This document shows positions 1 to 64,000 of a stretch of DNA of 64,000 nucleotides, piece by piece (position 1 is the stretch's first letter; every line of letters begins with the position of its first letter). This DNA comes from Acidobacterium sp. S8. GTDB taxonomy: Bacteria > Acidobacteriota > Terriglobia > Terriglobales > Acidobacteriaceae. A program made the translations under genes and the position numbers. The DNA lies in NCBI RefSeq assembly GCF_009765985.1, contig NZ_LMUM01000034.1:1-64000 (forward strand), written 5' to 3'. The notes beneath the pieces were generated by a model. That model did not search any database and was not told the origin of the DNA. It saw only the letters and a program-made list of their open reading frames with translations.

Positions 1-112
1 CTCTCCGCCGAAACGTGAACCTATCGTCACGCTTCAAATCACAACATACAAGGGTGGGGAGCGGCTTCTTGGCTTCCATGCTCCGTCATTTCCATGGCAT
101 GCTCTGGAAAGT

Positions 113-240
113 CGCATTCTGAAATCCGAGTTACTACGAACGCGCGCTTTCGGAAATAGGAACCATTTGTCCGAGATGCCTACCATTCGGCAATTTGCCT
201 TAATCTCACTTCTCGATGAGTGAATTGGCGATTTGTCTTC
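113..240. repeat. dispersed intergenic repeat, copy A
   Basis: About 125 bp that aligns almost without gaps to 19172-19300, roughly three quarters identical by eye. The shared core is CTCGATGAGTGAATTGGCGA, here at 212-231. Shorter related cores occur at 11061-11099 and 15200-15225. No copy keeps a long reading frame, so I treat it as a non-coding repeat or a decayed element. It lies just beyond the 3' end of the histidine kinase gene. The first 110 bases of the window hold nothing recognisable. Confidence 0.55.
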
Positions 241-254
241 AATAAGCCCCTGTA

Positions 255-1619
255 TCATTCTGCGGGCAGAACAATATCGACACGCAATCCCTGTGGAGCA
301 GCATTTTGCGCGCGAATCGTGCCGCCATGCACGCGCACTACGCGCTCAGCGATTGCCAGTCCCAGCCCTGTTCCACCGGATTGACGGTCGCGATCGCTGG
401 CCACGCGATAAAACGGTCGAAAGATATTTGGAAGCTCAGATTCAGGAACTCCCATGCCGTAATCGCGTACGGAAAGGAAAATGAAGGAGCCCTCCGCTTT
501 TTCCAGATGTTCCAGATGAACATCGACCGAAGCGTTGGGAGTGGTGTAGCGGACGGCATTGCGAATGACATTCTCAATCGCGCTCTGCAACAATTCAGCG
601 TTCCCATGCACGAAACACTGCCCACGCATGGTGAGCTGCACCGCATTCTCGCGCTCTCGCAGCTCAAACTCGGCGCTACGAACAATCTTCGAAAGTAGCT
701 CGCCCAGATCGATCCGCGTCATATCCACGGGCGTTGAGGACGTATCGAGCTTTGCAACGGTGAGCATCCGGCCAATCATCTCGCCCATGCATTCGATGTC
801 CTGTTCCATGTGGTCGAATGCTGAATCGTTACCCTTTCGCTCGCGTCCCAGATCGAGCGCCACGGTGAGCCTTGCCAAGGGTGAACGCAGCTCATGAGAT
901 ATGTCATAGATGAGCTGCTTCTGGCGGGAAATCAGCTCCTCTATGCGGCTTGCCATTGCATTGAAATCGCGCACGAGAAAGCCCAGTTCATCCTTGCGCC
1001 GCTCCATATCTGCAGAAGCGCGCATGCCTAAATCACCCGCGGCGAGGAGTTGCGATGCTTCTCGCAGGCGCAGAATTGGAATAGTAAGATGTCGTGCGAG
1101 AAGATAGCAGATGCCAAAAGAAACAAGAAGCACCACGCATATGCGAAGCGCAATGGCAGTTCTGCTGATGGTTGGCGTGCCTGTAGGAATCTCCGCAGCG
1201 TAGATGTATTGTTTGCCACCACTGCTCTTGACCAGCATGGCGACACGGGCGATTCCATCCCTGACGAAAATGCTTCCGTTTTTCGTGGAGAGTACGCGAG
1301 AGATATTGCTGGCGAAGAGTTCACAGTCATCGCCGACGACTGTATTTCCCGCCTCATCAAAAAGACACGCATGCGTGTGCGTGTTCGTTCCCATCTGCTG
1401 CATGTAGAGCGATGCAGCAGGCAGGCCATGCAGTTCAGCCTCTTCGACTGCGACCGCTCCAGAGTAACGCGCCGCGTTTGTCAAACCATCATGCCAACGC
1501 GAGGACATCCTTCCGGGCTGGAGAAGAAATGTAACGACCAGAGCGATACCTGTAACGATGACTGTCGTCCAGAACGACAGAAATATTTTGAGAAACAAGC
1601 TGTGTCTGGGGAGTTTCAT
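255..1619 (-). CDS. sensor histidine kinase, CpxA/EnvZ-like
   Basis: Membrane histidine kinase of 454 aa. An N-terminal transmembrane segment (about residues 10-33) is followed by a periplasmic sensor region to about 155, a second membrane segment (about 158-178) and a HAMP linker. The dimerisation helix carries the phospho-acceptor histidine in YDISHELRSPLARL near residue 240. The HATPase domain shows the N box (ENVIRNAVRYT) and glycine-rich boxes (RDYGMGVPE, GGTGLGLAIAERV). It autophosphorylates and passes phosphate to the regulator encoded just upstream. The two genes overlap by the ATGA motif at 1616-1619, so they are translationally coupled. Layout and the Spy-like neighbour point to envelope stress, as in CpxA, but the stimulus cannot be read from sequence. 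Confidence 0.9.
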   Translation of the reverse strand: MKLPRHSLFLKIFLSFWTTVIVTGIALVVTFLLQPGRMSSRWHDGLTNAARYSGAVAVEEAELHGLPAASLYMQQMGTNTHTHACLFDEAGNTVVGDDCELFASNISRVLSTKNGSIFVRDGIARVAMLVKSSGGKQYIYAAEIPTGTPTISRTAIALRICVVLLVSFGICYLLARHLTIPILRLREASQLLAAGDLGMRASADMERRKDELGFLVRDFNAMASRIEELISRQKQLIYDISHELRSPLARLTVALDLGRERKGNDSAFDHMEQDIECMGEMIGRMLTVAKLDTSSTPVDMTRIDLGELLSKIVRSAEFELRERENAVQLTMRGQCFVHGNAELLQSAIENVIRNAVRYTTPNASVDVHLEHLEKAEGSFIFLSVRDYGMGVPESELPNIFRPFYRVASDRDRQSGGTGLGLAIAERVVRVHGGTIRAQNAAPQGLRVDIVLPAE

Positions 1620-2314
1620 GTCACCTCAGAGCGCACGATAAGGAGATATCCGCTGCCACGTACCGCCTTGATGCGTTCGCCGGCATCGGCGGCGTGAGTC
1701 AGTTTCCTGCGCACATTGCTGATATGGACATCGATGACCCGATCAAATGGGCCCAGCTTGCGTCCGAGGACAACTTCAGTGAGATGCTCTCGCGTGACGA
1801 CATGCCCCGCATGGTGAAGCAGTGTTTCGAGAAGACTGAACTCGACGCTGGTGAGATCGAGTTGCGTTTTATTGATCCACGCTTCGCGAGCCGTGGAATC
1901 GAGGCGAATGTCATCCACCACAAGTGAAACGGCTGCATTCTTTGTGTAGTGTGTTCGGCGCAAAATGGCGTGAATGCGGGCGATAAGTTCGCGAGGATTG
2001 AAGGGCTTGGGCAGGTAATCATCGGCGCCAATTTCAAGCCCCAGAATGCGGTCTACATCTTCGCCGCGCGCGGTCAGGATCAATACGGGCACGGTAGACC
2101 GTTCCCGCAAATGGCGCAACACATCAAGGCCCTTCATGCCGGGTAGCATCAGGTCGAGTATCACGAGTGCGTAATCGTGCGAAAGAGCGCGCTCTAAGCC
2201 TTGCTGTCCATTGTGAATGGCTTCGATCGAGAAATCCTCTGTGCTGAGCCGTTCGGCAAGAAGCCGGCACAACTCCACATCATCATCGATGATGAGCACG
2301 CGAGCCATTCTCAT
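1616..2314 (-). CDS. OmpR/CpxR-family response regulator
   Basis: Receiver plus winged-helix DNA-binding protein of about 232 aa. The receiver has the acidic pair in LIIDDD, the phospho-acceptor aspartate in VILDLMLPGMKG (about residue 54) and the lysine in YLPKPFNPRE. The C-terminal half is a Trans_Reg_C winged helix (SVEFSLLETLLHH, RVIDVHISNVRRKL, VRGSGYLL). The frame is open further upstream only to a TTG. I prefer the ATG at 2314, with GAGG about nine bases before it. Gene order regulator-kinase, with a four-base overlap, is typical. The divergent promoter carries four direct repeats with 10-bp spacing, likely its own operator. Confidence 0.9.
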   Translation of the reverse strand: MRMARVLIIDDDVELCRLLAERLSTEDFSIEAIHNGQQGLERALSHDYALVILDLMLPGMKGLDVLRHLRERSTVPVLILTARGEDVDRILGLEIGADDYLPKPFNPRELIARIHAILRRTHYTKNAAVSLVVDDIRLDSTAREAWINKTQLDLTSVEFSLLETLLHHAGHVVTREHLTEVVLGRKLGPFDRVIDVHISNVRRKLTHAADAGERIKAVRGSGYLLIVRSEVT

Positions 2315-2368
2315 ATACGCCAACCTCGATTTCCGATCTTAGTGCATCGCATCGCAGGAGTACTCGAG

Positions 2369-2404
2369 CTTTACAAAACTTTATATAGCTTAACCATTCT
2401 TAAT
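2369..2404 (+). promoter_or_regulatory. four phased direct repeats, probable response-regulator operator
   Basis: CTTTAC (2369), CTTTAT (2379), CTTAAC (2389) and CTTAAT (2399) each start exactly 10 bp apart, in the divergent promoter between the response regulator gene and the Spy-like gene. Direct repeats in helical phase are the usual target of OmpR/PhoB-type dimers. TTTAC-N5-TTTAT at 2370-2384 also resembles the reverse of the CpxR box (GTAAA-N5-GTAAA). A second array of the same hexamers occurs at 28989-29014. Binding is inferred. Confidence 0.6.
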
Positions 2405-2462
2405 CGCATGCTCTGTGGGCCAATGCTCGAATTGAGATGTGGCAGAAAAAGGAGATGTTGTT

Positions 2463-2933
2463 ATGAGACGAATCGTGATCTGGTCATGCGCGGCAGTATT
2501 GCTGGCAGTCACTGGAGTGGCCATTGCGAGGGCAAACACGCGGGGATGGAATGGATGCTTTGGTCACCGCTGGGGTCATTTTGGCGCTATGGGTTATGTG
2601 GCGCACGAATTGAATCTGAGTGATGCACAGAAACAGCAGATTCATTCCATGTGGCAGACGGAGCGCCCTGCTCTATCCGGGCTGCTTCAGGAATTCGCTG
2701 CGGAGAACAAGGAAATGGACCAGGCCACTGCCAAAGGCAACCTCGATGAAAGCAAAGTACAAGAGATAGCCGCGCGACAGGGTGCGACTGTGGCGAAGCT
2801 GCTGGTGGAAAAGGAACACTTCAAAGCGAAGATCTACGCGACGGTTTTGAATCCGGAGCAACGGACCAAGGCAGACGCATTGCAATCCCGCTGGCATGAC
2901 CGTTTAGATCACATCGGCAAGAGGATGGAGTAA
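2463..2933 (+). CDS. Spy/CpxP-like periplasmic LTxxQ protein
   Basis: Small exported protein of 156 aa. A signal-type N-terminus (MRRIVIWSCAAVLLAVTGVA) is followed by a helical body with two LTxxQ-type motifs, LNLSDAQKQQI and LNPEQRTKAD, the hallmark of Spy/CpxP periplasmic chaperones and metal sensors. A His/Gly/Trp-rich stretch after the signal could bind metal. The frame is open from a GTG at 2439, but the ATG at 2463 has AGGAG eight bases before it. The gene is divergent from the two-component system and preceded by its likely operator. In Cpx systems this protein feeds back on the kinase; that role here is inference. Confidence 0.8.
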   Translation: MRRIVIWSCAAVLLAVTGVAIARANTRGWNGCFGHRWGHFGAMGYVAHELNLSDAQKQQIHSMWQTERPALSGLLQEFAAENKEMDQATAKGNLDESKVQEIAARQGATVAKLLVEKEHFKAKIYATVLNPEQRTKADALQSRWHDRLDHIGKRME

Positions 2934-2937
2934 CGCG

Positions 2938-3735
2938 ATGAAAACGAAACTCGCAATTTTTACCAAACTGCCATTTTTTACTCAGTTGACTGTGATCGGG
3001 CTTGTTGGCGTCGCAATCGCACTCTGGATGCAATGGCTTTCCGGCGATCCCGCCTATCCCAAGTTTCCACCGGGACCTGTGATCTTTATCGCTATAGCGG
3101 GGGTGATTGTCATTGGAGCACGCTGGTGGTGGACGCCGCTGATCGGTGCGCTGATCTCGCTGCTGGTTACCTCCGGCTGGTTTGTGCGGCTGCCGGCGGC
3201 CATTCTGCGGTTGACTCATCCTGGGAGCGTCGGCAAATTCCACGCCGGTATATGGATTGGCGCGGTACTTCAAATCGTTGGGCTGGTGGTAGGAGATATC
3301 GCGGGCCTGGCTGCGACGGTTCAAAACTACCGGCGCATGGGAACTGCGGGCGACAGCGCAAAGATGGCATGCCGGATTTTTGGCGGAATATTTGTCCTGA
3401 TGGGGATACTGGTTATGGTCGGCGGAGCCCACGTGGACAAATATCACAACCTGATGCATCTCACGTGGGGCGCTCTGGCACTTGGCGCGAGCTTCATGGG
3501 CGCGACTGTCGCAAAACGCTTCTGCATCGGATCCGGCGTTTTCTATCTGGCGCTGGCCATCCTTGGCCTGCTGCTTGGAAATCCATTGATGAACAGGACA
3601 TGGTATCTGGGGCCGATGCTGCTAAACACCGGAGACCATATTTTTCACCTGGTGCTCGGCTCGCTCTTCCTGAGCATCGGTCTGCTTTCGGGACGCACCT
3701 TGACGATTCATCGTATCCAGCAAGTTGGAAGTTGA
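2938..3735 (+). CDS. integral membrane protein of unknown function
   Basis: A 265-aa protein dominated by hydrophobic segments (about seven, for example near residues 20-32, 48-60, 66-78, 103-122, 150-163, 172-186 and 198-212). It starts four bases after the stop of the Spy-like gene, so the two are probably one transcript under the same stress regulator. The C-terminal half (HNLMHLTWGALALGASF and the following helices) recalls DUF4383-like four-helix membrane proteins, but I would not insist on that. The basic N-terminus has no cleavable signal. Function unknown. Confidence 0.75.
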   Translation: MKTKLAIFTKLPFFTQLTVIGLVGVAIALWMQWLSGDPAYPKFPPGPVIFIAIAGVIVIGARWWWTPLIGALISLLVTSGWFVRLPAAILRLTHPGSVGKFHAGIWIGAVLQIVGLVVGDIAGLAATVQNYRRMGTAGDSAKMACRIFGGIFVLMGILVMVGGAHVDKYHNLMHLTWGALALGASFMGATVAKRFCIGSGVFYLALAILGLLLGNPLMNRTWYLGPMLLNTGDHIFHLVLGSLFLSIGLLSGRTLTIHRIQQVGS

Positions 3736-4223
3736 TTGTCGGGTGGTGATATCAGGCCTTTAGCACTCATCGACTCAGATTTACGCGCCGCAACTGGATA
3801 AATACCTGCAACCGCGTTCCTGATGAGCGATCAGTTGACGACGAGAAGCCTACTTCCTGAGATTCATGTGCGATAGTTGGGGCGATGCACAGGTTTTCCT
3901 CATGAGACTGAAGGAAACGAGGCCCACCGCGCAGTGAAGCGACAGTGGGCAGCGCCTGTGAGATGGCCTCAGCGCACCCGAAGACGGACTCGGACAGATC
4001 GCATTCTCGCTGTTTTTCCGGCATCGATCTACGGGGCCAGAGGTTTCAGGCTGGGGGTTTTCTGTGTGGTAGGGGAGTGAAGCGTTTCAGCCGTTCAACC
4101 TCTTATCAAAAGGGGCGTGCAGTCTATGCCCCGTGATGGACTGGGTTCTATCTTCTACTCGCAGAGATATGAAAATGACCGACTATCGTGAGGTGATGCG
4201 TAGCCTTGAGCACGCAGATGGCG
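3736..4223. other. gene-free stretch
   Basis: Nearly 490 bp between convergent neighbours. Short open frames exist on both strands (for example an 85-codon frame on the minus strand, 3767-4024), but none shows a recognisable domain, good codon use or a ribosome-binding site. No convincing hairpin terminator was seen. Confidence 0.5.
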
Positions 4224-5024
4224 CTAAGCTGATTCTTCACTGTACTTAAGTGCGAGGAGTTTTCTAACGCGTTCCGATAAAGCGGTCAGCTCTATAAAGG
4301 CCTGCTCGATGTATGCGTGTGAATCCGGTCCATTCTGACTGGCCAGGAACAGGGTGTTTGTCAGGCTCTGGAGAGGGTTGTTGATCTGATGCGCCATCTT
4401 GTGGGCTCGCTCAGCAGATGCTTCAGCTTTAGCGGCGAGTTTTGCTTTTTCGTCAGCTGCCTGCTGACGCAGAATGATGGCAACCAGGTCCGCGAGACTG
4501 CGGAGGAGTTCATAATCCTGCGGGTCGAACGCCCGCTCTGAGGTGTGGGATACTGCCCAAATCGTTCCACGAATACCATCTGCCTCCCAGGGGATCAGCA
4601 TGCCGTCCGAGATCGGATCGGCGGTGACACCCAAAAAGTCATAGTAGGGCTTCGTGACTCGGTACAGTTGAGCGCGGCCGCGGTCGAGGCAGGTCCCGCA
4701 CGGGCTGAAAAACCTTGGAGTTCTACCACCGAGATATGGTTCAAAGCTGCCAGCGATTGCGATCCATCGAAAGGTCGGTTCGCCGGCTTCATTCGGTTCA
4801 GCAAGGCTGATGCCGGCACTGTCCGCTCCGCAGCAGCTTACGGCGACGTTGACGAGCTCCTGCAAGACGTCCTGAGGGCGCTCGGCGAAGACCTGAGTCA
4901 GGCGGCGTAGCGCGTCGAACGGCTGGTGGTAGTCCCGCTTCTTGGCTGTGCGGGCGACGAACTCCGGATCGTCCAGGAGGTCGCGCAATTCCATTCCGAT
5001 ATCGCGCACGTCCGTGCCGACCAC
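4224..5024 (-). CDS. GAF-domain protein with histidine-kinase dimerisation helix but no ATPase domain
   Basis: A 266-aa cytoplasmic protein. A GAF domain (about residues 40-190) has three cysteines in VSCCGADSAG and FSPCGTC. A coiled linker follows (about 190-215), then an H-box-like helix HKMAHQINNPLQSL. The protein ends about 45 residues after that histidine, with no N, G1 or G2 boxes, so it cannot autophosphorylate by itself. It may be a truncated hybrid kinase, a phosphotransfer partner or a dimeric GAF sensor. Translation starts at a GTG (5024) preceded by a strong AAGGAGG. The downstream gap shows no recognisable HATPase remnant. Confidence 0.75.
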   Translation of the reverse strand: MVGTDVRDIGMELRDLLDDPEFVARTAKKRDYHQPFDALRRLTQVFAERPQDVLQELVNVAVSCCGADSAGISLAEPNEAGEPTFRWIAIAGSFEPYLGGRTPRFFSPCGTCLDRGRAQLYRVTKPYYDFLGVTADPISDGMLIPWEADGIRGTIWAVSHTSERAFDPQDYELLRSLADLVAIILRQQAADEKAKLAAKAEASAERAHKMAHQINNPLQSLTNTLFLASQNGPDSHAYIEQAFIELTALSERVRKLLALKYSEESA

Positions 5025-5175
5025 TGGACATCCTCCTTCTCAGCCGATACTTTATCGTATCCCCCGAAGGTTTACGGTCCAAGTGAATTCGATGGAGCGC
5101 TCCCATCAAGGCGGCGAGCCTGGAGTGGTTTACACCGGGTAGATAAGTACCGACACACTTCCCAGCTGATCTCGA

Positions 5176-6240
5176 TTACTCCAAAGCCGGTTTCGCTTCG
5201 AGTATTCCGACGTTTCGAACCATCAGAACGTCGTCCCCAACGGGGTGTACCCCAATCAGGATGAAGCCCGCTGCCTCAAGAAGCGTTTTCCATTCGCGCT
5301 CGCTGCGCTCTTTGCCGCCGGTGACAGCAAGCATGTTGAGGTCGCTCATCAGGTGGCCTTCCAGTTGCGGGTCTGCATGTGAGACGAGCGGGGGCAGGAT
5401 GAATTCAATGATCAACAAACTGCCATTCTGCGGAATGACCGCGCGGCAGTTCTTGAGAATCGTGATTGCCTCCGCGTCCCGACGTCCGTGCAGAACATGC
5501 TTGAGCATGTACACATCAGCGCCTGCCGGGACCGACTGCATCAGGTCTGCGGCGATCAGTTCGCATCGCGAGGAAGAATCTTCCTCGGCGAAGCGGGTTC
5601 TGGCTGCATCTACGCTGGATTCGAGATCGACAAGCATGCCTCGCAGATGCGGATTGAGTGCAAGCACTGCAAGAATGAGCGATCCGCCACCACCGCCGAG
5701 ATCGGCGACCACCTTCGCGCGCGAAAAATCCCATGCGGCAGCGACAGGAGCGTAATCTTCCGCAGGAGCGGTACCCATCACCGCACGAAAGATCGAACTG
5801 GCATCGGGATCCTGCGACCAACGGGAAGGTATCTTCGGATCACGCACCTGAGAGGCCGGCTTGCCGGTTCGAACGCAGTCGGTAAGCAGAGACCAGCTGT
5901 CGGCAAGCAGATCCGCCCAAAAGATGACAGCTGGCCAGACGGATTGAGGCACATCCCTACGCAGGGGTTGACCGAAGGAAGTCAGCCAAAAGTGTTCCGG
6001 CGTCGTTTCTTCCGTGACACCGATGCTGGCAAGCGCACGAAGCAGACGGTACAGGGCATTGGCATCTGCCTGACACTTCTCGGCAAGAAAACCAACACTG
6101 TGCACCTCGTCTCCAAGCGCATCGGCAATGCCGAGACGTGCAGCTGCACAAAGCACGCGGCTGCGGGAATACGCCATCGCCATTTCAATCAGGCTCGTAT
6201 TCGGCGTGACATTGCCGATGCCGCCGGTATGTTGGGCCAT
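5176..6240 (-). CDS. SAM-dependent O-methyltransferase (COMT-like)
   Basis: About 354 aa with the two-part layout of small-molecule O-methyltransferases. An N-terminal winged-helix dimerisation domain (about 15-110; EMAMAYSRSRVLCAAARLGI) precedes a Rossmann methyltransferase domain. The SAM-binding loop is VVADLGGGGGSL, followed by an acidic residue in LVDLES. The motif MLKHVLHGRRD supplies the histidine region used as catalytic base in this family. I chose the ATG at 6240 because GAGGTG lies just before it; the frame is open to 6252. Substrate unknown. Monocistronic as far as can be seen. Confidence 0.85.
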   Translation of the reverse strand: MAQHTGGIGNVTPNTSLIEMAMAYSRSRVLCAAARLGIADALGDEVHSVGFLAEKCQADANALYRLLRALASIGVTEETTPEHFWLTSFGQPLRRDVPQSVWPAVIFWADLLADSWSLLTDCVRTGKPASQVRDPKIPSRWSQDPDASSIFRAVMGTAPAEDYAPVAAAWDFSRAKVVADLGGGGGSLILAVLALNPHLRGMLVDLESSVDAARTRFAEEDSSSRCELIAADLMQSVPAGADVYMLKHVLHGRRDAEAITILKNCRAVIPQNGSLLIIEFILPPLVSHADPQLEGHLMSDLNMLAVTGGKERSEREWKTLLEAAGFILIGVHPVGDDVLMVRNVGILEAKPALE

Positions 6241-6355
6241 GAGACACCTCACATTTCAATGTACGTACCTTTCTCCATCGGAGAAGACTCAGGGAAGAGC
6301 AACTTTCAGCATCCATCCGCCAATGGATGTCCCGCTAGCGCCTTCCCGCGAAGCC

Positions 6356-6448
6356 TCAAGTTCTTGTCAAGCGAGTTTTCACCCGGTATGCGGTTGCCAT
6401 GCACAGGAAATTGACGAGGGCTGAAGTTGAGTCTCAATCACGCCCATC
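6356..6448 (-). pseudogene. remnant of a LysR-regulator 3' end
   Basis: This stretch aligns without gaps, at an offset of exactly 1740 bp, to the 3' end of the LysR gene at 8096-9022 (positions 8096-8188), about 80% identical by eye. Translated in the LysR frame it gives VNFLCMATAYRVKTRL, against ANFRRMATASRVKTRL in the intact gene, then a stop almost in the same place. An in-frame stop near 6435 shows it is dead. It forms a direct repeat that brackets the FAD-oxidase gene. Confidence 0.75.
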
Positions 6449-6682
6449 GTATGCGGGCCCGTTCATCTTGAGAAGCCCGAAAATAACCTTCCGCGCGGCC
6501 TTGGGGCGATCGCTGGAAGCCGCCAATGGCCTGCGCCAACACCAATCGAAATGCCATGCGACCGATGATTGGCAGCCGTTTCTCCATTTGAGGTTGAACT
6601 GTTTCAGCACAGAGTGATACTCTCGCCGAGTTTGCTCTGGCGTTTGCGCGGCCCTTTCCCGGTAAAAAGAATGTATAAAGGC

Positions 6683-6714
6683 GGTTCTTATGCCCAGTGG
6701 TTCTTATGCCCAAT
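6683..6714 (+). repeat. 16-bp tandem duplication over a start codon
   Basis: GGTTCTTATGCCCAGT (6683-6698) is repeated as GGTTCTTATGCCCAAT (6699-6714), one mismatch. Each copy carries an ATG. The first (6690) sits at the right distance from AAAGGCGG but reads only eight codons to a TAA at 6714-6716. The second (6706) is the in-frame start of the FAD oxidase. The duplication has therefore displaced the gene's start from its ribosome-binding site. Confidence 0.75.
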
Positions 6715-8079
6715 AATGTCGTGAATTATGACGGCAGTATTGCCTTCTCACCCCAGGTCCTCGTTTATCCAACGACTGTCGCAGAAATTCAAGCGATTCT
6801 GCGTGATTCGGAGACCTATCCGGGTCCAGTGCGCGCGATGGGAAGCTATCACTCACTGACACCATGTGCTTCATCCACCGGGACCATCGTCAATATGTCC
6901 CAGATGGTCCAGGTCATCGCGGTCGACACACAAAACATGGCCCTGACTGCGCAGGCTGGACTTCAGGTGATTGATGCTGCTGCGGCACTTCGCAGTCACG
7001 GCCTGCAGTTGATGACCAATATCGAAATCGGCAACATGAGACTGGGCGCTGCCGCCTGCTGTCATAGCAAAGATGCGCTCGACGGTATTGAGTTCGGCCA
7101 ATTCAATTCTTATGTCACGGCGATGAAATGGGTGGGACCCGATGGTGAGCTTGCTGCAGCTTCAGAGGCTGAGAGTCCCGATCTGCTTCGCAAAGTACGG
7201 TCGAGCTACGGACTCATTGGGATCGTCTATGAGGTAACGCTGAAAGTTAAGCCTGTCGAAGCGCTGCACTTCAGCTATTTGCCCCGTTCTGTCGACGAAC
7301 TGCAGCAGGCGGAGGTCGATAATTTCCTTGACACCTCGGAAGGGCTGATCTGCTGGACGGTGGGAAGAATGTGCATCTTTCAGCAGCGTTATCGCGTCGC
7401 CTCACCGGAAATACTCTCTGCACTTTGTGCTGATGTTCGCCGGAAGCTATGGAGTTACACCGGCGCACACGTGGGCCAGTTCATCAGTAAGTTCTTCTCC
7501 GATCCTTCTGTGCGTAATGCTATTCAGCAGGGTGACTTCGATGTCGAAAACGCACTTTATGAAAGCCTCCATCTTCTAGGAGGCATCACGCTGCTCGCAC
7601 CCGATAAAATCATCGACTATCACAACACTCCAGACTCGGCGAAATACGCATTCACCTTCTGGGCGTTTCCACGTTCGCAATGGCTTCCAACCCTGAGAGC
7701 TTATTTAGATTTTGCTGATCAACATTTCAAGGCTACGGGATTCCGCTGTAATTTGCCCCTGGGCTCTTACCACATTCGTCGTGACACAAATTCACTGCTC
7801 TCCTACACGAACGATGAGGAGATCTTTTCGATCGATCCGATTCACGCAGTCACTGATCTTACGGCGTGGCAGAACTTCATGCAGGCGTTCAATGATTTTG
7901 CTTTTGAAAGAAAAGGCATTCCGCTCCTGAACCAGAGCCCATTTGTTCAGAGAAAACACGTTGAAGCCGCGTATGGCCAACGCTGGATCGATTTTTCCGC
8001 ATGGGTTCGTTCCATGGATCCAAAAGGGCGCATGCTCAACCCATTCTTTGCTGACCTTTTATCTCCAGCTTCGGCTTAG
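6706..8079 (+). CDS. FAD-linked oxidase of the VAO / sugar-lactone oxidase type
   Basis: About 457 aa with an N-terminal PCMH-type FAD-binding domain (VLVYPTTVAEIQAIL, then VRAMGSYHS, where the histidine after GSY occupies the position of covalent flavin attachment in aldonolactone oxidases). NMRLGAAACCHSKD and SSYGLIGIVYEVTLKV are further FAD-domain motifs, and the C-terminal part (about 200-457) resembles the ALO substrate domain. It probably oxidises a sugar lactone, polyol or other alcohol with O2; substrate unknown. Its start lies in a 16-bp duplication. The gene is divergent from the methyltransferase, convergent with LysR, and bracketed by copies of the LysR 3' end. Confidence 0.75.
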   Translation: MPNNVVNYDGSIAFSPQVLVYPTTVAEIQAILRDSETYPGPVRAMGSYHSLTPCASSTGTIVNMSQMVQVIAVDTQNMALTAQAGLQVIDAAAALRSHGLQLMTNIEIGNMRLGAAACCHSKDALDGIEFGQFNSYVTAMKWVGPDGELAAASEAESPDLLRKVRSSYGLIGIVYEVTLKVKPVEALHFSYLPRSVDELQQAEVDNFLDTSEGLICWTVGRMCIFQQRYRVASPEILSALCADVRRKLWSYTGAHVGQFISKFFSDPSVRNAIQQGDFDVENALYESLHLLGGITLLAPDKIIDYHNTPDSAKYAFTFWAFPRSQWLPTLRAYLDFADQHFKATGFRCNLPLGSYHIRRDTNSLLSYTNDEEIFSIDPIHAVTDLTAWQNFMQAFNDFAFERKGIPLLNQSPFVQRKHVEAAYGQRWIDFSAWVRSMDPKGRMLNPFFADLLSPASA

Positions 8080-8095
8080 ATAAGGCCACGGCTTT

Positions 8096-9022
8096 TTAAG
8101 TCTTTGTCAGGCGAGTTTTCACCCGGGATGCGGTTGCCATTCGCCGGAAATTGGCAAGGGTTGAAGTTGAATCCCGATCACGCCATAGGATGCCCGATTC
8201 AAGCTGGGGAGCCTTGCGTTCCAGAGCGAGATAGACTACTCCGGAACGCGCCAGATGCCGCATGGATGCAGGTACCAGCGCGATTCCCATGCCAGCCGAT
8301 ACCAGGCTGATGATGGTCTGCATCTGGATTGCATGTTGGATGATGTGAACATCGCCTCCGCGCGCGGCGTAGTAATCCATCACGAGATCGTAAAAAGAAG
8401 GAGCGACACGCCGCGGAAAGACGACCAGCGGCGATGAAGTCATCGCGGCTGAGGTCAGGCGACCTTTCACGGGCGTTATGCGGCCCTGCGTAATCCAGTT
8501 TTCCGGAACCGCAGCGATCAGTGATTCGCAGACGAGCTTGCGATAGGAAAGTCCCCTGGGCAGATCTGCCGGACCAGGGCGGATGATGATGCCCACATTG
8601 CCTTTGCCTTCGAGCAGCGTTGAAATCTGTACATCGCTCGTCGCTTCAGTGAGCAGGAGTTCGACTGAGGGATAGAGATACCGGAAGCGTTGCACTAACG
8701 CTGGCAGGATGTTGTAGTCGGCAGTGCTGACGAAGGATACTTCGAGCCGGCCTGCGTCACCGCTACGAATGCGTTGCGCCAGCCCGGCCAGGGTTTCTAC
8801 GCTATCGAGTGCGGCGCGGACAGGTCCTAGCCACTCCGCTCCCAGAGGAGTGAGAGCCACGCTACGATTCGTCCGCGTGAACAGGGACGAGCCGATCTCC
8901 GCTTCAAGTGCTTTGATGGATTGGCTCAATGGAGGCTGGGTCATGCTGAGGCGGTTGGCTGCTTTGCCAAAGTGCAGAGTCTCGGCAACTGCCACGAAAT
9001 ACCTGAGTTGACGTTGATCCAT
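8096..9022 (-). CDS. LysR-family transcriptional regulator
   Basis: A 308-aa LysR regulator. The N-terminal winged helix-turn-helix is clear (MDQRQLRYFVAVAETLHFGK, then LSMTQPPLSQSIKALEAEIG), followed by the effector-binding domain (about 90-295; RLEVSFVSTADYNILPALV, GMGIALVPASM). The gene is divergent from ilvD with only 97 bp between, so it most likely controls ilvD and itself. Its effector is unknown. Its last 90 bp are echoed at 6356-6448. Confidence 0.9.
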   Translation of the reverse strand: MDQRQLRYFVAVAETLHFGKAANRLSMTQPPLSQSIKALEAEIGSSLFTRTNRSVALTPLGAEWLGPVRAALDSVETLAGLAQRIRSGDAGRLEVSFVSTADYNILPALVQRFRYLYPSVELLLTEATSDVQISTLLEGKGNVGIIIRPGPADLPRGLSYRKLVCESLIAAVPENWITQGRITPVKGRLTSAAMTSSPLVVFPRRVAPSFYDLVMDYYAARGGDVHIIQHAIQMQTIISLVSAGMGIALVPASMRHLARSGVVYLALERKAPQLESGILWRDRDSTSTLANFRRMATASRVKTRLTKT

Positions 9023-9119
9023 ATTGATATGTTTAACGACCTAATCAAGCGAGAACAATATATTTTACAACTATAGTCTGAATCGATAGCCTGCCATCAG
9101 CGTCTTCAGTGGAGAGAAT

Positions 9120-10973
9120 ATGCCGCCCTATCGTTCAAGGACAACCACACACGGCCGCAACATGGCAGGCGCTCGCAGCCTTTGGCGAGCGACAGGAATG
9201 AAGGACGGGGATTTTGGCAAGCCTATCATCGCTGTCGCCAACAGCTTTACGCAGTTTGTCCCCGGCCATGTCCATCTGAAAGATCTGGGCCAGTTAGTGG
9301 CGAGCGAAATTGAAGCGGCGGGAGGTGTGGCAAAGGAGTTCAACACCATTGCTGTCGATGACGGCATCGCCATGGGGCATGGCGGGACGCTTTATTCGCT
9401 GCCGTCGCGCGAACTCATTGCTGACTCTGTTGAATACATGGCGAACGCGCATTGTGCGGACGCGCTTGTCTGCATTTCGAATTGCGACAAGATCACGCCC
9501 GGAATGCTGATGGCAGCCATGCGGCTGAATATACCCGCTATCTTTGTCTCCGGTGGGCCGATGGAGGCTGGTAAGGCCACTATCAAGCACCGCAAGCAGG
9601 CGTTCGATCTGGTGGATGCCATCGTCGTCGCCGCTGACGATCGCTACAGCGACGCAGAGGTGGCAGTGATCGAGCGGTCCGCTTGTCCAACGTGCGGTTC
9701 CTGTTCGGGCATGTTTACGGCCAATTCGATGAACTGTCTCACGGAAGCCCTGGGGCTTGCGCTGCCAGGAAACGGTTCCGTCCTGGCGACACACTCCGAC
9801 CGTGAACAACTGTTTCGACGCGCCGGTCGATTGATCGTCGATCTCGCCAAGCGTTGGTACGAAGGCGATGATAGAAGCGCACTGCCACGCGGTATTGCGA
9901 GCCGGGCCGCTTTCGAAAATGCCATGAGCCTGGACATTGCCATGGGCGGCTCGACAAACACAGTGCTGCATCTGCTGGCGGCTGCCAGCGAAGGCGAAGT
10001 GGACTTCACGATGGCGGATATCGATCGCCTTTCGCGTCGCGTATCTTGCCTGTGTAAGGTTGCACCGGCAAAGAGCGATGTTCACCTTGAAGATGTGCAT
10101 CGTGCCGGCGGAGTCATGGCGATTCTTGGCGAACTCGATCGGGCCGGATTGATCGATGCGAGTGTGCCCACTGTCCATGCCAGCACGATGGGAAAGGCTC
10201 TTGAGAGTTGGGACATTATGCGGACCAATGATGCTTCGGTCGATACCTTCTATCGTGCGGCACCGGGCAATATTCCTACGCAGAAGGCTTTCTCTCAGTC
10301 CGCTCGCTGGAATGAACTCGATAAGAATCGTGAGTCCGGCGCGATACGATCTGTGGAGCACGCGTTCAGCAAGGATGGTGGTCTCGCCATTCTCTTCGGC
10401 AATCTCGCGCCGGAAGGTTGCATCGTCAAGACAGCGGGCGTGGACCCATCCATGCTCGTGCTCACGGGAAAAGCAATCGTCTTCGAGAGCCAGGAGGACG
10501 CGATCACAGGAATTCTTGGCGATCAGGTCACTGCGGGAAGTATTGTTGTGGTTCGCTATGAAGGACCCAAGGGCGGTCCCGGCATGCAGGAGATGCTTTA
10601 CCCGACCAGCTATCTCAAGTCGAAGGGCCTCGCGAAGTCATGTGCCCTGATAACGGACGGGCGTTTCTCCGGCGGCAGCTCCGGACTTTCGATCGGCCAT
10701 GTTTCTCCTGAAGCCGCCGAGGGTGGCCTTCTCGGTCTGATCGAAACTGGCGACACTATCAAGATCGATATCCCCGCGCGCTCTATTCACCTTGAACTCA
10801 GTAATGAGGTGATAGAAGAGCGTCGGGCAGCAATGACGGCTCGAGGGTGTAACGCATGGAAGCCGGTCAACCGTGAACGTGCTGTTTCCCCGGCGCTTCA
10901 GGCATATGCGGCGCTGACGAGCAACGCAGCTCGCGGTGCGATTCGGGACGTGAAACAGCTTCGGTCGAACTAG
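9120..10973 (+). CDS. ilvD: dihydroxy-acid dehydratase (long form)
   Basis: A 617-aa dihydroxy-acid dehydratase: removes water from 2,3-dihydroxy-isovalerate or -methylvalerate in valine, isoleucine and CoA synthesis. Motifs run the full length: [20 protein letters not shown], cluster cysteines in [11 protein letters not shown] and [11 protein letters not shown], and [31 protein letters not shown] replaces the cysteine motif (NTCNMH-like) of other IlvD proteins, which fits the oxygen-sensitive 4Fe-4S enterobacterial form. Length and text recall proteobacterial IlvD far more than the usual shorter enzyme, so transfer is plausible. No other ilv gene is nearby; the divergent LysR gene is the likely regulator. 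Confidence 0.95.
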
Positions 10974-11060
10974 AAATTTCGGGACTGTCAGTACTCAATA
11001 ACGCCAAAGCATGCCATGATGTGCCACTTCCGAATTACTGGAGCCTAGCGGACCGACAAG

Positions 11061-11099
11061 GACTAATCTAATCCTCGATAAGTGCGGTGGCGATTTAGC
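11061..11099. repeat. dispersed intergenic repeat, short copy
   Basis: The segment around CTCGATAAGTGCGGTGGCGA matches the 3' core of the repeat at 113-240 with a few differences. It lies in the 250-bp gap between the convergent ilvD and FG-GAP genes. The rest of that gap shows nothing recognisable. Confidence 0.35.
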
Positions 11100-11227
11100 A
11101 TCAGTTAGCACAACGACGTAGAACACAGTTCTGTGCGTAATTGTCTCGTAGTATCTGAGAACCACGTTTTGCAGGCATGAGCAGCAGACATCCGCTTGTC
11201 GTTATTCATTAGCCCATTATGGGCATG

Positions 11228-13984
11228 CTATTGAACTGACAAGGCTATGCTTACTGCATGCTGTGGTCCGCCTGCAGTATCGATCGCGTTTATCGATATC
11301 GTGTAAGAACCTGCTGGCGTCGTATCCGGGCTGGATGGCATGCTGCTGCTGCTGCCACCACAACCCAGCACTGCCAGGGATATGGACGCTAATAACAAAT
11401 CCCAACAGAGTACACGCAAATTACGGTTCCAACGGCTGGTCCTCTTCGGAACGAAGGCGAGACCCATGGCTCCCGCGACGGCGAGTCCACCTACAGGCAT
11501 CCATGGTGGCAGCGATGGGTTGGAATGCAGACTGGGATTGAGCATGGCCGTAGCAGCCGATGTGCTGATCGTTAACGTGCTGGAGATTGGGGTCCCGCCC
11601 GCCGGTGTCACGCTTGCGGGCGAGAACGAGCAGGCTGCCTGGGCAGGTAGTGAACCACAGGAAAATTTTACTGTGCCCGTGTAACCTGCGACAGGAGTTA
11701 CCGTGAAGGTGAAGGTGGCAGTTTGACCTGGAGTGACGGTTTTGGATGTCGGCGTAGCTGTGATCGTGAAGTCAGGAGCGGCGATCATGATGTTTACGGC
11801 ACTGGAGATGCTGGCTGCATTGTTTTTGTCCCCCTGGTAGGTTGCGGTCGTGGCGTAGCTGCCGGCTGCAGCAAATGACGTTTGCAGGGTCGCCACACCA
11901 TTTATAAGAGTTGCCGTTCCCAGGCTTGTGGCGTTCGCGGTGAAAGAGACGGAACCGGTCGGACTGCTTCCGCTCACCGTTGCCTTCAAAGTTATCTGCC
12001 CATTCACATTTCCCGCGCTTGGTGTAGCTTGCAGAGTGGTAGCTGTCGTCGCTGGAGTTATCGTGATGCCGACAGGAGACGAAGTACTGGCCGTATTGTT
12101 GTTATCGCCCGCGTAAATAGCTGTGACTGTGTAGCTGCCGGCATTGGCAAAGGATGTCGCTAATGTTGCGGTTCCATTGACAAGAGCTTCTGTCCCAAGG
12201 TTATTTCCATTGGCTGTAAAAGAGACAGACCCGGTGGGGCTGGTTCCAAGAACGGATGCGGTTAGCGTAATCGCGGCTCCTGGAGTGGCCGTCGCCAACG
12301 AAGTCTGCAGGGCAGTTGCACTCGTGAGGGGCGCGGGTTTTGCGGGAGCAGGATTGGTCTGGTTCAATAAGGAAAGTACATACGGTCCATAGTTGCCGCC
12401 AGTGAGCCCAGTGAGCCCAATCAAGACATCCTGTCGTTTGTCATTGGGAAGAGCTGGAGACTGATTGTTAAGCCGGACAGGAGCTGTCGTATTGAAGGTA
12501 ACCAGCGAGGTACTGACGAAGTAGTTGTTCGTATCTAGGGTAAAGTTGCCGTGTCCGTCTCCGAAATAAACTCCGAGATAAGGCGAGGCGATCTCCTGCT
12601 CGCCAATAAGTAAGTCTGGATTATCATCCCCATTCACATCTCCGATCGACAAGGAGTACTGATAGGTATATGACGGCAGTGTTACGGCGTAGAAGGGTGT
12701 GGTCTGGAAGGTTCCATCCCCTTTCCCGGCATAGATCATGCTACCGCCAGCACTACCGGAGACCGCATCCAGGACGCCATCTCCATTAAGGTCGGCGAGA
12801 GCGACGGCCGAAATTTGACCAGCTGAATTGGCGGGAATTGTGAGTGGGATTTGTTTGAACGTTCCGTCACCATTTCCGAGGAAAACAGCGTCGCCCCAGA
12901 TGAAGTCGAGCTTCTTATCATTATTCAGGTCGCCGGTTAGGAAACTTGGGTACTGCGTACCTTGGGATACATTGAGGTTGACGGGGGCGCCAAACGTCCC
13001 ATCCCCAAGTCCTGGCAGAAATAAAAGGCCCTGCTGACAGCCGACGTTATAGGGGAGAATGATATCGAGTTTTCCGTCAGAATTAAAGTCACCGGTAACC
13101 CCTGGGCCTACTTGGCTGACCCCTAAAGCGAGAGCTGTTCCCTTAGCCTGGAATCGGCCATCGCCCTTTCCAGGAAAGGAGAGCAGTTGGGCATCTGAAG
13201 CTTCACAAATCACTGCGTTGGGACCGGATGTGGTGCCCGGCTGAACCGCGATGGTGTCAATCTCCCCATCCCCATTAAAGTCTCCGGTCATCAGGAAATA
13301 CCCTGTCGGTGCAGCAGGAAGTGGAGTAGTTTGGTTTAGGATCGCGAAGGTGCCGTCTCCTCTGCCGAGTGCCGTGCCGAAGTAGTTCCCTCCCTGGGCG
13401 GGGTAAAATACCATGTCGGCGATGCCATCCTTGTTTAGGTCAGCGACCGGACCGGAGACGGGCGTACCGGGCGGCGCCTGGAGGGTACCATCCCCATTTC
13501 CGGAAAAGATAAAGGTTCCAGCAGCTGCGTTGCCAAGGATCAAGTCCTGTTTTCCGTCCCCGTTCACATCCGCAAACAAGAGCGGACTGCCGGTTAAGGC
13601 GTAGCTGCCGATGGGCGTAAAGCCGCCCTTGCCATCTCCGTGGAAGACATTCAGTACGTTGGTAGTGAAGACAAGATCGAGATTGCCGTCGCTGGTAAGA
13701 GCCACGGCTGCCATCGTGCCGGCACCTAACGACGAGGGAGCAGGGGTGGCTGCGATCGGTAAAGCTGCGCCCTGATCGAAGGTTCCACTGGTACTACCCA
13801 GCAGAATCTGCACCGATGTATAAAGACTATTAGCTGCAGGAGGCAGCAGAAACGACAGATCTGTAACTCCATCATTATTAAAGTCGCCTGTGGTGAAGCT
13901 ATAAAAAGGAGCTATCGACTGCGTATTGGCCGCGTTGAGAGTACCGTCCCCTTTCCCATAGAGAACGGAAAACCCGGTTAACAT
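11228..13984 (-). CDS. FG-GAP/VCBS and Ig-like repeat surface protein, main part
   Basis: A 918-aa frame. Residues 1 to about 560 are FG-GAP/VCBS beta-propeller repeats with calcium-type loops (DFNNDGVTDL, DVNGDGKQDL, DLNKDGIADM, DFNGDGEIDT and others). Two Ig-like repeats follow (about 575-660 and 665-745; SPTGSVSFTANG, GSYTVTAIYAGD), then a C-terminal region with a hydrophobic stretch (PVGGLAVAGAMGLAF) and a cysteine in LAVLGCGGSSSS. It has no signal peptide. The signal and first propeller repeats lie in the separate frame at 14127-14672, so this is probably the larger piece of one secreted adhesion-type protein. ATG 13984 may not be a true start. Confidence 0.7.
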   Translation of the reverse strand: MLTGFSVLYGKGDGTLNAANTQSIAPFYSFTTGDFNNDGVTDLSFLLPPAANSLYTSVQILLGSTSGTFDQGAALPIAATPAPSSLGAGTMAAVALTSDGNLDLVFTTNVLNVFHGDGKGGFTPIGSYALTGSPLLFADVNGDGKQDLILGNAAAGTFIFSGNGDGTLQAPPGTPVSGPVADLNKDGIADMVFYPAQGGNYFGTALGRGDGTFAILNQTTPLPAAPTGYFLMTGDFNGDGEIDTIAVQPGTTSGPNAVICEASDAQLLSFPGKGDGRFQAKGTALALGVSQVGPGVTGDFNSDGKLDIILPYNVGCQQGLLFLPGLGDGTFGAPVNLNVSQGTQYPSFLTGDLNNDKKLDFIWGDAVFLGNGDGTFKQIPLTIPANSAGQISAVALADLNGDGVLDAVSGSAGGSMIYAGKGDGTFQTTPFYAVTLPSYTYQYSLSIGDVNGDDNPDLLIGEQEIASPYLGVYFGDGHGNFTLDTNNYFVSTSLVTFNTTAPVRLNNQSPALPNDKRQDVLIGLTGLTGGNYGPYVLSLLNQTNPAPAKPAPLTSATALQTSLATATPGAAITLTASVLGTSPTGSVSFTANGNNLGTEALVNGTATLATSFANAGSYTVTAIYAGDNNNTASTSSPVGITITPATTATTLQATPSAGNVNGQITLKATVSGSSPTGSVSFTANATSLGTATLINGVATLQTSFAAAGSYATTATYQGDKNNAASISSAVNIMIAAPDFTITATPTSKTVTPGQTATFTFTVTPVAGYTGTVKFSCGSLPAQAACSFSPASVTPAGGTPISSTLTISTSAATAMLNPSLHSNPSLPPWMPVGGLAVAGAMGLAFVPKRTSRWNRNLRVLCWDLLLASISLAVLGCGGSSSSMPSSPDTTPAGSYTISINAIDTAGGPQHAVSIALSVQ

Positions 13985-14126
13985 AAAGCTTGAACTCGAA
14001 AGATGGTCGTCATCAAGTCCTGTTTGCCGTCTCCGTTGAAGTCACCAGCCGCAAGCTGGTATGCGCCACTCGGAGCGGCGTACAGTTTAGGTGACGCAAA
14101 CACGCCAGGTGACGCGGTGCCCTCGT

Positions 14127-14672
14127 TCAAAAAACAGCTACTTGCGGTACAGCGGGTGGCGAACCTGAGACGAGCGTGGCGACATCAAGATAACCGTCGC
14201 CATTTAAGTCGGCGAACACTGGTGCCCCCGAATTTATCGCGAAATAGGCCGGAGTTTGAAAAGTGCCGTCCCCATTGCCTAACTGGACAGTAAGGTAGCC
14301 ATTGCAGGAAAAAACGAGGTCCAGCTTCTTGTCATTGTTTACGTCTGCAAAATTCATTACGGGGAAACCTGCCGTAATTGGACAGAGAGATGTTGTCACA
14401 GTGGTAGCTGCATTGCTGCCGAAGCTCAGTACAATCCCCAGAGAGTATTGAGTGTTCGCGACGATGACATAGGCAACGTCGGGCTTTCCGTCGCCATTGA
14501 AGTCGCCGGTGAATACGGGAGAGGAGTCGCCAGGAAAAGTAATGGGGGTCGCAATAGGGAAAATGGCTTGGGAATTTTGCGCGTTGGCTGACCCGCTAGC
14601 GTCACAAAGGATTGCAAAAGCGATCAAAAGACCGGTAGCCCGAAGTGCATTTTTAAACAAGGCGACAATCAT
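14127..14672 (-). pseudogene. 5' fragment of the FG-GAP protein gene (signal peptide and first repeats)
   Basis: A 181-aa frame beginning with a signal peptide (about residues 1-31, ending in a SANAQ-type cleavage site) and three FG-GAP loops (DFNGDGKPDV, DVNNDKKLDL, DLNGDGYLDV). It stops at TGA directly after a six-T run (minus strand). Reading one base back continues as FLNEGTASPGVFASPKLYAA and reaches a fourth loop, DFNGDGKQDL, until a second shift is needed near 14000 to enter the 918-codon frame. Two indels therefore separate it from the rest. Confidence 0.7.
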
Positions 14673-15295
14673 AAGAAGGATCCCAAATTGGGATTTGTAT
14701 ACCTTGAGTGTGAACTATTGGCATTGAAAAACCAATTACTTTGGTATTTGGCTAAGCCGAGGTCATGGCGCCAGCAGGATATCTAGGCATATTGCTCATT
14801 CGCACAGGCAATTCCGCTTTTCGGCAATTAAGTTGGTGATAACAGGCTTGGGCATTCCTTAGAGGAGAATTCCGCATAAACGCCTTTGTCGAGATGAAAC
14901 TTCGCTTTCGAGAGTCGATTCAAAGGGCGGCCCGTCATCGATGAGGAGAAGGACAGCAAGCGACTTATGGATGCTAACGAGGGAGGAGACCGTTTCATCC
15001 ACTTCCAGCTTATTCTCATCGATCTCTCGTGTCCGCAAGCCCTCGAAGCCTTCTTTTTGCGATAGCTTTGAACGCAGCTTCGACGATCCCAATAATGAGA
15101 ATTGCTTCCAGTTTGACCGTAATTCAAGAAACGCGCCAACGATAACGTGCAAATCCCGGATAACTCTGGCTACGATTACTCGTGAGGACTCATCCGACCC
15201 TCGACGAGTGACTTGGCGATTATGCAGCTAATGATCCAGATGCATGGTTAATCCGATCGCCATCTGAACGTTCACTATAAGTTGGACTCTGTCCC
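14673..15295. other. gene-free stretch with a short copy of the dispersed repeat
   Basis: About 620 bp without a convincing gene. Two overlapping minus-strand frames (about 100 codons, 14828-15152) match nothing I know. At 15200-15225 the sequence CTCGACGAGTGACTTGGCGA repeats the core of the 113-240 and 19172-19300 elements with two or three changes. The part before the FG-GAP gene is AT-richer and should hold its promoter, but I see no clear boxes. Confidence 0.4.
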
Positions 15296-17953
15296 TTACT
15301 CCGCGCGCAGGATCTCGGTAGGGTCTGTGCGCAGCGCGCGAAACACGGCGGGCAGTGTGGCAACAAGCGCAGTGAGCAGAATGGCACACGCCGGCAGCGA
15401 GATCATATCCGCGTCGGTTGCTTTGACCCGGTAGAAAAGCGACGCGACATAGTGCGCCGCGCCGAATCCGAGCGTGATGCCCGTACAGCCTCCAAGCGCG
15501 ATCATCAGGAAGACATCGAGAGTCACAATGCGCACGATGCCCGCACGAGTCGAGCCAATCGCCATGCGGATACCGATCTCGCGGCGGCGCTGGAGAACGG
15601 AGTAGTTGAGGACAGCGTAGAGTCCGATGCCGGCGAGCAGCAGGGCGACCGCGGCAAAGAAGGCGGCCAGTGTGGCGAGCAGGCGCTCGCGAATGGTCTG
15701 GTCGCGGACCAGATTGAGCTGCGTGGTGATGTTCGAGACGCGAAGGCCGTTGTGGCGCTGCGCAATGAATTGGCGGAGGGAGTCCGCGAGGGCGAGCGGA
15801 TTCTGAGAATCGGTGTGAATGACGAAGGTGGCAAAGTCGACGGCTTTGGGGGCGGATTGGTCGCCGATTTCGTCGAAGGGGACGTAGAAGACGGCGCGGG
15901 TGGGCTCGCGCAGGTCGTGGTAAGGGACGTCGGGGGTGACGCCGACGATCGTGTTGAGGGGTTGATTGGCGCCACGTTCAAAGGTGCGGCCGATGGGGTC
16001 CTGGCCGGGGAAGTAAGTCTTGACGAAGGTTTCGTTGACGATGGCGGCTCCCGGCGAAGCGTCTTGAGGGCGAAAGTCGCGGCCGGAAACGAGGGGGATC
16101 TTCATGGTCGAGAGCCAGCCCGGGGAAGCGTTCAGGAAAAAGGCGGGAGTCGAACTGGGAGGCGCGCCGTTGATGGAGATGTCGCTGTTTATCATGATGC
16201 GCCCCAGAAGGGGCCAGCCCGAGATGGCGACCGAGTTGACGCCGGGGACGGCGCGGAGCGCCTCGGCAGTTTGATTCCAGACGACAGGGAGCTGGCCCTT
16301 GCCGGCAACCGTTTCGAGCAGCAGCAGACGGTCGGTGGAGAAACCGAGGGGCCGGTTTTGCAGATGCTGAAAGGATGCGACGAAGAGCGAAGACAAAAAG
16401 AGGACGAGGCAGCAGAAAGCGACCTGAACAGCGATGGCTCCACGCATGAGACGGCGTGGCGAGTGCGGATCTTCACCACCTTTGAGGACAGCGACGGGCC
16501 GGACGGCAGAGGCGCGGAGAGCAGGAAGCAAACCAAGCAATAAAACAACGAGGATAAGAAGCCCGGAGCCGAAGAGAAGCACACGCCAGTCGGCGGGAAG
16601 GGCCAGGCGCGCAGGGTTGTCGGGCGGATTGACGAGGCTGAGCACAAAGGGCGCCGACCACGCCGCAAAGAGTGCGCCGAGGGCGGAAGCGAAGACGGCG
16701 AGGAGCGCGCTCTGGCACAGGATGAGCTGGACGAGGCGACGACGTCCTGCGCCGATCGAGATGCGGAGAGCCATCTCCTGGGCGCGGGCGACGGCCTGGG
16801 CGGTCATCATGTTGGCGACGTTGACGCAGGCGATGAGCAGGACGAGCGCGGCCAGGAGACCGAGAACGCCGAGGAATCGACGATAGTCTTTCTGGAGGTC
16901 GGAGATGCCGGCACCAGCCGGATGGAGGACAAGCTTCTTATCGAAAAGGCGGTCGATGGTGGCCTGGGGTACGCCCCGGAAGCACGTGGAGCACTCGATC
17001 TCGAAGGCATGGCTGACGGCGGAGAGATGTTGACGAAGCGGCTCGAGAGCAGTAGCCGGGTTGACGCCGGATTTCAACATCAGGAAGGTGCGTTGCCAGG
17101 TGACGTTCTCATGAGCGGCCAGGCTGCTCATGCTAACGGGCAGAAAGATGTCGGCGACGGTTCCCTTTTCCGTTCCAGTGAAATCGCGAGGACCGACACC
17201 GATGATTTCGAAGGTCTGGTCGCTGATGTGGAGCGAGCGGCCGAGGACGTGGGGATCGCGGCCGAAGCGGTGATTCCAGTAGTCCCAGGAGAGGACCGCA
17301 TAGGGCCCGGCACCGGAGGCACGGTCGTCGGCGGGGGCGAGCAGACGGCCGAGCGCGGGCTCAAGGCCGAAGAGCGGAAACACGTTGCCGGAGACATAAA
17401 CGACGTGGGCCTTCTCCACGTCGTCTCCGGCGGACAGGATGATGTCCGTGCGTTCGGCGTCGCTGATGGCGATGAGGTCGGCCTGGTCCTTGACGGCATC
17501 GCGCATGAGCTTGAAATCCGGCGTGGCCCAGTAGCCGTCGTCGATAGGCTTGCCCTCCAGGCCGGTCAACTTGCGGGAGAGGACATAGAGTTTGCTGGAA
17601 TTGGAGATGGGCAACGGGCGCCAGAGCAAGGCGTCGATAAGACGGAAGGCGGCAACACAGGAGCCTATTCCTAGGGCTAGCGAAAGCACAGCGGCCAGGG
17701 ACGTGACCTTGTTGCGGCAGAGCTGCCGCCAGCCGAATCTTACATCGGCGAGAAGCGACTCAAGCCATCCGGCAACACGAATGTTGTGGCTTGCCTCGCG
17801 CTGGCGCAGTATCGAACCGAAGGTGCGGTGTGCTTCGTCGGGGTCGTGTCCCGATGCGATGGCTTCTTCAATGTGCGACTGCAGCTCTTCCTCGATCTCG
17901 CGATTCAAGCGCTCGCCGCGCAAGGCATTAGAAATACGCGACCACAACGACAT
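15296..17953 (-). CDS. ADOP-family FtsX/MacB-type permease with N-terminal prefix domain
   Basis: About 885 aa. A cytoplasmic prefix (about 1-65; ALRGERLNREIEEELQSHIE) typical of PadR-linked ADOP proteins precedes the first membrane helix (VTSLAAVLSLALGIGSCVAA). Then comes a large MacB-type periplasmic core, three helices, a second periplasmic core and three final helices, ending DPTEILRAE. No ATPase is encoded nearby, as usual for this orphan family; role in efflux or envelope stress unknown. The ATG at 17953 has GGGAGG before it and lies one base after the PadR stop codon, so translation is coupled. An upstream in-frame extension to 18019 is unlikely. Confidence 0.88.
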   Translation of the reverse strand: MSLWSRISNALRGERLNREIEEELQSHIEEAIASGHDPDEAHRTFGSILRQREASHNIRVAGWLESLLADVRFGWRQLCRNKVTSLAAVLSLALGIGSCVAAFRLIDALLWRPLPISNSSKLYVLSRKLTGLEGKPIDDGYWATPDFKLMRDAVKDQADLIAISDAERTDIILSAGDDVEKAHVVYVSGNVFPLFGLEPALGRLLAPADDRASGAGPYAVLSWDYWNHRFGRDPHVLGRSLHISDQTFEIIGVGPRDFTGTEKGTVADIFLPVSMSSLAAHENVTWQRTFLMLKSGVNPATALEPLRQHLSAVSHAFEIECSTCFRGVPQATIDRLFDKKLVLHPAGAGISDLQKDYRRFLGVLGLLAALVLLIACVNVANMMTAQAVARAQEMALRISIGAGRRRLVQLILCQSALLAVFASALGALFAAWSAPFVLSLVNPPDNPARLALPADWRVLLFGSGLLILVVLLLGLLPALRASAVRPVAVLKGGEDPHSPRRLMRGAIAVQVAFCCLVLFLSSLFVASFQHLQNRPLGFSTDRLLLLETVAGKGQLPVVWNQTAEALRAVPGVNSVAISGWPLLGRIMINSDISINGAPPSSTPAFFLNASPGWLSTMKIPLVSGRDFRPQDASPGAAIVNETFVKTYFPGQDPIGRTFERGANQPLNTIVGVTPDVPYHDLREPTRAVFYVPFDEIGDQSAPKAVDFATFVIHTDSQNPLALADSLRQFIAQRHNGLRVSNITTQLNLVRDQTIRERLLATLAAFFAAVALLLAGIGLYAVLNYSVLQRRREIGIRMAIGSTRAGIVRIVTLDVFLMIALGGCTGITLGFGAAHYVASLFYRVKATDADMISLPACAILLTALVATLPAVFRALRTDPTEILRAE

Positions 17954-17954
17954 G

Positions 17955-18284
17955 TCATACCTCCCGGAGAACCCGATTGATCGCCAGGCTGACTGACTGC
18001 CAGCGCGACTCTTCTGCACCCAGTTGCTTCTTGCCCGCGGCGGTCAGTTCGTAGATCCGGGCTCGGCGACCGGTGTCTTTCTTGATCCACTCCGCGCGAA
18101 TCCAGCCCGCTTCCTCCATTCGATGGAGCGCAGGGTAGAGCGAACCCTGTTCTGCGCGCAGCACTTCGCCGGATGTACTGGCGATGGCGGTCATGATGGC
18201 GTACCCGTGAAGCCGCGGGCGCCGCGACAATATCTTGAGCACGAGCAAATCGAGTGAACCTTGCAGGGCATCGGTCTTGGGCAT
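17955..18284 (-). CDS. PadR-family transcriptional regulator
   Basis: A 109-aa PadR winged-helix repressor: LQGSLDLLVLKILSRRPRLH, then YAIMTAIASTSGEVL, the recognition region EQGSLYPALHRMEEAGWI and the wing GRRARIYELTAAGKKQL, followed by a short dimerisation helix. PadR genes commonly precede ADOP permease genes, and here the stop codon is one base from the permease start. It probably represses this two-gene operon. A perfect 10-bp inverted repeat overlaps its start codon. Confidence 0.92.
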   Translation of the reverse strand: MPKTDALQGSLDLLVLKILSRRPRLHGYAIMTAIASTSGEVLRAEQGSLYPALHRMEEAGWIRAEWIKKDTGRRARIYELTAAGKKQLGAEESRWQSVSLAINRVLREV

Positions 18285-18316
18285 AGTCAGATGTCTTTGT
18301 ATAGATATCTGACTAT
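18283..18316. promoter_or_regulatory. 10-bp inverted repeat, probable PadR operator
   Basis: ATAGTCAGAT (18283-18292) and ATCTGACTAT (18307-18316) form a perfect inverted repeat with a 14-bp spacer. It overlaps the PadR start codon and the expected promoter. Size and location fit an autoregulatory PadR operator; binding is inferred. Confidence 0.6.
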
Positions 18317-18370
18317 AAAGTCAAGACGCCCCTCATCTCATGCAAACAACTATGGGCAGAAATGTCAGGA

Positions 18371-18875
18371 CTAGGAGGCGTGCTTCGAGGCGTACTCGAT
18401 TCCAAGAGCAGCCAAAACGACGAGAATGTTGGCCATGACGACGACAGCGAGAACATTACAAGTGGCACGAAATTTTGTAACGCCGAGGGTCGATGAAAAC
18501 CAGATTACCTCGACTGCTACATACCAGCAGAAAGCTACGAGAAAGACCAGAAGGCCCGCAATGACATACGGAACTTTCTGGAATTCAACAAGCAGTCCAG
18601 CAATAGAAGCAACGAGCGCAAATGGTGCGGCAATGAAACACTGACCATAGAAAAGTGGACGCAACGCCACCCGGTCAATGCGCTTGCCCTGGTGCTTCAG
18701 CAGATCAACAGCCATCAGCACGGGAAAAATGTTCAAGAAGCTCACGGTCAGAGTAGCGCAGCATCTCAACCGGGCTCAAAATCGACCGAATCAAAGTTAT
18801 CGGATAAAAGACGATCCAGCCGACGACCTCATACAGGAAGTCGTCGAGAGATTTGAGCAACTTCATGAAGTCCAT
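18371..18875 (-). pseudogene. frameshifted membrane-protein gene
   Basis: Two overlapping frames make one protein. The first starts at ATG 18875 and reads 56 codons (MDFMKLLKSLDDFLYEVVGW, then IVFYPITLIRSILSPVEMLR) to TGA at 18705-18707. The second, open from 18769 only with a TTG, continues with NIFPVLMAVDLLKHQGKRID and four membrane segments to ASKHAS. The first part resembles the N-terminus of a family of small multi-helix bacterial membrane proteins, and the second supplies its helices. A frameshift, perhaps with a deletion, lies between 18769 and 18707. Function unknown. Confidence 0.6.
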
Positions 18876-18981
18876 GCTGAGTTCCAGTCTGGTCTGAGTT
18901 GCACTTGACTGTACCAGATTTGTCTAAGTTCGAATTTGATAGGTAGTTAGCCAAAAATACAACGCCAGTAACTTGATTAAG

Positions 18982-19172
18982 TCGGCATGTCGGAAATTGG
19001 GTCCAAACATCCATTCATCGCATGACCTTGGAGCAACCGTAAGTGAAGCGCTCCCGCGTCAAGCTCACCAAACGATCCCGAGCCTTCAACCTGTGGGACA
19101 AAAAAGAAAAGCCCGCGCAAAGGCGCGGCTAGCGGTCTTGAAACTACCTGATTAGCCTTCGGCTGCTTCCCA
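18982..19172 (-). repeat. direct repeat C1: echo of a gene 3' end and terminator
   Basis: About 190 bp align along their whole length with 21808-22004, the last codons plus terminator region of the pseudo-receiver gene, in the same orientation, roughly three quarters to four fifths identical by eye. It includes the CGGCATGTCGG start, a degenerate copy of the terminator hairpin (AGCCCGCGC/GCGCGGCT) and CTTCGGCTGCTTCCCAGT matching the codons for EAAE. The match ends at 19172, where copy B of another repeat begins. With 21808-22004 it brackets the GHKL ATPase gene. Confidence 0.8.
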
Positions 19173-19300
19173 GTCGCATTCTAGAATCGGAGTTACAGCA
19201 ACGCGTGCTTTCGGAAAATGAGAATCACTAATCCGAGATGCCAACTATTCGGTAACTTGCGTGATCTCGTTTGTCGCTGAGTAAGTTGGCGATTTGGCAC
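19172..19300. repeat. dispersed intergenic repeat, copy B
   Basis: Near gap-free alignment with 113-240 (roughly three quarters identical by eye), beginning GTCGCATTCT and ending TTGGCGATTTGGC. It directly abuts the end of repeat C1 and precedes the uvrB remnant, so three kinds of scrap lie side by side. Confidence 0.6.
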
Positions 19301-19344
19301 TTGCTGATCCACCGTCGAGATCTTCTCGTCAAAGGCAGATCGAC

Positions 19345-19460
19345 CTCCTCGCCAAGATCTCGAATCCGACATGCGCGAGGCAGCCAAAAAATTCGAGCTC
19401 GAAAAGCCGCCAAACTTCGCGACCGAATCAAGCATTTGCGTGACAAGGAGTTTTTTTGTT
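19345..19460 (+). pseudogene. remnant of a uvrB 3' end (UVR motif)
   Basis: On the plus strand the sequence reads DLESDMREAAKKFELEK and, after loss of one base near 19404, AAKLRDRIKHLRDKEFF. Together this is the C-terminal UVR helix-hairpin of the excision-repair protein UvrB. Nothing of the helicase body is present. The remnant ends within about ten bases of the GHKL ATPase stop codon and points toward it. Confidence 0.7.
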
Positions 19461-19467
19461 CAGTTAA

Positions 19468-21444
19468 TCAGTACTCGTACTTTTTGCGCTGTGATCCAGC
19501 GATACCTTCAGGATCATTTAGGAAATCAATGAGCTCGCTCAGGATAATGAGGTTACAAACCTTCGCTCCTGCATCTAAATCTGTAAGCACGTGGGTTATA
19601 CCGTGAAACTGACGCTGATCAGCATTCTCCGGAATTAACAAAGATGTGATGCCGTAACGATCTTTGTATTGCTCTCCGGTCTCCCAAGCCACACAAAGAT
19701 CGATATCCTTGGCGTTCTTGTTCTGTTCGTCGAAATCTGCAATCAGCCCGTCGAGTGAATACTTGTACTCCAAAATTCTGGGATCGGTCACCCTGCCCTG
19801 GAGCGCCTTGGCCGTATCAGCCGGCACTCCTAGCGGATTGCTTTCCGCGCTGTGCGCATACAATTCCGATTTTAGATCAAATGATATTTTGAAGAGCCCG
19901 TCATAGGTAAACCTCTCATTCGTCGACATCATATGAAGTCCTCGAATGACACCGCCAGCAATGAGCTGATGGAATAATGCTATTACGTCCTGCTCCCGAG
20001 TTGGCTTCGAAGTTATAGACAATTTTTCAGTCGGCTTGAAGAAGTGAACGCTGGCTAGTACGAGCGGTTGAGCACTCTCGTGCTTGAGCATGTCCTTCTT
20101 CCAATCTGCAATTTCAAGCTCCCGAACGAAATCAGGAGCTACCCCTGTGTTCGCTTTCAATCGCGTCCGAAATTTCGAGAGCTGGTTTTCCATCAGGGTT
20201 CTGGATACGCTCTTTGCGAAATCTGAAAGCTCGCGATGAAATCCTTTGCGGCCTAAATCGGGGGTGTAGTTATCAAAGTGAAATAGGAAATGTACCTGCT
20301 GTTGTCGTCCCGTGTATCGAACAAGCGGAACCTGGATAACATCGCCTTGAGGCATGTTGTTTGCAGCTAGCTGTATACCCGGAACCAGAACCTTATAGTT
20401 CGGCCTTAATGCCAATGAATCATTGAAACCGGTCCACAATTTTGCCGTGCATCCGAATTCAACGCTGACGGTTGGCGAGTGCTTTTCTATCACGCCCTTT
20501 TCTTCGTCGTCGAGAGATGAAGACAGTAGAGTCGCTAATTCAGCGCTTGTCCAGGTGTCGTAAATGAAATCAAGATTGTTGTACTTGTCGGGGAATTTGT
20601 ATCCGGCGCCATATTTTTCGTGAAGCTCCTCTGCGGCTTTGGCCAACTCCCTGTAGGTTGCGTTCTTCTTGGCCGATTCGTGTAACCAAAAATAAGAAGT
20701 CCCTATATGGGATAGTGAAGAGGTAGCGCCATCCTTAACGACTCTTACGTTTATCTTGACTGTCGAATCACGCTTGAAGGAACCAAGACCTGTCTTAATG
20801 TCCAGAATCTTGCTCCAGACTTCCGCGTTACTTGCGCCAACCCAAGCGAGTTTTTTGGGGTGGGTCGAATCGTCAAAACGCACCGTCACGGAGACCCCGC
20901 GATCTATTTCGTCGAATGCCGAATCAATCTGCGCAGAGTCATCTGGTTCTACCTTGGGGTTATCGCTGTGCGATGCCTCTCCCAGCCATTTGCGAGCGTT
21001 AAGTATTCTACCGGACGCTTCGAACCCTGGCACTTTAGTGGAAACACGAATGTAGTTGAATCCATACGCTACGTAAGTTGCTCCGACACCTTTATGCCCT
21101 CTGGTGTTTCCCGTTTTAAAAGAAAAATTGGGAGCTAAAAACTGCTGGAATCTGTCTTTATCCAAACCGATTCCATTGTCGGTAACGGTGAGGGAGTTGT
21201 CATCCAAATCGATGCGAATATCGAGCCTCGGACTGTATGTGGCTAGCGTACCTGCGGACTTTTCATAATCCGCTCTAGACTCAACCGCATCCAACCCATT
21301 CTGTATCAATTCGCAAAATGGGTCATACCACCCCACGTACGAGCTAAGTATGTTTTGTATCTCTCGCTTGAGAGACCCGAGAGCAGCTTCGTTAATAGTA
21401 GTGTTCTTGAAAGATAGCGGATCGAACGGGGCAAACGTCATCAT
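19468..21444 (-). CDS. orphan GHKL (Hsp90/MutL/MORC-like) ATPase
   Basis: About 658 aa from the ATG pair at 21441-21444, next to GGAGAG; the frame is open to a GTG at 21492. The N-terminal ATPase domain has the N box ELIQNGLDA (E45, N49, D52), the G1 box TDNGIG (D89-G93) and the G2 box RGHKGVGATY (G116-G121). It lacks a kinase histidine domain. The rest (about 250-658) is unknown. Such GHKL proteins occur in chaperones, MutL/MORC proteins and bacterial defence or restriction loci. The gene stands alone, appears AT-richer than its neighbours and is bracketed by the 18982/21808 direct repeats, which suggests acquisition. Role in phage defence is only a guess. Confidence 0.75.
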   Translation of the reverse strand: MMTFAPFDPLSFKNTTINEAALGSLKREIQNILSSYVGWYDPFCELIQNGLDAVESRADYEKSAGTLATYSPRLDIRIDLDDNSLTVTDNGIGLDKDRFQQFLAPNFSFKTGNTRGHKGVGATYVAYGFNYIRVSTKVPGFEASGRILNARKWLGEASHSDNPKVEPDDSAQIDSAFDEIDRGVSVTVRFDDSTHPKKLAWVGASNAEVWSKILDIKTGLGSFKRDSTVKINVRVVKDGATSSLSHIGTSYFWLHESAKKNATYRELAKAAEELHEKYGAGYKFPDKYNNLDFIYDTWTSAELATLLSSSLDDEEKGVIEKHSPTVSVEFGCTAKLWTGFNDSLALRPNYKVLVPGIQLAANNMPQGDVIQVPLVRYTGRQQQVHFLFHFDNYTPDLGRKGFHRELSDFAKSVSRTLMENQLSKFRTRLKANTGVAPDFVRELEIADWKKDMLKHESAQPLVLASVHFFKPTEKLSITSKPTREQDVIALFHQLIAGGVIRGLHMMSTNERFTYDGLFKISFDLKSELYAHSAESNPLGVPADTAKALQGRVTDPRILEYKYSLDGLIADFDEQNKNAKDIDLCVAWETGEQYKDRYGITSLLIPENADQRQFHGITHVLTDLDAGAKVCNLIILSELIDFLNDPEGIAGSQRKKYEY

Positions 21445-21492
21445 CTCTCCGATCGAATCCAGTGTAAATAAATCTGGGTGGGTGGCCCACAC

Positions 21493-21807
21493 CTAACCCA
21501 ACACCAATCTGGGTGCCCCACATCCCGCTTTTCAAACCTGTGTTCTCAGGATGCCACAGCCGTCACCACCGCCCAATCGATGCTAGAACTGTGACCACAT
21601 GGACCCCATCCTGACCTCCCGAACCAACGTAGACACCACCTGCGTCCTGGTAAAACCCCAAAATTGCGTCCGGAAACACGTTCCAGAAAAGACGGCAGGT
21701 AGCCGCTGGCCCAGTCGGTTTGTCCTCGATTGGCGACTTCAGGCCAATGCACTCCTTGAGCCGCCAACCATGCATGTCCTCAGTGTGAACCATTACTTAT
21801 CTGTAAA
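21493..21807. other. gene-free stretch upstream of the GHKL ATPase
   Basis: About 315 bp, more GC-rich than the ATPase gene. Overlapping minus-strand frames of about 75 codons (21546-21793) lack any recognisable motif. The promoter of the GHKL gene should lie here; no clear -35/-10 pair was seen. Confidence 0.4.
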
Positions 21808-22004
21808 ACCGGCATGTCGGAAATGGACTCCGAACATCCATTCGTCGCATGACTTGAACCAACCCCAAGCGAAGCGCTCCCACGTCAAACTCACCAAACG
21901 ATCCCGAGTCTCTCAGCTTGCCGAAGCAAAAGAAAAAGCCCGCGCAATGGCGGGCTCTCTCGGTTTTTAAAAACTAACCTGATTACGCTTCGGCTGCTTC
22001 CAGT
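21808..22004 (-). repeat. direct repeat C2: 3' end and downstream region of the pseudo-receiver gene
   Basis: Partner of 18982-19172. This copy continues into the intact gene at 21983-22804, so it is the original and C1 the echo. It contains that gene's terminator and last codons. Confidence 0.8.
21927..21956 (-). terminator. rho-independent terminator
   Basis: On the minus strand AGCCCGC and GCGGGCT pair around a short loop (21937-21943 with 21950-21956), followed by TTTTTCTTTT. It ends transcription of the gene that stops at 21983. Confidence 0.8.
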
Positions 22005-22804
22005 TCTTCATCCAAACCATGGCGACGCAGCAGGTTGGGCAAATTCTGCGAAAAAGCCGAGCGCGGCATCACCATATCGCAACCGGCTTCCAGCGCCTTC
22101 ACCTTCAGGTCGCCCTGCAGATGCGAAAGGAATCCGATCACCGATGTTCCCCGCTTGAACTTCGACTTGATACGCGGAATCAATGTCAGCGGCTTGGCAT
22201 TCGCATTGTTCAGATCGAAAACAATCAGAGAAGGACGCGCATCTTCCGGCACATCCGCGAGCTTGGCGACGATATCCTTGTCTGCCTTTACAAAGCCGAC
22301 TTTCACTCCAAGCTTGCGAGCCGTTTCCTGAATCTTGGCAAGAAAGAACAGATCATCAATGAAGCAGAAGATGCGGGTCGGCGCATCCTCGCGCACCGGC
22401 GCAGGCGCTAATTCCACCACAGGCTCCTGATGGAATCCGTTGGGATGGAGATTGCCATTCCTGTACTCGATCGTCGAAGGAGGCCCGTCGGCTACATTGC
22501 CGTTCGCGGTTCGGTAGCTGTGGTCCATCGGACCGACAAAAACCTGCTGCCTGCGCGGCTTGCTCTTGCGCCGTCCTCCACCCTGCCCGCCGCCATTTCC
22601 ATTCTTCTGGTATTGCCGGTTCTGGTTGGAGTTCTTCGGCTTTTGTCCCTGTTGCGGCTGATTCTGCTGGTTTGCCTGGGGTGCGCTGGGCTGGCCTTTG
22701 GCGCCCTTGCGTCTGCGGCGTCTACGGCGATGCCCTTGGGGTTGCCCCTGCGGTACTTGCTCCTGCGGCACTTGTGCCTGGGGCGGGTTCTGCTCTGTTG
22801 TCAT
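21983..22804 (-). CDS. pseudo-receiver protein with long basic, low-complexity N-terminus
   Basis: A 273-aa protein. Residues 1-90 are rich in Gln, Pro, Asn, Gly and Arg, with an Arg run (HRRRRRRRKGAKG) and a basic GGGRRKSKPRRQQ patch, which suits nucleic-acid binding and disorder. Residues about 145-265 resemble a response-regulator receiver fold: acidic FIDD, aspartate in LIVFDLNNANA, serine in GFLSHLQG, and an arginine (MVMPRSAF) where receivers have lysine. There is no output domain. AGGAAG precedes the ATG at 22804. Expression and partner unknown; it may bind RNA and sense state through the receiver fold. Its 3' end is duplicated at 18982-19172. Confidence 0.7.
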   Translation of the reverse strand: MTTEQNPPQAQVPQEQVPQGQPQGHRRRRRRRKGAKGQPSAPQANQQNQPQQGQKPKNSNQNRQYQKNGNGGGQGGGRRKSKPRRQQVFVGPMDHSYRTANGNVADGPPSTIEYRNGNLHPNGFHQEPVVELAPAPVREDAPTRIFCFIDDLFFLAKIQETARKLGVKVGFVKADKDIVAKLADVPEDARPSLIVFDLNNANAKPLTLIPRIKSKFKRGTSVIGFLSHLQGDLKVKALEAGCDMVMPRSAFSQNLPNLLRRHGLDEELEAAEA

Positions 22805-23575
22805 GCTTGCACTTCCTGGTGCGTTGACTTGGTTGCAGCGAAATTCCGGCGGAAAGCCGCTGCCGCTTTCTCCGTTATCGGGTTTGCCGGGAGATCAGTG
22901 GATACATAACTCCGCTTCAGCTTCGGCGTAAAGGGGATTCAGGTCGTCGAGGGAGGAACCGGATCCAGGCCTGCACTGCGTTGTTGGAGTCCAATATGCG
23001 ATCTTTCAACTCGCTATCACTTTATATTTGGGTGTTCATCCTGATTGCGCCATCGGAGACGGACCTGAATCGGGATGAGACGCGCCTGTTGAAAATTTTG
23101 ACTGTCGAGACATGCGGCGAACTTTCCGGATTTTCCCCTCCGGCATCAGCCGCTCGATAGGCAAAGACGATACTACTAGCAAAAGACACGTCTGGCAAGC
23201 TTTTGGTTGCAGGAAATTTCGCTTTTCCATGCTGAAACGGAAATGACCGCTCGAAAGCGGTCATTTCTGCCTGTATGATGGCCAATCACTGGCCTCCCTA
23301 AAACCCCTCCGCCTTGAAGACGATTGGGTAAAGCACCTCGGCCCGGTCGAAAACTCATCTGGCTTTCGCTCTCAGTCGCCGAGGTATGTGCTTCGTACCT
23401 CCGATGTCCATCTGAAAGGCACGTAACGTCGCTGGCACTACTCCTATAAGCAATTCTTATGCCGTACTGATTTTCTTTTGGAATCAATGATTTACGGGAT
23501 GAAGAAATGAGTGCTTCTTCTGTTTATGGAATGTTGTAGGGCCGCACCTTCACAAATTCATACAATTCGCTGCCA
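22805..23575. other. gene-free stretch with a strong hairpin
   Basis: About 770 bp between two minus-strand genes. Minus-strand frames of 88 and 103 codons (23022-23487) overlap each other and show no domain. The only clear structure is a perfect 12-bp stem with a four-base loop at 23240-23267 (GAAATGACCGCT and its complement, loop CGAA). It may end mutM transcription or belong to a small RNA; no T-run follows. Confidence 0.45.
23240..23267. terminator. perfect 12-bp hairpin, possible terminator
   Basis: Arms 23240-23251 and 23256-23267 are exact reverse complements with a CGAA loop (TTCG on the minus strand, a stable tetraloop). It lies 309 bp past the mutM stop. Lack of a T-tract makes the terminator role uncertain. 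Confidence 0.4.
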
Positions 23576-24391
23576 TTACTTCTGGCATCCACGGCAATAG
23601 TGGGTCCCACGCCCGGCCAGAACCATCCGCTGAATCGGCATACCGCAAGTCGAACATGGTTCCCCGCCGCGCATATATACCTTGTGTTCCAGCTGAAAGA
23701 AGCCCCGTTCGCCATCCGCATCCACATAATCCGATACCGACGACCCGCCCAGGGCAATCGCATGGCGCAGAATCTCCTGCAACGCCGCATGCAGCCTCTT
23801 CAACTGCTCCCGCGTAAGCCGTCCTGCCATGCGCGTCGGCCGAATCCCTGCCCGAAACAGACTCTCATCGGCATAAATATTCCCCACGCCATGCAGCAGC
23901 TTCTGGTTCAGCAGTGCCGCTTTGATCGGCGTCTTCCGATTTTTGAAGAGTCCGGCAAACTCCTCGAAAGAGATCGTCAGCGGTTCCTGCCCCGGCCCGC
24001 GAAATCCCTGACCCGCAGCCTCCCGGTGAATCGCCAGCCGCCCAAAGCGTCGCGGATCCACAAACCGAAGCTCCCGCCCCGATCCCAGCCTCAACACCGC
24101 GTGCGTATGCGTCTCCACGGGAGCCCCGGCCTCAGCAACCAGCAGTCGGCCCGTCATTCCCAGATGCACAATCCACTGCAAGCCATCCCCGCCTTCAAGA
24201 TCGAAGACAATGTGCTTGCCGACACGATACACCCGTTCCACCCGTCGTCCACTCAGCGTCGCCGCCATCTCTATCGGACTTGTCTTGAATGGCTCCGGCT
24301 TCGATCCCAGCCAAACCGACTCAATCACATCGCCGCGCACACGTTTATCCACACCGGTGGCAACAGTCTCGACTTCAGGAAGCTCAGGCAT
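23576..24391 (-). CDS. mutM: formamidopyrimidine-DNA glycosylase
   Basis: A 271-aa Fpg/MutM base-excision repair enzyme that removes 8-oxoguanine and cuts the strand. The mature N-terminus PELPEVETV carries the catalytic Pro and Glu. Other family marks are the lysine in RVGKHIVFDL, LHGVGNIYADESLFRAGI (helix-two-turns-helix) and a C-terminal zinc finger CSTCGMPIQ...HYCRGCQ. Length matches the family. Divergent from the GH42 gene across REP-like DNA. Confidence 0.95.
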   Translation of the reverse strand: MPELPEVETVATGVDKRVRGDVIESVWLGSKPEPFKTSPIEMAATLSGRRVERVYRVGKHIVFDLEGGDGLQWIVHLGMTGRLLVAEAGAPVETHTHAVLRLGSGRELRFVDPRRFGRLAIHREAAGQGFRGPGQEPLTISFEEFAGLFKNRKTPIKAALLNQKLLHGVGNIYADESLFRAGIRPTRMAGRLTREQLKRLHAALQEILRHAIALGGSSVSDYVDADGERGFFQLEHKVYMRGGEPCSTCGMPIQRMVLAGRGTHYCRGCQK

Positions 24392-24446
24392 GGTTTTCTC
24401 TTTTTATCTTCGCAGAAGCAGGATGGTTTGGAGAAAACCTGGGTGC

Positions 24447-24479
24447 CCCATCCTTTCGCACACTTTGCGAAAGGGTGGG
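24447..24479. repeat. REP-like palindrome (CCCATCCTTTCGCA family)
   Basis: CCCATCCTTTCGCA and TGCGAAAGGGTGGG form an imperfect hairpin. The same unit occurs at 29152-29185 and 29827-29858. It lies in the 234-bp divergent gap between mutM and the GH42 gene. Confidence 0.6.
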
Positions 24480-24625
24480 AGAGCAAACCATCCAACCGCA
24501 AACCGTCATTCTGACGACCTGAGCGAAGTCGAAGAAAAAGACCTCAGCGGTTCAGCCTCTCAAAGTAAAAACCACCCATCCGTGATACACATGCCAGTAA
24601 AAGTTTTTCGAAGACAGAAAGCCGC

Positions 24626-26770
24626 ATGTACACTCCCAGAATCCTGAAGATCGTCCCCATTCTCTTCCTCGCGGCAATCCCCACCAGCATCGCCATCGCG
24701 CAGTCCCCCCAGCCCTATTCTGCCGCTCCGTGGGAAAACGTTCTCTACGGCGCCGCCTACTACAACGAGTACATGCCCGCAGACCTGCAACCCGGCCGCC
24801 TCGATAAAGACATCGCCCTCATGAAGCAGGCCGACATCTCCGTCGTCCGCATGGGCGAGTCCACCTGGAGTCTCTGGGAGCCCGAAGACGGCCGCTTCGA
24901 ATACGCCTGGATGGACCGCGTCGTCGACGCCATGGGCAAAGCCGGAATCAAAGTCATCCTCGGCACCCCCACTTACTCCATCCCAACGTGGATGTACCAC
25001 GAGCACCCCGAAGTTCTCGCCGAGCCGCTCACCGGAACCAAGCCCTCCTACGGCATGCGCCAGAACATGGACATTACCAGCCCCACCTTCCGCTTTTACG
25101 CGCAACGCCTCATCCGCAACCTCGTCGAGCACTACAAAAATAATCCTTACGTCATCGGCTGGCAGGTCGACAACGAAACCGGCTCCTACAACGCCAACAA
25201 TTCCGAGGTCTTCACCGGTTTCGTCGATCACCTCAAGCAAAAGTTCGGAACCACCGACAACCTCAACAAAGTCTGGTTCCTCAACTACTGGGGCGAAGAC
25301 GTCGACGGATGGGAGAACATGCCGCCGCGCCAGAACGCCACCAGCACCGGATACAAACTCGAGTGGTCCCGCTGGCAGCAGATGCGCGTCACAGATTACC
25401 TAAGCTGGCAAGCCGCCCTCGTCCGCGAATACCGCCGTCCCGATCAGTTCGTTACGCAGGACTTTTCCGACGCCGTCCACCGCGACGTTAACGAATTTGA
25501 AGTCGCCAAGGCTCTCGACATCGTCTCCGTCAATCCCTATCACGGCACGCAGGACCACATGGACGGCGAGATCGAGGCCCAGGCCGGCGACTACTACCGT
25601 TCGCTCAAGCACGCCAACTATCTCGTCACCGAAACCAACGCGCAAACTACCTACTGGGCCTCGACCTTCCAGTACCCTCCCTACGATGGCCAGTTACGCC
25701 TCGACGTTTACAGCCATCTCTCAAGCGGCGCCAACATGGTCGAGTACTGGCACTGGCACTCCATCCATTCCGGACAGGAAACCTACTGGAAAGGCATCCT
25801 CTCGCACGACCTCGAGCCCAACCGCCCCTACGCCGAGGTATCCCGCACTGCGCATGAGCTCCAGAAAATCGGTCCGCATCTCATCGACCTCAAAATCACC
25901 AACCAGGTCGCCATCCTCCACAGCGTCGATTCGCTCAACGCCATCGACTTCATGCCCTTCGCCTCCACCGGCCCACGCTGGGCCTTTGGACCCGCCAGCG
26001 CCGACTACTCCTCGCTCCTCAATCAGATCCACACAGCTCTCTACAATCTCAACGTAGGCACCGATTTCGTCTTTCCCGAAGACCCCGACTTCTCCAAATA
26101 CAAAGTCCTCATCGTGCCCATGCTCTACATCGCCGCCGACGCCCTGCTCCAGAAAATCTCCGACTTCGTCAAAGGAGGCGGCCACGTCCTCATGACCTTC
26201 AAGAGCGGGTTCGCCAATGAGAACTCCGCCGTTCGCTGGGTGCGCGCCCCCGGCCCCCTGCGCGAAGCCGCCGGATTCAGCTACCAGGAATTTTCGAACT
26301 TAGAGAAGCCACTGGCCCTCAAGGACGACCCATTCCACGTCGGAGAAGAAAACAAAGTAAGCTACTGGGCCGAATTCCTAATGCCCGAACACGCCAAAGC
26401 GCTGGCATATTATGACCACCCGTTTTTCGGAAAATGGCCCGCCATTACCGAAAACAACTACGGCTCCGGCACGCTCACCTATGAAGGAACCTATCTCACC
26501 GACGCATTACAAAAAGCAGTAGTAGAACAAGTCCTCAAAGAAGCGAACTTAACGGGTCCCGATCAGCAGCTCCCCACGCCAGTCCATGTAAAACACGGCA
26601 TCAACCGCATGGGCAAACAACTCCACTACTACCTCAACTACTCAAGCGACCCACAAACCTTCACCTACTTCTACAAAGCCGGAACCGACTTACTAACCAA
26701 CAATGCCATCGCGGCATCCGGAAAAATCACATTGCAGCCATGGGACGTAGCTATCGTGGAAGAAAAGTAA
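24626..26770 (+). CDS. exported GH42-type beta-galactosidase
   Basis: A 714-aa glycoside hydrolase with a signal peptide (about 1-25, cut near IAIAQS). The TIM barrel begins YGAAYYNEYMP and LMKQADISVVRMGESTWSLW. The acid/base glutamate is in IGWQVDNETGSY and the nucleophile probably in YLVTETNAQTTYW. The trimerisation-type domain (about 415-620; VLIVPMLYIAADALLQKISD) and a C-terminal beta domain follow. It should cleave beta-galactosides outside the cytoplasm. Codon use is strikingly C-rich. Its last 150 bp are echoed as a dead copy at 28252-28412. Convergent with the next gene. Confidence 0.9.
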   Translation: MYTPRILKIVPILFLAAIPTSIAIAQSPQPYSAAPWENVLYGAAYYNEYMPADLQPGRLDKDIALMKQADISVVRMGESTWSLWEPEDGRFEYAWMDRVVDAMGKAGIKVILGTPTYSIPTWMYHEHPEVLAEPLTGTKPSYGMRQNMDITSPTFRFYAQRLIRNLVEHYKNNPYVIGWQVDNETGSYNANNSEVFTGFVDHLKQKFGTTDNLNKVWFLNYWGEDVDGWENMPPRQNATSTGYKLEWSRWQQMRVTDYLSWQAALVREYRRPDQFVTQDFSDAVHRDVNEFEVAKALDIVSVNPYHGTQDHMDGEIEAQAGDYYRSLKHANYLVTETNAQTTYWASTFQYPPYDGQLRLDVYSHLSSGANMVEYWHWHSIHSGQETYWKGILSHDLEPNRPYAEVSRTAHELQKIGPHLIDLKITNQVAILHSVDSLNAIDFMPFASTGPRWAFGPASADYSSLLNQIHTALYNLNVGTDFVFPEDPDFSKYKVLIVPMLYIAADALLQKISDFVKGGGHVLMTFKSGFANENSAVRWVRAPGPLREAAGFSYQEFSNLEKPLALKDDPFHVGEENKVSYWAEFLMPEHAKALAYYDHPFFGKWPAITENNYGSGTLTYEGTYLTDALQKAVVEQVLKEANLTGPDQQLPTPVHVKHGINRMGKQLHYYLNYSSDPQTFTYFYKAGTDLLTNNAIAASGKITLQPWDVAIVEEK

Positions 26771-26800
26771 TGGAAGAAAAGTGATGCACCTCTACTTCAT

Positions 26801-27898
26801 CTAGCTTAAAAAAGAAGCAAACGCGCAACTCATCAAGGCAGGGTATACAGATTTACGCGTGGCAAGAGTGTGGAGCACTCTTCTTACGAGCTGGCGACAT
26901 TTTCTAAGGAGTCGATGCGACGCGGTGGTGCGGGAGAAAACGTCGCGCGTTTCCTCTTCCCTGAGTCCGAACATATTGCGATAGAGGTTCTCTGTTCCTG
27001 GCGTGGTGACCCCATCGGTGTCAAATATTAAATTCATCGCCTGAGCGTGCTCCATAGCTTTCACGCCGAGAAACTTGATCGCATCCGGATGAGGCTTTGG
27101 ATCGGAACTGTCCGCGGGGACGACACGACGAGTGGACAACCAATAATAACAACGAAACTTGTCCCACACATATACGATGGCGGCGTCGTGAGGGACATTG
27201 GGCCTTTCGGGGAGAGCTTCATCCTCGGGAGGTCTTGCTCTCGCGGCAATGGCACGCATCTGCGCTCGGGAAGTTCCTTCCTCTATCAGGGATCTCATGG
27301 CATCGAGAGACGAATAGCTTCTTTTCTCTTGCGTCCACAGATTTGCCGCATAGAAGCGCACGAACTCTTCTGCATTGATTTCCAGGCAATCCAATCTCTT
27401 GGCCGCTCTCTTAATATGTCCGATATGTTTACTCTTGCGGGTCTCCATTACGTCGGTATTATTGGGATGGCGCACATAGGTAAGTTCAGTCCTATGTTCA
27501 AAACCTGCATTCTTAAAAGCGGTCCTCACGAGATCGGCATAACTTACATTTGGATTGCAAATGAAATCTACGGACGACCATCGAGGCAGCTGCTCCAATA
27601 ATGATTGGAGAACCTCTGCTTGTTGTTTACGGCTCAGCTGCTCGTCAACGATCGGGCCGCCAAGATGCGACCAATGCGGGTCACGCGCCCAGGAAAAGCC
27701 TTTCCGGTTTCTCGATATGATATAGGGCAGTCTCCCAACAACGACGTTACCATCGAAAACCTTCAGTTCTCGATAACGGGAAGATCCGCACGCAGCCTCA
27801 ATCCACCAATCCTGGTTAAAGATGGGGAGATCAGATTGGTCAATGCCGGGGAGTGGATGCGCTCCCAAAGGGCTGGAATGTCGGGGCATAAATATCAT
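26801..27898 (-). CDS. GNAT/FemAB-like acyltransferase
   Basis: A 365-aa protein resembling the FemAB/'BioF2-like' acyltransferase group: an N-terminal half-domain (NQDWWIEAACGSSRYRELKV, then WSHLGGPIVDEQL) and a C-terminal GNAT half (AIVYVWDKFRCYYWLSTRRV, IKFLGVKAMEHAQA, FDTDGVTTPGTENLYRNMFG). Such proteins are often linked to cell-surface polysaccharide synthesis; no partner genes are here. It is less C-rich than the GH42 gene and sits between the intact GH42 3' end and its echo, so it looks inserted. Start uncertain between ATG 27898 (GAGGG close upstream) and ATG 27889. Confidence 0.65.
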   Translation of the reverse strand: MIFMPRHSSPLGAHPLPGIDQSDLPIFNQDWWIEAACGSSRYRELKVFDGNVVVGRLPYIISRNRKGFSWARDPHWSHLGGPIVDEQLSRKQQAEVLQSLLEQLPRWSSVDFICNPNVSYADLVRTAFKNAGFEHRTELTYVRHPNNTDVMETRKSKHIGHIKRAAKRLDCLEINAEEFVRFYAANLWTQEKRSYSSLDAMRSLIEEGTSRAQMRAIAARARPPEDEALPERPNVPHDAAIVYVWDKFRCYYWLSTRRVVPADSSDPKPHPDAIKFLGVKAMEHAQAMNLIFDTDGVTTPGTENLYRNMFGLREEETRDVFSRTTASHRLLRKCRQLVRRVLHTLATRKSVYPALMSCAFASFLS

Positions 27899-28251
27899 TG
27901 GCCCTCATCTTGGATTTTGGTCAGGGCCCCGGCCGCATCCCCCGTATGCCACCGCCGCACTTAGAGCACGGATTTTGTCATTCTTGAAGCCAACTGGTGA
28001 TAAGCAGCATAAGAAGGTTTCAACTGTTAAAAATTGTCCGCATGAATTCATGCCTCTATCGAGTGGATGCGTCGAGGATCATGCCCGTTGCTTTCCTCAC
28101 CGATTTTCATCGGATACGAATGTTGCACTCGGCGGCCAGTCCCACATCTCTTTTGGATGCAACTGTGGCCCATTCAAGCCGCCTTTAGCTTGAATGGGAC
28201 ATTTCAGATAAGCTCTGTCAAAACTTACGCATGCCAGAGAATACCCACCCT
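27899..28251. other. gene-free stretch with a hairpin
   Basis: About 350 bp upstream of the GNAT-like gene. At 28169-28198 CCCATTCAAGC and GCTTGAATGGG form a perfect 11-bp stem around an 8-base loop. No gene recognised. Confidence 0.5.
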
Positions 28252-28412
28252 TGGATGAAGCTCCGCTGCCATCTCAACGGCTCAGGCAGGGAGCAAACCC
28301 TCACCTGCCTCCACAATCTCGGAACCGACTTACTTAATCAAACAACACCATCGCCGCATCCGAAAAGATCACGTTGCAATCATGGGACGTCGCCATGATT
28401 GAAGAGACATAA
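28252..28412 (+). pseudogene. remnant of a GH42 C-terminus
   Basis: This segment repeats the end of the GH42 gene at 24626-26770. It reads LGTDLLNQ against AGTDLLTN, then in the next frame NTIAASEKITLQSWDVAMIE against NAIAASGKITLQPWDVAIVE, ending in TAA. One frameshift and many substitutions show decay. Same orientation as the intact gene, 1.6 kb downstream, with the GNAT-like gene between. Confidence 0.85.
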
Positions 28413-28450
28413 AATTAGAAAAGTGATTTTTGTTGGTGCCAACTACTCTC

Positions 28451-28903
28451 TCATCGGCCTGTCGCATTTTGCTTTCCAGCCTTATGCAGCGAGGCCAGTG
28501 AGCTGTCAGAGTTAGCCCTGTCATCTATCTTGTTGTGTCGAAGCAGCTCGGCAGTTCTGCCTGTACCGGGCACATAGACTGCTTCTAGAGTCTGGCGTCC
28601 GTCGGAATCGTCAAAGGTCACGCTTCCTTTTGATCCCAGCCGGCTGTCGTCTTCAGGACGCACCGTTACGAATCTCTGTCCTCCTCCATTCACATTGCGA
28701 ATGGAAAGAGTCCACGCAGATAACAGAGTGAACTCGTATGTCCCAGCCGGATAGGATTGGCTGCCGGCAATGAAGGCAACTGGAGTAGTTACGATAATCG
28801 TTTGGGCTCCGGCGTTCTGCGTGCTCAGAGCTGACATGCCGCTCATAGTAATGGCTGCAAGAACTAACTTGAGGAATATAGAAGTAAGCTTTTCACGACT
28901 CAT
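28451..28903 (-). CDS. small exported protein of unknown function
   Basis: A 150-aa protein with a signal peptide (about 1-34, cut near NAGAQT) and a beta-rich body (VAFIAGSQSYPAGTYEFTLL, QRFVTVRPEDDSRLGSKGSV) of a type I associate with acidobacterial exported proteins, ending in a polar tail. Start at ATG 28903 is fixed by AAGGAG six bases before it; the frame is open to 28960. About 100 bp upstream lies an array of the same hexamer repeats as in the two-component promoter, so it is probably a target of that regulator. Confidence 0.75.
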   Translation of the reverse strand: MSREKLTSIFLKLVLAAITMSGMSALSTQNAGAQTIIVTTPVAFIAGSQSYPAGTYEFTLLSAWTLSIRNVNGGGQRFVTVRPEDDSRLGSKGSVTFDDSDGRQTLEAVYVPGTGRTAELLRHNKIDDRANSDSSLASLHKAGKQNATGR

Positions 28904-28988
28904 GGTGCGCTCCTTACCGCGCAGCCAATGGATATCTGCGCAGTAACTCGATTTCAGCATCGGACATGAAGGAGTGCGATAAACATTA

Positions 28989-29014
28989 GTTAAGCTGAAT
29001 TAAGTTTTGTAAAG
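28989..29014 (-). promoter_or_regulatory. phased repeats matching the response-regulator operator
   Basis: On the plus strand GTTAAG (28989), ATTAAG (28999) and GTAAAG (29009) are spaced exactly 10 bp. Read on the minus strand, toward the exported-protein gene, this is CTTTAC-N4-CTTAAT-N4-CTTAAC, and it shares the exact 13-mer CTTTACAAAACTT with the array at 2369-2404. Weaker flanking units are at 28979 and 29019. Confidence 0.6.
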
Positions 29015-29069
29015 CATTGTTGATGAAATGGTCCACTTAGTAAGACACCCTACAACTTATGGGCTGGCG

Positions 29070-29119
29070 TCCCATATCTTAAACATGGGCATCCCATGTG
29101 TCGCTTTTAAGATATGGGA
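29070..29119. repeat. nested hairpin with 14-bp outer stem
   Basis: TCCCATATCTTAAA (29070-29083) pairs perfectly with 29106-29119. Inside, CATGGG (29084-29089) pairs with CCCATG (29093-29098). It lies between the two small exported-protein genes, near REP-like units. Confidence 0.6.
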
Positions 29120-29151
29120 TCATCCTTATTTTTTGATAGAAGCAACAGGCA

Positions 29152-30031
29152 CCCATCCTTTCGCATATTTTTGCGAAAGGGTGGGAAAGCAATATTCTTC
29201 AAGCCGCACTCCCAAAGCCAAGAGAGGCGCCGAAGCGCCTCCCGGGTAGAAGCACCGGCCTTTAGGCCGGGGAAATACTCAAGCGATCGGATAGTTCTCT
29301 ACTGAGCAGTCGTTGCCTTGTCTGCGACTTGTCGGATGGACGCAGCCCGCACAGTCGCAACCCTCGACCTGTTCACAATGGATTTCAGCATCATTTCCGC
29401 CCGCGATGAAAGACAGACGCCGAATGATCCTTTCCCTGAACCGTAAGTAGAGCGGCCATGCGAGGGGCGGGAACCGATAGCCACGATGACGATCAGGACG
29501 GCCGCGAAAATAGCGAAACGGCGCATAGGTCGATCCTCTGGAGGACGATACGGGGGCTGTGTCATAGCAATTCCTCAAAACCTTCAGAAACAGATAAGAG
29601 CACGCAATAGGCCAAATATTATGGCGCGCAACCTCTCTGAAACCAACAGAAATCCCGGACATTCAAAAAAGGACTGTCCGTTCTAGGGTCAAAGCTATTC
29701 AAAAGTGGACACAGCCCGGGTGCCCAGGTTCGCGAGGCTAACCTGGGTTAAGGAAAGCACTCCCCTAAACCCACACTCCGAAACCCAAAAGAGCCGCGGA
29801 GGCGCCTCCAGAAGAAGCCGGGTGCCCCATCCTTTCGCATACTTTGCGGAAGGGTGGGAGAGCAATACACTCCAAACTCTATTCCCAAACCCAAAAGAGC
29901 CGCGAAAGCGCCTCTTCGATAGAAACCCCGAGAGATCCCTCAAACCTCGCAGCGTTATGCGTTTTTCAGATAGAAGCATCGTGGTTTAGCCCAGTGAAAA
30001 AAGGCTCGAACGCAGAAGGGGCTTCAGCCCG
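29152..30031. repeat. cluster of REP-like palindromes around a small gene
   Basis: Units: CCCATCCTTTCGCA-type hairpins at 29152-29185 and 29827-29858; a CCGGCC/GGCCGG hairpin next to GTAGAAGC at 29242-29271, related to the one at 44242-44268; and a GGGCTTCAGCCC palindrome near 30018-30031. Text of the form CCCAAAAGAGCCGCG followed by GCGCCTC recurs near 29780 and 29890. They occupy the gaps 28904-29298 and 29566-30055. Confidence 0.6.
29299..29565 (-). CDS. small exported or membrane-anchored protein
   Basis: An 88-aa protein with a hydrophobic N-terminal segment (FAIFAAVLIVIVAIG) after a short basic stretch, then a Gly/Ser-rich part and one cysteine (FGVCLSS). Start ATG 29565 has GAGGAA six bases upstream. 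Not recognised. A longer overlapping frame on the same strand lacks these signals. It sits alone among REP-like repeats. Confidence 0.5.
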   Translation of the reverse strand: MTQPPYRPPEDRPMRRFAIFAAVLIVIVAIGSRPSHGRSTYGSGKGSFGVCLSSRAEMMLKSIVNRSRVATVRAASIRQVADKATTAQ

Positions 30032-30055
30032 GGGCCTCTCCCGCCATATATACAT

Positions 30056-30589
30056 CTACTTCTCGCTGCTCGGAGGCGTCAGCCCCTTCAGCCGCATATA
30101 CAAAGCCAGCGTCGCATACTGCTCGTTGTCATGCGCGACATTTCCCCACGCAATCCCCAGCCGTGAGCGCTTCGCCTGACCGGCCTGCACCATCTCCGTC
30201 ATATTCGCATCGTTCAGCGCGGCATAAGCCTTATCGCATTCGGCAAACGAAGCCTTCAGCGCTTCCACAATCGTCGCTTTGTCCGCCGTCTCCGCGGGAG
30301 CCTCTTTCGCCGCAGCGCCGCCATTCAATGCGCCACAGCCGTGCAGCTGCGCCTCCGTCACGTGATTCACAACGCGGGCAAAGGTGCGGATATCCGGCGT
30401 CGGCTTGTAACTGTAGTTTTCCGCCGGCATATTGTCGGCCGATTTGATGATGTTGGTCTTCACCGCCGCATACCGCGCCTGAACTTCAGCGGCCAATGCA
30501 TTCGCCGTCGCTGCCTGTCCAAACATCGCCGCTGGAGCCATCAGTCCAGCCAGCGCCGCCACCGCACATACCGCTTTCATCGCTTGCAT
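30056..30589 (-). CDS. exported DinB-like protein
   Basis: About 177 aa with a signal peptide (about 1-24; AVCAVAALAGLMAPAAMFGQ) and a DinB/YfiT-type four-helix bundle. The metal-binding histidines are suggested by ARVVNHVTEAQLHGCG and GNVAHDNEQYATLALYMRLK. DinB-fold proteins are metal-dependent transferases or hydrolases, often thiol-linked; this exported form has no assigned reaction. Start ATG 30589 is preferred over GTG 30607 because of GAAGG just upstream. Confidence 0.8.
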   Translation of the reverse strand: MQAMKAVCAVAALAGLMAPAAMFGQAATANALAAEVQARYAAVKTNIIKSADNMPAENYSYKPTPDIRTFARVVNHVTEAQLHGCGALNGGAAAKEAPAETADKATIVEALKASFAECDKAYAALNDANMTEMVQAGQAKRSRLGIAWGNVAHDNEQYATLALYMRLKGLTPPSSEK

Positions 30590-30794
30590 TAGTCCTTCAC
30601 CTCGCACCTAGGCTAACACTGCCCGAATCCGTGAGACACGACAGATTTTGGCGCACCCGCCAGCCGCGTATATCATAGGTATTTGGCCCCCACCCGGCAC
30701 ACGCTTTCTACGCTCCACCTCATTTCGGGAAGGCAAAATCGCAAGCGGCAACGTGTGTCAGGCAGGCTCTAGTTCAAGACAGGTACAAAGATAG

Positions 30795-32111
<1,317 letters not shown>

Positions 32112-32137
32112 CCGAGGCGCTAAACTCCTTCATGCTA

Positions 32138-34561
32138 TTACTCGGCGCGGAGTGCCTCCGTCGGATTGACGGAGGCAGCCCGGCGTGCGGGTAAGCTTAC
32201 CGCCAGGACTGCGATTCCAACCAGCACCCCGATTGTGATCGAAACAGAAAGCGGGTCTGCTGCGCTGGTGTTGAACAGCAGCCCGCTCAGCAGCCGTGCG
32301 CCGGCAAAGCCAACCGCCAGACCAGCCACAATGCCGGAGGCAATAAATACTGCGGCCTGCTGCAGCACCAGTCGCAGAATATCTGCTCGCCGCGCCCCTA
32401 CCGCCATGCGCACGCCGATCTCTCTCGTTCGCTGCTCGACGGAATACGCAAGCACTCCGTAAATACCGATGGCTGCAAGCAACACCGCTATTACGGCAAA
32501 GATGCCGAGCAGCACTGCCGTCATTCTCTGTCGCGCAAGCGAATCGGAAAGAATCTCATCGACAGCGTGGACATTGTAGATAGCGACATTCGGATCTGAC
32601 TCACGCACTGCGTTGCTTACCAGAGGCACAATGCTCAGTGGAGCTGCTCCGGTACGCACCAGCAGCACCGCGTGCAAGCCGTATCCCTGAAGATAGATTT
32701 CCGGCTGCGGCTCGGTTTCCACTCCCAGATCATGCGCGTTTGCAACCACGCCAACGACGGGAATGCTGGAAGGCTGCGGACTCATGACGTCGATAAGAAC
32801 GTGCGCACCAATGGGATTTCTTCCTGAGAGATGCCGGTGCGCGAATGCCTGATTGACGACAAAGAAACTCGCTTGCGAATCGACATCTTTCTGATCAAAG
32901 ACCCGGCCCTGCTCGAGCGCAATTCCCATGGTGCGGAAGAAGTCAGGACTGACAAAACGAAGCTGCGCATAGGGAAACGATCCTAGAGCGAGCGGCGGAG
33001 CGCCTTCGATCAAAAAACGCGTCATGAGTATGGATGGATTCAGCGGCACCGCAGTCGTGCTCCCCACAGAAATGACGCCCGGAGAATGAGAGATTTTTTC
33101 TATCAGCTGCTCATAGAGCTGAGTTGTCGCTGTGCTGCTGTCCTGATAGCGCGGCTCCGGCAGAGTGATTTCAAAGCTGAGCAAATGGTCTGTGCGAAAG
33201 CCAGGATCAATGGCGATAAGCTTCTGAAAGCTCCGGACGACGAGCGTGCCAAGAAACAGGACAATCACAGCGATAGCAATCTCTCCGGCAATCAGTGCGC
33301 CGCGTCTGCGCCTGCTGGCCGGAGTGCTTCTGCGATCGCCGGGGCGAAAAGCTCCCGCGAGGCTGGAAAAAGTTTTTGTGACCGGGAGCACGCCAAAGAC
33401 AATCGCTGTAAGCGCACAGGTGCCAAGCGTGAGCAGCAGCACCGGAATGTTCATCCCAATGGATTGAACCAGAGAAAGATCCACGCCTGAGGTATGCGAG
33501 AGCGCGAGACGCAGCAGCGGTAAGGCAAGCCACGCAAGGGCTGTTCCCAACCCGCCTCCCACCAGGCAAAGGATCGCGGTCTGAGCCAGAAATTGCGAAA
33601 AGAGGCGGCGGCGATCTGCGCCAAGAGCCTGGCGAATGGCGATTTCGCGCTGATCTGCCGTAGCACGCACCATGATGAGGTTGGCGACGTTTGTGCACGC
33701 AATCAGCAGCACCAGCAGGACTGCTCCCATAAGGCTGAGGATTGCCGGACGCAGTGCGCCTACCAGCTGCTCTCGCAGTGGCTTGAGAGTCACGCCCTCC
33801 AGACGGTTGGTCGCGGGATACGCTGCTGATATGCGAGATGCAATCGTCTGCATGTCAGTTCTGGCCTCAGTCAATCCAACATCCGTCCGCAGCCGGCCCA
33901 GCACATTCACCGAGTGCCACACGCGCGAAGCCTGCGTCGCCGAATCGAGCAGCGAAAGCGGTAGCCATACTTCGCCTTCGGCAGGATATGAAGCACCTGG
34001 CGGCAGCACGCCCACGACCGTATAACTCGCACCATTCAGGTCGATGCTGCGCCCGACAACATTCGCATCACCACCAAAGTAGCGCCGCCATGCCGTCGCA
34101 CTCAGCATGGCGACGTGGTCGCTTCCCGGCTTTTCATCTTGTTCAGTCAACGTGCGCCCAATGAATGGAGACACTCCGAGCACAGAGAAGAAATTGCCCG
34201 AGGCGAGCACCCTGTGCACCTGTTCTCCGTGGCCATTCATAACCAGCGAGACGGTGCCGGGGTTCACGACTGAATAAGCGGCGATTTGCTCGAAACTCTT
34301 CTGTTGCGCGCGCCAATCCAGGTAGTCGGGATAGGTGGCTTCTGCGCCTCCTGCAACCTGCGGATGTGTCTCAAGGATTGCGACGATTCGACCCGCGTCA
34401 TGGAAGGGAAGAGTCTGCAGCAGAAGCCCGTAAATCACGCTGAAGATGGCTGTGTTCGCTCCGACGCCAAGCGCCAGCGTCAGAATAGCGGTGAAGGCAA
34501 ATCCCGGTGATTTAAACAGCTGGCGTAGTGCGTAACGCAGATTCCGCAAAAGCGTGTGCAT
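32138..34561 (-). CDS. ADOP-family FtsX/MacB-type permease
   Basis: An 807-aa permease without the PadR-linked prefix: MHTLLRNLRYALRQLFKSPG, first helix (FAFTAILTLALGVGANTAIF), MacB-type periplasmic core (about 55-260), three helices, second core (about 430-660) and three final helices, ending VNPTEALRAE. No ATPase or regulator gene adjoins it. It stands alone, 17 kb from the four-gene array, and by its N-terminus (GANTAIFSVIYG) is nearer to the 56601 gene than to the other three. Confidence 0.88.
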   Translation of the reverse strand: MHTLLRNLRYALRQLFKSPGFAFTAILTLALGVGANTAIFSVIYGLLLQTLPFHDAGRIVAILETHPQVAGGAEATYPDYLDWRAQQKSFEQIAAYSVVNPGTVSLVMNGHGEQVHRVLASGNFFSVLGVSPFIGRTLTEQDEKPGSDHVAMLSATAWRRYFGGDANVVGRSIDLNGASYTVVGVLPPGASYPAEGEVWLPLSLLDSATQASRVWHSVNVLGRLRTDVGLTEARTDMQTIASRISAAYPATNRLEGVTLKPLREQLVGALRPAILSLMGAVLLVLLIACTNVANLIMVRATADQREIAIRQALGADRRRLFSQFLAQTAILCLVGGGLGTALAWLALPLLRLALSHTSGVDLSLVQSIGMNIPVLLLTLGTCALTAIVFGVLPVTKTFSSLAGAFRPGDRRSTPASRRRRGALIAGEIAIAVIVLFLGTLVVRSFQKLIAIDPGFRTDHLLSFEITLPEPRYQDSSTATTQLYEQLIEKISHSPGVISVGSTTAVPLNPSILMTRFLIEGAPPLALGSFPYAQLRFVSPDFFRTMGIALEQGRVFDQKDVDSQASFFVVNQAFAHRHLSGRNPIGAHVLIDVMSPQPSSIPVVGVVANAHDLGVETEPQPEIYLQGYGLHAVLLVRTGAAPLSIVPLVSNAVRESDPNVAIYNVHAVDEILSDSLARQRMTAVLLGIFAVIAVLLAAIGIYGVLAYSVEQRTREIGVRMAVGARRADILRLVLQQAAVFIASGIVAGLAVGFAGARLLSGLLFNTSAADPLSVSITIGVLVGIAVLAVSLPARRAASVNPTEALRAE

Positions 34562-34714
34562 GGTTCTCTACCTCGAAAGGAAGGCACGGGCAAATTATCA
34601 ACCGCGCATCCTTCCCATTTCCATGAGATTCGTGATGTTTTGACGGAAATGAGCCAGCCCGATGCTGACCTTGTGAAGCTGCTCTGAGGCCTTCCAAAGG
34701 CTTACACTGGAAGC

Positions 34715-35971
34715 ATGACCACTGCCGCACTTGCCACGGAACAACTGACCCACGAACAGAAACTCGACCGTCTCGCCGAAGTCGCCGTCCGCGTTGGACT
34801 GGGACTCGAGCGCGGGCAGGAACTGGTGATGACTGCCTCGCTCGATGCGCTGCCGCTCGCGCGCCGCATCACCGAACACGCGTATCGCGCCGGTGCTTCG
34901 CTGGTGACGACACTGTTTAGTGACGACGAAACAGCGCTGATGCGCTACAAATTTGCATCCGACGAGAGCTTCGATCGCGCTCCCGCATGGCTCTATGACG
35001 GCATGGGCACTGCATTCCGAAGCGGCGCCGCACGGCTGGCGATTGCGGGTGCGAATCCGTCACTGCTTTCGAACGAAGATCCGGACAAAGTGGGCCGCGC
35101 CAACCGCGCTGTTTCAAAAGCTTACCGGCCTGCGCTCGAGCTGATTACGCGCCACGAAATCAACTGGACGATCGTGGCCAGCGCCACGCCAGCATGGGCT
35201 GCGGCGATGTTTCCGAACGATACTCTCGAAGTCGCGCTTGCGAAGTTATGGGACGCGATCTTTGCATCCTCACGCGTCGACACTGAAGATCCGGTTGCGG
35301 CGTGGAAGACGCATGATGCGGGGCTACACAAGCGCGCCGCTTATCTGAACGAAAAGCGTTATTCCGCATTGCAGTATCGCGGACCGGGAACGGACTTCCG
35401 CCTCGGGCTTGCCGATGACCATCTCTGGCTCGGCGGCGGCACGACTGCCGGAAACGGCGCTTACTGCATTCCGAACATGCCGACCGAAGAGGTCTTCAGC
35501 ACTCCGCATAAAGACCGCGCCGATGGTGTCGTAACAGCTACCAAGCCGCTCTCGCATCAGGGCACGATGATTGAAGGCATACAAGTGCGTTTTGAAGCCG
35601 GCCGCATCGTTGAAGCGAAGGCAACTAAAGGTCAGGAAGTCCTGCAGAAGCTGATCGACACCGACGATGGTGCTCGCCGGCTGGGCGAGGTGGCGCTGGT
35701 GCCGCATTCATCTCCGATTGCAGCCAGCGGATTGCTTTTCTTCAATACTCTCTTTGACGAAAATGCTGCATGCCACATCGCGCTGGGACAGGCTTACAGC
35801 TCGTGCCTGATCGATGGCGATAAGCTCACTCCGGAGCAACTGGCTGCCAAGGGTGCGAATGACAGCCTGATCCATGTGGACTGGATGATCGGCTCGGACA
35901 AACTGGATATCGACGGTATTACGGCTTATGGCGCGACGGAGCCATTGATGCGCCGAGGTGAATGGGTATAG
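34715..35971 (+). CDS. M29-family aminopeptidase
   Basis: A 418-aa thermophilic-aminopeptidase (AmpS/M29) type metallopeptidase that trims N-terminal residues from peptides in the cytoplasm. It has the family layout with metal-ligand candidates in NMPTEEVFSTPHKDRADG (Glu, His, Asp), GEVALVPHSSPI and IHVDWMIGSDKLDIDGI. Length matches the family. Divergent from the ADOP gene (153 bp). Confidence 0.9.
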   Translation: MTTAALATEQLTHEQKLDRLAEVAVRVGLGLERGQELVMTASLDALPLARRITEHAYRAGASLVTTLFSDDETALMRYKFASDESFDRAPAWLYDGMGTAFRSGAARLAIAGANPSLLSNEDPDKVGRANRAVSKAYRPALELITRHEINWTIVASATPAWAAAMFPNDTLEVALAKLWDAIFASSRVDTEDPVAAWKTHDAGLHKRAAYLNEKRYSALQYRGPGTDFRLGLADDHLWLGGGTTAGNGAYCIPNMPTEEVFSTPHKDRADGVVTATKPLSHQGTMIEGIQVRFEAGRIVEAKATKGQEVLQKLIDTDDGARRLGEVALVPHSSPIAASGLLFFNTLFDENAACHIALGQAYSSCLIDGDKLTPEQLAAKGANDSLIHVDWMIGSDKLDIDGITAYGATEPLMRRGEWV

Positions 35972-35995
35972 CAGCAGAATGTTCTGAGTAGTAAA

Positions 35996-36039
35996 GAATT
36001 CTGATCTGTACATAAAGTCTAAGCACAGATCGGAATTCT
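35996..36039. terminator. long imperfect hairpin after the aminopeptidase gene
   Basis: AGAATTCTGATCTGT pairs with ACAGATCGGAATTCT (one mismatch) around a 15-base loop. It follows the aminopeptidase stop by about 25 bp. No T-run, so it may act as a mRNA-stabilising end or an operator for the next gene. Confidence 0.4.
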
Positions 36040-36102
36040 GCTGTATCCTTGAGGGTTCCCCTTCCTCCCCTGCCATGACAAATATTTACGGCGTCGCAGG
36101 GT

Positions 36103-37227
36103 ATGAAAGCCAGCAATCTCAATTCGAGATTGGGCCCTTCGTTCCATGAATCGGTAAATCTGGATTTTCTGCGTTCCGTCGCTGTCCTGACAGTCTTCGG
36201 AACCCACTACTACGACATCCGAAACGGGGCCGGAGCGTTGTGGAGTATTCCCTGGCATCTGGGTCAACTTGGCGTGCTGATTTTTTTCGTGCACACCTCC
36301 CTGGTATTGATGTGGTCGCTTGAACGCACGTCGATTCGGGAACAGCGGCTGGTCACGCCATTTTATGTGCGCCGGGCCTTCCGCATTTATCCCTTGAGTA
36401 TGGTGTGTGTTCTTTTCGCGTATTTTCTTGACGCGCAATGGTCGCCGGTCAATTTCTGGCAGAATCTTACGCTCACGCAATATGTGTTCTTCCATGGCAA
36501 ACCAACGTTTCCACCGACCATTACGCCGCTGTGGACATTGCCTCTCGAAATTGAAATGTACGTCGCGCTGCCAATACTTTTTCTTCTTCTCCGGCATCGC
36601 CCTGTAAAGCTTCTTGTGGCTCTTTGGGCAGCTTTCATCGCTGCTGCATGCGTATTGCCGCGTTTTGGCGATGGGTTGACAATTTTTCGATATGTACCTT
36701 GTTTTTTCGGTGGCGTCATGGCTTGGCGACTTATGCGCCAGCGTGACAATCGACAGTTTCCAGGGTGGCTGTGGCCTGCAGCGATTGCAGCAGTTTCATG
36801 CGTCTGGATGCTCGCCACCGAAAAGTATCTGCCATTTTTCATTGCCGCTTTAGGAGTTTCTCTGGGGCTGGTTATTCCGTTGTTTCGTGAAATGCAATCG
36901 AAAGCAGTACGCTCTGCTGCAAAAATCGTTGCGCGTTACAGCTATGGCATCTATCTCTCGCATTTTCCCATCATGCTGTATGTCATAAGCAGTCCTCACT
37001 ATCGTTGGTTCAAAGTCATTCCTCCTATGCCTCTCATCCGGCATCACGGCGGCCCGATTCATGTCTTGTTGGTGACGGCCCTCACCTGCGTTGCATCACT
37101 TGTGCTGTACCACGGAATCGAAGAGCCTGGAATCCGCCTTGGAAGAATCATGGCGCGGCAGACTGCCCGCAAGCCTCTTTCCCGCGAAGCGATTTCTGTT
37201 CGCGGAGAGAGCGCACACATCCGCTGA
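36103..37227 (+). CDS. acyltransferase 3 family membrane protein
   Basis: A 374-aa OafA/YrhL-type membrane O-acyltransferase with about ten helices. Typical opening (VNLDFLRSVAVLTVFGTHYY, with the family histidine) and RRAFRIYPLSMV. It probably acylates a surface sugar or lipid. The C-terminus is basic. Target unknown, and no glycan cluster surrounds it. Confidence 0.85.
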   Translation: MKASNLNSRLGPSFHESVNLDFLRSVAVLTVFGTHYYDIRNGAGALWSIPWHLGQLGVLIFFVHTSLVLMWSLERTSIREQRLVTPFYVRRAFRIYPLSMVCVLFAYFLDAQWSPVNFWQNLTLTQYVFFHGKPTFPPTITPLWTLPLEIEMYVALPILFLLLRHRPVKLLVALWAAFIAAACVLPRFGDGLTIFRYVPCFFGGVMAWRLMRQRDNRQFPGWLWPAAIAAVSCVWMLATEKYLPFFIAALGVSLGLVIPLFREMQSKAVRSAAKIVARYSYGIYLSHFPIMLYVISSPHYRWFKVIPPMPLIRHHGGPIHVLLVTALTCVASLVLYHGIEEPGIRLGRIMARQTARKPLSREAISVRGESAHIR

Positions 37228-37361
37228 TCGAATGCACGTAAATTGGCAGCCTGAAGGCGGGTGAAACGCACATCCCTGTTGCCCGCCCGAGGGGAGCGCA
37301 GAGCAGTGTATGAATCCATGTTCGTTCTTGTCCATCCAATTGGCACAGGAGAGGCTGAACG

Positions 37362-38354
37362 ATGCCAAAGGCAATTCGCTTTCATGAGATTGGTGGACCG
37401 GAAGTATTGCGGTTCGAGGAGATCGCAAAACCAGAGCCGGGTAGAGGTGAAGTCCGGCTCAAGGTGCAGGCGATCGGGCTGAACCGTGCCGAATCGATGT
37501 TTTATCGCGGCCAATACATTTATCAGCCCAAGCTGCCTGCCGGACTGGGTTACGAAGCGTCAGGCGTGGTAGAAGCAGTGGGGCCGGATGCCGATAAGAG
37601 CTGGATCGGCAAATCGGTCTCTACTATACCGGCTTTTTCTCTGAATGAATACGGTATGGTCGGCGAGGAGGTCATTGCTCCGATAGTGGCGCTTGCCGAG
37701 TATCCGGCGAATCTCTCAGTGGTCGAGAGTGCAGCAATCTGGATGCAGTATGTGACGGCCTACGGCGCTCTGATCGGAATTGCTGGTGTAAAAAAAGGCG
37801 ACTTTGTTGTGATTTCCGCCGCGTCGAGTAGCGTCGGCATTGCCGCGATTGAAATTGCCAAAGCAGAAGGCGCAGTTTCGATCGCTACGACGCGAACCAG
37901 CCAGAAAAAAGCTGAGCTGAAAGAGTTAGGCGCCGATCATGTAATCGCCACCGAGGAAGAGGATTTTGTCGCTCACGTTCAGGAGATTACCGGAGGGAAG
38001 GGAGCCCGGGTGATCTTCGATCCGGTTGCCGGGCCGTTTCTTGAAAAACTGGCCGATGCCGTGGCGCCGGGCGGAATTATTTTTCAGTATGGTGCGTTGT
38101 CATTGCAGCCTACCCCTTTGCCGCTGGTCACGATCCTGGTAAAAGGGGTTTCAGTTCGCGGCTATACGCTGATGGAATTTACCCGCGTCCCGGAGAAGCT
38201 GGCTCCGGCCAAGAAATATGTCTACGACCGTTTGGCCGATGGGCGATTTACGCCGCGGATTGCGAAGACATTTCCGTTTGCGCAGACGGTGGAGGCTTAC
38301 AAGTATCTGGAGTCGAATGCGCAGGTAGGGAAGATTGTCGTTACCGTTCCTTAG
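37362..38354 (+). CDS. quinone-oxidoreductase-like MDR enzyme
   Basis: A 330-aa medium-chain dehydrogenase/reductase. GroES-like N-terminal domain (RGEVRLKVQAIGLNRAESMF, PAGLGYEASGVVEAVG) and Rossmann domain with VVISAASSSVGIAAIEIAK. The catalytic-zinc cysteine and the structural zinc loop are missing, so it should be a zinc-free NADPH:quinone or enone reductase. The start is preceded by AGGAGAGG. Substrate unknown. Confidence 0.88.
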   Translation: MPKAIRFHEIGGPEVLRFEEIAKPEPGRGEVRLKVQAIGLNRAESMFYRGQYIYQPKLPAGLGYEASGVVEAVGPDADKSWIGKSVSTIPAFSLNEYGMVGEEVIAPIVALAEYPANLSVVESAAIWMQYVTAYGALIGIAGVKKGDFVVISAASSSVGIAAIEIAKAEGAVSIATTRTSQKKAELKELGADHVIATEEEDFVAHVQEITGGKGARVIFDPVAGPFLEKLADAVAPGGIIFQYGALSLQPTPLPLVTILVKGVSVRGYTLMEFTRVPEKLAPAKKYVYDRLADGRFTPRIAKTFPFAQTVEAYKYLESNAQVGKIVVTVP

Positions 38355-38383
38355 TGTTCAAACATACAGTTGACCCATCCCAA

Positions 38384-39232
38384 TCAGGCCTGTGCAGGCT
38401 TCAGAATGATGCCGAACAGGCCTTTTTGGTTGAAACGTCTTAGATCCGGTTGAATCGGTTCGGCGTCGCAAATCATGGAGCGCTGATGGGGAAAGGTTTG
38501 CGTGAATGTCTGGAAACCCCAATTGGCATCGACATCATCCACGACGATTGCGCCGTTCGGCCTTAATACCGTCCATGCTCGATCCAGCTCGAAGCGTACA
38601 TTGCGTTCACTGTGCAGGCTGTCATGAATGAAAAGATCGATCTGGCCCAGGCGGGAAAGCAGATCAGGGAGATGCAGCCTGCTGGAGCCCTTGATATAGG
38701 ACCATCGATCTCCATAGCGATTTCCAACTGCGACGCCGACCTGCTTGCGCCAGTCCCTTTCCAGAGGTGGAAGGTCGATACTCCAGAGCCGGCCTTCGCC
38801 GTTTTTTTCCAGCGCCTCGAGAATGCAGCGCGACGTAACGCCATGCGCCACACCGGTTTCGACGACCATTTTCGGTTTCATATGCCGAACGAGGCACCAT
38901 ATCGCCCGCACGAATCCGGCATCGCCGTCATTCCATGCCTGAAAGCTCTCTGGACCCACTCGAACTCCCATGGCTTCCATCTCTGCAATGACCTTTGGCC
39001 AAAGACCCCAAAACTCTGAAGCAACCTGGCATGGCCAGGGGAGGCCTAAAAGACCATGAAGCTGCTGCTCCCAATAGGGATCGGACTCATATGGACATCG
39101 TGGCCCGCGCTGTTCGCGCTGAGCTACATAGGTATCGTGAACTGTCGTCCAGATTTGAAGAGGGTCGGCGGCCAGATCGGCCACGCCGGAGACGGGATGC
39201 TTTACCAGATAGCGTAGAGGAATACCCAGCAT
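38384..39232 (-). CDS. class I SAM-dependent methyltransferase (CmcI-like)
   Basis: A 282-aa protein with motif I MVVETGVAHGVTSRCILEAL, an acidic strand end in LWSIDLPPL, and FIHDSLHSERNVRFELDRAW with GAIVVDDVDANWGF. These fit the Methyltransf_24/CmcI group of sugar- or metabolite-modifying methyltransferases. An N-terminal region of about 110 residues is specific to this protein. Target unknown. Convergent with the MDR gene. Confidence 0.75.
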   Translation of the reverse strand: MLGIPLRYLVKHPVSGVADLAADPLQIWTTVHDTYVAQREQRGPRCPYESDPYWEQQLHGLLGLPWPCQVASEFWGLWPKVIAEMEAMGVRVGPESFQAWNDGDAGFVRAIWCLVRHMKPKMVVETGVAHGVTSRCILEALEKNGEGRLWSIDLPPLERDWRKQVGVAVGNRYGDRWSYIKGSSRLHLPDLLSRLGQIDLFIHDSLHSERNVRFELDRAWTVLRPNGAIVVDDVDANWGFQTFTQTFPHQRSMICDAEPIQPDLRRFNQKGLFGIILKPAQA

Positions 39233-39367
39233 GGCCCTGGTCCTCCAGTGTTGCTTTGCGCATCAGCTGAGCTTGCTGGGAGTGTACATCTATTTAACGT
39301 CTATTTTGACAATTGTTGATTGCAATACAACTATTCTGCGTCCCGCGACCGCAATTGTCTGCCTCCT

Positions 39368-40585
39368 TCAGGTACGCCGGCTAACGATCAGACTGCGATA
39401 GAGATCGATGGTCTGGTCGGCGATGGCCGTCCAGGAAAAGTGTTCTTCGACGCGCTTGCGGCCTGTCTGACCAAATTGTCTCGCCTTCGCTGTGTCTGTG
39501 AGCAGGTCTGAGAGTTTTGCGGCGAGGTCACGGGCGAACTTGTCGGGATTTGTGGGGAAACTGGTGATTGGATCCTGCTCGAAGGGGACCAGATAGCCGG
39601 TAGCGCCATCGACGACGACTTCGAGTATGCCTCCAGTAGCGCTGGCTACAACCGGAGCCTGGCAAGCCATGGCTTCGAGATTGATGATGCCGAAGGGCTC
39701 GTAAACGGATGGGCAGCAGAAGACGGCGCAATTGCTGTAAAGCTCGATCGCTTCCTGCTTGGTGACCATCTTGTCAATCCAGACGATGTTGGGATTGTGC
39801 GCGCGAGCCTCTTCGACTTTCTGCTTCATCTCGGCGGCGATCTCCGGCGTATCCGGCGCTCCGGCGCAGAGGACGACCTGCGTGTCTTGCGGCAGGTAGC
39901 GAATAGCGTCGACCAAGTGCGTGACGCCTTTTTGCCGGGTGATACGGCCTACGAAGAGGATATAAGGCTGGCTGAGATTGACGCCGAAGCTGGGGAGCGC
40001 AGAAGTGTCCGTGGTCTTCTGGTATTGCGCGAGATCGATGCCGTTGTAGATGACGTGGATGCGCTCGGGGTCTACGTCAGGATAGGCTCGCAGGATGTCG
40101 GCTTTCGTTCCATTGGAGACAGCGATGATAGCGTCGGCGTCGAGCATGGCCGTCTGCTCCATCCATGAGCTCATGGCGTAGCCGCTGCCAAGCTGCTCGG
40201 CCTTCCATGCGCGCAGCGGTTCGAGGCTGTGCGTTGTGAGCACGAAGGGAACGCCATGCAGCTTTTTGGCGAGGAAGCCCGCCATCGACACGTACCAGGT
40301 ATGCGTGTGGACGATATCTATATCGGAAAGGCTCTTGACCTGCGCGAGATTGAGGCTCATGGCCTCAAGCGCGGTGGTAAATTTCTGCGTTTCGCCTTCC
40401 GCGAGCTTTTCCCAGGGCTGGTCGCCGCGAACGTGGAGATTGCCTTCGTCGGAATTTTGATTGCCCCAGCAGTGGACTTCGACTTCGATCTTTTTGGCCA
40501 GCTCGCGGCTGAGGTATTCAACGTGAACTCCAGCGCCGCCGTAGACGTTGGGCGGGTATTCGCGGGTCATGAGGGCTGCTCGCAC
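39368..40585 (-). CDS. glycogen-synthase-type GT4 glycosyltransferase
   Basis: About 405 aa from a GTG at 40585 with GGAGG six bases upstream; the frame stays open to 40720. GT-B fold: N-terminal MTREYPPNVYGGAGVHVEYL with the glycine-rich acceptor loop, DIVHTHTWYVSMAG, then nucleotide-sugar half YILFVGRITRQKGVTHLV and VYEPFGIINLEAMACQAPVV (E-x7-E). It matches the short actinobacterial-type GlgA, which makes maltose-1-phosphate or extends alpha-1,4-glucan from ADP-glucose. No other glg gene is nearby, so the exact product is uncertain. Confidence 0.85.
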   Translation of the reverse strand: MRAALMTREYPPNVYGGAGVHVEYLSRELAKKIEVEVHCWGNQNSDEGNLHVRGDQPWEKLAEGETQKFTTALEAMSLNLAQVKSLSDIDIVHTHTWYVSMAGFLAKKLHGVPFVLTTHSLEPLRAWKAEQLGSGYAMSSWMEQTAMLDADAIIAVSNGTKADILRAYPDVDPERIHVIYNGIDLAQYQKTTDTSALPSFGVNLSQPYILFVGRITRQKGVTHLVDAIRYLPQDTQVVLCAGAPDTPEIAAEMKQKVEEARAHNPNIVWIDKMVTKQEAIELYSNCAVFCCPSVYEPFGIINLEAMACQAPVVASATGGILEVVVDGATGYLVPFEQDPITSFPTNPDKFARDLAAKLSDLLTDTAKARQFGQTGRKRVEEHFSWTAIADQTIDLYRSLIVSRRT

Positions 40586-40674
40586 TTTGTCCTCCGGGGA
40601 TTTGTAACTCTCGGTGAGATGCTTGTTGTGCTGCCGGAGCATTCTAGCGCTGGCTTGTGCAGATGGTCTAACAG

Positions 40675-40715
40675 CGATCCGATCCCTTCGCAAAGTACGC
40701 GAAAGGATCGGATCG
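40675..40715. terminator. perfect 11-bp hairpin after the glutathione peroxidase gene
   Basis: CGATCCGATCC (40675-40685) pairs with GGATCGGATCG (40705-40715). The loop holds CTTCGCAAAGTACGCGAAA, which can extend the stem and resembles the CCTTTCGCA REP core. It lies 11 bp past the peroxidase stop and before the glycosyltransferase start. Confidence 0.5.
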
Positions 40716-40725
40716 CCCAAGCGTT

Positions 40726-41274
40726 TTATTTTGCGAGTTCGGATTCGATGGCGCTGACGAGTGCCGGATCGTCGGGCTTCGTGTCGGGCGCGAAGCGAGC
40801 AGCAACGTTGCCATTGCGGTCGACAACAAATTTTTCGAAGTTCCAGAGGATTTCCGGTTCCTCATTCGGCTGAACGCCAAACTCAATCAGCTTTTCCCTG
40901 AGGGAAGGCACTTCGGAGGTTTTTATGGATTCGGGCTGGGCTTCGATCAGGGCCTTGTAGAGCGGGTGTTTTGCTTCGCCGACTACGGTGATCTTTTCGT
41001 AGAGAGGGAAGTCGACGCCGAAGTTGAGGCTGCAGAAATTCTGTATCTCTTCATTGGTGCCGGGTTCCTGTCCGGCGAAGTCGTTCGATGGGAAGCCGGT
41101 GATCACGAATCCCTTGTCGCGGTAGTTGCGGTAAAGATTTTCGAGAGCTTCGTATTGCGGCGTGAGTCCGCACTTGGAGGCTACGTTGACGACGAGCATG
41201 ACTTCGCCCTGAAATTCGGCAAGAGTGGTTTCTTCTCCGGTGATACGGCGGACGGGGATGTTCTGAATGCTCAT
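40726..41274 (-). CDS. glutathione peroxidase-family thiol peroxidase
   Basis: A 182-aa GPx-fold peroxidase that reduces peroxides, probably with thioredoxin. Catalytic Cys in VNVASKCGLTPQYE, Gln in GFPSNDFAGQEPGTNEE and Trp in ILWNFEKFVVDRNG make the usual triad. The active residue is Cys, not selenocysteine. Signal-free, cytoplasmic. On the same strand as clpB but separated by a strong terminator. Confidence 0.93.
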   Translation of the reverse strand: MSIQNIPVRRITGEETTLAEFQGEVMLVVNVASKCGLTPQYEALENLYRNYRDKGFVITGFPSNDFAGQEPGTNEEIQNFCSLNFGVDFPLYEKITVVGEAKHPLYKALIEAQPESIKTSEVPSLREKLIEFGVQPNEEPEILWNFEKFVVDRNGNVAARFAPDTKPDDPALVSAIESELAK

Positions 41275-41373
41275 GGGTTCAATTTTAGCCTGATCGGCCT
41301 TAGCTGCGGCCCTGGTTTACACAAGGCTCCGCGCTTCGTTCAGGATGACGGCGGTCTTTTGTGAGGCAGAAAT

Positions 41374-41412
41374 GCAAAAAGGTGAAGGAGCAAAGCTCCT
41401 TCACCTTTTTGC
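41374..41412. terminator. 18-bp perfect palindromic terminator
   Basis: GCAAAAAGGTGAAGGAGC and its exact reverse complement are separated by AAA. The five A/T pairs give a T-run on either strand. It lies about 55 bp past the clpB stop. Confidence 0.85.
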
Positions 41413-41468
41413 GAATGCCCGTCCGGCGAGGACCGCGCCGCGCGTAGCGGCTGCCGGAGGCATTCGGT

Positions 41469-44123
41469 TTACGCCCGGCCAATAGCGACGTGGCTTTCGA
41501 GCGGGATGCCGGCGCGGCTGGTGACCTCGAAGATCAGTGTGTTGCTGCGCTTGTCGGCGTCGATTTTTACTTCGTCACCGTGCAGGATTTCGCCGTCGAG
41601 GATTTTAAGCGCCAGCGGGTCTTGGATCAGCTTTTGCAGCGCGCGCTTCAACGGACGTGCTCCGTAGGCGCGGTCGTAGCCTTGCGTGAAGAGCATGTGC
41701 CTGGCAGCATCGGTCAGTGTGATCTCGATCTTGCGGTCGGCCAGCAGCTTTTTGAGATCGGCCAGACGCAGATCGATGATGTGCGTGAGCTGATCTTCGC
41801 CCAGCGGACGGAAGATGACGATGTCATCGACGCGGTTCAGAAACTCGGGACGGAAGTTTTGACGCAGCACTTCCATCACCTGCTGGCGTGCTTTCTCGAA
41901 GCCGATTTCGTTCGAGATCAGCTCGGCGTTGAGGGCCTGCGCGCCGAGGTTCGAGGTCATGATGATGACGGTGTTCTTGAAGTCCACGGTACGGCCTTTC
42001 GAGTCAGTCAGGCGGCCGTCGTCGAGAACCTGCAGGAGCACGTTGAAGACGTCTGGATGCGCCTTTTCGATCTCGTCGAAGAGGATGACCGAGTAGGGGC
42101 GGCGGCGGACGGCTTCGGTGAGCTGACCTCCTTCGTCAAAGCCGATGTAGCCCGGAGGCGCGCCAATCAAGCGTGCGACGGCGTGCTTCTCCATATACTC
42201 GGACATGTCGATGCGGATCATCGCCTGCTCGTCGTCGAATAAAAATTCGGCGAGTGCGCGGGCGGTTTCGGTTTTGCCTACGCCTGTGGGACCGAGAAAG
42301 ATGAACGAGCCGATGGGTCGCTTGGGATCGCTCAAGCCAGCGCGTGAGCGCCGGATGGCGTTGGCGACTGTGGACAAGGCTTCGTCCTGACCGACGACAC
42401 GCTCGCGCAGGCGAGACTCCATCTGGACGAGCTTTTTTACTTCGCCTTCGAGCATCTTCGAGACAGGGACGCCTGTCCATTTCGAGACGATGCTGGCGAT
42501 GTCTTCTTCGTCGACCTCTTCTTTCAGCATGCGCTGCGCGTTGGCGGTGCCTTCCTGCGCGGCGGTCAGCTGCTTCAGCTCTGCTTCGAGCTTTGGCAGA
42601 TCGCCGTATTGGATTTGTGCGGCACGTTCGAGATTGCCGAGGCGGGTCTGCTCTTCGGCTTCAAAGCGCAGGGCTTCAACCTTCTTCTTTACGTCGGAGA
42701 GGCGCGTGATGGCTTCGCGCTCTTTCTGCCAGCGTGCACGCAGGCCAGTAGCTTTCTCGCGCAGTGCGGCCAGCTCGCGATCGACTACTTCGCGGCGGGC
42801 TTTCGAGTTCTCATCGGTTTCACGCTTGAGGGCGGCCTTTTCAATTTCGAGCGAAGTCGCTTCGCGTTCGAGCTGATCGATCTCGGTCGGGACAGAGCCG
42901 ATCTGGATGGCCAGCGATGCGGCGGCTTCGTCGACGAGGTCGATAGCCTTGTCGGGCAGAAAGCGGTCGGAGATGTAGCGATGCGATAGCTCGGCTGCGG
43001 CGACGATAGCCGAGTCCTTGATGCGGACGTTGTGGTGCGCCTCGTAGCGTTCTTTGAGGCCACGAAGAATCGCGATGGTGTCTTCGACGTTGGGTTCACC
43101 AACGAAGACGATCTGGAAGCGGCGTTCGAGCGCTGCATCCTTTTCGATGTACTTGCGGTACTCATTCAGCGTGGTTGCGCCGATGGCGCGCAGCTCACCA
43201 CGCGCGAGCGCTGGCTTCAGCATGTTCGAGGCGTCAATGGCGCCTTCGGCTGCGCCTGCTCCGACAAGGGTATGGAGCTCGTCGATGAAGAGGATGATCT
43301 GACCGTTCGATTCTTCGATCTCTTTGAGGATAGCTTTGAGGCGGTCTTCAAACTCGCCTCGATACTTCGCGCCTGCGAGCATCGATCCGAGATCGAGCGA
43401 GATGACGCGCTTGTTGCGCAGGATCTCAGGCACGTCACCGGAGACGATGCGGCGCGCGAGGCCTTCAACGATGGCAGTCTTACCCACGCCGGGCTCGCCG
43501 ATGAGCACGGGATTATTTTTTGTGCGGCGCGAAAGTACCTGGATAACGCGGCGAATCTCTTCATCGCGGCCAATGACGGGGTCAAGCTTGCCGCGACGAG
43601 CGAGCTCGGTAAGGTCTTTGGCGTATTTTTCGAGCGCCTGGAATTTCGCTTCAGGGTTCTGGTCGGTCACGCGCTGCGAGCCGCGCACGGTGCTCAGGCT
43701 CTTCAGGATCGCGTCGTGGGTCGCGCCGAAAGAGGCGAGCAACAGCTGCGCGCCTTCGTTCTTCTGTTGCGCGAGGGCGAGCAGCAGGTGCTCGGTCGAG
43801 ACGTACTCGTCCTTGAAATTGTCGGCTTCCTTGAATGCCTGGTCGATGACTTTCTGCAACGCCTGCGACATGCTCGGCTGCGCACCAGAGCCCGAGACCT
43901 TCGGCAGCTTGCTGATTGCATCTTCAGTTTTTGCCAGGAGCTGGTCGGTGGCTACGCCGACTTTTTGAAGCACAGGAACGATGATGCCTTCCTTGTCTTC
44001 GAGCAGCGCGGCCAGCAGGTGCAGCGACAACAGCTCAGGATTGCCGTGCTCGGTTGCGAGCGTGCCCGCGCTCTGAATCGCTTCCTGCGATTTGACGGTA
44101 AATTTGTCCCAACGAATGGCCAT
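41469..44123 (-). CDS. clpB: ATP-dependent disaggregase ClpB
   Basis: An 884-aa Hsp104/ClpB that, with DnaK, pulls proteins out of aggregates. N-terminal Clp repeats (about 1-150), first AAA+ domain with [15 protein letters not shown] (Walker A) and [15 protein letters not shown] (Walker B), the ClpB-specific coiled-coil middle domain (about 400-520), and second AAA+ domain with [16 protein letters not shown] and [13 protein letters not shown]. Start at ATG 44123 ([20 protein letters not shown]) matches family N-termini; the frame is open to 44186. It lies downstream of hsp20 on the same strand. Confidence 0.96.
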
Positions 44124-44161
44124 GTCTTTTTTCTCAGCTTTCGATCTTGTGATGTAAGAAA

Positions 44162-44192
44162 GCGGGAATGAAAGCAATTCTCTCATTCCCGC
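44162..44192. terminator. 10-bp inverted repeat between hsp20 and clpB
   Basis: GCGGGAATGA (44162-44171) and TCATTCCCGC (44183-44192) pair perfectly with an 11-base loop. On the minus strand TTTCTTAC follows, so it may end hsp20 transcription. It lies about 40 bp before the clpB start and could instead be an operator. It is not CIRCE or HAIR. Confidence 0.45.
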
Positions 44193-44241
44193 GAGGTCCC
44201 TAGGATCCAGGGCAAAGCCCCTTCCGGTCAGGTTCCATTCA

Positions 44242-44268
44242 CCGGGCTAAAGCCCGATGCTTCTACCC
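44242..44268. repeat. REP-like palindrome (CGGGCTAAAGCCCG family)
   Basis: CCGGGCTAAAGCCCG followed by ATGCTTCTACCC, related to the reverse-oriented unit at 29242-29271. Lies in the hsp20-clpB gap. Confidence 0.55.
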
Positions 44269-44314
44269 GAAAACCTATCTTTAGGCATTCGAGGTCGTGC
44301 TTTCTTGCCTGCTC

Positions 44315-44809
44315 TTAGGCGGCTGGCTTCGTTTCCGCCTTGGGTGCTTCGATAGGCTTTGCGGAGCCCACCGAGACCTTAATCTGCTTCGGTTTTGCTT
44401 CGGCGCGCTTCTGCAGTTCGATTTTCAGAACGCCCGCGTCGTAGCTGGCATCGACATTCTCCGTGCTGATCGTGTTCGGCACGGTGAAGGCACGATAAAA
44501 GGTGCCATAGCGGCGCTCGATGCGATGGAAATTTTCTTCTTTCTCTTCTTTTTCGAACTTACGTTCGCCGCGGACGGTCAGCGTATTGTTTTCGACGCGA
44601 ATGTCGAAGTCTTCCTGCTTCATGCCCGGGACCTCCAGCTTGAGGACGACTTTGTGTTCATCCTCATAGACATCGACCGGGGGAACGAAGGCGGCTGTCG
44701 CCAGCGTGTCGGATTCGCCCTGACCGCGGGTGTAGTCCTGAAAAAGCGAGTTCATGCGGTTCTGCAAACTCAGTACGTCGCGAAATGGATCCCAACGATT
44801 GATAGCCAT
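44315..44809 (-). CDS. Hsp20/alpha-crystallin small heat-shock protein
   Basis: A 164-aa small heat-shock protein that holds unfolding proteins. N-terminal WDPFRDVLSLQNRMNSLF, alpha-crystallin domain about 45-140 (DEHKVVLKLEVPGMKQEDFD; NTLTVRGERKFEKEE; the AGVLKIELQKR end) and a tail with Pro, Lys and Ala in place of a clear IxI motif. GGAGG lies before the ATG. First gene of the heat-shock pair with clpB. Confidence 0.95.
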   Translation of the reverse strand: MAINRWDPFRDVLSLQNRMNSLFQDYTRGQGESDTLATAAFVPPVDVYEDEHKVVLKLEVPGMKQEDFDIRVENNTLTVRGERKFEKEEKEENFHRIERRYGTFYRAFTVPNTISTENVDASYDAGVLKIELQKRAEAKPKQIKVSVGSAKPIEAPKAETKPAA

Positions 44810-44900
44810 AGATTTCCTCCAAATATTTCCTTAAGAATTGAGGCCATTTTCGGCCTTGCAGTCTATCTGATTCAGGCTATAGAACGAGAGATTCACAAAA

Positions 44901-44920
44901 TATGAGTGGTTTATTGTCAA
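44901..44920 (-). promoter_or_regulatory. possible hsp20 promoter
   Basis: On the minus strand TTGACA (44915-44920) is followed by CTCATA (44901-44906). It lies about 90 bp before hsp20 in an AT-rich gap (44810-45105). The spacing is too short for a standard sigma-70 or sigma-32 promoter, so a special heat-shock element is only a suggestion. Confidence 0.25.
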
Positions 44921-45024
44921 CTTACAGTAAGAAACCTAGGTCTTTATTTTCATAGGTTTAATCGGATATTTTCAAAATCACCTAAGAAATCATCGATAGA
45001 AATTTTCCTAGCGATGTTTCTTCT

Positions 45025-45051
45025 GGATTCTTCGCTGCGCTCAGAATGACG
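45025..45051. repeat. REP-like unit (GGATTCTTCGCTGCGCTCAG family)
   Basis: GGATTCTTCGCTGCGCTCAG then AATGACG. The same unit lies in inverse orientation at 48280-48306 and again at 48443-48469, and as a palindromic pair at 63468-63501. Confidence 0.65.
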
Positions 45052-45105
45052 CTTTTGAAGTGGATATGTGCGCAAAAAAGAGCGAAATTGTGATCTTATT
45101 TGCGC

Positions 45106-45486
45106 CTATATTCGGCCTCTTAGACGGTTGATCTGGCGGCGGTCGCGTTTGGAAGGCCGGCCTTCGGGGAGTGTTTCGAATTGCTGGAGGGCCTTCTTTT
45201 CTTCAGCCAGCTTCTGGCGGCGATCGCGGCTGGCGTCGGTTTCGCGGTAGAGGGTCTTGGCCACGGCGGCGGGGCCGCGTACTTCGCTCAGCAACAGGAC
45301 CTCGACTTCGAAATCACCGCCCTCATTCTTGATCTGGAGCATATCGCCGGGACTGACGCTGCGGGCGGGTTTGGCTGGCTGTCCGTTGAAAAGAATTCTG
45401 CCAAGATCGCAGGCGCGGGAGGCGAAAGCGCGGGTTTTGAAGAAGCGCGCCGCCCAGAGCCATTTATCCATGCGTACCGAAGTCAT
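45106..45486 (-). CDS. S4-domain RNA-binding protein, Hsp15-like
   Basis: A 126-aa protein. The S4 domain fills the N-terminal half (RMDKWLWAARFFKTRAFASR, then CDLGRILFNGQPAKPARSV and GDMLQIK), and the basic C-terminal tail (KRDRRQINRLRGR) matches Hsp15/HslR proteins that bind stalled 50S subunits with nascent chains. Start either at 45486 or at the inner ATG, 45471. Located just upstream of the hsp20 promoter region on the same strand, so it keeps heat-shock company. Confidence 0.85.
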   Translation of the reverse strand: MTSVRMDKWLWAARFFKTRAFASRACDLGRILFNGQPAKPARSVSPGDMLQIKNEGGDFEVEVLLLSEVRGPAAVAKTLYRETDASRDRRQKLAEEKKALQQFETLPEGRPSKRDRRQINRLRGRI

Positions 45487-45593
45487 AACTTATTTTCATA
45501 CGAGATGATCCCAGGTCTCAAAATTGAGACTCTTCGACTCGCTCAGTGCAGGTTTTGGGCGCCCGATCATGCATCCGCCTAGAATAAGCGAGG

Positions 45594-46358
45594 ATGCTGA
45601 CTGACGAACAACGCAAGCGTGTGTGTGTGGTTTTGGTGCGGGCGCGAAATCCGAACAATATCGGCGCGGTGGCGCGCGCGATGTATGACTTTGGCTTCGA
45701 CGAGTTGCGGATCGTGAACGACTATCCTGTTCCATTTGAAAGGGCGCGGTCAGCCATCGATGCTGAGGCGGTGCTGGCCGGAGCGCGCGAGTTTGCCGCG
45801 GTTGCGGAGGCGGTTGCGGATTGCAGCCTGGTGGTGGGGACAACCGCGGGAGGCAAGCGGGTGCATGAGCATCCGCTGCGGGAGCTGGCCGAAGGCGGAG
45901 GACTTGTGCATGAGCACCTGATGCAAGCGGAGCATCGCGTGGCGCTGCTTTTCGGATCGGAGAAGACGGGCTTGAGCCGTGAAGAGCTGACCCACTGCCA
46001 TTGGACGATGACCATTCCCATGTTTGACCGGGACGGGGCGCGGCACCCTTCGATGAACCTGGGGCAGGCGGCGGCAGTTTGTCTGTATGAGCTGGCGCGT
46101 ACAACCATGCCGGTGGCTGCGGCTGGGCCTTTACTCGCTCCGGCGGAAGATTTGGAGCGGCTTACTGTGCTGCTGGGCGAGTTGGCTGAGGTCAGCGAGT
46201 ACACACGGCGTCATCCGGCAAACAGCGGCGACGGGCTCTTGCGGCGATTTGTCCGGCGGATGCAGATGGAGCCTGCCGATGCCGCGATGTGGATGGGAAT
46301 TGTGCGGCAGGCGCTCTGGAAGATTCGCACCGAGAAGACGGATACGCAGAACAAATAG
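45594..46358 (+). CDS. TrmJ/SpoU-family RNA 2'-O-methyltransferase
   Basis: A 254-aa SPOUT methyltransferase: motif 1 VLVRARNPNNIGAVARAMYD, motif 2 HRVALLFGSEKTGLSREEL and motif 3 HPSMNLGQAAAVCLYEL forming the SAM-binding knot. The C-terminal extension (about 165-254) fits TrmJ, which methylates the ribose at tRNA position 32. Divergent from the S4 gene. Confidence 0.88.
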   Translation: MLTDEQRKRVCVVLVRARNPNNIGAVARAMYDFGFDELRIVNDYPVPFERARSAIDAEAVLAGAREFAAVAEAVADCSLVVGTTAGGKRVHEHPLRELAEGGGLVHEHLMQAEHRVALLFGSEKTGLSREELTHCHWTMTIPMFDRDGARHPSMNLGQAAAVCLYELARTTMPVAAAGPLLAPAEDLERLTVLLGELAEVSEYTRRHPANSGDGLLRRFVRRMQMEPADAAMWMGIVRQALWKIRTEKTDTQNK

Positions 46359-46447
46359 AGCTTGCTTTACGCGGCGAGGCGAATCTGGTCGCCTGGCTCC
46401 GCATTCCAGCTTGGCGAGAGCTGGCCGGTTTGCTCTCCTCTCGATAC

Positions 46448-47221
46448 TCAGGGCACGGGGTTGCCGTTGATCAGAGCGTCTCTTGCCCGCAGAAAGCCAT
46501 GAGGCTCGACATGCGCTCCTCCTTGAAAGGGGCGCGAGAGATCGGCGATAGCTGTGAGGCAGAGGGCAATGAGCAGCGCGAGACCAAGCACCTGCAGCGC
46601 ATGCAGGGCAAAGTTTTCTGCGCCAAACAGGCACGCGTACGAGATGGTGAGTATGCTGCCGAGCAGCAGGACCGCCCAGAGAATTCCGGGCAGATGCTGC
46701 TTGGTCTGAAGCTCGCGGACGCGACGGTGCTCCGTCATAGTGGAGAGTTGAGAAATGGCATGATCGAGCGCGACCTGCTGCGTGGCGTTGAGGCCGTCAG
46801 AAGAGGTGAGCGTGGACCATATGCGTTCGATCACGGGCCGGCCTGAGTGGGAGAAAACGGATTGGCTCATGGCGGGCCATTCTTCTGTGAGCACTACGTC
46901 GATATAGCGCAAGGCGAGCGAGTGAATTGCATCCCGCTGGCCGGCCGGAAGGCCGTTGCTGATGCGCGAGAGATTGACGAGAGCATTTGCTTCGGCATCG
47001 GCGTTGGCCTCGGCGTCATAGAAACTGGTCCATGCAGTAAAAAGCATGAAACTGATGATGACGCCATAGGTGGTGCCGAGAAAGTTGAACTGCCAGCCGA
47101 AAACGGTGTTGTAACTTCTTCTGTGCTGCGGCGCCCAAAGCCGGTTGAGCACCACCAGGAAACCAAGGGACGCGGCAACAACGCAGAGTATGACAAAAAT
47201 ACTGGCTGCCGTGCTGAGCAT
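46448..47221 (-). CDS. DUF4239 membrane protein
   Basis: A 257-aa protein with N-terminal helices (ASIFVILCVVAASLGFLVVL; FLGTTYGVIISFMLFTAW), a long soluble middle (about 70-175) and two C-terminal helices (ILWAVLLLGSILTISYAC; LQVLGLALLIALCLTAIADL) before DLSRPFQGG. This layout and end are typical of DUF4239 (bestrophin-like) proteins. No function established. Convergent with the trmJ-like gene. Confidence 0.8.
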   Translation of the reverse strand: MLSTAASIFVILCVVAASLGFLVVLNRLWAPQHRRSYNTVFGWQFNFLGTTYGVIISFMLFTAWTSFYDAEANADAEANALVNLSRISNGLPAGQRDAIHSLALRYIDVVLTEEWPAMSQSVFSHSGRPVIERIWSTLTSSDGLNATQQVALDHAISQLSTMTEHRRVRELQTKQHLPGILWAVLLLGSILTISYACLFGAENFALHALQVLGLALLIALCLTAIADLSRPFQGGAHVEPHGFLRARDALINGNPVP

Positions 47222-47374
47222 GGTTCAAGCCTCCGAATGCCGGTGACGCGGATTGTATAACGAGGCTCGCGCTTTTCGGTTAGATTTCTCGGTCCCGATG
47301 CGGCGCTGCAAGCATGGTGTGAAGCGTGTCGGTCAGAGCAGGACGATTAGTAATTCGGTATCATCCCTCTCACG

Positions 47375-48289
47375 ATGCTTCATCTGGATGAAGAGCAGGT
47401 TCGCAGCCTGCTGCATTATGAAGAACTGATTCCCGCAATGGAGCAGGCGCTGATTCGCTTCTCCGCGGGAGAGATTCGCCAGCCGGTGCGGTCGATTATG
47501 CGAGTGCCCGAGCATAACGGCATCTTTGGCATGATGCCTGCGGTCAATAGCGAGGTGATGGGCATCAAGCTGGTGTGCGTGTATGAGAAAAACGGCGCGC
47601 TGGGATTGCCAACGCATCAGGCGATCATTCAGCTTTTCTCTGCGAAGACGGGAGAGCCGCTTGCTTCGATGGATGGACGGCTGATTACCGAGATGCGCAC
47701 GGCTGCGGTTTCTGCGGTGGCGACGCGTTTATTGTCAAAGCCGGATGCGCGCGTGCTCGCTGTTCTTGGGACGGGAGTGCAGGCTCGGGCGCATCTTCGT
47801 GCGCTGCGCGTGGTGCGCGAATTTGAAGAGGTTCGCGTGTGGGGGCGGACGGCGGAACATGTCCATGAGATCGCCGAAGAGTTTTGCGTTCGCGGTGTGC
47901 TTGACCTGGAGCAGGCCGTTCGCGGCGCTGATGTGGTGGTGAGTGTCGCGCATGTACATGAGCCGTTGTTGCGCGGAGAGTGGCTGGAGGCGGATACCTA
48001 CGTCAACGCTGTAGCTGCTGTGGGTCCGGAGCGGCGCGAGCTGGATGATGCGGTGATGGATGCGGCGATTGTGGTCGAGTCGCGCGAATCGGCGCTGCGG
48101 GAGTCGGGAGATATTCGCGATTCCGGCGCTGAGGTTTATGCGGAATTGGGGGAGCTGCTGGCCGGCTCGATTCCTGTGCCATCGGGACGGCGTGTTTATA
48201 AGGCGCTTGGGATTGGCGCTGAGGATGTGGCTGCGGCGACATTGGTGTGGGAGAAAATAAAGCCCAAACAAAACAACTCGTCATTCTGA
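47375..48289 (+). CDS. ornithine cyclodeaminase / mu-crystallin family protein
   Basis: A 304-aa NAD(P)-binding protein: N-terminal MLHLDEEQVRSLLHYEELIP, catalytic region RQPVRSIMRVPEHNGIFGMM, Rossmann loop VLAVLGTGVQARAHLRALRV. The family includes ornithine cyclodeaminase, alanine dehydrogenase and ketimine reductases; the substrate cannot be fixed. The last codons and stop (S-S-F-TGA) are supplied by a REP-like unit starting at 48280. Confidence 0.85.
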   Translation: MLHLDEEQVRSLLHYEELIPAMEQALIRFSAGEIRQPVRSIMRVPEHNGIFGMMPAVNSEVMGIKLVCVYEKNGALGLPTHQAIIQLFSAKTGEPLASMDGRLITEMRTAAVSAVATRLLSKPDARVLAVLGTGVQARAHLRALRVVREFEEVRVWGRTAEHVHEIAEEFCVRGVLDLEQAVRGADVVVSVAHVHEPLLRGEWLEADTYVNAVAAVGPERRELDDAVMDAAIVVESRESALRESGDIRDSGAEVYAELGELLAGSIPVPSGRRVYKALGIGAEDVAAATLVWEKIKPKQNNSSF

Positions 48290-48469
48290 GCGCAGCGAAG
48301 AATCCATATGATTCTTCATCGTCGCAATATCGAGCACGTTCTGATTAGGATTTTTCTTATCTATATAGGGGAGAACCATAGGCGGGAACCGTGCGGTTTG
48401 TGCGAGAAATGAATCAGTGTTTCACCCGCGTGTGCATCTGATGGATTCTTCGCTGCGCTCAGAATGACG
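48280..48469. repeat. inverted pair of REP-like units
   Basis: GTCATTCTGAGCGCAGCGAA then GAATCC at 48280-48306 and the reverse orientation at 48443-48469 face each other across about 135 bp, like a BIME pair. The first overlaps the stop codon of the preceding gene. Confidence 0.6.
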
Positions 48470-48495
48470 GCGATTTTGTGGGCGTTGGAAATAAG

Positions 48496-48521
48496 AAAGG
48501 CCGCTCCGGAGAGCGGCCTTT
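48496..48521 (-). terminator. rpoD terminator
   Basis: AAAGGCCGCTC pairs with GAGCGGCCTTT around a CGGA loop, followed on the minus strand by TTTCTTATTT-like sequence. It lies 24 bp past the rpoD stop. Confidence 0.85.
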
Positions 48522-48544
48522 GAATTTGTAACTGTGCTTATTTC

Positions 48545-50227
48545 TTATTCGGTGACGGCGTCGACGAAAGCCTTCAGCTTGCGTGAGCGCGAAGGATGCC
48601 GCAGCTTGCGCAGTGCCTTGGCTTCGATCTGGCGGATACGTTCGCGGGTGACCTGGAAGCTCTGGCCCACTTCTTCGAGCGTGTGCTCGGAGCCGTCTTC
48701 GAGGCCGAAGCGCATCTTGATGACGCGCTCTTCGCGCGGCGTCAGGGTGCGCAGAACCTGCGAGGTGTACTCCTTCAGATTGACGCTGATGACGGCGTCA
48801 GAAGGCGATACGGCCATGCGGTCTTCGATAAAGTCGCCAAGGTGCGAATCTTCTTCTTCGCCGATCGGCGTTTCGAGGGAGATGGGCTCCTGCGCGATTT
48901 TGAGGACCTTGCGGACCTTCGCGACCGGGATATCCATGCGCTTGGCAATCTCTTCCGAGGTTGGCTCGCGGCCAAGCTCCTGCACCAGCTGACGCGAGGT
49001 GCGGATGAGCTTGTTGATTGTCTCGATCATGTGCACCGGGATACGGATGGTGCGGGCCTGATCCGCGATAGCGCGGGTGATGGCCTGACGAATCCACCAG
49101 GTGGCGTAGGTCGAGAATTTGTAACCGCGACGGTACTCGAATTTATCGACCGCCTTCATCAGGCCGATGTTGCCTTCCTGAATCAGGTCGAGGAACTGGA
49201 GACCGCGATTGGTGTACTTCTTCGCAATCGAAACGACAAGTCGCAGGTTGGCTTCGATCAGCTCGCGCTTGGCCTGCTCGGCATCCATGTCGCCCTGAAT
49301 CATCTCGCGCTGTGTGCGCTTGAGTTCAGCGATCGAGACACCGGCTTCCTGCTCCAGCTTTTCGAGGTCGATCTTGCAGTTCTTCTGCTGACGACGATAT
49401 TCCTTCTTCAGCTCTTCGCTCTTCGATTGATCGAACTTCTGGTCGAGCGACTTGACCTGCCGTTCGAGCATGCGCATCGAATCGACGGTCTTGTTGAGCT
49501 TGTCGAGAAGGCGCTTGCGCTCCTGGTTGGTGTACTTCAGCTCGCGGACGATGCGCGAAACGTAGACCTTTTCGCGCGCAATGGCCCAGCGCGTCTTGCG
49601 ATGCTCTTTGGCTTTTGCCTTCGGATTGATGGTCGCGAGCTTCTCTTCAAAAGCAGCAGCTTTTTTCTGATGCTTTACCAGGGCGTCGATGCGGCTGACG
49701 GTCTGGCGAACGCGCGCCTGAAGAATCTCTTCCGTGATCTCTTCTTCGTCGAAGATCACCACTTCCTTGATGTTGCGAACGCCGCGCTTGAGGTCTTCGC
49801 CGAGGCCGACGATTTCGCGAATAACAATCGACGAGCGCGAAATGGCTTTCATGACGCGGAGCTGGCCGCGCTCAATGCGTTTCGCGATTTCGACTTCGCC
49901 TTCGCGCGTCAGCAGTGGTACGGTGCCCATCTCGCGCAGATACATGCGGACGGGGTCATTGGTTTTTTCAAGGGTGCCCGGCGTCAGGTCGAGTTCTACG
50001 TCTTCGCCTTCCTCGCCTTCTTCGTACTTGTCGCCGCCGAATTTAGGGCTGCCCTCATCGAGCAGATCAATCCCCTGCGTTCCGATCGTTGTGATCAGAT
50101 CGTCGAGGTCATCTGGTGAATTCAGGTCATTGGGAATCAGGTCGTTGACTTCACCATAGGTGAGGTAACCCTTTTCCTTGCCTGTATCAATCAGATTCTG
50201 GATGTCGTCCTCGTACTTGTCTTCCAT
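48545..50227 (-). CDS. rpoD: primary sigma factor RpoD (sigma-70)
   Basis: About 560 aa from ATG 50227 ([13 protein letters not shown]); the frame is open to a TTG at 50311. Region 1.1 (about 1-60), region 1.2 ([20 protein letters not shown]), a non-conserved region rich in Lys/Glu, region 2 ([20 protein letters not shown], with [20 protein letters not shown] for -10 recognition), region 3 and region 4 helix-turn-helix ([20 protein letters not shown]). It directs RNA polymerase to housekeeping promoters. No dnaG or rpsU seen beside it. Confidence 0.97.
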
Positions 50228-50705
50228 GGCCAAGCGAGTTTTCTCCCGGGAAAAATTAGGGTCTGTATATGCTTGGATAGGACGAGGTGCGATTGAGGCC
50301 GTATTCGGCAATTCCCGGAGCTATGTCGCAGGGTGCAAGGCGCACGTCCACCAAAGACTTATAGAATATCACGGACTACCTGCCTTTCCGGCCAACATAA
50401 CACAATTCGCCGTCCGCGATTTTTCGATCCCAATAGCTTAGATGTGGAAATCCCAGAATCGTTTCATCACTTTGTTTTTCCTTGAGTTACGACGCTGGGA
50501 GCGCCACTGCTTCCCTCTGGTGAATGGAGGCCCTGTCTCGTCAAGTAAATGACAAAAAGCGACTTACGCGATATAAAGAATGGCTGCTTCCGGTTCCGGG
50601 GTTGCGAAGCCTTCGCCAGATGCGCTGTAACGGTCGAGCGGAACGCGGCACTAAGGTTTGGGCCACGGGTTTTGGGCCATGCACGCCTGCATTGATGGAG
50701 AGGTC
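50228..50705. other. gene-free stretch
   Basis: About 480 bp between divergent rpoD and the DUF6402-like gene. It must hold the rpoD promoter; the AT-rich part near 50390-50490 is the likeliest site, but I cannot assign boxes. A frame upstream of 50706 is open but without a start signal. Confidence 0.4.
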
Positions 50706-51632
50706 ATGAGTAAGCCTTACATCCCTGGTGAAGAAAGCAAGGAATACGAACAGCTCACAAGCGCCCAGAAGGCAGAGGTTCAAAAGGAAACAGACCGCCG
50801 TTTCCGCGAACAGACAGGGGTTACCCGCAGCCTGGATTCCGCAAACGCTTCGGATCTCGAATTGCGCCGGACATGGCTGCGTATCCGCGACGAAGTCATC
50901 GCCGATCGCGACGGGCAGGCACTGCGCCACGACCTCGATCTGGATGGTCTGACGGCAATTCCGGAGGAGATGCGATTCGACGGATGGAACGAAGGGGCCC
51001 AACTGCTTGACACCTGGTTTTCAAGGCCTCCGGTCGCGAGTCCGAATTACACGGCTCCCGTCACAGATCTCATCAAGATAAGCTGGGTCCTTCAATTTCC
51101 AAGAGCTAAATCTGTGTATGACGAGATTTTGAGGGATCGAATCTGGACAAATGATGCAAGTAAGCGCCGTTTTATGGATATTTTGAAGGGAAAAGTCATG
51201 CCCGGCGAAGGTTTGTCCTCACCCTTTTGGGACCTGTCAGCAGCAGTCACGGTCGTGGATCAGGAATGGCTCAATGCGCGTCCTGTCGAAAATGGCCTCT
51301 CTGTCGATGGGCTGGCTGTGGCGCTGGGTGCATTTGTTTTCAATATCGCGGTCGCCGGCAAAATCTCCAGCCAGCCACTCTTGCCGGGTATGCTAAGCAT
51401 GCGGATGGTGACGGTTTCGATCGAAGAAGTGGGGATTTATGCCAAGGATTCCTTCGATTTCGAAGGAGATCAATTCCTTGGATGGTGGGGCTACAGGGAC
51501 ACGGAATATCACAACAGCGACTTTCGGGAATGGCGTGCGATCAACAATGCCGGGGGCGACTTCCGGGTTTATTCCGATATCGCGCGGATCAAACTGGCTG
51601 TGCCCGATACGGTCACTGTCACCATTCCCTGA
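50706..51632 (+). CDS. DUF6402-like protein of unknown function
   Basis: A 308-aa protein from ATG 50706, with GGAGAGG just upstream. N-terminal helical region (SKEYEQLTSAQKAEVQKETD), then an alpha/beta body. The C-terminal part (VDGLAVALGAFVFNIAVAGK, then VGIYAKDSFDFEGDQFLGWW and GDFRVYSDIARIKLAVPDT) looks like the DUF6402 family, often found near secretion-effector loci. No such locus is present here. No signal peptide or membrane segment. Convergent with the four-permease array (23 bp apart). Confidence 0.6.
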   Translation: MSKPYIPGEESKEYEQLTSAQKAEVQKETDRRFREQTGVTRSLDSANASDLELRRTWLRIRDEVIADRDGQALRHDLDLDGLTAIPEEMRFDGWNEGAQLLDTWFSRPPVASPNYTAPVTDLIKISWVLQFPRAKSVYDEILRDRIWTNDASKRRFMDILKGKVMPGEGLSSPFWDLSAAVTVVDQEWLNARPVENGLSVDGLAVALGAFVFNIAVAGKISSQPLLPGMLSMRMVTVSIEEVGIYAKDSFDFEGDQFLGWWGYRDTEYHNSDFREWRAINNAGGDFRVYSDIARIKLAVPDTVTVTIP

Positions 51633-51654
51633 TCAGAATTTTCAACTCATTTCG

Positions 51655-54099
51655 TCACTCACATCGCAAAGCCGTCATGGGATCGACTGCCGAGGCTCTT
51701 CTTGCGGGAAGCAGGCAGGCCAGCGCAGCGACTACAAGTAACAGAAAAGAAACGGCTAAGAGGATTAACGGATTGGTAGAGGCGTTCTCGATCCAGCGCG
51801 TCATGACGCGGGTGAGGCCGAAGCTCAGGGCCAGACCCACCGCGATGCCCAAGCCGACGCTGACTCCGGCAGAGGCGAAGACGATTTTGAGGACGTGCCA
51901 GCGCTGCGCGCCCAGGGCCATGCGGATGCCGAATTCATTCGTCCGCTGAAGAACGGAGTAGGAGACGACGCTGTAGAGGCCAACGGCCGCCAGCAGCAGG
52001 GCAAGGACCGAGAAGCCGCCGAAGAGCATGGAGACCAGACGTCCTCTGCCATATACCGGCATGCTTTTGATCCAGGTTTCGAGCACGCCGTCGTTCCACT
52101 GGACGGCTTGCTGATCAGGATTGACGGAGACAATCTGTTGCTTGACGCTGTGTGTTACCGCGGTCGGATTGACGCGGGTGCGCACCAGAATCTGTGTAAA
52201 CATCCACATGTTGACGGTATATGGCAGGTAAATCGCGGGCTTGACGGGCTTGTCGATGCCATCATCGAGGGCGTCTCCCGTGACGCCGATGATCTGCAGC
52301 CAGCCGTCAGCGCCGGGCGCGGTCAGACGATTTGGCGGTTCATTTTTTAACGACGGGATTTTTACGGAGCGGCCGACAATATCGCCCGTCGAATAGTAGT
52401 GTTTGGCAAACGCCTCATTGACCACGGCCATGAGAGCGCCATGCTGCAATTCCGTCTCATCCCACAGGCGCCCTCGTTTGACGGGGATCTCCAAGGCGCT
52501 GAAATAATGCGAATCGACGAAGTTGACGCTGGCTTTCTGGTCCTCTGATGCTGTTTTTCCTTGCAGGTCAAAGGGCTGGCCCCAGCCGCTGTCGGGAGGC
52601 GTGGCGTTCGTCGAGATTGCGGTTGTGGTGACGTCGGGCAGTCCTGCGATCTTGTCACGAAGCTGAGTGAAGTAACTTGACCGCTCCGCCCATGTCGGGA
52701 AGGTGTTCTCGTGGATCGGAATGCCGACCGACATGATGTTGTGCGGGTTGTAGCCAAGATTGACGTGCATCAAGCGCACGAAGCCTTCGATGGCGGCGCC
52801 AGCTGCCGTCAGCAGGAGCAGCGTGAGAGCAATCTGACCGGCGATGAGGGTGGAGTGGAGATTCTTTCCACGGACGCTGCCGGCAACCTTGCGTGTGCTC
52901 GATTGCATGACCTGGCTGATTTCAGGGCGCGAAAATTGGAGCGCCGGAAAGAGCCCGAAGAGAATTCCAGTGACAAGAGCAATGCCGATGCTGAACAACA
53001 GCACGGGCAGATTCACGTGGAAGCTCGCTTCATTGGGGAAGGATCCCTCGGGCAAATGAGCGACGATGAATCCGATGCTTCCATAGGCCAGAAGCACGCC
53101 GAGCCCGGCTCCGGTGACCGACAGGATGAGGGATTCAGTGAGCAACTGGCGAACGATACGGACGCCACTGGCTCCGACTGCCGAGCGGACGGCAAATTCA
53201 TGCTGGCGGGCGGTGCCACGCGCCAGTAGCAGGATCGAGACATTGCCGCAGCCTATGGCTAGCAGCAATGCGACAGCGCCAAAAAGCAGATAGAGGGTCT
53301 TGCTGATGGTGGTCGTTACCCAGTGGCTCAGGTTTTGGAACTCAATTTTCTTGAAGCCATTCTTCGGATAATGGTCGGGCGTTTGTTTCGCGAATTCCTG
53401 GAAATATGGCTGCAGTTCGGCTGTGACCGCTTCTGGCTTGAGGCCGGCTCTGACTTTGACAATGGTGCCGTACTGTTCCGTCACGGAAGAGGTGAGTTTG
53501 AGAGGAAGATAGACGTCCGGGCCCATGAACCCGAAATGAGGTGGCATGACGCCGATGATGGTGTAGGTCTTGTGTACGAGCTGGATCGTTCTGCCCACTA
53601 CGGTTGGGTCGCCGTTGTAATGGTGCATCCAGAATTTGTTGCTCAAGACGATGACCGGCTGAGGGTCCTTGCCATCCGGTGCGTCCGAAGGGAGATAATA
53701 TCGGCCGAGCATGGCGGGCACGCCGAGCATCTGAAAGAGATTACCGGTGAAATAGAAGGCCTGGACGTCTTCAGGGACATCGCTTCCAGTGACGGTGAGG
53801 TTCCAGCCATTCATTGCTACGACATATTCGAGAGACTTCGCCTTGGCGAGTTCACGTGTCTGCGGGCCGTTCAGGCCGTAGCCTTGTCCCTCCCCTGACT
53901 TGTCGAGCAACGCAAGGCTGCCGATGCGGTCCGCACCCTGGTAAGGCCACGGGTTCATAAGCACGGCATAGATGATGCTGAAGACGGAGACGGTGGCGCC
54001 GATGCCGAGGGCGAGCGAGAGAATGGCGGTAAGAGCGAAGCCGGGGTTTTTCCAGAGCTGACGAGCTGCGTAGCGAATATCCTGCAAAACGGTGGCCAT
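51655..54099 (-). CDS. ADOP-family permease, array member 1
   Basis: An 814-aa permease: MATVLQDIRYAARQLWKNPG, first helix (FALTAILSLALGIGATVSVF), MacB-type core, central three helices, second core and final three helices, ending VDPMTALRCE. GGAGG precedes the ATG. Last gene of the minus-strand array. Nearest relative in the window is the gene at 54135 (same LTVTGSDVPEDVQA and ATVSVF motifs), so these two are recent duplicates. Confidence 0.88.
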   Translation of the reverse strand: MATVLQDIRYAARQLWKNPGFALTAILSLALGIGATVSVFSIIYAVLMNPWPYQGADRIGSLALLDKSGEGQGYGLNGPQTRELAKAKSLEYVVAMNGWNLTVTGSDVPEDVQAFYFTGNLFQMLGVPAMLGRYYLPSDAPDGKDPQPVIVLSNKFWMHHYNGDPTVVGRTIQLVHKTYTIIGVMPPHFGFMGPDVYLPLKLTSSVTEQYGTIVKVRAGLKPEAVTAELQPYFQEFAKQTPDHYPKNGFKKIEFQNLSHWVTTTISKTLYLLFGAVALLLAIGCGNVSILLLARGTARQHEFAVRSAVGASGVRIVRQLLTESLILSVTGAGLGVLLAYGSIGFIVAHLPEGSFPNEASFHVNLPVLLFSIGIALVTGILFGLFPALQFSRPEISQVMQSSTRKVAGSVRGKNLHSTLIAGQIALTLLLLTAAGAAIEGFVRLMHVNLGYNPHNIMSVGIPIHENTFPTWAERSSYFTQLRDKIAGLPDVTTTAISTNATPPDSGWGQPFDLQGKTASEDQKASVNFVDSHYFSALEIPVKRGRLWDETELQHGALMAVVNEAFAKHYYSTGDIVGRSVKIPSLKNEPPNRLTAPGADGWLQIIGVTGDALDDGIDKPVKPAIYLPYTVNMWMFTQILVRTRVNPTAVTHSVKQQIVSVNPDQQAVQWNDGVLETWIKSMPVYGRGRLVSMLFGGFSVLALLLAAVGLYSVVSYSVLQRTNEFGIRMALGAQRWHVLKIVFASAGVSVGLGIAVGLALSFGLTRVMTRWIENASTNPLILLAVSFLLLVVAALACLLPARRASAVDPMTALRCE

Positions 54100-54134
54100 T
54101 GTGGCCTCCTGACTGAGAAGTTACCCGGAACTTT

Positions 54135-56582
54135 TTATTCACACCTGAGTGCCGTTATCGGATCGACGGAAGAAGCACGGCGCGCAGGCGCAAGGCAGGC
54201 TACGACTGCAACGACGAGCAGCAGAAGTGAAACACTCAAAACTAACAACGGATTACCGGAGCCGTTTTCTACCCAGCGCGCGATAAAGCGGCTGAGGCCG
54301 AAGCTCAATCCCAGTCCGGCCGCCACACCCACACCGACGCTTACCGCAGCCGAGGCGAGAACGATTTTCAGCACGTCGGATTTCTGCGCGCCCAGCGCCA
54401 TGCGAATGCCAAACTCATTCGTGCGCTGCGCCACCGAGTAGGAGACGACGCTGTAGAGGCCGACGGCGGAAAGGACGAGTGCAAGAATGGAAAATGCGCC
54501 AAAAAGTGCGGAAATCAATCGTCCACGTGCATATTCCGGCTCATTTTTGATCCATGTTTCGAGGTTGTCGATCTGCCCAAAAGCCTGCTGGTCCGGGTCG
54601 ACGGCGGCCAACTGCTGGCGGATGCTATGCAACATCGTCTCAGGCGCGACGCGCGTGTGGACGAGAATCTGTGTGTGCATCCACATGAGTGTGCTGTAGG
54701 GCATAAAAACCGCCGGCTTCTCCGGCTTGTCAAGCCCGTTATCCAGCGAGTCGGCGACAACGCCGATGATCTGCAGCCAGCCATCGGCTCCCGGCGCGGT
54801 CAAGGTGTACGGCGGCTCGTTCTTTTGCGTCGGCACTTTCAGCGAATGCCCGAGAATATCCCCGTTCGGGTAAAACCGCTTTGCGAAGGTCTGGTTGACC
54901 AGCACGAGCGGCGCGCTGTGCGCCACTTCGGAGTGCTCCCAGGTGCGCCCGTTGAGCAGTGGTATGCGGAGCGTGCTGAAATAACCGGAATCGATATAAT
55001 TCATGCGCGCGGTTTGTCCTTCCAGCGAGGGATTGGGCGCTTTTCCCAGCAATTCGAATCTCTCTTCGTCCCCGCTGCTGGGAGGCGTGGCATTCGTCGA
55101 GATGCCGGTGGAGACGACATCGGGCAGCTCGGCGACCTTCGCGCGAAGCTGCTCGAAGTAGTTCACCCGCGATGCCCATGCCGTAAAACTGTTTTCGTGC
55201 ACCGGGATGCCGACCGAGATGACATGGTGCGGGTCGTAGCCGAGCGGGACGCGCATCATGTGCACAAAGCCTTCGATTGCGGCTCCGGCTGCCGTCATCA
55301 GCAGGAGAGTGAGTGCGATCTGCGAGCCGATCAGCAGGTTATGGGTGCGGCGGCCATGCGCGCTGCCCGCAACCTTCTTCGAGCTCGACTGCATCACCTG
55401 GCTGACTTCGGGTCTGGCCATCTGCAAGGCCGGGAACAATCCGAAAAGAACGCCGGTGAGCACTGCCAGCCCGGTGCTGAAGAGAAGCACCGGCAGGTTG
55501 ATGCTGATAGCTACGTCCGGCGGGTACAGGTTCTGCGGCATCCACGCCACGATGAGCCGCAGCAGCTGATAAGCGAGCAGGATGCCGAATCCGGTGCCGG
55601 TGAGCGCAAGCATCAGCGACTCGGTGAGCAGCTGGCGCACGAGGCGAAAACCGCTGGCTCCCACGGCGGAGCGCACGGCGAACTCATGCTGCCGCGCCGT
55701 TCCGCGCGCCAGTAACAGGATGGAGACATTGCCGCAGCCGATAAGGAGCAGCAGAGCTACGGCGGCGAAGAGCAAATAAAGCATGCCCCCGATGTTCTGC
55801 CGGGTTTCATCAGTCAGAGCGCGTGCATCTACCTGGAATTTTGGTGGGAAGTGGCTCGGTGTCTCTTTGGCAAAACGTTCGAATAGTGGCTGCATCTCGG
55901 CGTTTGCGCCAGCCCAGGAAACATCGGGGCGCAGCTTGATGACGACACCAAAGGTACGTCCCGGGTCGGTAGTGATAGCCCGCGGAAGATACACGTCCCC
56001 GCCCCATCCCCAGGTGAAGTTGGGCCGGGTGACGCCGATGATGGTGTACTTCTTGTGGACCAGCTCGAGTGTTTTACCAATAATGTTCGGATCACCGCTG
56101 AAATGCCGCTGCCAGAAGCGGTAGTGCAGCATGACGACCGGTTGTGGCTCCTGTCCGTCGGGCGTATCGGATGGCCCGATATTGCGGCCAAGAAGGGCGG
56201 GAACACCAAGCGTGGGGAATGTGTCACCTATCCCGTAATACGCTACGACGTCTTCCGGGACATCATGGCCGGTGACGGTCAGGTTCCACTCGTCCCAGGT
56301 GGCGACGCTTTCAACGGAGTGGGTCTTTTCCAACTCCCTGAGCTGCGGCCCGGTGATGGCAGCGTTGAAGATGTTTCCATAGGGATCGCTAATGCTCAGG
56401 TTGCCCAGACGATGGATGTTCGCGTAAGGGAATGGATGCAGCAGGACTCCATAGATCACGCTGAAGACGGAAACCGTTGCGCCGATGCCGAGGGCGAGCG
56501 AGAGAATTGCCGTGAGCGCGAAGCCGGGACGGGTTCGCAACTGACGGAAAGCGTATCGGAGATCCTGAAACAGCGTGGTCAT
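54135..56582 (-). CDS. ADOP-family permease, array member 2
   Basis: An 815-aa paralogue of the preceding array member, with NLTVTGHDVPEDVVAYYGIG in the first periplasmic core and ending VDPITALRCE. The 35-bp gap to the next gene implies co-transcription. RNLLIGSQIALTLLL-like text (THNLLIGSQIALTLLLMTAA) marks the helix leading into the second core. Confidence 0.88.
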   Translation of the reverse strand: MTTLFQDLRYAFRQLRTRPGFALTAILSLALGIGATVSVFSVIYGVLLHPFPYANIHRLGNLSISDPYGNIFNAAITGPQLRELEKTHSVESVATWDEWNLTVTGHDVPEDVVAYYGIGDTFPTLGVPALLGRNIGPSDTPDGQEPQPVVMLHYRFWQRHFSGDPNIIGKTLELVHKKYTIIGVTRPNFTWGWGGDVYLPRAITTDPGRTFGVVIKLRPDVSWAGANAEMQPLFERFAKETPSHFPPKFQVDARALTDETRQNIGGMLYLLFAAVALLLLIGCGNVSILLLARGTARQHEFAVRSAVGASGFRLVRQLLTESLMLALTGTGFGILLAYQLLRLIVAWMPQNLYPPDVAISINLPVLLFSTGLAVLTGVLFGLFPALQMARPEVSQVMQSSSKKVAGSAHGRRTHNLLIGSQIALTLLLMTAAGAAIEGFVHMMRVPLGYDPHHVISVGIPVHENSFTAWASRVNYFEQLRAKVAELPDVVSTGISTNATPPSSGDEERFELLGKAPNPSLEGQTARMNYIDSGYFSTLRIPLLNGRTWEHSEVAHSAPLVLVNQTFAKRFYPNGDILGHSLKVPTQKNEPPYTLTAPGADGWLQIIGVVADSLDNGLDKPEKPAVFMPYSTLMWMHTQILVHTRVAPETMLHSIRQQLAAVDPDQQAFGQIDNLETWIKNEPEYARGRLISALFGAFSILALVLSAVGLYSVVSYSVAQRTNEFGIRMALGAQKSDVLKIVLASAAVSVGVGVAAGLGLSFGLSRFIARWVENGSGNPLLVLSVSLLLLVVAVVACLAPARRASSVDPITALRCE

Positions 56583-56600
56583 AAGATTTCTTCTACGTCG

Positions 56601-59078
56601 TTACTCCGTGCGCAGCGCCTGCATGGGCTCAACCCGTGCAGCCCGGCGCGCGGGGATGAGAGCGGCGGCGATGGAGACAGATACCATGCCCACGCCTGCG
56701 GCTATCAGGCTGAACAGATCGTGCGCGGAAAGCTTGTACAGCATGGAAGCCATAAGTTTGGAGGCAAACCATGCGAGAGGCAGGCCGACGGCAAGTCCTA
56801 CGGTGGCCAACAAGAGACTGTCTCGAAGAACTGCTAAGAGCACCTGGCGGCGCTGCGCTCCCAGCGCCATGCGGACGCCGATCTCCATGGTGCGGCGATT
56901 CACCTGGTAAGCGAGTGCTCCGTAAAGGCCGATGGCGACGAGAAGCGCTGCCAGTCCACCGAAGAAGACAGCCAGACGGGCAAAGAGTGCGGGCATCAGA
57001 TAGGACTCTTCAAATTGGGTCTGAAGAACTTCCGGTTTATCGAGCGGTGCGTTCGGATCCATCTCGCGAAGAACCCGGCGGATAGCGGGAAGTAACGTGA
57101 CGGGATTGCCGGCAGCGCGGACCTCCACATCCATATTTCCAATCGAGTCCGATTGCTGATAGCTGTACCAGGCCATCGGCATCGGTTCTTCATCGGAGGA
57201 GTTGTATTTGCTGTCGCGGACGACGCCGACGATGGTGGCCGGATTTTTCGCGCCCCCGATGGTGTGACCGATCGGGCTGGTATGTTTCAAAAAGCGATCG
57301 GCCAGAGTCTGATTGATGACAACGACTCGCTGCGCTCCCTTGGTATCGCTCTCGCGGATGTCGCGTCCAGACATCACGGGAATGCCCAATGTGCGGAAGA
57401 AGTCCGAGCCGACCTCATTGCTGCGCAGCATATTTTTACCGTCATCCCAGGGGTATTCGCGGCCATCGAGTGTTAGCAGGTTGTTGTCCGTCCAGCCTGA
57501 TCCGGGACGATTGCCGGCGAGGGTGACGGACTCAACTCCGGGTAGCAATTGAATACGCCTGCTGAGCTGGGAGTAGAAGGCGAGCTTCTGCGCATCGTCA
57601 TGCGCCCCGATGGGGTGAACGCCGAATGCCAGCACGCTGTCGGCGTGCATGCCGAGATCGACGTTCTGGTAATTGCGCAAGGTGCGTACCAGCAGGCCGG
57701 AGGCGAAGAGCAGCATGACGCAGAGAGCCATCTGCATGGCGATGAGGATTTTTCCTGTGACCACGCGGCTGCGGCTCGTAGTCGCCTGCGTACCCGTAGA
57801 GCGGAGCACAAGCGTGACCGGCGTATTGCTGGCCGAGCGCAAAGGTGCAAGTCCAAAGAGAACAGCGGCAATGACAGAAATCCCCAGTGTGAAGAGCAGG
57901 ACGCTGGTATCCGGCGCGAGGCTGATCTCCAACGCTGACCACAGCGCGAGCAGGCGAGTGGCTTCGACTGCGAAAAGCCAGCCCAGCAGCGATCCCGAAG
58001 TGACGAGGATGGCACTCTCGGCGAGCAACTGCCGGAAGAGCGGCCACCGGTTTGCTCCGAGAGCCAGTCGTAAAGAGAACTCGCGCTCGCGAGCCGAATT
58101 ACGCGCGACGAACAGCATGATGATGTTGACGCAGGCTATGACCAGCACCAGTGCGACCATGCCCATCAATACATGTAAAGGTGTTTCGTAGTCAGTATTA
58201 GCGGTACCAAGCCCTTGCGCCGGAGCCAGCTGTAGCTCCAGCTTTTCTCCGTTTGGCTTCACGTCTTTTCCGACGGTTTCATAGGCGGCATGGGCAAAAA
58301 CCGGATTCATGTGCGCTTGCGCCTGCTTCGGAGTCACGCCCGGCCGGAGGCGTGCCATGAGCATGAGATTCCACCAGTTGGGACTGCCGTAAAGGGTGCG
58401 TCCGCTGGTAAAAGGAGTGCCCCATGAGGGTAGTTCCGGGCGATTTTGCAGAGGCACCCAAACATCGGTCGAGTTGCCGCCAGATTCGACGCCATAGAAC
58501 CGCGGCGAAGCGATGCCGGTGACGGTAAAGGGCACGCCATTGATATAGAGGATTCGTCCGATGACCTGCGGATCGCGGTTGAAGCGGCGTGTCCAATATC
58601 CATAACTGAGAACAGCAAGCTGCGAGTGCTTGTCCTCGTCTGCCGCAGCGAAAGCCTGTCCCGCCGTCATCTCGACGCCGAGGGCGGAGAAGAAGTTGCC
58701 GCTGACTTCATCTGCCTCGATATCTTCCGGCGTATCACCGTAGCGGGCGGCGGTTTTGGTAAAGGAGAGCGGGACGTAGGCGATGACGTCTGCGAAAGCG
58801 GCGCGGTCTTCGCGCAGCCGATTATAGACATTCATGCCGTAGGTATAGCGCGAGTCACCCGTATTACCGACGCCGGGCGGCATGTGCTCATGGGTGAGAT
58901 AGACGAGTTGCTGCGGATCACGAACCGGTAGAGAGCGGAGCAGCACGGCATTCATAACACTGAAAATGGCGGTGTTTACGCCGATGCCGAGAGCAAGAGT
59001 CAAAACCACGGTCAGGGCAAAGCCAGGCGATTTGCGCAACTGGCGGAAGGCGTAGCGGACGTCTTGCAGCATGGTCAC
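56601..59078 (-). CDS. ADOP-family permease, array member 3 (different subtype)
   Basis: An 825-aa permease starting at a GTG with GGAG upstream (inner ATG at 59072). The N-terminus MLQDVRYAFRQLRKSPGFAL with GIGVNTAIFSVMNAVLL and the core (DIEADEVSGNFFSALGVEM) differ from its array neighbours and are closer to the lone copy at 32138. It ends VEPMQALRTE. Only 18 bp separate it from the following gene. Confidence 0.88.
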   Translation of the reverse strand: MTMLQDVRYAFRQLRKSPGFALTVVLTLALGIGVNTAIFSVMNAVLLRSLPVRDPQQLVYLTHEHMPPGVGNTGDSRYTYGMNVYNRLREDRAAFADVIAYVPLSFTKTAARYGDTPEDIEADEVSGNFFSALGVEMTAGQAFAAADEDKHSQLAVLSYGYWTRRFNRDPQVIGRILYINGVPFTVTGIASPRFYGVESGGNSTDVWVPLQNRPELPSWGTPFTSGRTLYGSPNWWNLMLMARLRPGVTPKQAQAHMNPVFAHAAYETVGKDVKPNGEKLELQLAPAQGLGTANTDYETPLHVLMGMVALVLVIACVNIIMLFVARNSAREREFSLRLALGANRWPLFRQLLAESAILVTSGSLLGWLFAVEATRLLALWSALEISLAPDTSVLLFTLGISVIAAVLFGLAPLRSASNTPVTLVLRSTGTQATTSRSRVVTGKILIAMQMALCVMLLFASGLLVRTLRNYQNVDLGMHADSVLAFGVHPIGAHDDAQKLAFYSQLSRRIQLLPGVESVTLAGNRPGSGWTDNNLLTLDGREYPWDDGKNMLRSNEVGSDFFRTLGIPVMSGRDIRESDTKGAQRVVVINQTLADRFLKHTSPIGHTIGGAKNPATIVGVVRDSKYNSSDEEPMPMAWYSYQQSDSIGNMDVEVRAAGNPVTLLPAIRRVLREMDPNAPLDKPEVLQTQFEESYLMPALFARLAVFFGGLAALLVAIGLYGALAYQVNRRTMEIGVRMALGAQRRQVLLAVLRDSLLLATVGLAVGLPLAWFASKLMASMLYKLSAHDLFSLIAAGVGMVSVSIAAALIPARRAARVEPMQALRTE

Positions 59079-59233
59079 CGGGTCGCTCCAGGGAGTGTTT
59101 CGCGTAAAGGTTGGAGCATGTTGCCATCCAAAACGAGCGGCAGGCTAAGTTATTGATTCGGAGGTGATATGAGAGCGGGGCGGAGATAAAAATGTTCATT
59201 CGCGGACGGAGGCCGTTCGCAAATGGACAGCAT

Positions 59234-61666
59234 TTATTCGTTACGGAGGGCCTGCATCGGCTGAATCAGCGAAGCGCGGAAGGCGGGTACGATGCAGGCC
59301 GCGAGGGCCACGACGAGCAGCACAAAGCAGACGCTGAGGATGGTCCAGGGATCGAGCACGCTGTTCTCAATCCAGCTCGATAACAGGCTGCTGAGAGAGA
59401 AGCTGGCCACCAGGCCGATGACAAGTCCGGCCCCAACGCTGACTCCCGCCGTGCCCAGAACATTTTGCAGGATATGGCGCCGCCGTGCCCCCAGCGCCAT
59501 GCGGATGCCGAACTCATGGATGCGCTGGGCGACGGAATAAGAGACGACGCTGTAGAGTCCGACGATGGCAAGAACCATGGCGAGCACGGAAAAGAGGCCG
59601 GAAAGCACGGCGATGAGGTGCTCGCGGGCCCATTCTGCCTGGTGCTCGACCCGTTCGGTCATGGAAATAACAGGATACGAGACCTGCTGACTGGGGTTGA
59701 TGGCGGCGATCTGACGGCGGACAGCGGACTCGTAGGCGAGCGGATCGCCCCCGGTTCGCACCAGTATCTGCACGAAATCGATCATATAGAGCGAGTAAGG
59801 GACATAAATTTCGGGCTTCACTGCCTGGTCGAGGCCGTCATTGCGAGCGTCGGCAACCACTCCGATAATCGGCAGCCAGCTATCGCTTCCATGGACGGCA
59901 ACGATGCCCGGAGGATGACCTTGTAAGCGCGGGATGCGGACAGAATGGCCGATCGGATCGCTGTTGGAGAAATAGCGGCGGACGAAGGTCTGGTTCACCA
60001 GGGCAAAGGCTGCGCCGCGTTCCGTTTCGGCTGGATCCCACATGCGGCCGCGAAGCAGCGGAATGTGCAGTATGGAGAAGAACTGCGGATCGACAAAATT
60101 TATATTTGTGATCTGCGGGCCGAGCGCGGGCTGTCCGAGAATCTCGATGGGGAAATCCCATTCACTGTTGGGCGGGGCGATGAGGGCGAGCGAGGCGGCA
60201 GAAACTCCGGGAGTCTGAGCCACCTTGTTGCGTAATTGCTGGAAGTAGCTGGCGCGGGCTTCCCAGGTGGTGTAGGTGTTCTGGTGGATGGGGATGCTGA
60301 AGTCGGCTACATGGTGCGGGTCAAAGCCCATCTCAGTGTGCAGTAACCGGCGGAAGCTCTGAATGGCTGAAGCCGAAACGGTGAGCAAAATCATGGCCAT
60401 CGCGATCTGTCCGGCGATCAGAATCGAGTGCAGGCGGCGGCTGGCAACGTTTCCGGCAGCTTTCTGACTGTTTGCCTGCATGATCTCGCGTATTTCGGGA
60501 TTGGCGAGCTGCAGCGCTGGAAAGAGGCCAAAGAGAACGCTGGTCAGGACAGCCAGGCCGATGCTGAATCCCAGAACAGGCACATGGACGGGGATGGCGA
60601 GTCCGCGGGGAAAGAGTTGCCACGGCAGCAGGTGAACGACAAAGGGCGTACTGCGATAGGTGGCGATGACGCCGAGCGCTGCCCCGGCAAAGCCGATGAT
60701 GAGCGATTCGGTAAGCAGCTGGCGCACGATTCTCCAGCCGCTGCCTCCTACGGCGGCGCGGACGGCAAACTCATGTTGCCGCGCAGTGCCGCGGGTCAGC
60801 AGGAGAATGCTGACGTTGACACAGCCAATGACCAGCAACAGTAATACACCGCCGAATAACAGCGTCAGGGCCTTGGCGAGAGGCCGGCGGAAGCGGTCGT
60901 TCACGCTTTGCAGATCAAGCTGGTAGCCTTCGAGCCAAAGGCTTGGCTGTTCATGGATCATTTGCGTGAAGACAGGATGGGCTTCTTCCAGCGCCCGTTT
61001 GCGTGAAACCCCCGGACTCAGCCGCATCACCGTCATGTAGCTGGACGGGTGCTGATTGGAAGTATCGAGTGGTACGTAGACATCCGCGTCCCACCAGGTG
61101 AAGCGGCGCGGCATGACGCCGAGAATGATGTAATTGCGATTGTTCAGTCGCAGGGGCTGGCCGACGATGGCCGGATTTCCATTGAAGCGGCGCAGCCAGT
61201 ACTGATAGGTAAGGACTACGGTGGGCTGCGGCGCCTGGCCCTCCGGCGCATCCGAGGGCAGGAAGGTGCGGCCGAGGTAGGCAGGCACTCCAAAGAACGG
61301 GAAGGCGTTGCCGGAGAGATAGACCACGTCGACATCCTGCGGGATATCGACGGTGGTATCCGCGAGGTATTGTTCGTCCATCTCCACGATGTCAGAGAAC
61401 GCATGCATCTTGCGGAAAGTCGGAAGATAGGTGCGCGCGATATACGCAACCTGATCCGCTCCGGTTTTGGGCCGCGCATAGAACTGCACGATGCGGTCAG
61501 CATGCGGATAGGGCGATGGATTGATGAGGACGCTGTAGACGACGCTGAAGACCGAGACCGTGGCGGCGATGCCGAGCGCGAGCGAAAACACGGCTGTGAT
61601 GGCAAAGCCGGGGTGCTTCCATAACTGCCGGAGAGCGAAGCGAACATCCTGCAGAACGATCGACAC
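59234..61666 (-). CDS. ADOP-family permease, array member 4
   Basis: An 810-aa permease beginning at a GTG after GAGG. SIVLQDVRFALRQLWKHPGF and IAATVSVFSVVYSVLINPSP place it with members 1 and 2; the core has ADTTVDIPQDVDVVYLSGNA. It ends IQPMQALRNE. First gene of the array, followed by a 155-bp gap, so members 1-3 may have their own promoter. No PadR gene or ATPase is associated. Confidence 0.88.
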   Translation of the reverse strand: MSIVLQDVRFALRQLWKHPGFAITAVFSLALGIAATVSVFSVVYSVLINPSPYPHADRIVQFYARPKTGADQVAYIARTYLPTFRKMHAFSDIVEMDEQYLADTTVDIPQDVDVVYLSGNAFPFFGVPAYLGRTFLPSDAPEGQAPQPTVVLTYQYWLRRFNGNPAIVGQPLRLNNRNYIILGVMPRRFTWWDADVYVPLDTSNQHPSSYMTVMRLSPGVSRKRALEEAHPVFTQMIHEQPSLWLEGYQLDLQSVNDRFRRPLAKALTLLFGGVLLLLVIGCVNVSILLLTRGTARQHEFAVRAAVGGSGWRIVRQLLTESLIIGFAGAALGVIATYRSTPFVVHLLPWQLFPRGLAIPVHVPVLGFSIGLAVLTSVLFGLFPALQLANPEIREIMQANSQKAAGNVASRRLHSILIAGQIAMAMILLTVSASAIQSFRRLLHTEMGFDPHHVADFSIPIHQNTYTTWEARASYFQQLRNKVAQTPGVSAASLALIAPPNSEWDFPIEILGQPALGPQITNINFVDPQFFSILHIPLLRGRMWDPAETERGAAFALVNQTFVRRYFSNSDPIGHSVRIPRLQGHPPGIVAVHGSDSWLPIIGVVADARNDGLDQAVKPEIYVPYSLYMIDFVQILVRTGGDPLAYESAVRRQIAAINPSQQVSYPVISMTERVEHQAEWAREHLIAVLSGLFSVLAMVLAIVGLYSVVSYSVAQRIHEFGIRMALGARRRHILQNVLGTAGVSVGAGLVIGLVASFSLSSLLSSWIENSVLDPWTILSVCFVLLVVALAACIVPAFRASLIQPMQALRNE

Positions 61667-61791
61667 GAAGCCTCAGCGTGAGATTGGACTTACTCGGAAA
61701 GACCAAATTCCTACTTTAAACGAGCCCTGCGAGAGACAGCATGGCACAGGCAGAGAAAACTGCAGCGTCGCAAATCAGGACAGCTACGGAA

Positions 61792-61977
61792 TCATCTAGC
61801 GTGATTTCCGGCGGTGATTTGATAGACGAGGAAGCTCATAACTCCGATCACGGCGATGGCAAAGGTCAAAAGAAATCCTCCAATGACCAGGTTTGCCGTT
61901 CGCCGCTGCTCGGGTTTTGGCCGCGTGATGCCAAATGTATCTATAAATAATTCGGTGAGGTACGCCAGCAGCTTCAT
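61792..61977 (-). CDS. small single-helix membrane protein
   Basis: A 61-aa protein from ATG 61977 (GGGGA just upstream): MKLLAYLTELFIDTFGITRP, basic linker PKPEQRRTAN, and one membrane helix (LVIGGFLLTFAIAVIGVMSF). The larger frame above it is read-through from the neighbouring gene's region. Function unknown. It follows the flavoprotein gene by 50 bp on the same strand. Confidence 0.6.
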   Translation of the reverse strand: MKLLAYLTELFIDTFGITRPKPEQRRTANLVIGGFLLTFAIAVIGVMSFLVYQITAGNHAR

Positions 61978-62026
61978 CGTCCCCAAATCTTGCCGTTCCC
62001 AGCATATCGCCTGAGTGCAGTGCGAA

Positions 62027-63187
62027 TCAAAGTGCTCGCCCGGCAGCGGCCCCCGAAGCCCATGCCCATTGAAAGTTGAAGCCGCCGAGATGGCCGGTAA
62101 CGTCCACACTTTCGCCGATGAAAAAGAGACCCAGAAAGCGCTTGCACTCCATTGTTTTGGCGGAAAGCTCATCGGTGTCGATGCCGCCGGCGGTGACTTC
62201 GGCCTTCTCGTAGCCCTCAGTGCCTGCGGGAGTGATGGGGTAGTTGTGCAACTGATGCTCCAACTCTTCGATCGCTCGATTGGTCCACGATTTTGGTTCA
62301 GCCAGAGAGATGATGCGGTCGGCCAGACGCTGCGGCAGGGCTTCTCGAAGCAGTGAGGCGGCTCTTGCGGCGTCTCGTCCTGAGGGGCTGGCGAGGAGCG
62401 ATGTGAATAGCTGTTTTTCCGGTGCGAGATCGAGAGTCAGAGTTTGCGGGGCGGTCCAGTACGAGGAGATTTGCAGGATTGCCGGACCGCTCAAACCGCG
62501 ATGCGTGACGAGCATCTTTTCGCGGAAGCGCTGACGCCCGATGGTCGCGATGACTTCTGCCGAGAGGCCAGCGAGATCGCAGAGCTTTGTGCAGTCCTGA
62601 GGCGACAGCGTGAACGGAACCAGCGCGGGGCGGGTAGGAACGATTTTGATTCCGAACTGACGGGCGACGTCATAACCGAAGCCGGTGGCTCCCATCTTTG
62701 GGATGGAAAGGCCCCCGGTAGCAACGACCAGAGCAGGCGCGTGGAATTCGCCTTTACTTGCATGCAGGGTGAAATTTTCGCCTCGCTCGATGCGTTCGGT
62801 ACGTGTTCCGAGAAAGATGCTGACGTTTGCATCCCTGCACTCGGCGAGCAGCATGTCGAGAATCTGGCGGGAGGACTGGTCGCAGAAGAGCTGACCGAGT
62901 GTCTTCTCGTGATACGCGATGCCGTGCTTGTGGACGAGCGCGAGGAAATCCTGCGGCGTGTAACGTGCGAGCGCTGACTTGGCAAAGTGCGGATTCGCGG
63001 ATAGGAAATTTTCCGGACGACAGTGGATGTTGGTGAAGTTGCAGCGGCCGCCTCCGGAGATGAGGATCTTTTTCCCCGGTCGCTCAGCAAGCTCAAGCAG
63101 AGCGACGCGACGACCGCGCCTGCCTGCTTCGATAGCGCACATGAGTCCGGCTGCGCCAGCGCCGAGGATGATGGCATCGAATGTCAC
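62027..63187 (-). CDS. HI0933/YhiN-family flavoprotein
   Basis: A 386-aa FAD/NAD(P)-binding oxidoreductase: dinucleotide motif IILGAGAAGLMCAIEAGRRG, family motif GKKILISGGGRCNFTN, then LVVATGGLSIPKMGATGFGY and the C-terminal FIGESVDVTGHLGGFNFQWA with ASGAAAGRAL. The family includes BaiN-like reductases, but most members have no proven reaction. Same strand as the small genes on both sides. Confidence 0.9.
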   Translation of the reverse strand: MTFDAIILGAGAAGLMCAIEAGRRGRRVALLELAERPGKKILISGGGRCNFTNIHCRPENFLSANPHFAKSALARYTPQDFLALVHKHGIAYHEKTLGQLFCDQSSRQILDMLLAECRDANVSIFLGTRTERIERGENFTLHASKGEFHAPALVVATGGLSIPKMGATGFGYDVARQFGIKIVPTRPALVPFTLSPQDCTKLCDLAGLSAEVIATIGRQRFREKMLVTHRGLSGPAILQISSYWTAPQTLTLDLAPEKQLFTSLLASPSGRDAARAASLLREALPQRLADRIISLAEPKSWTNRAIEELEHQLHNYPITPAGTEGYEKAEVTAGGIDTDELSAKTMECKRFLGLFFIGESVDVTGHLGGFNFQWAWASGAAAGRAL

Positions 63188-63195
63188 GGGCGGAC

Positions 63196-63393
63196 CTATT
63201 TCACCTCAATGACGGCGAGGCCGTGGGGCGGCAGCTGAAAATTAGCGGTCTTTTTTGTCGCGATCAGACCGTCCTGATAGCTGCCCGGGGCATGCGCGTC
63301 GATGGCGACGTGCTCGGGCGCAGATGGCGCCTGTATGCAGTAAGAGAGGCTCAGCAGAAAGCAGAGAAGCAGGCTCAGAGAAGAACGGCGCAT
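63196..63393 (-). CDS. very short exported protein or collapsed gene
   Basis: A 65-aa frame: signal-like start MRRSSLSLLLCFLLSLSYCI, then about 45 residues ending FQLPPHGLAVIEVK. That ending resembles the C-terminal beta domain of exported glycoside hydrolases, so this may be a signal peptide joined to a tail after an internal deletion. It ends 8 bp before the flavoprotein gene. Confidence 0.4.
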   Translation of the reverse strand: MRRSSLSLLLCFLLSLSYCIQAPSAPEHVAIDAHAPGSYQDGLIATKKTANFQLPPHGLAVIEVK

Positions 63394-63467
63394 GATGACC
63401 TCGAAGAATCAAAGTATCGCGTAAGGCGGGGAATACAAACTGCCGGCTCGTCGGGATTCTGAAACTG

Positions 63468-63501
63468 CTGAGCGCAGCGAAATGAGATTCGCTGCGCTCA
63501 G
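63468..63501. repeat. REP-like palindromic pair
   Basis: CTGAGCGCAGCGAA (63468-63481) and TTCGCTGCGCTCAG (63488-63501) are exact inverted copies of the REP core seen at 45025 and 48280. Between the desaturase stop and the short exported frame. Confidence 0.65.
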
Positions 63502-63525
63502 AATTACGGGCTCTACGAGATGAAT

Positions 63526-64000
63526 TTAGCCGTGAAGTATGCGCGCCGTGCCGCCTTCGGGGCCTTGCACCTTGATCTTCTTTGCCAGGCCTAACCAGCC
63601 AAGGGCGCGGATGCACCAGTAGTTGAAGTCGATCTCGTACCAGGCCATGCCATGGCTGGCAGAAACCGGATGCGCGTGATGGTTGTTGTGCCATCCTTCG
63701 CCGCCGGAGAGCAGGGCCACCCACCACAGGTTGCGCGAGTCATCGCGAGTAGCGAAGCGCTTGGAGCCCCACATATGCGTTGCGGAATTGACCAGCCAGG
63801 TGACGTGCAGCCCGAGAGCTACGCGCAGGAAGACTCCCCACAGCAACCATGACCATCCGCCGACAGCGAAGAGGGCGATGCCAACGAGGGTGATGGGCAG
63901 CCAATGATACTTGCTGAGCCAGCGGTAAAAGCCCTGGCGTGCAAGGTCAGGCGCATAGCGGCCAAGCAGGACCGGGTCATCGTTATGCAGCGAACCGTAG
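63526..64000 (-). CDS. fatty-acid desaturase, C-terminal part
   Basis: Partial: the frame runs through the window edge (last whole codon starts at 63999), leaving about 157 C-terminal residues. DPVLLGRYAPDLARQGFYRW, a membrane segment (LPITLVGIALFAVGGWSWLL), TWLVNSATHMWG (an HxxxH-like box) and GGEGWHNNHHAHPVSA (HxxHH box) are typical of membrane acyl-CoA/acyl-lipid delta-9 desaturases, which use di-iron and O2. The N-terminal histidine box lies outside. Confidence 0.9.
   Translation of the reverse strand, partial: YGSLHNDDPVLLGRYAPDLARQGFYRWLSKYHWLPITLVGIALFAVGGWSWLLWGVFLRVALGLHVTWLVNSATHMWGSKRFATRDDSRNLWWVALLSGGEGWHNNHHAHPVSASHGMAWYEIDFNYWCIRALGWLGLAKKIKVQGPEGGTARILHG

Follow-up and report, generated by a model that had tools for sequence, protein, structure and literature searches.

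Does the gene for a small exported protein in Acidobacterium sp. S8 belong to the same envelope-stress regulon as a Spy-like gene of the same contig? The first-pass annotation had proposed this from a repeated operator array upstream of both genes. We addressed the question in the window (the whole stretch of 64 000 nucleotides analysed, positions 1-64000 of contig C27), in the complete S8 assembly (5.44 Mb, 38 contigs) and in genomes of relatives. The features are collected in table 1.

Table 1. Position and assignment of the features discussed for the two loci of the window.
Feature	Position	Strand	Basis or remark
CpxA-like sensor kinase	255..1619	-	NCBIfam best CpxA (Legionella type), 294.6 bits, below cut-off 800
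CpxR-like response regulator	1616..2308	-	NCBIfam best CpxR, 240.6 bits, below equivalog cut-off 341
Sister array	2369..2404	+	between CpxR-like regulator and spy; fourth repeat CTTAAT at 2399-2404
Predicted extended -10 of spy promoter (TGCTCGAAT)	2424..2432	+	model alignment, column conservation
Spy/CpxP-like LTXXQ periplasmic protein	2463..2933	+	Pfam PF07813, E 2.5e-9, 38.2 bits, gathering score 24.3
Membrane protein, DUF4383 match	2938..3735	+	next gene after spy
Small exported protein, 150 aa	28451..28903	-	ORF; Shine-Dalgarno AAGGAG at 28910-28915
Predicted extended -10, TGC TGAAAT (TGCTGAAAT)	28951..28959	-	model alignments, column conservation
Conserved CGCAC	28974..28978	-	directly behind array
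Minus-strand array	28979..29014	-	four 6-bp half-sites, 10-bp period

Two CpxR-box-like arrays precede spy and the exported protein gene

The minus-strand reading CTTTAC-N4-CTTAAT-N4-CTTAAC at 29014-28989 proved correct in letters, strand and coordinates, and the 13-mer CTTTACAAAACTT is indeed common to 29014-29002(-) and 2369-2381(+). The first three repeats of the comparison array occupy 2369-2394(+). Both arrays have the same orientation towards their gene and start at a similar distance from the ATG, 94 bp for spy (2369 to 2463) and 111 bp for the exported protein (29014 to 28903). For the latter we preferred the start at 28903 over that at 28960, because the ATG at 28960 overlaps the -10 element and AAGGAG is well spaced for 28903.

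The array is longer than previously described. A fourth repeat, GTTTAT (28984-28979), stands in the same 10-bp phase, so that the half-sites CTTTAC, CTTAAT, CTTAAC and GTTTAT are separated by AAAA, TCAG and TAAT. Only the first half-site has TTTAC; the other three read TTAAT, TTAAC and TTTAT. Read from the opposite strand, the array is GTAAA-N5-ATTAA-N5-GTTAA and resembles a CpxR box. The CpxR site is given as GTAAA-N5(-6)-GTAAA in the consulted parts of three papers (PMC9600279, PMC12802237, PMC8831704). Both arrays are this motif seen from the opposite strand and doubled.

We searched for CTTWAY-N4-CTTWAY-N4-CTTWAY, using the reversed pattern as control. With up to two mismatches the window contained five matches, three of them exact, and none occurred in any of 100 dinucleotide shuffles. 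Across the whole genome the three exact matches were confined to the two array places, and the reversed control gave none. Allowing two mismatches returned five matches, again at these two places only, but nine for the reversed control; hence the exact matches are special and the near-matches are not.

The arrays are part of a promoter with a fixed layout

The succession of array, CGCAC and -10 found before the exported protein gene recurs at 2369-2432(+), between the CpxR-like regulator and the Spy/LTXXQ gene. Eighteen places in the family, selected by their neighbourhood and by what stands behind the array, show one order behind it: CGCAC, 14 weakly conserved bases and, at a fixed distance, TGnTGnAAT. 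By its position, TGnTGnAAT is probably an extended -10, which would place the transcription start of the exported protein gene near 28944. The hexamer 17 bases upstream of it, TCGCAC, is a poor -35 and lies directly behind the last half-site. Within CGCAC, the G and the second C are invariant in 30 of 30 collected sites, themselves picked with the pattern or the model. Conservation is low in the 12 columns 5' of the array (0.1 to 0.9 bits each), so that of the promoter does not merely reflect recent common descent.

We built two promoter models from other genomes. The first used sequence alone; its 66 columns were drawn from 16 sites, all outside the S8 genome. At a threshold of E 10 it matched that genome at exactly two places. 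The match at 28949-29014(-) scored 49.8 bits (E 1.3e-12), that at 2369-2432(+) 45.9 bits (E 2.2e-11). The second was made from 12 promoters standing directly before spy, and it also found exactly two places, the spy promoter (E 3.5e-13) and that of the exported protein gene (E 6.6e-12). A model of spy promoters alone thus predicts the promoter of the exported protein gene, and no further one in the genome. The genome scan for additional members, which the first-pass annotation had recommended, gave no third place with the exact pattern or with either model. The array that it called an 'operator' is real, although the term is better replaced by activator site plus promoter.

The gap between 28990 and 30060 also contains a diverged intergenic repeat, present twice (29152-29257 and 29826-29930; 88 nt at 76%). 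It is REP-like and carries a CCTTTCGCA...TGCGAAAGG palindrome.

The spy locus encodes a CpxRA-like two-component system

The regulator divergent from spy carries Response_reg and Trans_reg_C domains (Pfam) and shows 47-48% full-length identity to E. coli CpxR. The sole PDB match of its DNA-binding domain at 1e-15 or better is E. coli CpxR (4uht), and the recognition helices are nearly identical, with PFD..ID.HISN.RRKL common to both. The kinase aligns with E. coli CpxA over residues 158-452 only (34% identity); its sensor half gave no alignment with that protein. Because neither protein reaches the cut-off of its NCBIfam family (table 1), we call the system CpxRA-like. The LTXXQ protein likewise matches NCBIfam Spy (E 2.9e-9) below the family cut-off. 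CpxR of E. coli is an activator of both cpxP and spy.

The promoter recurs beside CpxR-like genes in the family

The survey covered the family of Terriglobus albidus DSM 26559 (G188; Acidobacteriota, Terriglobia, Terriglobales, Acidobacteriaceae according to NCBI), to which S8 is also assigned. The three-repeat pattern matched 6 of 100 relatives and 19 of 398 family genomes, the latter with 38 matches against four for the reversed control. These 38 fall on 24 distinct places, 18 of which combine the gene context with CGCA or a sequence close to it. The other six (G264, G106, G252, G102, G039 and G366) have no CGCAC, -10 or gene context and were set aside, as was, on the same grounds, an array in G074 outside the family. 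In genus g92 (G264, G106 and G252; L154, L155 and L156) we observed a three-repeat CTTTACATA(C/G)CTTTACACTGCTTAAC array without the CGCAC or -10 layout, which by eye lies just 5' of a truA-like ORF in G106 and G252.

With the first model, 68 of the 398 family genomes had a match at E 0.01 or better. Strong places (E 1e-8 or better) numbered 29, in 20 genomes. The 16 sites of the first model sit among them, which makes these 29 places dependent on it, unlike the held-out tests. Their first gene is spy in 12 cases and a relative of the exported protein (28451 family) in 11; the rest are an MFPQ-type gene, a relative of the 2938 gene and a further membrane protein family, two each. Nineteen of the 29 are divergent from a CpxR-like gene, and all 20 genomes have a site in that position, the one in G310 at no better than E 4.7e-6. 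We did not count G277, whose match is broken in two by an indel (E 1.9e-8 and 2.8e-7).

The 11 places with a 28451-family gene span four genera (g1, g9, g32 and g35). In seven genomes (G169, G188, G295, G349, G256, G370 and G285) this gene comes first in the operon opposite cpxR; the other four (G000, G002, G140 and G310) have it behind a separate array, which in G310 lies just behind the kinase gene. Of the genomes in the genus of S8, G002 has an array before a 50%-identical relative of the exported protein; G003 (99% complete) and G001 (77%) have none before a 28451-type gene, and G001 has no array at all. The regulon membership claimed for the exported protein is therefore supported by an array unique to two promoters of the genome, by the array before its relative in G002, by the share of its family among the strong places (11 of 29) and by the family gene standing first opposite cpxR in seven genomes.

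Places weaker than E 1e-8 were not counted, but nine of them were read (L197-L205). Here model matches of E 2.4e-8 to 1.7e-5 lie beside a regulator-kinase pair, whose regulators are 53-59% identical in eight of nine cases and 70% in L198. This suggests that the system has a branch that is older or paralogous. In GTDB contigs, the four-repeat pattern matched at least 118 stretches, mostly from unrelated phyla among the matches listed. Of these listed matches we used L136, which is Terriglobus albidus DSM 26559 and identical to the G188 DNA over 1990 bases, and L042, which is the same DNA as a tandem repeat in G366; L051 and L104 were set aside.

The exported protein belongs to a family wider than the regulon

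The protein begins with a hydrophobic stretch, and by eye its signal peptide ends near the junction of AGA and Q. It had no Pfam or NCBIfam match at 0.001, the LTXXQ domain included. Thirteen family members gave a single Pfam match, to a family other than LTXXQ (E 0.15), and the family profile had no PDB sequence match below E 0.15. For the 150-residue protein, AlphaFold2 on the single sequence gave a useless model (mean pLDDT 44.6). Residues P41, F44, G54, Y56, F97 and L106 are invariant in the family.

Of the ten other family places, BLAST with the window protein alone detected relatives at four (G002, G188, G256 and G370); the remaining places were recognized by the family profile, G295, which is close to G169, without a score of its own. 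A profile of the two genes from the genus of S8 found nine others at E 2e-12 to 3e-23 (G188, G169, G349, G140, G256, G370, G285 and G310, plus the uncounted G277). The reverse profile found the pair at 3.1e-23 and 3.5e-28, and none of 450 shuffled decoys matched the family profile. This profile also matches members that lack an array (E 6e-7 to 1e-18), which means that the family extends beyond the regulon. The S8 genome has two more distant family genes (C25:389 and C27:196219) and G043 has four family matches, none of these at an array place; regulon membership is thus not a property of the whole family. Whether the array-bearing genes of the S8 genus and the cpx-operon genes go back to one recruitment or two was asked of a tree of 17 exported proteins, which fits an array that may have been acquired once or twice.

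Other gene families share the promoter

The gene that follows spy in S8 (2938) has a relative with its own array in G140 (67% identity, DUF4383 match) and another in G367, only 31% identical over 117 residues. We also observed, as a further regulon member, an exported protein of 331 residues (MFPQWLRYLG type, here MFPQ-type) without a Pfam match. It has arrays of its own at G043:C2:756049-756113 and G141:C254:16894-16958, and in G003, of the S8 genus, its gene stands behind spy (L007 1-891). By these gene orders, the same families, MFPQ-type and 2938-type, swap between the cpx operon and separate arrays. The two proteins of the remaining membrane protein family found at array places share 29% identity (E 4.7e-18). 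G367 has two arrays in one operon, 560 bp apart (G367:C2:135789 and 136349; L181), one of them upstream of a membrane-protein gene, the other immediately upstream of spy.

In four genomes of genus g9 (G256, G370, G285 and G277; 97-100% complete), the first gene opposite cpxR is of the 28451 family. With the window Spy as query, no relative was found in these whole genomes at E 0.001, nor in the 7 kb behind each of the four promoters; the same query found its target in six of six control genomes at E 3.4e-32 or better, G230 of genus g9 among them. Each of the four has a PF07813 match above cut-off elsewhere and is thus not devoid of LTXXQ proteins. We tentatively propose that the 28451-type protein could be a new class of Cpx-controlled envelope effector able to replace CpxP/Spy; we hold this somewhat less probable than its opposite.

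A model for activation and its alternatives

Array and promoter together are, with high probability, the promoter of an acidobacterial Cpx-type envelope-stress regulon that would drive both spy and the exported protein gene. The CpxA-like kinase would sense envelope stress and phosphorylate the CpxR-like regulator, on which step binding would depend. Two regulator dimers, arranged head to tail on the same face of the helix, would then occupy the four half-sites with their 10-bp phasing. With the last half-site abutting the poor -35 (TCGCAC), and the extended -10 (TGnTGnAAT) at a fixed distance, the bound protein would replace the -35 contact and recruit RNA polymerase, in class II type activation. 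One array would in this way switch on spy (2463), and the other the exported protein (28451-28903) under stress.

The sign of control may be questioned: the CpxR-like regulator could bind the array and repress, or merely tune, a constitutive extended -10 promoter. Such a promoter could work without a -35, and an array beside the -35 position can also block polymerase. We nevertheless judge this improbable: the array lies upstream, its spacing is fixed and its layout is that of the spy promoter, all of which favours activation, as we infer here. It is still less probable that another regulator of the OmpR family recognizes the array and that its cpxR neighbourhood is incidental. Direct-repeat sites are common to regulators of this family, of which many paralogues are expected in a 5.4-Mb genome; against this stand the 19 strong places divergent from a CpxR-like gene, such a site in 20 of 20 genomes, the CpxR-like recognition helix and a half-site that is that of CpxR. 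Finally, a chance motif, a concern raised in the first-pass annotation and favoured by the AT-rich gap, the unrelated phyla that prevail among the GTDB matches listed and the six of 24 family places without promoter context, is practically negligible given the empty shuffles (0 of 100), the lack of a third place in the genome, the held-out model (E 6.6e-12) and the array kept before the relative in G002.

Activation by the CpxR-like regulator thus remains our preferred reading. The analysis yields a precise promoter model and a small core regulon, along with a first functional context for a family of exported proteins that has no significant match in Pfam. The protein might be a small beta-rich periplasmic or surface protein that buffers damaged envelope proteins beside or instead of Spy, although we regard this as doubtful. 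The comparison of genomes further shows that targets of a conserved stress regulator are exchanged between species, passing between its own operon and separate arrays, and that in one genus the usual chaperone gene appears replaced.

Comparison with known systems

In the literature on CpxR in Acidobacteria/Acidobacteriota, titles and the beginnings of abstracts gave no description of Cpx control, and the consulted part of the main text of a Granulicella transcriptome and proteome paper (PMC7074687) mentions neither Cpx nor Spy. The kind of system is already known; what is new, as judged from the genomes, is the target family and the distinct promoter layout.

The best match of the kinase is the Legionella-type CpxA (NCBIfam NF045900), over profile positions 2-450 of 451, but its 294.6 bits fall short of the cut-off of 800. 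Compared with E. coli CpxRA (NC_000913.3), the regulator is alike in overall identity (47-48%), in its near-identical recognition helix and in the divergent LTXXQ-type gene; the kinase differs in its sensor half, which does not align. When compared with four E. coli Cpx proteins, those of the 28451, MFPQ and 2938 types gave no match. The E. coli cpxP promoter carries CTTTAC-GTTG-TTTTAC (TTTAC-N5-TTTAC) directed towards cpxP and 95 bp upstream of its ATG; for S8 spy this distance is 94 bp. However, S8 has four clear half-sites where E. coli has two, and adds the conserved CGCAC and the extended -10. The layout also recalls the pho box promoters of PhoB, in which a direct-repeat array for an OmpR-family regulator stands in for the -35 element; there the period is 11 bp and the half-site CTGTCAT, whereas the S8 array has a 10-bp period and the half-site CTTTAC.
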